Source of the DNA: a virus | DNA length: 29,233 nt | Strand: one strand, 5' to 3' | IMG/VR virus record: IMGVR_UViG_3300027816_000309 | Location: 1 to 29,233 of that record | In this document: positions 1 through 29,233 of the stretch, piece by piece | Numbering within the stretch: the first letter of the stretch is position 1 | How the letters are laid out: the number at the start of each line of letters is the position of its first letter | Translations under genes and position numbers: made by a program | Notes under the pieces: generated by a model | The model's input: only the letters and a program-made list of their open reading frames with translations | What the model was told of the DNA's origin: nothing | Databases searched by the model: none

Positions 1-1
1 T

Positions 2-91
2 TGGATTGCCAAAGTTGTCGAAGCAAAGAAGGCAAGGCAAGCACGAGCACTGCGCGAAAAAGAAGAAAAGGAAAGGGCTACAAATGGATGA
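2..91 (+). CDS. 3' end of an unidentified early protein (cut by window edge)
   Basis: The second forward frame is open from the window edge to a TGA at 89-91. It encodes about 29 residues, mostly a charged Ala/Arg/Lys/Glu helix ending in ERATNG. It overlaps the start of the exonuclease gene by 8 bases, as expected for a co-translated upstream gene. In phage recombination operons the gene before a YqaJ exonuclease is often a single-strand annealing protein (RecT or ERF type). That identity is only a guess from position, because too little sequence is present to assign a family. Confidence 0.5.
   Translation, partial: WIAKVVEAKKARQARALREKEEKERATNG
68..77 (+). promoter_or_regulatory. Ribosome binding site that fixes the exonuclease start
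   Basis: The purine-rich AAGGAAAGGG lies 6 bases before the ATG at 84. It supports that ATG rather than the further-upstream in-frame alternative start at 6. It lies inside the coding sequence of the upstream partial gene. Confidence 0.6.
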
Positions 92-698
92 ACAGCGCAC
101 AGACGAATGGTTTGCCGCCCGTCTTGGAAAGGTCACAGCCAGCCGTGTTGCTGACCTGATGGCAACAACCAAAACGGGTTATGCCGCCAGCCGCGACAAT
201 TTGATGGCACAACTTGTCATTGAGCGTTTGACCAATCAGAGGCAGGAAAGCTACACAAACGCATCAATGCAGTGGGGCACGGAACAAGAGCCGTTCGCCA
301 GGGCTGCTTATGAAGTCACCACCGGCCTGATGGTTGACGAATGCGGCTTTGTGTCACATCCAACGATTGAAGGCGCAGGCGCTTCACCTGATGGCTTGGT
401 GGGTGATGATGGCTTGGTCGAGATTAAGTGCCCCAACTCAGCCGGGATGATTGAAGCCCTGCTAACCCAAAACGTGCCCGGAAAGTACAACACCCAAATG
501 CAAATGCAGATGGCTTGCACTGGTCGGCAATGGTGTGACTACGTTGTGTTCGATCCGCGTATGCCCGCAAAAGCACAATTGTTTGTCAAGCGTGTGCCCC
601 GTGATGCAGACTTCATTAAAAAAATGGAAGCTGAGATTGTGAAATTTCTTGCCGAATTGGATGGCAAGGTCAACAAATTAAAGGAACTGTTCGAATGA
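84..698 (+). CDS. YqaJ/lambda-type alkaline exonuclease (viral recombinase)
   Basis: A 204-residue protein of the YqaJ viral recombinase family (PD-(D/E)XK fold). Such enzymes degrade one strand from dsDNA ends to feed a single-strand annealing protein. Visible motifs are an N-terminal RTDEWFAARLGKVTASR, the GTEQEP segment (about 66-70), the catalytic core SPDGLVGDDGLVEIKC with D103, E113 and K115, and the following NTQMQMQM (Q138, Q140, Q142), which matches the family's QxQ element. The length fits the family. The start at 84 is preferred over position 6 because of the strong RBS at 68-77 and because the extra N-terminus would only be a Lys/Arg-rich tail overlapping the upstream gene. The stop overlaps the next ATG by 4 bases, suggesting coupling to the small SSB-tailed protein. 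Confidence 0.92.
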   Translation: MDEQRTDEWFAARLGKVTASRVADLMATTKTGYAASRDNLMAQLVIERLTNQRQESYTNASMQWGTEQEPFARAAYEVTTGLMVDECGFVSHPTIEGAGASPDGLVGDDGLVEIKCPNSAGMIEALLTQNVPGKYNTQMQMQMACTGRQWCDYVVFDPRMPAKAQLFVKRVPRDADFIKKMEAEIVKFLAELDGKVNKLKELFE

Positions 699-964
699 GA
701 CAACAATACGAAATCAAATACCCCAGCCGCGAATACACATTGTCTAACGGGGAAAAGAAAACATTTTGGACTACGCACGGGTCAATCTGGGTTGATGAGG
801 ACAAAAAATCCATGTCGGTCAAGATTGATAGCTTACCGGTTGGCGACAAATTTACCGGCTATTTCAAAGCGTTTCCGTATGTGCCCAAACATCAACAAAA
901 ACAAAAGTCCAGTTATGAGGGACTTCCTGCTGATGATGACTTCGACGAAACAATCCCATTTTGA
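695..964 (+). CDS. Small protein with SSB-like acidic C-terminal tip
   Basis: An 89-residue protein starting in an ATGA overlap with the exonuclease. It has a compact, beta-rich-looking body (GSIWVDEDKKSMSVKIDSLP, then GDKFTGYFKAFPY) and a low-complexity Gln/Lys linker. It ends in ADDDFDETIPF. That ending closely resembles the conserved acidic tip of bacterial SSB proteins (DDDIPF type), which recruits repair and replication proteins. The body is too short and too diverged for me to recognise an OB fold by eye. The neighbouring exonuclease makes a single-strand DNA binding or partner-recruiting role plausible. The tail is seen; the function is inferred. Confidence 0.7.
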   Translation: MRQQYEIKYPSREYTLSNGEKKTFWTTHGSIWVDEDKKSMSVKIDSLPVGDKFTGYFKAFPYVPKHQQKQKSSYEGLPADDDFDETIPF

Positions 965-972
965 AAGGAACC

Positions 973-1131
973 ATGATGATTAAACGATTCTTGGCCGGTC
1001 TTGGCATTGCGCTTGTCACTACAGGAGCATGGGCGCAATGTTCAACGCATACCATTTGGTCTAACAGTCGGGTTGTGACATGCACGACATGCTGTTATTA
1101 TGGAGGAAATTGCACTACTAATTGCTTCTAA
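973..1131 (+). CDS. Cys-rich exported micro-protein
   Basis: A 52-residue ORF, preceded by GAAAGGAACC as RBS. It begins MMIKRF followed by a hydrophobic stretch and AWA-QC, a good Sec signal peptide with a signal peptidase I-like site after residue 21. The mature part of about 31 residues holds six cysteines (C23, C37, C40, C41, C47, C51). There is no lipobox, because the residue before C23 is Gln. A small oxidised periplasmic or surface peptide is the likely product. I recognise no family. Its last codons (GGNCTTNCF, stop) recur in recoded form after the HNH gene at 1577-1606, so the 3' end of this gene appears to be the insertion point of that element. Confidence 0.65.
   Translation: MMIKRFLAGLGIALVTTGAWAQCSTHTIWSNSRVVTCTTCCYYGGNCTTNCF
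1102..1131 (+). repeat. Recoded direct repeat flanking the HNH gene, upstream copy
   Basis: The codons for G-G-N-C-T-T-N-C-F-stop end the Cys-rich gene. They match the downstream copy at 1577-1606. Over the eight codons shared by G-N-C-T-T-N-C plus the aromatic residue, the changes are third-position and synonymous except Phe to Tyr; the stop changes from TAA to TGA. Confidence 0.7.
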
Positions 1132-1577
1132 TGTCAAAAACGTACTTTGCGGACCTTAGAGTCAAGAGAAAAGAGCTTGGCCTGTGTTTATCTTGTGGAA
1201 AACACCCAGCACCATGCGATTCCTGTAGATCGAGAAATCGAGAATACATGCGCCGCAAAAGAGCCGGGATTCCTGCTGAAGAAAAAACACGGCAATGGCA
1301 TTCCAAACGGCACTATTACCTAAAGTACAAATTTGGCATTACAGAGCAGCAATATGATGAAATGCTAAAAACGCAAAATTATTGTTGCGCCATTTGCAAA
1401 TCAACAACTTCTGGAGATAAAAGATCAACAAGGCTTTCTATTGACCATTGCCACAAAAGCGGGGAAATTAGAGGGCTTCTTTGTTCATCTTGCAATAAAG
1501 CCATAGGCTTATTAAAAGATTCTCCAGATTTATTGCGTTCTGCTATTGGTTATTTAATAAAACACGCCATGAAATGA
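1131..1577 (+). CDS. HNH endonuclease, recombination endonuclease VII family
   Basis: A 148-residue Zn-binding nuclease. The C-terminal half carries CAIC (C86, C89), then LSIDHCHKSGEIRGLLCSSC with D105, H106, H108 and C118/C121, then N122. This is the beta-beta-alpha metal motif of T4 endonuclease VII-like and HNH homing nucleases. The N-terminus adds a second possible Zn ribbon (C19, C22, C29, C32) and a basic stretch. The ATG at 1131 overlaps the preceding stop (TAATG). A TTG at 1122 is an alternative start. Two sampled 60-base stretches inside the gene are 37% and 30% G+C, against 52-55% in flanking genes. Together with the duplicated flank this suggests a recently acquired mobile gene. 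It may be a homing endonuclease or a resolvase-like enzyme; homing is favoured by the insertion pattern. Confidence 0.88.
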   Translation: MSKTYFADLRVKRKELGLCLSCGKHPAPCDSCRSRNREYMRRKRAGIPAEEKTRQWHSKRHYYLKYKFGITEQQYDEMLKTQNYCCAICKSTTSGDKRSTRLSIDHCHKSGEIRGLLCSSCNKAIGLLKDSPDLLRSAIGYLIKHAMK

Positions 1578-1606
1578 ATGGCAATTGCACAACCAACTGT
1601 TATTGA
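1577..1606 (+). repeat. Recoded direct repeat flanking the HNH gene, downstream copy (displaced gene end)
   Basis: Read in frame this encodes N-G-N-C-T-T-N-C-Y-stop, repeating the end of the Cys-rich micro-protein about 470 bases upstream. It begins at the last base of the HNH stop codon. It is best read as the displaced original 3' end of the Cys-rich gene, or its donor-derived replacement. The following 1607-1702 is a roughly 95-base stretch with no gene that I can support. Confidence 0.65.
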
Positions 1607-1702
1607 TTTTTGGGCCGAAAGCTGCTGTTGGTGACTGGGGGTTCCCGGTTATGCAAACCAAACGCAGCAAGTAGGCCCACCTATCACAAGATAGGACACG
1701 AC

Positions 1703-2044
1703 ATGCAAGAAATTAAATTGGCAACACTTAAACGCGCTTTGACAATGCTGGATGCAATTGGCGCTCGGTATGCAATCATCAGCCCGGATGGAACACGATT
1801 TGGTGATTTGAAACTGGCTGACGAAAAACCCGCTTATAACTTTGCTGAAATGGGTGCTTATGTAAAGCAAAAATTTACGCACGTTGAAGTAGGCGAGGTG
1901 ATAATTATTCCGGTGGATAAATTTGAGATTGACAAACTGCAAAGCGCAATCACCAGCCACGCCTGCAAAATCGCTGGGAAAGGCAGTTACACCACCTGCC
2001 GATCTAAAGACAAAACGCAAATCGAAATATTGAGGCTTGCATAA
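1703..2044 (+). CDS. Unrecognised small phage protein
   Basis: A 113-residue protein starting MQEIKLATLKRALTMLDAIG. The ATG at 1703 is chosen because it opens a well-formed amphipathic helix. The open frame further upstream (to 1610) lacks an ATG and reads through apparently non-coding DNA. The C-terminal half (LQSAITSHACKIAGKGSYTT followed by a basic stretch and IEILRLA) looks like a small alpha/beta domain with a Lys/Arg-rich, possibly nucleic-acid-binding segment. I do not recognise the family. The stop overlaps the next start by one base (TAATG), so it is probably co-translated with the following gene. Confidence 0.65.
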   Translation: MQEIKLATLKRALTMLDAIGARYAIISPDGTRFGDLKLADEKPAYNFAEMGAYVKQKFTHVEVGEVIIIPVDKFEIDKLQSAITSHACKIAGKGSYTTCRSKDKTQIEILRLA

Positions 2045-2355
2045 TGTCGGCAAATCACATTTTGAAAGCCAATCAGGATCAATTTCCTGCGGAATTCTTA
2101 CTGTGGTTTCCCGACAACCAACACATTTGGGTTGCGTTTGTTTCTGAAGCCAGCAAGGTCATCAACGCTGGTTTTAAACACTACTCAGCCAGGACAATAA
2201 TTCATGTGTTGCGCCATCATTCGGCTTTGGCTGAACGGGGTGGCGAATGGAAAATAAACAACAACATCAGCCCTTATTTAGCCCGACTGTTTGCGCTATG
2301 TTATCCGCAGCACAAGGATTTGTTTGAATACCGCGTCACCAAAAAATTATTGTAA
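2044..2355 (+). CDS. Unrecognised small phage protein
   Basis: A 103-residue protein starting MSANHILKANQDQFPAEF. It is rich in aromatic and His residues (FLLWFPDN, HIWVAFV, HYSARTIIHVLRHHSAL). It ends YPQHKDLFEYRVTKKLL. The TAATG overlap with the gene before suggests a pair. The fold looks helical and compact, and a winged-helix or similar DNA-associated domain is possible. I cannot name a family. Its 3' end overlaps the end of the lysozyme gene on the other strand by 9 bases. It is therefore the last rightward gene before the leftward late block. Confidence 0.65.
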   Translation: MSANHILKANQDQFPAEFLLWFPDNQHIWVAFVSEASKVINAGFKHYSARTIIHVLRHHSALAERGGEWKINNNISPYLARLFALCYPQHKDLFEYRVTKKLL

Positions 2356-2853
2356 AAACATGGCGCGTTCATCTTTGCGCCGCTTATCAAGCCCCGGCAG
2401 AACCCTGCCCCCTGCTTTGTTCCAGAGCAAAAAGGCATCTGCTGCGGCTTCCCATTCGCCGCGATTTGCTTTAATGCGGATTGTGCTGCGCTGTAGGTTG
2501 CCAAGCCCTACATTAAAGGCAAAAGATACCAGAGCGTCAAAGCGGCCTTGATGCCCAGCACAGCTGGGAACAAGACGTAAAACACCGCGTTCAAAAGATG
2601 CGATATCAGCCGCGAATAAATCATCAGTTTCCTGTCGTGTCCACGCACGGTTATGCTCCGGTCTTAGCGGCATTTCTTTACGAATCATTGCCGCTGGTTT
2701 TTCATCTGATCTGGTCATCGGCAGTTTGATCTGCTCCTGATACAAAACGTGCCCATAGCCGATTGTCCAAATATGGGCAGGGCACAAATACGGGCGGTTT
2801 TTATAACCCTCGTATTTGTGCATCATGTCGGCTGCGGGCTTACTTAGCTTCAT
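2347..2853 (-). CDS. Endolysin, GH24 phage lysozyme
   Basis: A 168-residue muramidase of the T4/R21 lysozyme family that cleaves the peptidoglycan glycan backbone at lysis. E15, C24 and T30 form the E-8-C-5-T arrangement, in which Cys takes the place of the T4 Asp. WTIGYGH is the family hallmark, and FDALVSFAFNVG and WNKAGGRVLPGLDKRRKDE are typical downstream segments. No signal peptide or N-terminal SAR helix is visible, so export should depend on a pore-forming holin, consistent with the holin next door. The ATG overlaps the holin stop by 4 bases. It is the last gene of the leftward late block. Confidence 0.94.
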   Translation of the reverse strand: MKLSKPAADMMHKYEGYKNRPYLCPAHIWTIGYGHVLYQEQIKLPMTRSDEKPAAMIRKEMPLRPEHNRAWTRQETDDLFAADIASFERGVLRLVPSCAGHQGRFDALVSFAFNVGLGNLQRSTIRIKANRGEWEAAADAFLLWNKAGGRVLPGLDKRRKDERAMFLQ

Positions 2854-3353
2854 TTCTTAGACCAGTTGCGAGAACCAAACCAGAAGCCAATAATGCCGCC
2901 CAGCATTGCCATTTCGTCGCTGGAAAAAATCAAATCCGAATATTTGACAATATCGTCGATGCTTTTAATCATCTCGGGATGTTGCCAAAGATAAAACGCC
3001 AGGAATCCGTTGATAAGAATCAACTCAATGACAAACAGATATGTCACTGTCGGGCGAACCGTTCCGATGTAATTTGCCACCCAGGTGCTGGCCTTGTCCA
3101 AAATCTTTTCGTCGTGCTTTAGCGCCGCTTCCGTCATCTGCGCTTCAGTCTGCATCATCACCTGATCGGTGCGGATTTCCTCGATGCGCTGCTGCGCTGC
3201 ATACCCTTGCGCTGCCATTGCTAGTTCACGCTCGTTTTGCAATCGAGCCAAAGCCAATTCGTGTTTTTGGTCGCTTTTGTTTTGGAAGAATTCAAGCAGC
3301 TTTGGCAGGCCACTGATAAGCAAGCCCCCAAGGGTAGAAATGAGTGACAGCAT
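2850..3353 (-). CDS. Holin, GTA-type 3-TM family
   Basis: A 167-residue inner membrane protein that times lysis. An N-terminal hydrophobic segment (about 5-22) is followed by a long charged helix (about 25-90, rich in Glu/Gln/Lys), a strong TM segment TVTYLFVIELILINGFLAFY (102-121) and a short C-terminal hydrophobic segment ending GFWFGSRNW. The VRPTVTY entry and the C-terminal GFWFGSR are characteristic of the gene-transfer-agent 3-TM holin family. It overlaps the lysozyme by 4 bases and the gene before it by 1 base, forming a compact lysis cassette. Confidence 0.85.
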   Translation of the reverse strand: MLSLISTLGGLLISGLPKLLEFFQNKSDQKHELALARLQNERELAMAAQGYAAQQRIEEIRTDQVMMQTEAQMTEAALKHDEKILDKASTWVANYIGTVRPTVTYLFVIELILINGFLAFYLWQHPEMIKSIDDIVKYSDLIFSSDEMAMLGGIIGFWFGSRNWSKK

Positions 3354-3835
3354 TATTTTGTTCCTTGTGCGGTTGCTTCCATAATAAACCAGACCGTTGC
3401 GCCAATCACGACGAACACAATCAGCACACCGATTAAAAGAATAAACAATTCGTCCAATTCTTGTTGCCGTTTTTTTGCGGCTTCTTTTTTACGCCGTGCC
3501 GCGTGTGCCGCGTCTGCTTCCATCCTTTGTGCCCGAGCAGCAATTCTGGCCCAGACATCCATTTTGTTTGCTTGGAAAAACAGCATCTTGATTTGATTTT
3601 CAAATTCTTTTGCCTGCTCAATAGCCATTTCCAGTTCAAGCGCCTTACCTAGCGCAGAACCTTTGAATTCGCCTTGTTGTGATTGCTGGACAACTTCAAT
3701 GGCATCGGCTTTGGCATCAAAATATTTGCCAAGCACCGGCCCAAGTGATGTAACGTCATCAACAGTTGCAGCCACCTTTTTGACCAGTTCAACCGCCGAC
3801 GATATTGCGGCAAGGGCTGTAACCGGATCAATCAT
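3353..3835 (-). CDS. Lysis-cassette membrane protein with coiled coil and C-terminal TM
   Basis: A 160-residue protein. It starts MIDPVTALAAISSAVELVKK, an amphipathic helix. A long Ala/Lys/Gln/Glu-rich coiled-coil region (about 60-128) carries the basic patch HAARRKKEAAKKRQQ. A single strong TM segment lies near the C-terminus (about 130-151). Proteins with this DPVTAL start are common near phage holins, but I know of no proven function. It could assist holin assembly or act as an inner-membrane spanin-like component. Topology is inferred only from hydropathy. It overlaps the holin by one base. Confidence 0.75.
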   Translation of the reverse strand: MIDPVTALAAISSAVELVKKVAATVDDVTSLGPVLGKYFDAKADAIEVVQQSQQGEFKGSALGKALELEMAIEQAKEFENQIKMLFFQANKMDVWARIAARAQRMEADAAHAARRKKEAAKKRQQELDELFILLIGVLIVFVVIGATVWFIMEATAQGTK

Positions 3836-3840
3836 GATTG

Positions 3841-4014
3841 TTACCGCGCAAATGCCGTATAAATCACGCCAGCCATTGACACAATCATTACCGCTGCTGT
3901 CTTGATAATGATGCCTTCAATGCGTTTCAGTCGAGCATTGATCGCGTCATAGCGAATCGCACACACTGCTTCATGCGAATTGAGCCGCGCTTCGGTTTCG
4001 TTGATCGTAGCCAT
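3841..4014 (-). CDS. Small XhlA-like coiled-coil membrane protein
   Basis: A 57-residue ORF with RBS AAGGA upstream of the ATG. The first half is a coiled coil of the form ETEARLNSHEAVCAIRYDAI, followed by NARLKRIE. The second half is a single TM segment (about 35-55). This layout matches small haemolysin XhlA-like or holin-accessory phage proteins. It stops 5 bases before the next gene of the lysis cassette starts. Family assignment is by pattern only; the reading frame and layout are clear. Confidence 0.7.
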   Translation of the reverse strand: MATINETEARLNSHEAVCAIRYDAINARLKRIEGIIIKTAAVMIVSMAGVIYTAFAR

Positions 4015-4049
4015 GCCAAAATCCTTTCTTTCGGCATTTTACTGACGGA

Positions 4050-4487
4050 TCAAAATTCTGAGATTGCTTTTGCTACGATTTCAGGCTCTACAAAAATCTC
4101 GCTGCGGTGCGGCAAATATTCCCACCAAAGGAACTGATTAACAGCCAAATGATCCCGGCTTTTCAACAAGTTGACATTTTCGGGATGCCCAAAAATTAGC
4201 GGGTCAGACACCGACCAAAGAACAATGCCCTTTTTCCCTTCGTCCCAGGCCAAGTGCTGAAAGAAGCTGTCGCAGGATACCCAAGTTTTGCAGTCTTGCA
4301 ACAATTGACGCAGTGCAGCAATTGACAGGTTTTTGCGGAAATCTGGCACTAACTGCTGCTCACCTTCGATGCCAACCTGAATGATTGGCTCATCAATCAT
4401 GGCAATCAATTCTTGCCAGTAAGGGTAATTTTTCGGATTGTTGTTGCCGCTTTTGAGCCGCTGCGCGTAGGGGCTGATGACGATCAT
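4050..4487 (-). CDS. GT9-like glycosyltransferase, C-terminal half (separate gene)
   Basis: A 145-residue protein containing only the C-terminal Rossmann half of a heptosyltransferase-type (GT-B, family 9) enzyme. It opens directly with MIVISPYAQRL. PIIQVGIEGEQ, the DSFFQHLAWDEGKKGIVLW element (equivalent to the family's D-x-HLA donor-site region) and SDPLIFGHPENVNLL follow. The matching N-terminal half is fused to the end of the upstream GT2 gene, which ends in an ATGA overlap with this start (4484-4487). The two halves would therefore be made by coupled translation and assemble as two subunits. The A-frame to B-frame step is -1, but no slippery heptamer is visible at the junction. Confidence 0.75.
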   Translation of the reverse strand: MIVISPYAQRLKSGNNNPKNYPYWQELIAMIDEPIIQVGIEGEQQLVPDFRKNLSIAALRQLLQDCKTWVSCDSFFQHLAWDEGKKGIVLWSVSDPLIFGHPENVNLLKSRDHLAVNQFLWWEYLPHRSEIFVEPEIVAKAISEF

Positions 4488-5452
4488 AGGTACAGTTTCC
4501 GAAATGCGCTCTCAAGGCTTCCTTGCCACTTCCATGCATCCATCTTGCCGTAGATGTTCCATTGGTCAACGCTGCCAAACAATGCCTGGGCTTCCGCAAT
4601 TGACCGCCCAGGAACGATTTCCGGGTAACAGGTAAACACCACCGGATTTTTTATCTCGGGCAGGACATGACTGAAAACAACATGGTCGCCCATGCCGCAG
4701 TTAAGAACAACAATTGTGCTGTCCCGATAGTGCAGGAAATTGCGAAATATTTGCTCGTCCTGCTCGTACAGCTTTTGGTTTGTCTCGCTTCTGATGCCGC
4801 CTTGCGGGTTTTTTAGATGCCATGTGACCGCATCGGAAACCAGCAACACCCGATAGCCCTTTTCGTACAAGCCCCAGGTAAACAGCGTTTCTTCCCGGTG
4901 AGCCACCCTTGACAGGCCCGTGTTGTAATCATGGATGCCAGCACGGTAAAGAAATGTGCAATGCAGATGCTCGACTTCCTGCATATGCCTGATGTATGAC
5001 CATTGAATGTTCGGCTCGGAATCAATCCGTTCGATTACGCCCGTAGCTTTAATTGGCATTGGATCAAATGGCTTGGTCAGCACAGACCCGCCAATTGCGC
5101 CAACATTGTCGGCAATCCACTTGCTCAAGTTTGCCAACACGTTTGGTTCTGGGATAGCGTCATCATCAACACGCCAAACCCAATCAAAACCCATTCGGTT
5201 TGCAATCTGGTGGTTGTGGTGCTGGCCTTTTTTGCCTGCAAACAACCATTCCCACGGGATTTTTTTTTCGTCTAGGATTTGGAAAAAGTGCGAATAGATC
5301 AAATCCGTTCGCACATCCACCGGCTCATCGTTGTCATCAAAGATGACCAGCTTATCCACTGGTCGCGTCTGCATGATGATGGCTTGCAAGGCCAGGGGCA
5401 AGGTGCTGTGATAGCGCCCACGGGTTGAGATTGAGCAAAGAATTTTAGTCAT
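4484..5452 (-). CDS. GT2 glycosyltransferase fused to N-terminal half of a GT9 domain
   Basis: A 322-residue protein. Residues 1-240 are a GT-A (family 2-like) glycosyltransferase: an N-terminal nucleotide-binding strand (LCSISTRGR), the metal-binding triad WVWRVDDDA (D96-D98), an HREE acidic pair (185-188) typical of the catalytic-base region, and a later TWH. Residues 245-322 start a new Rossmann domain, TIVVLNCGMGDHVVF, resembling the GxGD N-terminus of GT9 enzymes, and stop just where its second half should begin. That second half is the downstream gene. It overlaps the upstream GT2-methyltransferase gene by 8 bases. The substrate is unknown: a phage fibre or a host surface sugar is possible. 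Confidence 0.85.
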   Translation of the reverse strand: MTKILCSISTRGRYHSTLPLALQAIIMQTRPVDKLVIFDDNDEPVDVRTDLIYSHFFQILDEKKIPWEWLFAGKKGQHHNHQIANRMGFDWVWRVDDDAIPEPNVLANLSKWIADNVGAIGGSVLTKPFDPMPIKATGVIERIDSEPNIQWSYIRHMQEVEHLHCTFLYRAGIHDYNTGLSRVAHREETLFTWGLYEKGYRVLLVSDAVTWHLKNPQGGIRSETNQKLYEQDEQIFRNFLHYRDSTIVVLNCGMGDHVVFSHVLPEIKNPVVFTCYPEIVPGRSIAEAQALFGSVDQWNIYGKMDAWKWQGSLESAFRKLYL

Positions 5453-6728
5453 TGCTCCACCTGCAAAGCATTAGGTTTGCTCGGTTGTTTTCATCAATGA
5501 CCTGGGGCTTATCGCTGATGTGGCCTGCCTCATTGATGTACGCAAACTCAAAGCCAGAGAAATGGCTTTCATTTAGCCCATGCAGCTTGTGATGATGACC
5601 CCAAAAGCCCGGAGGCTCATTTAGCGGAACCGTTATCAACAACCGCCTGCAATTACGCTTCAATCTCTCGACAATCTCAAGCCCATTGTCCAGATGCTCA
5701 ATGACTTCAAATGCAATGATCGAATCGTAATGCTCCAGGCCAAATTTGTTTATGTCTGCGTTGACAAATTTACCTTGCCATCCTTGCTCCTGCGCCACTT
5801 CAATGATGACAGGATCGTAATCTAGGCCCGTGTAATCAATGTCGCCAAAGAACTGCCGCCCGTAGCCTGTTGAGCAGCCAATCTCTAAGATTTTTTGCCC
5901 AACGATGTTTTGTGCCGCCCATTGATATCGAGTGGCTTCCCTTGGAAAAACGGGATCATCTTTAAGAAACACCGCCCGTTCGTAATCGTTGGACAGCTTC
6001 CATTTGTACCATTCAGGGTTGTATTTTTTTGCCAGCTTTAAAGTGTTGCCATCGAACACTTTTTGCCAATCCTTGACCAGATTGGGATCGTGCATCGTGC
6101 CTTCGCCCTTGTGGTAGATCGGAAACCAGCCAACATATTGCGAACCCTCTAAACGCTTTTCCGTTGCCTCATAAATCCTATAACCAGCTTTTTCGGCTCT
6201 GATGCAAAAATCTATGTCCTCACTGCCGCCGATGCCGTAGCTTTCATCCAGTAGGCCCACGGTATCAAAAACGTGCCGATCAATCATTACGCAAAAGAAA
6301 ATTGCAAAGTCTTGACCCGCCGCCTCAGATCGGCTTTTGATGACACAAGAAATGCCGCAATCCGCATGGTCAAAAAATGGCTTGTTAAATAGATCAAGCC
6401 ATTGATTTTTCTTTTGCTCAAGAAAAACTGTGTCGTTGTTTAACAGGATCAGCGTCTGTCCCGTTGATGCTTTGATCCCCTCATTGGTCGCTTTAGCGTA
6501 GCCCAATGGAAGATCGTTCCAGACAATCTTTAAGTTTTCTGCAAAACCGATTGAATCGAACTTGTGCCGCAACGATTGCAAATACCATTGCGTTTCATCG
6601 GTGCATCCGTTGGCAGAAATGACCAACTGAACATTGCTCATGTCCGTCCATTTAAAAATGGATTCGATGCAGGGTTTAAGGTATTTGTCGCAATTGTTGT
6701 ATGTCGGTATAACTATGCTGTAGTTCAT
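5445..6728 (-). CDS. GT2 glycosyltransferase - SAM methyltransferase fusion
   Basis: A 427-residue bifunctional protein. Residues 1-230 are a family 2 glycosyltransferase (MNYSIVIPTYNNC start; NND at 97-99 as the metal site; GGSEDIDFCIRAEKAGY near 168-183 with the E-D acceptor/base pair). Residues 275-427 form a class I SAM methyltransferase (motif I LEIGCSTGYG at 281-290, LDYD at 302-305, motif IV FEVIEHLDN at 340-348, then a His-rich WGHHHKLHGLN). Such fusions often add and O-methylate a sugar. The ATG at 6728 sits in an ATGA overlap with the fibre stop and opens the first GT2 beta strand. The longer frame to 6788 would only read 20 residues inside the fibre gene and is rejected. Confidence 0.88.
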   Translation of the reverse strand: MNYSIVIPTYNNCDKYLKPCIESIFKWTDMSNVQLVISANGCTDETQWYLQSLRHKFDSIGFAENLKIVWNDLPLGYAKATNEGIKASTGQTLILLNNDTVFLEQKKNQWLDLFNKPFFDHADCGISCVIKSRSEAAGQDFAIFFCVMIDRHVFDTVGLLDESYGIGGSEDIDFCIRAEKAGYRIYEATEKRLEGSQYVGWFPIYHKGEGTMHDPNLVKDWQKVFDGNTLKLAKKYNPEWYKWKLSNDYERAVFLKDDPVFPREATRYQWAAQNIVGQKILEIGCSTGYGRQFFGDIDYTGLDYDPVIIEVAQEQGWQGKFVNADINKFGLEHYDSIIAFEVIEHLDNGLEIVERLKRNCRRLLITVPLNEPPGFWGHHHKLHGLNESHFSGFEFAYINEAGHISDKPQVIDENNRANLMLCRWSND

Positions 6729-9700
6729 CGTTTCATGTCGTTTATTGTCTGCTCCAGCATCAAGATTCGACGGCTCAACGCCACGCAAGCAACCAAAGCC
6801 GCGTTTGCGTAATTAACGCCAAGCATCCCCGAATCTGGATGTTTTTCCACCGAGTTGGGCATTACGTCCAACAACGATTGAGCAGAAACACCATCTTGCC
6901 TTAGTTCGGTGTCATATCGAGTATATGACCCAGCTTTCACACCGGCAAGTTTTTCGATCAATTGCCAATCAACATCCAGCCAGGAATGCTTTAGACGCTC
7001 ATCAGATGAACTGACATGGGACACCGCGTTCAATGCGCCTGTGCTTGGTACAAAAGACACGGGGCTTGATATGGAAACAATGGGTGTTTGATTGCTTGCA
7101 GCCGATGCTACGCCAACAACATATTGTGTCGTTGCTGTCGTGCTGGATGTTGCATTGATCGCCGTAGATGGCCCTGCCGTGCCAGTTGCACCGCTGAACC
7201 CGCTGAAGCCTGATGTTCCAGATGCGCCATTGGTTCCGTTTGTCCCAGAAAAACCAGATCGACCACTAAATCCGCTGATGCCACTAAAACCTGATGCGCC
7301 GTTTGTTCCATTAGTACCGGAAAAACCAGACGTTCCGCTAAAGCCCGAAATTCCAGACGCGCCATTTGCTCCGTTTATGCCGCTGAATCCAGACGTACCG
7401 CTAAATCCGGATGTGCCTGATGCGCCGTTCGCGCCGTTGATGCCGCTAAATCCTGATGTACCGCTAAAACCTGATGTGCCGCTGTCCCCGTTCGTGCCAT
7501 TTATGCCGCTAAAACCGCTTGTGCCAGAAAAACCAGAAATACCAGATGCACCATTGATTCCGTTGGTTCCGCTGAATCCCGATGTGCCACTAAAGCCAGA
7601 GGTTCCATTCGTACCATCGACACCGCTAAAACCAGAAAACCCAGATGCTCCATTAATGCCACTGATTCCTGAGTAACCAGAAAAACCGCTAAAGCCCGAA
7701 TCTCCATTTATGCCGTTGATTCCGCTAAAGCCTGACCAGCCGCTGATTCCAGAACCAGAATATCCCGACAAACCGCTAAAACCGCTGATGCCGCTGTCAC
7801 CAGAAAAGCCCGACCAGCCACTTACACCAGACCCGCTAAAGCCTGACGTACCGCTAAACCCACTGATGCCTGACGCGCCACTTTCTCCAGACCAGCCGCT
7901 AATGCCTGAGCCTGAGTAACCGCTAGTGCCTGACCAGCCAGAAATGCCGCTGTGCCCGCTGATGCCAGACCAGCCAGAAAATCCAGATGTTCCGCTGAAT
8001 CCCGAAATTCCTGAAAAGCCGCTAAAGCCAGAAATGCCGCTGTACCCGCTTTGGGTGTACATCACCTGGGTGGCTGTAAAGATTACACCAGGGATTGATG
8101 GGCTAACAGGTGATGTGCCAGCAGGTACTGATTGAATGGAAATCTGAGTACTTGTAGCAGCCCAGATCAATTCATAAAAATCACCAGCAGTTATCGGAAC
8201 CACAAAATTGACGGTCATCAAACCATAACCATCAACCCCGCCATGTCGTTGTTGGATGCTTAACCGTGAATCACTGGCAGGCACATCACCCGTGCTGCCG
8301 CTGTCGTTTTTACGCAGCCAAACATTTACATCATGAATTTGGGTATCGGTGTTTACAAACTGAATGGAAAAGGTCAGGCTATAAACGCCGCTGTTGGCAA
8401 ACGTAACCCGCGAACCAGACACCACCGTAACGCCGGTGTTGCCAGCATCAAAGCTGTTAAAGGTAATTTCGTAAGCCGTATTTGCAGCCGCCGCCGTTTG
8501 ATCGGTGGTGTCCCAAAAGGAACCCCAATTGCCGATTGCACCACCAGCACCAACAGCGCCCGAATATCCGCTGTAACCGCTGTAACCGCTGATGCCTTGC
8601 GTAACAGCAAGGGCCAGCAATTCATTATTAGAAAAGCCAGTTGTGCCTGTGCCGCCAGACGAAACTAAGGTGACGGGATATGTCCAGTAGCTTGTTGGTG
8701 ATGCGGGATTCGTATTTGTCGGGGTTCCCGAAACTTGCCAAACCTGATAGTTTGCGCTTGCTGTTTGTGATTGGATGGTGAAATTTTGCCCAGCTTTAAT
8801 CAACGCCAGAAAAATATCAACGTCAACATTTGTATCAGTCAGATGGCTGACGTTAATAGATGTTGCGCTGGTTTGGGTTGCGTTGTTCCAAAGCAAATCC
8901 CCATCTGTCGGATAGCCCGATGTGATGGTGGTATTTGCCCTGTACAGGAAAAAGTTGGATGACGTTCCCGGTGTTCCGCTGTAACCGCTAAAACCAGAAA
9001 ATCCACTAAAGCCTGACCAGCCTGAAACACCGGAACCGCTAAAGCCCGACCAGCCGCTTATGCCGCTGCCGCTGTACCCGCTAAAGCCTGACCAACCGGA
9101 TTGCCCAGACCATCCACTGATTCCGGATTCGCCGCTGTATCCGGAAAGCCCCGAGAATCCGCTGTAACCGCTTAAACCAAGCCCACTAAACCCTGACCAG
9201 CCAGATGTGCCAGACCAGCCGCTAAGGCCCGATCCGCTGTACCCGCTTAGACCGCTGATTCCTGAGTAACCGCTAATGCCAGACCAGCCCGACAAGCCGC
9301 TTTCGCCCGAATACCCACTGATCCCGCTGTGCCCAGATGCACCGCTAAATCCAGACGTTCCGCTAAAGCCCGATTGGCCGCTTTGACCTGACAGACCAGA
9401 TGTGCCAGAAAAGCCGCTGAACCCGGATTGACCAGAAAACCCGCTTGCGCCTGACCAACCACTGACACCCGAGCCGCTGTAACCGGAAATGCCCGACCAC
9501 CCGCTTTGACCACTGAATCCCGATATGCCTTCCAGGCCAGAAAATCCGCTGTAACCGGAAATGCCCGAGAATCCAGATTGACCAATTGCGCCGCTGTAAC
9601 CCGATGTTCCGCTTGCGCCAGACCAGCCGCTTATGCCTGAGCCAGAAAAGCCAGACAGGCCAGATACACCGGAAAAGCCCGACAAACCAGAGCCACCGCT

Positions 9701-9991
9701 AAAGCCCGACATGCCGCTAAAGCCCGACAAGCCAAGACCGGAATAACCGGAAAAGCCTGAAAAGCCAGATGCGCCAGAGCCGCCAGGGCCAGAATACCCA
9801 GAAAAGCCGCTGTACCCAGACGTACCGCTTGAGCCTGCAACGCCTCGGTTAATGTTGATGTTTTGCCGCGCTGTCGGAACAACCTGAACCGTTAGATTCG
9901 TGCCGCTTTGAATCGACGCGGTGATGTTGTTCCCATCCTGAACATTGACTGTCGTATTGTTCGGAACGGCTTGAACGGTAATGTTCGCCAT
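6725..9991 (-). CDS. Long Gly-X-Ser repeat tail fibre with C-terminal S74 chaperone
   Basis: A 1088-residue fibre. Residues 1-50 are a unique virion-attachment end. From about 52 to 335 and again about 647 to 945, Gly occurs every third residue in Gly-X-Ser triplets, with X mostly Phe, Tyr, Trp, Ile, Leu or Thr. The later block also has N-G-T/I/A-N-G variants. Between them lie two globular parts: about 340-465 and a jelly-roll, C1q/TNF-like stretch at about 478-645 (GSFWDTTDQTA, GVYSLTFSIQF). The last 95 residues start at SDERLK and contain VSAQSL and VNYANAALVAC, hallmarks of the Peptidase_S74 endosialidase-type self-cleaving trimerisation chaperone. RBS AAGGGG precedes the start. The stop overlaps the GT2-methyltransferase start (ATGA). 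Confidence 0.9.
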   Translation of the reverse strand: MANITVQAVPNNTTVNVQDGNNITASIQSGTNLTVQVVPTARQNININRGVAGSSGTSGYSGFSGYSGPGGSGASGFSGFSGYSGLGLSGFSGMSGFSGGSGLSGFSGVSGLSGFSGSGISGWSGASGTSGYSGAIGQSGFSGISGYSGFSGLEGISGFSGQSGWSGISGYSGSGVSGWSGASGFSGQSGFSGFSGTSGLSGQSGQSGFSGTSGFSGASGHSGISGYSGESGLSGWSGISGYSGISGLSGYSGSGLSGWSGTSGWSGFSGLGLSGYSGFSGLSGYSGESGISGWSGQSGWSGFSGYSGSGISGWSGFSGSGVSGWSGFSGFSGFSGYSGTPGTSSNFFLYRANTTITSGYPTDGDLLWNNATQTSATSINVSHLTDTNVDVDIFLALIKAGQNFTIQSQTASANYQVWQVSGTPTNTNPASPTSYWTYPVTLVSSGGTGTTGFSNNELLALAVTQGISGYSGYSGYSGAVGAGGAIGNWGSFWDTTDQTAAAANTAYEITFNSFDAGNTGVTVVSGSRVTFANSGVYSLTFSIQFVNTDTQIHDVNVWLRKNDSGSTGDVPASDSRLSIQQRHGGVDGYGLMTVNFVVPITAGDFYELIWAATSTQISIQSVPAGTSPVSPSIPGVIFTATQVMYTQSGYSGISGFSGFSGISGFSGTSGFSGWSGISGHSGISGWSGTSGYSGSGISGWSGESGASGISGFSGTSGFSGSGVSGWSGFSGDSGISGFSGLSGYSGSGISGWSGFSGINGINGDSGFSGFSGYSGISGINGASGFSGFSGVDGTNGTSGFSGTSGFSGTNGINGASGISGFSGTSGFSGINGTNGDSGTSGFSGTSGFSGINGANGASGTSGFSGTSGFSGINGANGASGISGFSGTSGFSGTNGTNGASGFSGISGFSGRSGFSGTNGTNGASGTSGFSGFSGATGTAGPSTAINATSSTTATTQYVVGVASAASNQTPIVSISSPVSFVPSTGALNAVSHVSSSDERLKHSWLDVDWQLIEKLAGVKAGSYTRYDTELRQDGVSAQSLLDVMPNSVEKHPDSGMLGVNYANAALVACVALSRRILMLEQTINDMKR

Positions 9992-10000
9992 AGCTGCCCC

Positions 10001-10489
10001 TTAAACTTTTACGATTGCGTCAGATCGGACGATAAAAAACAAAAAGATAATGTTATCTTCCGGTGGTGTTGAACCAATCGACGGAAAACTAATTTTGATG
10101 CGGCCTGAAAATCCAGCCCCGTTCACATCGTTGATTGCCATTGCCACATCGCTGGAAATCAAACCCCAGGCTGAATCATCAATCAGCAACGTAAATGTGC
10201 CTGTGGCATCATCCCGATTTGTAATTGAAAGATTAATGGATGTCGGAGTTGGCGTGTAGTTGCCAATGTCAAACGACAAACCATAACGGCTATCCTTGAC
10301 GTTTGAAAGTGTGCGCCGAATGATTTGAGCATCAATGACCGCATCGGTCAAATCAACCGGGGTCACATTATCTTCGCCCGTCAGCGTCAGATTCCAATAA
10401 GTTTGTTGATCCCAGACCAGTTCCCCGGCAATGATGGGATTGTCAAAACCCGAAACTTGGGTCAAAGAATTTTTGTTAAAGACAGCCAT
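10001..10489 (-). CDS. Putative baseplate/fibre-associated structural protein
   Basis: A 162-residue protein beginning MAVFNKNSLTQVSGFDNPI, with RBS GGGGAAATT. It looks entirely beta (GELVWDQQTYWNLTLTGED, PVDLTDAVIDAQIIRRT, GTFTLLIDDSAWGLI) and ends on a hydrophobic strand (IIFLFFIVRSDAIVKV). The strand-rich pattern with an early DLT-A-I-Q-IR element resembles the N-terminal domain of BppU-like baseplate proteins, but I cannot confirm this. It sits 9 bases upstream of the long fibre gene, so an adaptor for that fibre is plausible. Confidence 0.65.
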   Translation of the reverse strand: MAVFNKNSLTQVSGFDNPIIAGELVWDQQTYWNLTLTGEDNVTPVDLTDAVIDAQIIRRTLSNVKDSRYGLSFDIGNYTPTPTSINLSITNRDDATGTFTLLIDDSAWGLISSDVAMAINDVNGAGFSGRIKISFPSIGSTPPEDNIIFLFFIVRSDAIVKV

Positions 10490-10593
10490 AATTTCCCCAA
10501 TTCTCGGGTGGTTACGCGCCCCGACTACTGTCTGGGGAACGGGTCTTGTCTTGTGCGCTGATTATCAATCAGCGTTGTAATGCTGTCTATCTT
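10490..10593 (-). other. Intergenic gap with inverted repeats
   Basis: A 104-base gap, the longest in the fibre block, contains no ORF that I can support. It holds a perfect 8-bp inverted repeat CGCTGATT-ATC-AATCAGCG at 10556-10574 and a weak CCCC...GGGG hairpin around 10519-10537. Neither is followed by a clear U-tract. It could be an RNA processing or attenuation site, a protein operator, or a boundary left by fibre-module exchange. Confidence 0.45.
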
Positions 10594-10953
10594 TCAGCTT
10601 GACCAAACAGCAGTTGGTTCTGTCGGCCAATCTAAATTGCCCTCAACAGGGTTAACCGCAATGTTTCTGACCCATGCACGGTAAGTCAAAAATTCTTGCC
10701 GATTAAGCAAATGTGGTGTATTTACAGGATCATACACATCAGGTTCATTGACCCAATCTGTTTTTTGCAATTGCGTCACAGCTTGTTGTTTGTTCATTTC
10801 CGCAGACGGAACAATGATTGGCTCTGGCGCATCAATTGACATACCAATTGACACCCATTCTGGGCAATCTACAGCGCCAGGATAATCGTTTAATTCATCT
10901 ACAACAATTGTGTTCACCACAATACGTTCGTCATTAATTATTGCTGCTTTCAT
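10594..10953 (-). CDS. Tail fibre assembly-like protein
   Basis: A 119-residue protein. Its C-terminal part has the layout of the phage tail fibre assembly (Tfa/Caudo_TAP) family: QLQKTDWVNEPDV, then PHLLNRQEFLTYRAWVRNIA, then a closing PVEGNLDWPTEPTAVW. These proteins chaperone the trimeric fibre tip and sometimes remain bound to it. The N-terminus (MKAAIINDERIVVNTIVVDE) looks like a small beta strand pair. The ATG lies in an ATGA overlap with the Gly-rich adhesin gene before it, so that adhesin is the probable client. Confidence 0.8.
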   Translation of the reverse strand: MKAAIINDERIVVNTIVVDELNDYPGAVDCPEWVSIGMSIDAPEPIIVPSAEMNKQQAVTQLQKTDWVNEPDVYDPVNTPHLLNRQEFLTYRAWVRNIAVNPVEGNLDWPTEPTAVWSS

Positions 10954-11828
10954 CCTATAATCTCCACAATTTGCACCGTGCCAGAAAACCCACCTGTTGT
11001 CAAAGGACTGCTAGCGCCAGCGCCACCAAACCCGCCAGAGCCACCAAAAATTAGAAATCCATAAGCCCCGCCTGCACTTAAAACGCCAGATGCCCCAGAG
11101 CCGCCAGAACCACCATAATTTCCACCATCACCTGGGTTACCACTAGCTCCCGGCTCAAAATATGCTTGGCCGCTTGGTGGGATAACGTACGGATTTACAG
11201 CCACAGATGACGCAGAAGTTGCTGTTGCCGCAGCCCCAGCAGCGCCTCCATTTATGGCAGCACCAGTTCCTCCGACACCACCAGTGCCACCGCCACCGCC
11301 GCCACCACCAAAATTAGCTGAACTTCCATTACCACCCGCAAATCCAGCGCCTGCTCTACTACCACCGCCGCCGCCACCACCACCGCCGCCCCCGCTTGTA
11401 TTTGTTGCTGTTCCCCCGGCTCCACCATTTGCGTTAAATGTGCCACCAGATGCAACACCGCCAGCGCCACCAGTTCCGCTGGTTGTGCCGCCACTACCAG
11501 TAACTGACATTGAGCCAAAACTGGTTGTCCCGCCTGATCCACCAGCACTTGAACCACCCGCACCAATGGTTACAGTGTAAGAACCGGCAGGACTAGAATA
11601 ATATGTTTCCGAATATCCTGCACCTCCAACACCGCCTCTTGCGAAAGCCGTTGAAGTTGTGCCGCCAGTTGCCCCAGTAACTACAACAAACAAAGCAGTT
11701 ACGTTAGCTGGTTTTGTATAAGTAGCACTTGCTCTAAATATTTTTATATTTACAGCTTTAATTGATGCTGTGGTTTGAGTTGTTGCATCATTAAATGTGA
11801 TGGCTGTGCCACCCACGGTAATAGGCAT
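10950..11828 (-). CDS. Gly-rich tail fibre/adhesin protein
   Basis: A 292-residue protein. A short N-terminal strand region (MPITVGGTAITFNDATTQTT) leads into a typical tip-domain opening (FRASATYTKPANVTALFVVV). It is then very Gly-rich (GGTTSTAFARGGVGGAGYSE, a run of 11 Gly, GGGGGGGGTGG, GGNYGGSGGSGASG). It ends TVQIVEIIG. Phage tip proteins of this kind form polyglycine-II-type sandwiches with exposed loops for receptor binding. The downstream Tfa-like gene supports a distal receptor-binding role. RBS AAGGAG precedes the ATG. The Gly codons are mixed GGT/GGC/GGA, so the Gly run is not a simple homopolymer tract in DNA. Confidence 0.78.
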   Translation of the reverse strand: MPITVGGTAITFNDATTQTTASIKAVNIKIFRASATYTKPANVTALFVVVTGATGGTTSTAFARGGVGGAGYSETYYSSPAGSYTVTIGAGGSSAGGSGGTTSFGSMSVTGSGGTTSGTGGAGGVASGGTFNANGGAGGTATNTSGGGGGGGGGGGSRAGAGFAGGNGSSANFGGGGGGGGTGGVGGTGAAINGGAAGAAATATSASSVAVNPYVIPPSGQAYFEPGASGNPGDGGNYGGSGGSGASGVLSAGGAYGFLIFGGSGGFGGAGASSPLTTGGFSGTVQIVEIIG

Positions 11829-11837
11829 GATTGCTCC

Positions 11838-12182
11838 TTAAGGTGTGCCGCCAGCGGTTACATCGCTGATTGCAGTGAATACGCCAGCGGAAGTCATTGA
11901 TGCAATGGTTGTCCCGCCGTATTTAAAAATCAGTTTGCCGCCTGATTCCTCAACGGTGAAATTGGTTGTCTTGATGCCAATTGATCTAATGTTCCAATCA
12001 CCTACAGCGCCGCTTCCTGTTGTGCTGGGCACATCAAGGTTTGTCCTGGCTCCTGCTTGAGTAGATGCGCCCGTTCCCCCGTTGGCAATGGGAACAGCGT
12101 TAACCAAACCATCTGATGCATCAAGCTGCCCCGATGTGTTTAGGTTGTTGGCAAGCTGGGAAAGGTTATATGCTTGGGTCAT
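11838..12182 (-). CDS. Short tail fibre protein with ANGGTGAST motif
   Basis: A 114-residue protein. The middle holds VPIANGGTGASTQAGARTNL, the widespread phage fibre motif that forms a turn at the entry to fibre shafts. After it comes a beta-rich stretch (WNIRSIGIKTTNFTVEESGG, LIFKYGGTTIASM). It resembles a shortened fibre or an adaptor segment that would link the tail tip to the adhesins downstream. RBS AAGGATAA precedes the start. No receptor-binding head or chaperone domain is present, so it probably works with its neighbours. Confidence 0.75.
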   Translation of the reverse strand: MTQAYNLSQLANNLNTSGQLDASDGLVNAVPIANGGTGASTQAGARTNLDVPSTTGSGAVGDWNIRSIGIKTTNFTVEESGGKLIFKYGGTTIASMTSAGVFTAISDVTAGGTP

Positions 12183-12191
12183 GGGTTATCC

Positions 12192-15100
12192 TTACGCTGC
12201 ACCATCTCGGGCAAAGGTCTGCTGATTTAGCAAAGTGAAATTGTTGTTGATGGCGCTTGTCAGGTTGTATCCCGCACTGGTGGCAGTGTAATCGTAAGAA
12301 CTGCCTTTTGTAAACAATGCGCCATTGGCATAAAGCTGCATGGACAATGGGTTATTGGGGAACACATACGACAGCGCCCCGCTGGTTGAATAGGCCACCG
12401 TGTTGGTAATGTTGGAAGCAGGAACTCCCAGGTTGTTTGCCGCCATTTGAATCAGGATCAATCGACCTGTTAAAGCCCCAGGAAACCCGCCAATTGCTGG
12501 CAAGGTCAAATCGTAATCAATTTCGTTAAGCGCCGCACCATTAACATACACCAATTCAAAACCATTGACAATGGAAATTTCCGTTGGCGTGTAAGTTGAC
12601 ACACTCGTAACGTCAACCTCAACCCGACTGAATGGACGATATGCGCTGCCTGCTGCTCGATAACGATAAATCGGCAATCCAGCGGTTACGCCCGATAAGG
12701 TGGTTGTAAAGGTAATGGTTTTGGTAGATGTGTTGACTGTTGAAACCGTGTATTGTGTCGGTGATCCAGTATTAGCAAACGTCAGCACATCGCCAGCTTC
12801 AATTAATTGATATGGCGCATCGGTATAAACCACACTGCTGCTGCCAACCGTATCAACCTCAGTCACTAATGAATCGTAATATGCATCGGTGCTGACTGCT
12901 CGCATATTAAGCACAACGACAATTTCACCAGTTGCACAAGCGTTGTTCATGACCACAGTGGATGTGGTTTCCGTATATTCCGTAGTACTGAGCAACACGC
13001 CATTTCGGAACACCAACACATTGCCAACAACATGAGTTACAGCAAAACTGGTTTGCCCAGATGTTGCGGAAAAAATTGTTTCAGTAAAATAAAACGCATC
13101 GGGCTGAGTGAATCCAACCACGCGACCATAAATGTCAATCGTCAATGTTGCCGCGTTAAATGTCTTGCTGTAAACGCCCGATCCAAAGTTTAGAAATCGC
13201 TCTAGCGATACAACCATTGAACCGTTTGTGTTGTTTGTAATATTTAACAACCCGTCTGCACTGCTCACGGCTGTTGTGCCAACCCGCGTAAGCTGACCTG
13301 TTCGCGCATCTAGGTCTATGTAATTGTTTCCATCTGGCAAGCCCGACCATAATGATGTGTCAAATTTTGCTGTGTCAGTTGGGACAAATGAGCCAGTTTG
13401 ATTTGATTGAGCCGCGCCCCCAATGTCAAAACTAAACTTGCGGTTTTGACGATTGGAAAACAACAGGTAATTTGTTGCGCCGAAATTGCTGCTGGCTTGA
13501 TACCATGTGTATTCACTGGCCCCACCGCCCGGAGGATTTGCTGTGGTGTTGTTGTACAAGCCAAAATAAGCCTTGTTCCTCGGGTTGGTGCTAAAACCAA
13601 CTGTCCCCGTTGCATTGTCAGCATACGCCACTGCAATGTACCGATTGACATATTGAAACGTCAGTGGTCGCCACACAAGCACACTTGATGCTGCGCTGAA
13701 TGCACTGCTGCCAAGGGCATTTACCATCCGGGTAAAGAAATACCAATCGCCCTGCGGAATCTCGGTCAGCGTAACAACGCCCATGCTTGCGCCTGGGTTG
13801 AATGGGTTGCCGCCAGGGTTGACCGCCGTTGTCCCAGCAAAGATGCGCTGCACATCTGTAGGGGCTGAAAAAGCCGAATACCACACTTCCGCATATTGGC
13901 TAATCCCGGCTGATGCCGCCGTAACTGCAACGCCAAAAGACGGAACTGCCGCGCTCGGCAAAATATTGGTAATGGTCGGCGCAGGAACAGTGCCAAATCC
14001 TAATGGCGACCCAATGCCGGTATTTGGTGCAGGTGTAAATTGCGTTACATTTTTGTCATCGTAAACCGCTGGATTAAATTCCATCAACGTCAAATTGGCG
14101 GTGATTGATCCGTCAGCGGAAAATTGCTCAACAACTTGGGCAACTCTAAACAGTTTGGCTACCCAACCATAATTTGCATTTGTGACAGTGACAATATCAC
14201 CGGCCTCTAATTGCAAGCCAGAATAATTAATATTGACCTTGATCTGCAAATCTTCCCGCGCCGCTTCCAATAAACGATTTGCAATAACTTGCGCTCGGAC
14301 GTTGTTATTGACTAAATTCAAATTTACCGTTTGTTTATTTACAGGCTCATTCGGATACAGCAAAGATGGATTAATTTCTGCCAAATCGTACAACGCCGTA
14401 TTAAACGAATCTTGGTTAGTGCCGTCTGGAAATTTGACTTCAATAATGTTGTAGCTGGACGATAAATCAATTGGGGAAATTTGAATTGCCGACACCATGC
14501 GGGAATCGTCAATAGCCATCGCCACTGTGTAGGTGGATGATTGAACAATCACACCCCATTGTGCTGTGATTTCGTTGTATCGAATTAAGCAATCCGCGCA
14601 AGATGCCATTAATTGGATGTTGTCCATCACTGTCGATTCAGTGTTCAGCACCCCATCAAATTTAAATCGTGATTGAAATGCCGAACCGCCTGTGTATGTT
14701 GTATAGGCGACAGGCGTAAAGCTATAAACATTTAATGCGCTCAAACTGGTGTAATCAATTTGTGATGTTGCCAATGCCGCGCCGTATCTTGTTGATTGCA
14801 AATAATCTGCAATGCAATCGCCAGGATTTGTTCTATTGTTTGTGACTTGAAATCGAGTAGCCTGTAAACTGGTTAGATTAGCCGTTTGGCTGTATGTCAT
14901 TTCAATGATGGCAAACGCTGCATTTGTCATTGACTTTGATGCATCCCATTTGTACACCAAAGAAGCGTTGCTCATGATTTGAATGGCGGTCTGCGCTGTG
15001 TTTACGCCAGATGACGAACCATTGCGAAACAAATAAATATTAAGTTTGCCCGATACCGCGTAATCCGTTACCCCAGTGGATTCATCCAACAAACCAATAA

Positions 15101-15509
15101 CTTTATATTGATCGACACCATCAAAAATGCACAGCTTGCCGCCCCAGTACACATCGCCAAATGTAATGTTATCGGGTGTTTGTCCCGGCTCTGTGTTTGT
15201 CACTTCGCACAGCGTCATGACGTAAAACAGTTTTTGGTTATTGCTAGTGATGCTCAGATCGGTAACGATGCCGCCGACATAAGCAGTGCCATACACGATT
15301 GGCAGCTTGTTGCTACCTGCTGGGGGCAACTGTGTCGGGCTTCCAGGGTTTGGGGTTGCATCATTTGTTCCAAATCCTTTTGGCGAAAATGCTTTGCTAA
15401 TGATGGACGATGCAACCATATTGATTGCAAACGCCGTAGCCGTCATGGCAAATGTAAATGCACTTACCGCCGTTCCGGTCAAATAAGAAACAATGATTGA
15501 TCCCGGCAT
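12192..15509 (-). CDS. Tail tip / host specificity protein J-like
   Basis: A 1105-residue central tail tip protein, equivalent to lambda J in position and size. The N-terminus has a hydrophobic stretch (about 5-40) and then the hub-type region (PIVYGTAYVGGIVTDLSI, NITFGDVYWGGKLCIFDG, ADYLQSTRYGAALATSQID). A baseplate-like middle part (LLEAAREDLQIKVNINYSGL, GDIVTVTNANYGW) is followed by fibronectin-like segments. The C-terminal third carries three diverged copies of a strand-NG-loop-Y fibre module (near 828 VFRNGVLLSTTEY, 983 VYVNGAALNEIDY, 1055 LYANGALFTKGSSYDY). The start at 15509 (TAATG with the GNAT stop) is preferred to a TTG four codons earlier. Confidence 0.88.
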   Translation of the reverse strand: MPGSIIVSYLTGTAVSAFTFAMTATAFAINMVASSIISKAFSPKGFGTNDATPNPGSPTQLPPAGSNKLPIVYGTAYVGGIVTDLSITSNNQKLFYVMTLCEVTNTEPGQTPDNITFGDVYWGGKLCIFDGVDQYKVIGLLDESTGVTDYAVSGKLNIYLFRNGSSSGVNTAQTAIQIMSNASLVYKWDASKSMTNAAFAIIEMTYSQTANLTSLQATRFQVTNNRTNPGDCIADYLQSTRYGAALATSQIDYTSLSALNVYSFTPVAYTTYTGGSAFQSRFKFDGVLNTESTVMDNIQLMASCADCLIRYNEITAQWGVIVQSSTYTVAMAIDDSRMVSAIQISPIDLSSSYNIIEVKFPDGTNQDSFNTALYDLAEINPSLLYPNEPVNKQTVNLNLVNNNVRAQVIANRLLEAAREDLQIKVNINYSGLQLEAGDIVTVTNANYGWVAKLFRVAQVVEQFSADGSITANLTLMEFNPAVYDDKNVTQFTPAPNTGIGSPLGFGTVPAPTITNILPSAAVPSFGVAVTAASAGISQYAEVWYSAFSAPTDVQRIFAGTTAVNPGGNPFNPGASMGVVTLTEIPQGDWYFFTRMVNALGSSAFSAASSVLVWRPLTFQYVNRYIAVAYADNATGTVGFSTNPRNKAYFGLYNNTTANPPGGGASEYTWYQASSNFGATNYLLFSNRQNRKFSFDIGGAAQSNQTGSFVPTDTAKFDTSLWSGLPDGNNYIDLDARTGQLTRVGTTAVSSADGLLNITNNTNGSMVVSLERFLNFGSGVYSKTFNAATLTIDIYGRVVGFTQPDAFYFTETIFSATSGQTSFAVTHVVGNVLVFRNGVLLSTTEYTETTSTVVMNNACATGEIVVVLNMRAVSTDAYYDSLVTEVDTVGSSSVVYTDAPYQLIEAGDVLTFANTGSPTQYTVSTVNTSTKTITFTTTLSGVTAGLPIYRYRAAGSAYRPFSRVEVDVTSVSTYTPTEISIVNGFELVYVNGAALNEIDYDLTLPAIGGFPGALTGRLILIQMAANNLGVPASNITNTVAYSTSGALSYVFPNNPLSMQLYANGALFTKGSSYDYTATSAGYNLTSAINNNFTLLNQQTFARDGAA

Positions 15510-15964
15510 TACATCACCCAAAATTCTTCAAGTTTTTGAAAGCCAAATTTTTCATATTTCAGATTTGGACTGCTTACCATCTTGCTGATAAAACAGTTTG
15601 CAATGCGGCCCGCTTCCTTCATCTTAACCGCTTCGTTTAAATACTCACGCAACAATCGGTAGCCTGTTGTGCCGCCCCTGGCTTCTTCATCTACCCAATA
15701 CGCAAATTCGGTCAGCATCAAATGCTTGGGCGACCAGACAGATGGCATCACGCCCGCGATTAAAACGCCCACAAGGCGTTTGTATTGCTCTGCCACTATC
15801 ACCACGCCCTGACCCGCCATCAGATGCGCCAGCATCGTTTTAACGTGTTCTGCATCATCAGCATCAGCCAGGAATCCATAAGGCATGTGCGAACGGTAAT
15901 CCCGCAGCTTGTCCAAAATCTGCGGAACATCAAATGGTGATGCCTTACGAATTTGGGGCCGCAT
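15509..15964 (-). CDS. GNAT-family N-acetyltransferase
   Basis: A 151-residue protein of the GNAT fold. MRPQIRKASPFDVPQILDKL is a typical first strand-helix. VVIVAEQYKRLVGVLIAGV is the central beta hairpin. FAYWVDEEARGGTTGYRLL carries the acetyl-CoA pyrophosphate loop (a variant of R/Q-x-x-G-x-G/A). The ending NLKYEKFGFQKLEEFWVM is the usual C-terminal strand. The start at 15964 is chosen for the family-typical N-terminus; a GTG at 16006 is possible. It lies between minor tail and tip genes, with a 20-base overlap upstream and TAATG downstream, so it is expressed with the tail. The target is unknown: a tail protein or a host factor. Confidence 0.88.
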   Translation of the reverse strand: MRPQIRKASPFDVPQILDKLRDYRSHMPYGFLADADDAEHVKTMLAHLMAGQGVVIVAEQYKRLVGVLIAGVMPSVWSPKHLMLTEFAYWVDEEARGGTTGYRLLREYLNEAVKMKEAGRIANCFISKMVSSPNLKYEKFGFQKLEEFWVM

Positions 15965-16550
15965 CTTTGCCAAACTGATAGTTAATCGTTTCAATAAACG
16001 GGACACGAATCATGCTTGTATCGCCGCTGTTGTAGAACTGCCAGGAACTGTTATTTGTGTATCGGCCTGCAATCCGATTTTGCAGAATCAATTGAATTGA
16101 AGATGCAGACACGCTGATTGTTCCAACATACATCCGTAGATCATCCATCCATTGCTCACCAATTGAGAATGATGTAATGATTCCGTTGAAATACTGATAC
16201 AAGCCGCCCGCGCCGCCCGTTGTAATCAATGCGCCATCCGTATCAAAGAACCCATGCCAAAGTTGAATTGGTGATCCTTTGACGTTTTGCCCCAGGACAA
16301 AGCCTAGCATTGATGTATCGATGCCCGACAACGTGACGGTGGTGTCATTGGCTGTAGATTTAATGTCGCGCTGCACCTGCCCGATTGCCAACAGCGTCCC
16401 CACTGATTGAAATGGGTTTGCGTCTACCGCAGAAATGGTCATATCCGATGGCGCAGTGGTCATCAGATAAGTGCCGCTGGTTGTTGTGATTCGCAAGAAA
16501 TCAGCAACCCGAATGTTGCTGGTTCCCTCAACTGGGGTGATTACGTTCAC
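15945..16550 (-). CDS. Minor tail protein (tip side)
   Basis: A 201-residue beta-rich protein (FLRITTTSGTYLMTTAPSDM, TVTLSGIDTSMLGFVLGQ). A central GSPIQLWHGFFDTDGALI is followed by YFNGIITSFSIGEQWMDD and a C-terminal QNRIAGRYTNNSSWQFYN, DTSMIRV. The C-terminal pattern resembles phage minor tail/hub proteins of the DUF2163 or BR0599 type, which close the tube at the tip. It occupies the position of lambda L, between the distal tail protein and J. Its start overlaps the previous stop by 4 bases (ATGA). Confidence 0.72.
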   Translation of the reverse strand: MNVITPVEGTSNIRVADFLRITTTSGTYLMTTAPSDMTISAVDANPFQSVGTLLAIGQVQRDIKSTANDTTVTLSGIDTSMLGFVLGQNVKGSPIQLWHGFFDTDGALITTGGAGGLYQYFNGIITSFSIGEQWMDDLRMYVGTISVSASSIQLILQNRIAGRYTNNSSWQFYNSGDTSMIRVPFIETINYQFGKDAAPNS

Positions 16551-17227
16551 AGCACTTGCTCCAATGCCCTAAATGGCCCAGACCAACTGATAAACGAATC
16601 ATTAGCAGTTGGCACAAGGTTATAAGTTGGGTATTCCCTCAACACCACAGGGAAAGTTACGCCTGTGTATGTTGTGCCACCCATTGCAACCGTTGTCCCA
16701 AATTCACCAGCAACACAGGACACCCCGCTTGTTAATGCCACCAGTAAATTTCGATGAATTGGAACATTAACCGTGCTGCTGCTTCCTCGTTGCACATCAG
16801 CCGTGACAATGTACGAATACAGACCGACTTGCACGAAATCGCCAACTCGAAACAAATAATCTGTGGATGCCAATGGCGGCAACGCTCCCAGCACCAAAAC
16901 TTTGTTGGCGCTTGTTGTTAACCAAAGACAATTACCAATCTGTGTGCTGGTCATTTGCCCTTGATACTTGATGTAATTCAGCCAGCCTGTTTGCCCAAAA
17001 TTCAAATATTGCTGCAAGGATTTGTCTGGAATACGCAGGCTGTTAAGTATTGACCGGCTTTCCGAATATCGCAGGTAATTCATGGGGCGCATTTCAAATT
17101 GAAATGGAACCACCGTTAGAATTTCTGATGTGACCAGCTTTTGATTGCGGCTTAACGTCTGACCAACAAAGCGTTGGTCATTGATTCCAACAGCTTCGCA
17201 GATCGACAGAATTGTTTGTAGGCTCAT
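16547..17227 (-). CDS. Distal/minor tail protein
   Basis: A 226-residue protein encoded immediately after the tape measure, where siphophages place the distal tail (lambda M-type) protein. Features are LSICEAVGINDQRFVGQTL at the N-terminus, MRPMNYLRYSESRSILNSLR, then a beta-rich C-terminal part (YLFRVGDFVQVGLYSYIVTA, VNVPIHRNLLVAL, TFPVVLREYPTYNLVP). I do not recognise the family by motif. Role is assigned from position and from the co-translated neighbours (1-base gap to the tape measure and 4-base overlap with the next minor tail gene). Confidence 0.68.
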   Translation of the reverse strand: MSLQTILSICEAVGINDQRFVGQTLSRNQKLVTSEILTVVPFQFEMRPMNYLRYSESRSILNSLRIPDKSLQQYLNFGQTGWLNYIKYQGQMTSTQIGNCLWLTTSANKVLVLGALPPLASTDYLFRVGDFVQVGLYSYIVTADVQRGSSSTVNVPIHRNLLVALTSGVSCVAGEFGTTVAMGGTTYTGVTFPVVLREYPTYNLVPTANDSFISWSGPFRALEQVL

Positions 17228-17228
17228 G

Positions 17229-19490
17229 TTATCGGCTCACAGGTAAAGACCGCTGTGCGCTTTGATTTGCCGCCCAGACTGCTTGTTTATTTTGCGCCAA
17301 AAACTGAACCCCCGATTGTGTGTCGATGGCGCTCATCTGCTGAATGAATGGCCCGTTGTAGTTGATCGTTTGACCGCCGCCCATCATGTTTACCAATTGA
17401 TTGTTGGGAACAATTGTCCCTGCGGTTTTTGGCACAAACAATTCCGGGCCACGCTCGCCCACAATAGACGGCTTGTTTACGGGTGGCTCGCCACCATCAG
17501 CAAATCCCAGCCAACCCTGCGCCGCCGTGCTGGCGTAACTTGTCGCGCTGCTATATGCCATTGACGGGCCAAAGAAACTACCAATCATTTTAGAAAACAA
17601 GGCGGTGGCCTGTGCTTTCAATTGAATAGCAATCAAATCCGCAATTATGCTTCTGGTCAAATCTTTAAACGACAGCTTGCCGGTTTGGACAAATTTAGAA
17701 ATTGCCGATTCCATATTTGTCATAACCGATTCAAATGCTTTCTGCCCCATTTGAAATGTGGTAGTTGCATTTGCCATCGACATTTTCATGGCATCTTCAA
17801 AGCCTTGACCAAATGTCCCCTTTTGATATTTTTCGGAAATTTGGAAACGCTGTCGAGCAACATCCAATTCCTGTTCCTGCAATGCAATCAGACGCTTGAG
17901 TGCATCCTCTCTTGCAGTATCGGTCAGCAACTGATTGTCTAAGATTTCTTTTTTCGCATCGGCATATTTCCATTCGATGCCGAGCATTTCTTGCAATAGC
18001 TGGGATTGAGCCGCTTGCACATATCGGTTTTGATCTGCCAATTCCAGCATGACCTTTTGCCGACGAATTGTTTCGCTTTCTAATTGCTGTCGCTCAAACA
18101 ATGCTGCATTAGCTTTGGCATATTGACCCTGCTGCTCGGCCAATAATCTATTGCCCTCTGCGATTTCTTCGGCTTCCCGTCTTAGCGCATCGGCTCTCAT
18201 TTCTTGCCGCCGCTTTAAATCGTCCAATTCTTTTTGTTGCTGCCTATCGTTATATTCATCTTGTTCGCGCTGAATTTGTTCTTTTTGAGCTTGTTCTTCC
18301 AGCATTGCCCGCACACGCAATGCAAACAAAGCATCTTGTTCAGCAATTTGTTTTTCCGCTTGCTGCCGGTTGTAATCGTCTAACTCACGTTGATTTTGTT
18401 CATATTGCGCCTGTTCCTCAAACATCGCTTTCACGCGCCTGCGAAACAAATCTTCTTGTTCTTGAATTTGTTTTTCGCCTTGCTGCGTGTTGTACGCATC
18501 CATCTCGGCCTGACTTTGGGCCATCTGCGCCCGCGCTTCTTCCTCCGCTTTGAAGCGTTTCAAAATTGCTTCAAGACGTTTTTTCTCAGCGGCTTCTGCG
18601 TCTTTATCTACCCCAGGTTTAACGATGCGCCTTGCTGGCGGTGGAACTGGCGCACCAGCATTGGACATTGCAGCAATATCTTCTGCTGTTGGTTGATTGC
18701 TTAATTCTGGTGGTTTTTCTCGTTTGCCTGCGCCTGTGCGAATTTGCGGAAATAACATTTTCCACAAATCGGAATCCTCAAATTTCTTGCTTTCTAAAAA
18801 TAATTTGTTTAATTCGCCCGTAATAAATTTCATTGTCGGGCCAACAATGGAAGCCATTTTTTCCATTGCTCGACGCGACATTTCCCCAAGATTGTCGTAA
18901 GCCTCGGCTGCGGCTTTAATTCCTTCTTCGTGTTCCTTGGTCAATTTTGTGCCAGTTTTCAATGATTCATTGAAATCCCGCGCATCTACACCTTTAAAAG
19001 ATTTTCCAAAAACGTCCATGCCTTTGGCACTGCGTTTTAACGAATCTTCCATTGCCGCAAGACCAGCAGCGGCTTTTTTAAACAGCGACTCAACGTCTAA
19101 GTTTTGCAAATCCTGCAAGGAAATGCCCAAATCCTTCAAAGTCTTTTGAGCCTCAAACGATCCTTCAGCTGCTTTGTCAATGTATTGAGTAAAACTTGAA
19201 AGAAACTTGGAAGCGTTGCCAGCTTCGCCGCCGCTTTTTGCCAAAGCATCGCGCAATTGAATAATGGACGAAATCGCCACATCATTGGCCCGAGCAACGT
19301 CCACCAGTTCATCAGCATACCGAGCCGCCGCCACTGTTGCCGCCGCAAATGCAGTAGCTGCAACAGCGCCATATTGCTGGGCAAAAGCGCCGACAGATTG
19401 CAATGATCTTTTAGCGCCTTCAATTCCGCGTGAGAATTCCGCGCTGTCAAGACCCAGCGTGACCCCAAGGCGACCAACAAAATTTGTCAT
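17229..19490 (-). CDS. Tail tape measure protein
   Basis: A 753-residue protein that sets tail length and passes into the cell at infection. The N-terminus (MTNFVGRLGVTLGLDSAEFS then RGIEGAKRSLQSVG) is typical of lambda H-like tape measures. An Ala-rich helix (about 40-60) precedes a long coiled-coil region. From residue 321 a 40-residue helical unit is repeated two to three times (AQMAQSQAEMDAYNTQQGEK / AQYEQNQRELDDYNRQQAEK / AQKEQIQREQDEYNDRQQQK). A less charged C-terminal domain carries VGERGPELFVPKTAGTIVP, a hallmark of this family. The length predicts a tail of roughly 110 nm, using the usual rule of about 1.5 angstroms per residue. It overlaps the GT reading frame by 4 bases. Confidence 0.92.
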   Translation of the reverse strand: MTNFVGRLGVTLGLDSAEFSRGIEGAKRSLQSVGAFAQQYGAVAATAFAAATVAAARYADELVDVARANDVAISSIIQLRDALAKSGGEAGNASKFLSSFTQYIDKAAEGSFEAQKTLKDLGISLQDLQNLDVESLFKKAAAGLAAMEDSLKRSAKGMDVFGKSFKGVDARDFNESLKTGTKLTKEHEEGIKAAAEAYDNLGEMSRRAMEKMASIVGPTMKFITGELNKLFLESKKFEDSDLWKMLFPQIRTGAGKREKPPELSNQPTAEDIAAMSNAGAPVPPPARRIVKPGVDKDAEAAEKKRLEAILKRFKAEEEARAQMAQSQAEMDAYNTQQGEKQIQEQEDLFRRRVKAMFEEQAQYEQNQRELDDYNRQQAEKQIAEQDALFALRVRAMLEEQAQKEQIQREQDEYNDRQQQKELDDLKRRQEMRADALRREAEEIAEGNRLLAEQQGQYAKANAALFERQQLESETIRRQKVMLELADQNRYVQAAQSQLLQEMLGIEWKYADAKKEILDNQLLTDTAREDALKRLIALQEQELDVARQRFQISEKYQKGTFGQGFEDAMKMSMANATTTFQMGQKAFESVMTNMESAISKFVQTGKLSFKDLTRSIIADLIAIQLKAQATALFSKMIGSFFGPSMAYSSATSYASTAAQGWLGFADGGEPPVNKPSIVGERGPELFVPKTAGTIVPNNQLVNMMGGGQTINYNGPFIQQMSAIDTQSGVQFLAQNKQAVWAANQSAQRSLPVSR
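18170..18530 (-). repeat. 40-residue (120-bp) tandem repeat in tape measure coding sequence
   Basis: Three consecutive units run from residue 321. The first two are closely similar over 40 residues (shared core E-x-D-x-YN-x-QQ-x-EKQI-x-EQ-x-x-LF-x-x-RV-x-AM). The third is degenerate. The period is 120 bases on the minus strand. Confidence 0.7.
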
Positions 19491-19843
19491 GTTTTAAACC
19501 TGTCTTGCTTAAACCCTGGCGCAGCCATCATGTAAGTTTTCAGCGCGTTGTCTGTTGCTTCCTTTTGCTGTTCCTCAGTCAAAGGCGGCACAATGTAATC
19601 ATAAGCCGACCCTAAAATCTTGGCTAGCTTATATGGCTGTGTATTGGCGGCTCGCATGTAATTAAACACGCCAGCCGTCAATTGGCCCAACAACGTCAGC
19701 ACACCCTGATTTCCAAGCACTCCGTCTGCATACATCGTCTGTATGCGAATCATGGTTTCTTGATCTATTAGCGCCAAACTGTCATGCGTGTGCCCATTGA
19801 AGATCATGGCGCATTCGACTTGCGTCCTCAATGAGCCAATCAG
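19487..19843 (-). CDS. Tail assembly chaperone T part (made as GT fusion by -1 frameshift)
   Basis: The -1 frame relative to the chaperone G gene is open from the slip site to 19487 and adds about 118 residues (LIGSLRTQVECAMIFNGHTH... to ...YMMAAPGFKQDRFKT). The fused G-T product would be about 280 residues, close to lambda gpGT. The frame has no convincing RBS or ATG of its own near the beginning; a TTG at 19831 lies inside the shift region. This supports expression only as a fusion. GT-type proteins coat the tape measure during tail assembly. The end overlaps the tape measure start (ATGA). Confidence 0.82.
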   Translation of the reverse strand: MIGSLRTQVECAMIFNGHTHDSLALIDQETMIRIQTMYADGVLGNQGVLTLLGQLTAGVFNYMRAANTQPYKLAKILGSAYDYIVPPLTEEQQKEATDNALKTYMMAAPGFKQDRFKT

Positions 19844-20328
19844 TTTCCCCGCGTTTCCTTGTAATTGGGGCTAATGGCTTCGGCAATCTTTTCAATTAAA
19901 GACACCTGAACTGTCCAAGGAAATTCGGCCTCAACTTCTTCGTATGTCAAATCATCCAACGTCATGTCTGGCTGCTCGGGAACCAAAAGTTTGATGTATT
20001 CAACCACTCGATTTTCGGTCATTGCTTTATTTTTTGCCGTTTCCCTCATGGATCGGCCTTTGACCAAAATGTCGTTGTCTTTAAATTCGATTTCTGAATC
20101 TTCTGTCGCTTGATCTTTTAGCGCCAACAATGGTTCGCTCAATTGTTTGTAAATACGCTCGATGTGTTGTTCGTCGGGATCGCTGATCTTTTTATAGATC
20201 GCGTCCGATTCCGCAACAAACGGAATGCGAACTTTGAATGTGTGCCCGCCCAATTCAAAGGAACGGATAAAAATATTTGCGCGTTTAGCTTGGTATTTTT
20301 CACCAAGAAGATTTGAAAGTTTTGTCAT
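19840..20328 (-). CDS. Tail assembly chaperone G
   Basis: A 162-residue protein immediately before the tape measure, in the lambda G position. It is acidic and helical (DPDEQHIERIYKQLSEPLL, LIEKIAEAISPNYKETRGN) with a beta start (FELGGHTFKVRIPFV). Tail chaperones of siphophages bind the tape measure and recruit tail tube subunits. The last sense codons are CGG GGA AAC before TGA, so the stop directly follows a -1 slippery heptamer. Most ribosomes would make G and a minority G-T. The ATG follows the gp10-like gene by 3 bases, with AGGA as RBS. Confidence 0.85.
   Translation of the reverse strand: MTKLSNLLGEKYQAKRANIFIRSFELGGHTFKVRIPFVAESDAIYKKISDPDEQHIERIYKQLSEPLLALKDQATEDSEIEFKDNDILVKGRSMRETAKNKAMTENRVVEYIKLLVPEQPDMTLDDLTYEEVEAEFPWTVQVSLIEKIAEAISPNYKETRGN
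19843..19849 (-). promoter_or_regulatory. Programmed -1 ribosomal frameshift site (G GGA AAC)
   Basis: On the minus strand the heptamer GGGAAAC is in the X XXY YYZ phase (CGG GGA AAC TGA). It sits directly before the stop of chaperone G. A -1 slip joins exactly the frame of the T part. Lambda uses the closely similar GGGAAAG at the same place. Confidence 0.85.
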
Positions 20329-20331
20329 GTC

Positions 20332-20886
20332 TTATCCTAATTGTTTCGCTCGAAATTCGGCAATGCGCCGCTTTAAAATGTCTGCTAATCGTGTAACTGT
20401 GCTTTGTGCGTTTGCCTCCAATGCTGGTCTTAAATAAGGTTGTGCGCCGTGTCTTGCAGTGCCAAATTCTTGAGCAATGGCCCGCGCATCGGATTCGATT
20501 CCTGCAAAAGATTCTGCATTATCAAATCCCATTTTCTTTAATCGTTTACGGGCTGCGACCAAACCTTTGCCTTCGCTCATCCGCGCCAGTTTTTTGCCTG
20601 ACGCTGTAGTTACGGCTCCGATAACCGTATCGGTTTGGGTAATGTATTTGCTGCGCCGATCCCGAGCCGTTGGCCTTCTTGCTTCAATTTGCAATGACAA
20701 CGCAAGACCCATTGTGTCCCTGGGCGCATTTTGTATTGCCGCCGATAGCACGGGCTTTAACGCCTCGCGCACCGCTGGCACAAGCACCCGCTTTGCGCTT
20801 TCCTTTTGCCCGAAATCTGCCTCAAGGCTTTTTAATGCTTTGTCAACATCGCCAATGCCTTCCAGCTTGATGACAACGCCGCCCAT
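20332..20886 (-). CDS. HK97 gp10-like / tail completion protein
   Basis: A 184-residue protein with the pattern of the HK97 gp10-like (lambda Z-related) neck/tail completion family. It has VIKLEGIGDVDKALKSLEAD at the start, VLVPAVREALKPVLSAAI with NAPRDTMGLAL, and a C-terminal EFGTARHGAQPYLRPALEAN, where the E-F/Y-G...PYLRPAL ending is the family signature. It normally lies before the tail tube gene. Here it lies after it, next to the chaperones. It abuts the small upstream gene with no gap. Confidence 0.85.
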   Translation of the reverse strand: MGGVVIKLEGIGDVDKALKSLEADFGQKESAKRVLVPAVREALKPVLSAAIQNAPRDTMGLALSLQIEARRPTARDRRSKYITQTDTVIGAVTTASGKKLARMSEGKGLVAARKRLKKMGFDNAESFAGIESDARAIAQEFGTARHGAQPYLRPALEANAQSTVTRLADILKRRIAEFRAKQLG

Positions 20887-21120
20887 TTAAGCCCCCGGCT
20901 TGATGATTCGGTGGAAAATTTCGTTGTTCAACTCTTTAACGTAAGTGACAACTTCGGCAGGGGTCATTGTGTCGGCATGACGCGCCGCAATTTGATGGCA
21001 AAGGCTTACGCCGGTCATTCGCTGCTGCAAATAACCAAACCATTGCTTGCCGTCTTTCTCGGCCTGAGCAGCCAGGAAAGCCAGCAGGTCATCGCTGGTT
21101 TTAATATCGTGTTGCATCAT
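20887..21120 (-). CDS. Unrecognised small tail-region protein
   Basis: A 77-residue helical protein (MMQHDIKTSDDLLAFLAAQA then EKDGKQWFGYLQQRMTGVSL, ending IFHRIIKPGA). I prefer the ATG at 21120. The longer form from 21162 would translate through the strong hairpin at 21131-21152 (residues VCPALRGGAL), although a TAATG overlap with the tail tube stop makes that start possible too. No family recognised. Its place between the tail tube and the gp10-like gene suggests a tail assembly or completion role. Confidence 0.6.
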   Translation of the reverse strand: MMQHDIKTSDDLLAFLAAQAEKDGKQWFGYLQQRMTGVSLCHQIAARHADTMTPAEVVTYVKELNNEIFHRIIKPGA

Positions 21121-21130
21121 GTCTTGTAAT

Positions 21131-21152
21131 GCCCCGCCCCGTAGGGCAGGGC
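21131..21152 (-). other. Very stable RNA hairpin (cUACGg loop) after the tail tube gene
   Basis: On the minus strand GCCCTGCCC-TACG-GGGCGGGGC forms a 9-bp stem (one G-U pair) with a cUACGg tetraloop, one of the most stable RNA loop types. It begins 9 bases after the tail tube stop. No U-tract follows (ATTACAAGAC), so it is not a standard terminator. It may protect the abundant tail tube mRNA end or damp translation of the next gene. Confidence 0.7.
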
Positions 21153-21161
21153 ACACCTTCA

Positions 21162-21692
21162 TTAGGTGTTGGTTGACCAGCCGTAGCTGTTGCCGCCAAC
21201 AGGGTGCAGCGTGAAATTAAACTTGCTTTCCGCTGCGGTGTTCAAATCCCAGGTCATGCCGCCAACCCGAGCGTTGAAGGCATAGGCCACGGTGTTTGTG
21301 CCGTCATACACAGCAACCACATAAGTGCGGATAATCGAACCGCTGTAACCGTCACCGCGAATCAGCAACAGGGCAGGGTCTGCGCTGTTCCAGGCTGCGG
21401 TAATGGTCATGCTTGTGACCTGATTCTGTGTCGTGATCTTCGCACCTGTACGCGCCCCAGCAACCGCGTAAGCAGCCACCGCGTCATCAGCGCCGAACGG
21501 GGGAATGTTCTCGACGGGAATCAACAAACAGGTTGTGCTTGTGCCAGTACCGCCAGCAGATGCGCCAATCAGGTTGGCAACTTGAGCCGTCCAAGTAGAC
21601 AGTTGTGCATCTGTAAGAGGAACAGGCGACACCTCGTCTTGCATCCACAGGGTTGCCACATAACCGGGCATTACTTTGTTAATCAGAGCCAT
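21162..21692 (-). CDS. Major tail (tube) protein
   Basis: A 176-residue protein in the usual tail tube position, between the tail terminator and the chaperone genes. It has a good RBS (AAAGGAAAG). It is beta-rich with a long Ser/Thr/Gly loop (ANLIGASAGGTGTSTTCLLI), then ITTQNQVTSMTITAAWNSAD, LLLIRGDGYSGSIIRTYVVA and a C-terminal KFNFTLHPVGGNSYGW. The motif pattern resembles siphophage tube proteins of the lambda V/T5-like tail tube fold, though the assignment rests mainly on size and order. Confidence 0.8.
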   Translation of the reverse strand: MALINKVMPGYVATLWMQDEVSPVPLTDAQLSTWTAQVANLIGASAGGTGTSTTCLLIPVENIPPFGADDAVAAYAVAGARTGAKITTQNQVTSMTITAAWNSADPALLLIRGDGYSGSIIRTYVVAVYDGTNTVAYAFNARVGGMTWDLNTAAESKFNFTLHPVGGNSYGWSTNT

Positions 21693-21733
21693 TTTGCTTT
21701 CCTTTAAACAGGGTTGAAGATATTAGTATCTTG

Positions 21734-22153
21734 TCAGTTTGGAATGTACAGTGTGCAATCCATTACCACCTGGGCTAGATTTTCGTCATTGTCGTATGTG
21801 TTGTAAAGCCATGTCACATCAGCTTTTGCCAAGAAAAACCCATTTGTTGATGGATTGCCAAACATGCCGCTGTAGCCATGCAAGGCTTGCAAAATCTGAT
21901 TTGAAATCGTAAACCCATTCTCAATGTTCTGCGTGTAGACAGAAATTTGAAAAATGGGCGTGTCGATTCCCTTATTGCTTTGCAGTTGACCCGTATAGAC
22001 CGGCTGATGCACGTTACGCAACATCCAAACAATGAACTGGGGCTGCGTAGCAAAATTGCGGTTGAAGGCTGCGTAAACCGGCACAGGCGCGGCAATGGAT
22101 GCCAGTTGATACTGGATCGCTTGTCCTAGCGCGAACGGGTTTGTTTGAGCCAT
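21734..22153 (-). CDS. Tail terminator / completion protein
   Basis: A 139-residue alpha/beta protein. MAQTNPFALGQAIQYQLASI is an N-terminal helix. PQFIVWMLRNVHQPVYTGQL, IFQISVYTQNIENGFTISNQ and VTWLYNTYDNDENLAQVVMD form the strand-helix pattern of the lambda U/HK97 gp10-adjacent terminator fold (Q-I-S-V-Y, then helix). The terminator caps the finished tail and joins it to the head. Its place between head closure and tail tube genes supports this. A 41-base gap to the tail tube gene holds an AT-rich palindrome at 21717-21732 of unknown meaning. Confidence 0.77.
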   Translation of the reverse strand: MAQTNPFALGQAIQYQLASIAAPVPVYAAFNRNFATQPQFIVWMLRNVHQPVYTGQLQSNKGIDTPIFQISVYTQNIENGFTISNQILQALHGYSGMFGNPSTNGFFLAKADVTWLYNTYDNDENLAQVVMDCTLYIPN

Positions 22154-22498
22154 TTATACCGCCGTCACAGGGTCTGTTCTGTAGCAAAGCAATTTAACAC
22201 TCATTCGATCATTCGATTCCCGAGCATCCGTGACGCGCCAAATATGGCCGCGCCATGTAACCGAATAAAGGTTTTGGTTATCGACGATTTCTTTCGCGTT
22301 TGGGGTGTATCTAATGGTGAGATTTACCAAATCTTGATACACCCTGTATTTTTCGCTGATCTTTAGACTGTTTGCGACTTCAGAAACTTCGGCCCGCGTG
22401 TTAAACCACAAAGTTTGGGCTGTGGTTTGTTGACCAAAACTTGACTGCGAAAAAGTCAAGTTATTGATCGAAATGTTTTCATATCGACGAATCGACAT
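22154..22498 (-). CDS. Head-tail joining (head closure) protein
   Basis: A 114-residue beta-barrel-type protein. It carries the pattern of the SPP1 gp16/lambda FII-like stopper family: SIRRYENISINNLTFSQSSF at the start, strand LVNLTIRYTPNAKEIVDNQN, and LYSVTWRGHIWRVTDARES, where a strand with W-R-G-x-x-W-R-V is the usual ending before the last strands. Location between the connector and the terminator gene supports the role. Its ATG overlaps the connector's stop by one base (TAATG). Confidence 0.77.
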   Translation of the reverse strand: MSIRRYENISINNLTFSQSSFGQQTTAQTLWFNTRAEVSEVANSLKISEKYRVYQDLVNLTIRYTPNAKEIVDNQNLYSVTWRGHIWRVTDARESNDRMSVKLLCYRTDPVTAV

Positions 22499-23166
22499 TA
22501 CATCACCAGCGGTTTATAGGGGCGCAGTAAAGTTGAAACACCAAACGGAATTTCTTTCATTGCAATTTCTGTGGTGTTGCTGCGATTGTTGTACAAATGC
22601 ACAAACAACAACAGGCCAGCTTGTTTGATTACCGGATATTGCGCCAGTGGGTTTGCTGCTGTGGTGTATTCGCAATAGACGGGGCTTGTCATGGCGGTGT
22701 TTAGATTGCTTGGCAAACTTTGCAAAACAATCTTGTTGCCACTGGGGTCATAATAATAGGTGGCAGGGCTAACCGTCACCAAAGCCGGTGGGGTGTCCTG
22801 CGTCCAATATTTAACCGCATTAATCACCACCCCTGGCTGTCCTGGGTTTTGATTTTGGCTTACCTCGGGCAGATCAAGCGTCAACGGTGTGCCGTTTAGC
22901 GACGATGCGTTATACCAAACCCGATATTTGACCGGGAAAATCGACAAGCCGACGAAATCCTCGATGGCTTGTCTTACCGCCAATTCCAGCGACTCAAGAT
23001 AACCATCTTGGGATTGATCTTCAAACAGGTTAAGCTGTTGAGCAATGCTTTCAGTGTCGAGCCATTGGGTGAAAATGTCCCGACTGATCTGCTCGACCTT
23101 CTCATAATTAAACGGATTGCGTGTCGGCGCTCCGTAATTGAGATAACCGACCTGTTCAATGGTCAT
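22498..23166 (-). CDS. Head-tail connector (gp6/phiE125 gp8-like)
   Basis: A 222-residue protein encoded directly after the capsid genes. An all-helical N-terminus (TQWLDTESIAQQLNLFEDQS) precedes a helical pair (GYLESLELAVRQAIEDFVGL) and a beta insertion, then a helical C-terminus (YPVIKQAGLLLFVHLYNNRS, EIPFGVSTLLRPYKPLVM). The closing V-x-x-LLxPY-K is the signature of the HK97 gp6/phiE125 gp8-like adaptor ring that binds under the portal. RBS AGGGGCAAAGC. Confidence 0.85.
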   Translation of the reverse strand: MTIEQVGYLNYGAPTRNPFNYEKVEQISRDIFTQWLDTESIAQQLNLFEDQSQDGYLESLELAVRQAIEDFVGLSIFPVKYRVWYNASSLNGTPLTLDLPEVSQNQNPGQPGVVINAVKYWTQDTPPALVTVSPATYYYDPSGNKIVLQSLPSNLNTAMTSPVYCEYTTAANPLAQYPVIKQAGLLLFVHLYNNRSNTTEIAMKEIPFGVSTLLRPYKPLVM

Positions 23167-23178
23167 GCTTTGCCCCTA

Positions 23179-24195
23179 TTAGGCTGCGCTCATACGAACA
23201 CCGGCAAACGGATCGCGCACCGAGGAAACAACCCGCTTTTCCGCAAACATGGTGATAAATCCAGGCTGCGTTTGTTCAAAGGATTTAATGGTCATCTGCT
23301 CGGTGTCGCCAATCGTCAAGAACCTGGGCCAATTGCCCAGATAGATCGGGAATGCGCTGGTCAGGTACGGATTGGCAATGACCGGGAATCCAAACACATT
23401 GCCAACAGCAGAACCGTCTTTGTCGCCAATCTCAAGGAACAGCGGCAAGCCTTGCAGGTCTTTAAGCTGACGCAAAGTCTGGATCATTGTCGGGGTCATG
23501 TGCCACGCAGTGCCAGGAAGTGCCCAATACTGCGCTGGCAAGGCGTTAACCATGTCCACAACCTTGTTGTAAGTGACCGCAACGCCGCCCAGCGACACGG
23601 TGGCAACAGTGTGGATTCCGTTCGTCATGTTCACGCCCGATGTGCCGTAAGCACTGGCCGCGCCACTGACGTACATATTCAAACCGCGCAGACCATTCTC
23701 GCCGCCCGTGCTGGTGGTGGTCGATCCTGACTGATCGTTGTTTTGCACCATTGATGCGCCTTCAAGCTGGGCAAACTCAAGGGCCAAATCTTCTGCCAAG
23801 GTGGCATCAAGGTTGTTTACATCCGACAGCACAGCGGTGCGAATCGGCATTTGAGCAACAAGAACACGCACAGGCAATTGCCAGATGCTTGTGTCAATAT
23901 TGGGGGAACCGCTGTTTGGGGTGAATGTGTAGCCCCAGGGATTCGTGCTGTTTGCCGCATTACCCGTTTTAGCGACAAACTGAATATCCGATCCAATAAC
24001 CGGAATTTCTCGCGCCATCATACGCAATGGATTTGCGTAACGCAGCGCAGCAAAGGCATCGTCGAAAACGACATTACCACCAACACCCGAACCCGATCCG
24101 GTGATGGCAGATGCTTCGCGCAAATCAATATTGCACTCTTTGCCTTCGTAAATTGCCTGTTTGATACCGTTCAGGATTTTTTCGGTGATGGTCAT
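23179..24195 (-). CDS. Second HK97-fold major capsid protein paralogue (short delta domain)
   Basis: A 338-residue HK97-fold capsid protein. The end (PGFITMFAEKRVVSSVRDPF, AGVR) matches the other capsid gene at 24260-25621, and ALRYANPL, FVAKTGNA, PIRTAVLSDVNNLDA, EFAQLEGASMVQNNDQ and NGLRGL also line up. It lacks the long coiled-coil N-terminus of the other: only about 28 residues precede the shared EASAITGSG, which corresponds to EASALTAGG in its paralogue. It begins 24 bases after the U-tract of a strong terminator, so expression must rely on read-through or antitermination. It may be a minor or second shell subunit, or a decoration of special capsid positions. Confidence 0.85.
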   Translation of the reverse strand: MTITEKILNGIKQAIYEGKECNIDLREASAITGSGSGVGGNVVFDDAFAALRYANPLRMMAREIPVIGSDIQFVAKTGNAANSTNPWGYTFTPNSGSPNIDTSIWQLPVRVLVAQMPIRTAVLSDVNNLDATLAEDLALEFAQLEGASMVQNNDQSGSTTTSTGGENGLRGLNMYVSGAASAYGTSGVNMTNGIHTVATVSLGGVAVTYNKVVDMVNALPAQYWALPGTAWHMTPTMIQTLRQLKDLQGLPLFLEIGDKDGSAVGNVFGFPVIANPYLTSAFPIYLGNWPRFLTIGDTEQMTIKSFEQTQPGFITMFAEKRVVSSVRDPFAGVRMSAA

Positions 24196-24218
24196 GATTT
24201 GTCCGATTTAATTGCTTT

Positions 24219-24246
24219 AAAAAAGGCAGGGGGCGAACCCCCCGCC
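24219..24246 (-). terminator. Strong intrinsic terminator between the two capsid genes
   Basis: On the minus strand GGCGGGGGG-TTCG-CCCCCTGCC forms a 9-bp GC-rich stem (one G-U pair) with a UUCG loop, followed directly by TTTTTTAAAG. This is a textbook Rho-independent terminator, 13 bases after the stop of the first capsid gene. Only 24 bases separate its U-tract from the second capsid ATG, leaving no room for a new promoter. Confidence 0.9.
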
Positions 24247-24259
24247 AAGGGCAACGCAA

Positions 24260-25621
24260 TTAGGTCGCAGTCGCGGTGGAACGATAACGCACACCAGCAA
24301 ACGGATCGCGCACAGATGTTGCCAAACGCTTCTCACCGTAGAAAGTGATGAAGCCGGGCAGCGTCTGATCGTACCGGCGCATGACCATGTTCAGACGGTC
24401 AACGATGGTGTGGAAACGGCTCCAATCGGCAAAGTACATCGGATACAAGCTAGTTGTGCCAGCCGAACCAACGGTGGTTTGCGAGGGCGTGTCCAGATAC
24501 TTGTTAACCACAACGTCAAAGCCAAGCAGTTGACCGACGATGCCATCAACCGACAGACCTTCAATACGATTGAAAATCGGGGCTTTCTGATCGTCAACCA
24601 GCGAACGGATAGCGTTCAGCAGGATTGGGCTAATCACAAACCGAGCCGATTCCGTCCAGTACTGCTGCGGCAGCGCGTAGATCAGATTGATAACATCTTT
24701 GTAGGTGATGTTGTTTGCACCAACGGTGTTGCCGTTTGTGGTGATCTGGTCATACGTTGAAACATTGTGCAAACCGCTAGTCGAGCCAGTGCCGCTTGTG
24801 CCAAATGCCGATGTGCTAAAAGTGCCGCCTGTGTAAGAGGCATTAGCGCCAGGGTATTGATCCAAGCCGCGCAGACCATCAGCGCCACCCGAGGAAACAG
24901 TGCTTCCTGTGCCGGTCTGGTCATTGTTGACGATCATGGAAATGGCTTCTTGCTGGGCGAATTCGGCCAGCATGTCATCCACCACGTTTGCTTCCAAGCC
25001 ATCAATGTCGTCCAGAGCCGCAGTGCGGATCGGGAACTGCACGTTGATATCCTTCAGCACGATTTGCCAAATGCTAGTGTCCTCAGTGGTCGGATTGATG
25101 TTCAGCGTACCGTTGTTCTGGATCGCGTAGCCCCACTGTGCGCCCGCGTTGCCGGTTTTAACCCGGAACTGATAGGACGAACCATCGGTGGCAACGGTGC
25201 GAGACAAGCCGCGCAAGGGATTAGCCAAACGCAGGGCACGGAACACGGGATCGTAAGCAGTCCGACCACCCTTGTTATCGCCGCCAGCAGTCAGGGCAGA
25301 TGCCTCAGACAGATATGCTTGCATTTCGGCTTCGTTGGCAAAAATCTTCAGTTCTTTTTCAAACTGCGATTTGCCGTTCACAACTTGACGCAGTTGCTCA
25401 CGAACCGATTTGTTGACTTCCTTACGGACGCTGGGGCTTGTGCGCTCGATAATAGCGGGCGCTTGCAGGGTGGAAATTTTGGCTTCCAGGGCTGCAACTT
25501 TTTCGGTCAGTTCAGCTTTAGCAGCATCGACTTTGGCTTCAGCAGCCGCAGTGATTTCGCTAATTTTGGCTTCGTTGGAGGCTGCAATAGCGTCCAGCTT
25601 TTCGATGATTTTGTCAGACAT
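24260..25621 (-). CDS. Major capsid protein, HK97 family (with delta domain)
   Basis: A 453-residue HK97-fold major capsid protein. Residues 1-105 form an Ala/Lys/Glu-rich coiled-coil delta (scaffold) domain (SEITAAAEAKVDAAKAELTE...). The likely maturation cleavage region is near EASALTAGGDNKGG (about 106-119). The shell domain follows with RTAYDPVFRALRLANPLRGL, YQFRVKTGNAGAQWGYAI, FPIRTAALDDIDGLEANV, EFAQQEAISMIVNNDQTGTG and a closing PGFITFYGEKRLATSVRDPF. The upstream S78 protease gene supports delta-domain removal. A strong terminator follows the stop, giving a discrete 3' end for this abundant mRNA. A paralogue lies downstream. Confidence 0.93.
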   Translation of the reverse strand: MSDKIIEKLDAIAASNEAKISEITAAAEAKVDAAKAELTEKVAALEAKISTLQAPAIIERTSPSVRKEVNKSVREQLRQVVNGKSQFEKELKIFANEAEMQAYLSEASALTAGGDNKGGRTAYDPVFRALRLANPLRGLSRTVATDGSSYQFRVKTGNAGAQWGYAIQNNGTLNINPTTEDTSIWQIVLKDINVQFPIRTAALDDIDGLEANVVDDMLAEFAQQEAISMIVNNDQTGTGSTVSSGGADGLRGLDQYPGANASYTGGTFSTSAFGTSGTGSTSGLHNVSTYDQITTNGNTVGANNITYKDVINLIYALPQQYWTESARFVISPILLNAIRSLVDDQKAPIFNRIEGLSVDGIVGQLLGFDVVVNKYLDTPSQTTVGSAGTTSLYPMYFADWSRFHTIVDRLNMVMRRYDQTLPGFITFYGEKRLATSVRDPFAGVRYRSTATAT

Positions 25622-25623
25622 GA

Positions 25624-26430
25624 TTAACCTTTCAAACGTGCATTAAGGGCTTGCATCAATTCGCGTTGCTCAAGTGCTTCGAGAATTGCTGCTTCTTCGG
25701 TCACATCCGCATCAAGATCACCTTGATTCGGCGCAGTTTCAAAATCGTTTTTAACAGCCTCACGCTGTTCTAAAACTTTCTTGAAGGTAGATGCGGCTGT
25801 GACCGCATCTTTTTTGGATAGCCCTGCCTCGCGCAGCGCCTTCTCCAAAACTTTAAGATCGGCTGATCCGTCTTGACGGAAAAATTCCAGCTTTTGCACT
25901 TCGGCTGCTGGATTGTTGGGGTACATCACCACGGACACTTCGCGCAAGCCGCCTTTGGTGATTTGAAAATAACCTTCGTCGGCATAATCGCCAGAGGCAG
26001 CGGGCATCACTTCGCCATCTTCTTTAACCCACTGATATTGTTCAGCATACGCGCCAACCGACACGCCGCCAAACATTGCAGGGCTTTCGGTCATGACGTT
26101 ATATAGGTCTGCGCCTTGATTAGTGTTCATGTACAGCCGTCCGGTAGCTGTCATGCCTTCATCGTCAAATGCAAATTCTGTCCATTCGCCAACCGGAATT
26201 TGATCTGCCGAATGATTGACAAACATGGGCAGCGGCCTGCCCAATGAGGTAAATTCCTTTGCCCAATCCATAAAGCCTTCAGGTTTATAGAAAAACCTGC
26301 GACCATCAGCACCCTCACGCGGCCCCCAAGTAGTAACTCGGGCCTCAATCTTTCCGGTCGGTGCTTTTCCGCTTTGTGCGGCCTCTGTTGCTAGTTTGGC
26401 TTCGCACAGGATCAGCATTTGCTTGGTCAT
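25624..26430 (-). CDS. Prohead maturation protease, S78 (HK97) family
   Basis: A 268-residue serine protease that removes the capsid delta domain. The herpes-protease-like fold shows GKIEARVTTWGPREG at the start, the His motif FVNHSADQIPVGEW, the Ser motif FGGVSVGAYAEQY and LREVSVVMYPNNPAA, all typical of HK97 proteases. The C-terminal 80 residues are a charged helical tail (LEKALREAGLSKKDAVTAAS...). GAGGT lies 5 bases before the ATG at 26430, fixing the start even though it overlaps a small upstream ORF by 86 bases. It lies 2 bases from the capsid gene. Confidence 0.9.
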   Translation of the reverse strand: MTKQMLILCEAKLATEAAQSGKAPTGKIEARVTTWGPREGADGRRFFYKPEGFMDWAKEFTSLGRPLPMFVNHSADQIPVGEWTEFAFDDEGMTATGRLYMNTNQGADLYNVMTESPAMFGGVSVGAYAEQYQWVKEDGEVMPAASGDYADEGYFQITKGGLREVSVVMYPNNPAAEVQKLEFFRQDGSADLKVLEKALREAGLSKKDAVTAASTFKKVLEQREAVKNDFETAPNQGDLDADVTEEAAILEALEQRELMQALNARLKG

Positions 26431-26563
26431 GTATTACCTCAACGACTTTGGTTGTATCAATGTCGTATATTGTTTTTGGTGGCCTCCCGCGTTTAGGCGG
26501 CGGGTCAGCATGTGGCTTATATGTTGCCAGGGATGCTACCACTAAACGGAAAATTATGGACAA
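26345..26563 (-). CDS. Small basic ORF with AT-hook-like motif
   Basis: An open frame of up to 72 residues starting at a TTG 2 bases after the portal stop. A GTG at 26542 is another possible start. It contains PPPKRGRPPKTIY, in which the RGRP core with flanking Lys/Pro looks like an AT-hook DNA-binding motif, and ends in a basic tail (NRGRTKRKSTDRKD). The last 86 bases overlap the protease in another frame. There is no clear RBS. The roughly 135-base gap between portal and protease would otherwise be empty, which favours a real small gene. Function unknown. Confidence 0.42.
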   Translation of the reverse strand: MSIIFRLVVASLATYKPHADPPPKRGRPPKTIYDIDTTKVVEVIHDQANADPVRSQTSNRGRTKRKSTDRKD

Positions 26564-26565
26564 TT

Positions 26566-27972
26566 TTATTTGCCAATGTTCATTTTCCGGGTTTGATTGC
26601 CGCCCCCGCCCCCGGTGTCTTGCGGGCTGCTGCCAGGAATTGGTTCCGCTGGTTTTGCGTCATTTTTCAATTCGTCGGCATTATCAATTTTACTCATGCC
26701 CAAATATTCCCGCGCTTCATTTGGTGTCATGATGCCATTCGACACGCCAGATTGAGCAAAATTCATTTGATCCAGCGGCGCACCCTTCAGGAAATTTTTG
26801 GTGTCAAATTCCACATAAAGATTTGGGTAGCCATTAAAAAGCTGCTGCTTTAATTTTTGTTGGACGTTCACCAAAACCGGATACATCGTCGATTTATAGA
26901 ACTCGTCCAGCATCGTTTGCGTGTTGTTGTATTTGCTATCACCCACGCCAACCATGCTTGGCGGCACACCATACACAGCGCAAATCCGCTTCATGGTTTG
27001 CAGCTTTAGGTTTGCCAAATCGGTATCTTGCAAGGTCAAAGGCTTAAGGGCTTCGTATTTCATGCCCTGATCGAGCAGCATCCCCTGTCCGGGTTTGCTC
27101 TTGTCGGTTTTTTGGCTACCGACCATGCTAGACCATGCTTCTTTCAAGCGTGACGCAATTTCTTTATATTTGCTGTCGGGAATCACCTGCTCAGTGATAA
27201 ACAAACCGCTGGGCTTGGCCCCGTTCAGCATGACGTAATTGGCATAAAGATCAATATCCTGATCCAGCCCGACCAACTCAGCAGCCAAAATGCCTTTGTT
27301 AAAACCTGCCGAACCTTGCCAAGCCTGATCCTTAACGTGCATCACCTGATGCGCTGCCAAAGGCTCGTCTTTGCTAAATCCGTAGCTTGGGGTGCTAAGA
27401 CGATAAGACGGATATCGAGCAGGCGTAATCGTGACAGCAATCAACGTGCTGTCTAAGATGTACATTTCCAAAGGTGTTTGCGTGTTGCTATCTTGGTCTT
27501 TCCTCCACCACAAGGTAAAGGCTTCGCCAAGCATTTCATGCCACATCATCCACTGATACCAAAATTCGTATTGGCTTTGGAAGTTATTAGGGTTTTCCAG
27601 TAGCGCCAACACGGATTTGGCTTTTGCTTTGTCCCTTGTGCCAACTTTGTCTGAGCAGATGGCATCGACATATGTGCCATCGTCGGCCTTTGCCATAATC
27701 TTGATTGGCAACTGAGAAATGGCCCGAGCCTTGACGGAAACGCACGACATAACCGTGCTATTGCGCGACAAAAGGCTTGTATCTACCGGCCTGCCTGCAT
27801 CAGTGGTGCTGCTGGTGGTTACATACAGAATCTGGGTGTTTACCGTTGGGCGCTTGTTGTCGCCTTGGTAAACGATATTATTCCCAAGCGCCGTTTGCCC
27901 ATAAAGCGTGTTTGATTCATCCGCTTTTGCAGCTTTACGCTGAAAAATTTCGGGGATACCTGGGATTTTCAT
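26566..27972 (-). CDS. Portal protein, HK97 family
   Basis: A 468-residue portal subunit; twelve form the DNA entry ring of the capsid. Typical segments in order: SRNSTVMSCVSVKARAISQL, the PNNFQSQYEFWYQWMMWHEM wing region, LGEAFTLWWRKD, HVKDQAWQGSAGFNKGILAA, the clip/stem part MLLDQGMKYEALKPLTLQDT, RICAVYGVPPSMVGVGDSKY and a C-terminal NGIMTPNEAREYLGM. A Gly/Pro/Gln tail follows. RBS AAGGA precedes the ATG, 10 bases after the terminase stop. Confidence 0.94.
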   Translation of the reverse strand: MKIPGIPEIFQRKAAKADESNTLYGQTALGNNIVYQGDNKRPTVNTQILYVTTSSTTDAGRPVDTSLLSRNSTVMSCVSVKARAISQLPIKIMAKADDGTYVDAICSDKVGTRDKAKAKSVLALLENPNNFQSQYEFWYQWMMWHEMLGEAFTLWWRKDQDSNTQTPLEMYILDSTLIAVTITPARYPSYRLSTPSYGFSKDEPLAAHQVMHVKDQAWQGSAGFNKGILAAELVGLDQDIDLYANYVMLNGAKPSGLFITEQVIPDSKYKEIASRLKEAWSSMVGSQKTDKSKPGQGMLLDQGMKYEALKPLTLQDTDLANLKLQTMKRICAVYGVPPSMVGVGDSKYNNTQTMLDEFYKSTMYPVLVNVQQKLKQQLFNGYPNLYVEFDTKNFLKGAPLDQMNFAQSGVSNGIMTPNEAREYLGMSKIDNADELKNDAKPAEPIPGSSPQDTGGGGGNQTRKMNIGK

Positions 27973-27981
27973 GATGCGTCC

Positions 27982-29233
27982 TTACAAGGTGCGGAAACCA
28001 AATCCACTCATTGCGGGATGATCTAAGCTGCAATGCATCGCAATGATAAGCGCAATAATACCATCTACTTTTGCACTTTTGTCTGCTTCATTCTTGCGAA
28101 CCTTGACGTTTCCGTTCACATCTATATAAACCTCGCAGTTTCCCAACTGCCAGCCCACGAATGGATTGCCATCATGCTTAATCGCATGTTGCATGATGAG
28201 TTTTTCAACGTGTTTTGACGGGTTGCTAAGTACCGCCATCCCTTGCCCAACCTTTTTGACCGGCAATCCTGAATCGTGCAGCCTTGCAACCAGTGACGCT
28301 GCGTTGTATGCGTCATAGCCAATTTCCGTTACATGATATCGGTTTGATTGCTGGATGATGTAATCGCTGATTTCTCGGTCATCCATCACATTGCCTTCTG
28401 TGATGTGCAAAATGCCCGATTGCCGCGCCACACGGAAAATATCGCCGTAATGTTTTGGGATTAGGGAAAACCCTTCCTCGGGCATAAAGAATTTCCACTC
28501 GGCTTGAAAATCCGTTTCATCGTACCGCTTGAGCGTACACACCGCATTCAGGTCGCGCACGGCTGCTAAGTCAAAGCCAATAAAAACGGATTCTGGCTCC
28601 CGCTGGGTAATGATGTTGCACTTTGGGTCATCCCAATAGTTCCGATCCACCCAGGCGCTATTTGCACTGACGTACAGATTAAGGGTTTTGCACAGGAACT
28701 CATTCAGGGCTGCGGGCTTGTGTTTGGCTTCGTCTGCCCGCTGTGCAATGGCTTCCTCAAACACGCTAATGCCGTGCATGGGGTTTGCCTTCGCCCAGGT
28801 GGTCGGATCGCGCCAATCGTCGCCAGGATCAAGGCTGTAGAGCAGGCCAAACCATCTGGGGTTGTCCTCGGCCTCCCCGGACAGCATCGCTTCCAGCATC
28901 TGCATATCCTCGTAAAACTTGGTTTCCTTTGTAAAGCTGGCGGTGGTGATATAAACCCGCAGCGGGTTTTGACGCGCCACCATGCCCGAAAACAAAACCT
29001 CAATGCTGTTGCGATCAACAATCTGCGCCGCTTCGTCAATGATGGCGCAAGACGGGTTCTTGCCGTCCCCGGTTTTTTTGGTGTCCCTGCTAAGGGCTTC
29101 AAACCGACTTTGGGCATCGCCCAGCTTTGTGATGCGGTTCCTGCTCGGGTTGAACAGCGCAGCCACATCTGGCGGCATTGCATCGACGAAACCTTGTGCC
29201 GCCGTAAACACGATGGATGCTTGGTCGCGATTT
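27982..29233 (-). CDS. Terminase large subunit, C-terminal part (cut by window edge)
   Basis: The frame is open to the right edge (416 residues visible); the N-terminal ATPase part with Walker A is outside the window. Visible: NRDQASIVFTAAQGFVDAMP near the edge, Walker B NPSCAIIDEAA, the coupling motif VYITTASFTKETK, then the RNase H-like nuclease with its first Asp in FIGFDLAAVRDLNAV, a central YDAYNAASLVARL and a C-terminal acidic region VDGIIALIIAMHCSLD. This is the Terminase_1/HK97 type that cuts and pumps DNA. An internal GTG at 29209-29211 is not the real start, because homologous sequence continues upstream. Confidence 0.93.
   Translation of the reverse strand, partial: NRDQASIVFTAAQGFVDAMPPDVAALFNPSRNRITKLGDAQSRFEALSRDTKKTGDGKNPSCAIIDEAAQIVDRNSIEVLFSGMVARQNPLRVYITTASFTKETKFYEDMQMLEAMLSGEAEDNPRWFGLLYSLDPGDDWRDPTTWAKANPMHGISVFEEAIAQRADEAKHKPAALNEFLCKTLNLYVSANSAWVDRNYWDDPKCNIITQREPESVFIGFDLAAVRDLNAVCTLKRYDETDFQAEWKFFMPEEGFSLIPKHYGDIFRVARQSGILHITEGNVMDDREISDYIIQQSNRYHVTEIGYDAYNAASLVARLHDSGLPVKKVGQGMAVLSNPSKHVEKLIMQHAIKHDGNPFVGWQLGNCEVYIDVNGNVKVRKNEADKSAKVDGIIALIIAMHCSLDHPAMSGFGFRTL

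Follow-up and report, generated by a model that had tools for sequence, protein, structure and literature searches.

The nuclease gene near the left end of a viral sequence from IMG/VR appears to belong to a free-standing homing element of ~540 bp, in which a foreign 3′ end for the preceding gene is combined with an Endonuclease VII (Endo VII)-type endonuclease that begins on an overlapping start codon. We give this reading a probability of roughly 0.7. The window is the whole stretch of DNA that was analysed, the IMG/VR virus record IMGVR_UViG_3300027816_000309, with a length of 29,233 bases. A second version of the element is present in another contig, L006 (IMGVR_UViG_3300035188_000427). 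The left end of the window is laid out as follows:

84-698, + strand: YqaJ-type exonuclease (YqaJ/RecE-like), assigned by a Pfam match
695-964, + strand: small gene with an acidic tail, preceding the Cys-rich one; its counterparts in relatives are recognised by position and a similar DD...PF* C-terminus
976-1131, + strand: Cys-rich gene, 51 codons, a hybrid of a native 5′ part and an imported 3′ part, from comparison with relatives
1054-1131, + strand: imported 3′ end of the Cys-rich gene, which travels with the nuclease and has one extra Gly codon, from the window and L006 compared
1105-1131, + strand: upstream, in-gene recoded copy, GNCTTNCF-stop, read directly
1131-1577, + strand: Endo VII-type nuclease, 148 aa, from Pfam, PHROG, invariant residues, model and PDB matches
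1580-1606, + strand: native gene end, GNCTTNCY-stop, displaced and no longer within a full-length Cys-rich gene, from comparison with relatives
1612-1678, + strand: native 3′ flank with a conserved RNA-like element, which marks the native junction and lies outside the cassette, from relatives and folding

Further small genes follow the nuclease on the + strand. The Cys-rich gene starts at an ATG at 976 that is common to its relatives, and its 51-aa product looks secreted, judging by its signal-peptide-like start. This protein has no match in Pfam or PHROG and no relative among the named phages of INPHARED, where DNA matches are weak only.

The two gene ends can be read directly. The upstream end, GGA AAT TGC ACT ACT AAT TGC TTC TAA, closes the Cys-rich gene at 1105-1131, and the nuclease ATG (1131-1133) overlaps its stop codon (TAATG), an arrangement that would allow translation of the two genes to be coupled. 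The downstream end, GGC AAT TGC ACA ACC AAC TGT TAT TGA, occupies 1580-1606, two bases past the nuclease stop (TGA, 1575-1577). As the original prediction had it, both encode the same tail with changes mostly at third positions: they differ at 8/27 nt, of which six are third positions, including that of the F/Y codon, one is the second position of this codon and one is the TAA/TGA difference. Chance similarity is ruled out by control loci, since a stop-anchored peptide comparison scores 49 and 52 in the two contexts of the Cys-rich gene, whereas other Endo VII loci score no higher than 19; none of the other Endo VII loci scanned has a duplicated end of its upstream gene.

Sequence evidence places the nuclease in the Endo VII family. 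It matches Pfam PF02945 (Endonuclease_7) with an E-value of 5.6e-24 and 84.3 bits, against a curated cut-off of 23.6, as well as PHROG 2914 (Endonuclease_7). The residues described as essential for the Endo VII motif (PMC6083498), i.e. CX2-4C, D-H-x-H, R, CX2C and N, are all present, and C86, C89, D105, H106, H108, R114, C118, C121 and N122 are invariant in 22 nuclease sequences. The catalytic motif (CAIC / DHCH / CSSCN) is preceded by basic helices and by an N-terminal C-x2-C ... C-x2-C (residues 18-31) that is a candidate second zinc site. A profile search of the PDB returned Hpy99I (E 1e-17) and T4 Endo VII (E 6e-13). The same two proteins are the top Foldseek matches to the AlphaFold model (mean pLDDT 84, pTM 0.56), with a probability of 1.00 and E-values of 3e-3 to 2e-2; the TM-scores are modest, at 0.31-0.39 over ~75 columns, and these matches are weaker than the sequence profile. 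Endonuclease_7 is the only Pfam match, with no sign of an intein/LAGLIDADG-derived nuclease, and no Rfam intron match was found in 700-2400. The element falls outside the intron- or intein-encoded class in that the Cys-rich gene is complete before the nuclease. The low G+C content that had been noticed in the nuclease gene is real, at 39.8% for the ORF versus 48.5% for the window, but uneven, with 46.7% in the first third and 36.4% in the remainder.

A search of viral contigs with the Cys-rich protein gave 43 loci. In close relatives the Cys-rich gene is joined directly to a few bases followed by GGCCGAAAG, which is the flank found 3′ of the downstream copy in the window; in more distant relatives other genes often stand behind it. 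One distant relative came from genome contigs, in a Burkholderiales MAG. A DNA pattern for the gene tail matched 112 stretches, which reduce to 79 distinct contexts, and 76 of the 79 lie within a full uninterrupted gene. The exceptions are the window type, L006 and L296, an unrelated AT-rich contig in which the motif probably occurs by chance; on its reverse strand, at ~790-831, a 14-codon ORF, MKLISLGNCTTNCF, stands behind a AAAAGGAG site and has the same C-terminal motif.

These empty sites identify the native end. The stranded end of L006 is identical over 27/27 nt to the end of the uninterrupted gene in the empty-site relative L009, and the downstream copy is followed by the same flank as in close empty relatives; it is the displaced native end. 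The stranded end of the window has no exact empty match, its nearest empty ends differing at 3/27, and no exact pre-insertion genome for the window was found among the relatives; the pre-insertion gene would be expected to end GGCAATTGCACAACCAACTGTTATTGATTTTTGGGCC. The original prediction had named, as support for displacement, an uninterrupted relative whose gene finishes like the downstream copy; these loci have such ends, followed by the same 3′ flank, and no nuclease-free relative was found with both copies, the arrangement that it had named as contrary evidence. The presence and absence of the nuclease at one site, with empty-site alleles found, is as expected of homing. That the downstream copy has a function of its own, whether it encodes a short leader peptide, belongs to an overlapping ORF (MAIAQPTVIDFWAESCCW, ATG at 1578) or contributes to the RNA element that follows it, seems very unlikely to us. 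Its ATG does meet the nuclease stop codon (TGAATG) and opens an 18-codon frame, but in L006 this frame changes sequence past MAIAQ, and with 27 nt matching the uninterrupted end of a relative, a displaced remnant suffices as explanation.

The extent of the cassette follows from comparing the window with L006. Without gaps, the nuclease genes are 98.7% identical, and 77/80 nt agree at 1051-1130. The nearest flanking mismatches are 1050 and 1053 on the left and 1594 on the right; beyond these, identity is 91% (965-1050) and 77% (1595-1620), and lower further out. Because identity drops outside these positions, the moving unit is ~1054-1593 (~540 bp). It takes in ~78 nt from the 3′ end of the Cys-rich gene, then the nuclease, and no more than ~14 nt of the displaced end. 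The duplicated end had been placed within 1102-1606; that duplication stands, but the shared cassette is larger and starts inside the Cys-rich gene at ~1054. Likewise, a recoded end does arrive with the nuclease, but the imported tract is longer than nine codons, covering ~78 nt and an additional Gly codon: it reads CYYGGNC, one Gly codon more than the CYFGNC of most close empty relatives (or CYYGNC). Four more contigs, each from a different dataset, have the window-type arrangement, and L006 comes from a fifth dataset; the elements are known in two phage backgrounds only. As every sequence is metagenomic, the junctions might in principle be assembly chimeras, a possibility of negligible weight that is ruled out by independent assemblies: the same junctions occur in the window and the four contigs, and the right junction occurs in L006 with a different flank.

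The Cys-rich gene is correspondingly a hybrid. Over codons 1-28 it shares 92-96% identity with the nearest empty relatives, and over the remainder only 64-74% with the same relatives (Fisher p down to 8e-7). Among natural sequences, the imported part comes closest to L027/L014 (79-82%), whose 5′ part is only 58-62% identical. In a tree of upstream DNA plus codons 1-28, the window groups with L017 and L006 with L012/L009/L013, and an AU test on 946 upstream columns rejects a clade of window and L006 (p 6e-52). Downstream, the window groups with L008 and L006 lies on a long branch, with the same clade rejected on 439 columns (p 4e-49). The gene 3′ end alone joins the two, with support of 97/98 on 72 columns. 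From these trees and the L006/L009 identity, it follows that the upstream copy arrived together with the nuclease, making the host gene whole again as a hybrid, and that the downstream copy is native. The element has thus entered different backgrounds with a co-converted flank, in the window and in L006, a further mark of homing. The near-identical block in two backgrounds, together with the AU tests, bears out the earlier proposal that the nuclease is mobile and came with its own gene end, and the full-length, hybrid Cys-rich gene ahead of it agrees with the proposal that the host protein stays intact.

The trees also dispose of a local origin of the duplicate, in which insertion of the nuclease duplicated the resident end in tandem and the copies then drifted synonymously. 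Such an event would yield the same peptide from both copies, as seen. It is nevertheless extremely improbable and is ruled out by copy-to-background matches and by the AU tests: the upstream copies are alike across phages, the downstream copies match their own backgrounds (L006 = L009, 27/27), and the imported tract reaches ~50 nt further upstream, past the duplicated part.

The degree of recoding is unexceptional. Upstream and downstream ends differ at 8/27 (window) and 5/27 (L006), within the ordinary range of 1-11 among empty ends. By these sequence counts, the recoding is no larger than the ordinary divergence in the Cys-rich gene family, and selection for protection is not required to account for it. 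A codon that seemed private to the cassettes (the second Asn, AAT in both and AAC in all close relatives) was discarded as a marker, as three distant relatives also have AAT.

The 3′ half of the gene is mosaic in nuclease-free relatives too. Their mean pairwise divergence is 6-14% over codons 1-30, ~25% over codons 26-40 and 15-17% towards the end. In L009/L012, L012/L013, L009/L013 and L008/L013 the 3′ part of the gene diverges more than the ~700 nt upstream flank, with p 4e-5 to 2e-3 for four pairs that were picked after inspection and are non-independent. The 3′ part of L012 resembles L020/L021, though L012 and L020 differ by ~23% in their upstream DNA. A faster-diverging 3′ part is the signature reported for FBA1 under repeated homing of WHO elements (PMC7282813), but it could also reflect nuclease-independent local recombination or uneven constraint.

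This mosaicism bears on whether homing is needed at all. Ordinary homologous recombination between co-infecting phages might have transferred the cassette passively, the nuclease being inactive at this site and the recoding being donor/recipient divergence. The window encodes a YqaJ-type recombinase (84-698), the recoding is within normal family divergence, and the 3′ end is mosaic without a nuclease, all of which would suit passive transfer. We consider it unlikely all the same, since the same sharp right junction seen twice and a short, nuclease-centred cassette are what homing predicts, and plain recombination leaves the duplicated gene end flanking the nuclease unexplained.

Under the homing reading, two phages would infect one cell and the nuclease would cut the 3′ half of the uninterrupted Cys-rich gene; from the cassette boundaries, the cut is predicted to fall somewhere from codon ~29 to codon ~48 of the native sequence. 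Repair of the break from the donor copy, driven by this cutting, would leave the recipient with its own 5′ part and the donor's 3′ part and nuclease. Its old 3′ end would be shifted downstream, where it could supply the homology on the right when the element moves again. The host protein would remain whole, and the rebuilt end would probably resist the nuclease. The recoding could be of use in three ways: keeping the protein whole, denying the nuclease its site and reducing deletion between direct repeats.

Homing of this kind is known outside phages. WHO elements at FBA1 of Torulaspora/Lachancea (Coughlan et al. 2020, eLife, PMC7282813) have the same order of chimeric full-length gene, nuclease and displaced 3′ fragment that we find in the window and L006. 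Like the phage element, they bring a host gene 3′ end, the 3′ part of their host gene is hypervariable, and their nuclease has a zinc-finger-like part (PMC7282813). They reside in the yeast nucleus with an intein-derived nuclease, whereas here the setting is a phage and the nuclease is Endo VII (His-Me finger); unlike WHO, the phage element has its genes on the same strand with overlapping stop and start codons, and no clusters were seen (PMC7282813). Allele-specific cutting was shown for WHO (PMC7282813) and would be expected of the phage element. Mobile ORFs in fungal mitochondria, at atp6, atp9, cox2 and nad3 (Glomus, Beaudet et al. 2013, PMC3630166; Allomyces, Paquin et al. 1994 as related in that article), similarly place an endonuclease near the 3′ end of a gene, with a foreign, mostly synonymous C-terminal part ahead, the native end behind and a hybrid gene as the result; they differ in being organellar and in using LAGLIDADG or GIY-YIG nucleases (PMC3630166).

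Among phages, F-CphI of cyanophage S-PM2 indicates that an Endo VII-type enzyme is able to home (PMC6083498). It too is a small free-standing nuclease with a C-terminal Endo VII motif, a comparison that covers the motif and its placement, and the motif is likewise C-terminal in other Endo VII-motif proteins of this small free-standing phage type. In F-CphI, protection of the donor comes from a group I intron that lies in psbA, the target gene, and a replaced gene end plays no part (PMC6083498). T4 mobE is also a free-standing nuclease whose start codon overlaps the stop of the phage gene ahead of it (UAAUGA), and T4 free-standing homing endonucleases co-convert flanking sequence as here; the mobE type belongs to a different nuclease family, and the portion of the source that deals with it mentions no displaced duplicate of a host gene end (PMC2988022). 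In the open-access literature searched, no earlier phage case came up in which a gene end is displaced and recoded, a weak absence as most subscription journals lie outside it. Gene-end-replacing homing is a known kind, apparently undescribed in phages within the searchable literature.

If phages have such an element, of ~540 bp and with an unrelated nuclease, the strategy would seem to have arisen repeatedly, and this would explain how the two ends of one phage gene can have different histories. The element would also offer a small system for asking whether synonymous recoding confers immunity to a homing nuclease. We further put forward, tentatively and at a little under even odds, that gene-end replacement is a homing strategy of phages too, in which the Endo VII nuclease cuts native ends of the Cys-rich gene, the synonymous end that it carries is immune, and repeated rounds have left the 3′ half of this gene chimeric even where the nuclease has since been lost.

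Related arrangements occur in other contigs. The small upstream gene (695-964) has counterparts, assigned by the position and C-terminus given above, in L050-L052 and L135-L146, directly 5′ of a nuclease, a Cys-rich gene or the RNA element. In L050-L052, a 70% identical nuclease sits directly behind it with a TGATG overlap and there is no Cys-rich gene and no duplicated gene end; because this nuclease stands behind a different gene without the duplicate, the layout is not obligatory for the family. The right edge resembles the last codons of the Cys-rich gene end (AACGGTCATTGATTACGG vs AACTGCTATTGATTAACGG), and the host gene tail differs synonymously from L136 at 3/12 vs 5/240 nt (p 0.004, a comparison chosen after inspection), which is at most suggestive of the same gene-end trick. 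A Cys-rich gene stands behind the small upstream gene in L147/L149, and what follows the nuclease in L050 is like the end and flank of that Cys-rich gene. The site behind the small upstream gene may be a recurrent target, a suggestion resting on few bases.

In L144:852-976 (the contig is also L325), ATGAAAGAATGTTTTAAATGCAATGTGACTAAGCC (MKECFKCNVTKP) lies between the small upstream gene and the RNA element. MKECFKCNVTKP resembles the start of some Endo VII-type nucleases, and ATGAAAGAATGTTTTAAATGCAATGTGACTAAGCC is joined to apparent last codons of the Cys-rich gene end (GCTATTGATC); this is possibly a decayed nuclease at the same site, and no intact version was found among the relatives. At L026:3150 and L096:3150, the stop of the Cys-rich gene overlaps the start (TGATG) of another kind of small nuclease-like ORF (MYRNDKLLRAVRDAHCMNCGG...); the RNA element does not intervene, and no second gene end was seen.

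The structured RNA element behind the Cys-rich gene (1612-1678) is apparently undescribed, with no credible Rfam match. It has a GGGCC/GGCCC stem, a GAAAGC / GCRAGUA internal loop and a variable hairpin, on the plan stem - GAAAGC(GGAUG) - variable hairpin - (ACGCA)GCGAGUA - stem. A regular expression requiring a complementary outer stem gave 49 distinct matches versus 2 in control sequence; 4/6 pairs change on both sides in 19 aligned examples, and the window copy has a z-score of -3.2. The element is present in many relatives, e.g. L135:3196-3258 and 3265-3335 (in tandem), L021:3162-3220 and L257. Its loops are highly variable and modular-looking; in L107:3155-3282 the variable loop is 108 nt long and contains GTGAGTTCGAATCTCAC, resembling a tRNA T-arm.

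Elsewhere in the window, on the - strand at 6725-9991, a gene is predicted to encode a 1088-aa protein made up largely of SGxSGFSG-like, collagen-type repeats, whose C-terminal part resembles a tail-fibre chaperone domain (DERLKHSW...). Putative glycosyltransferase-like genes at 4484-6788 adjoin it.
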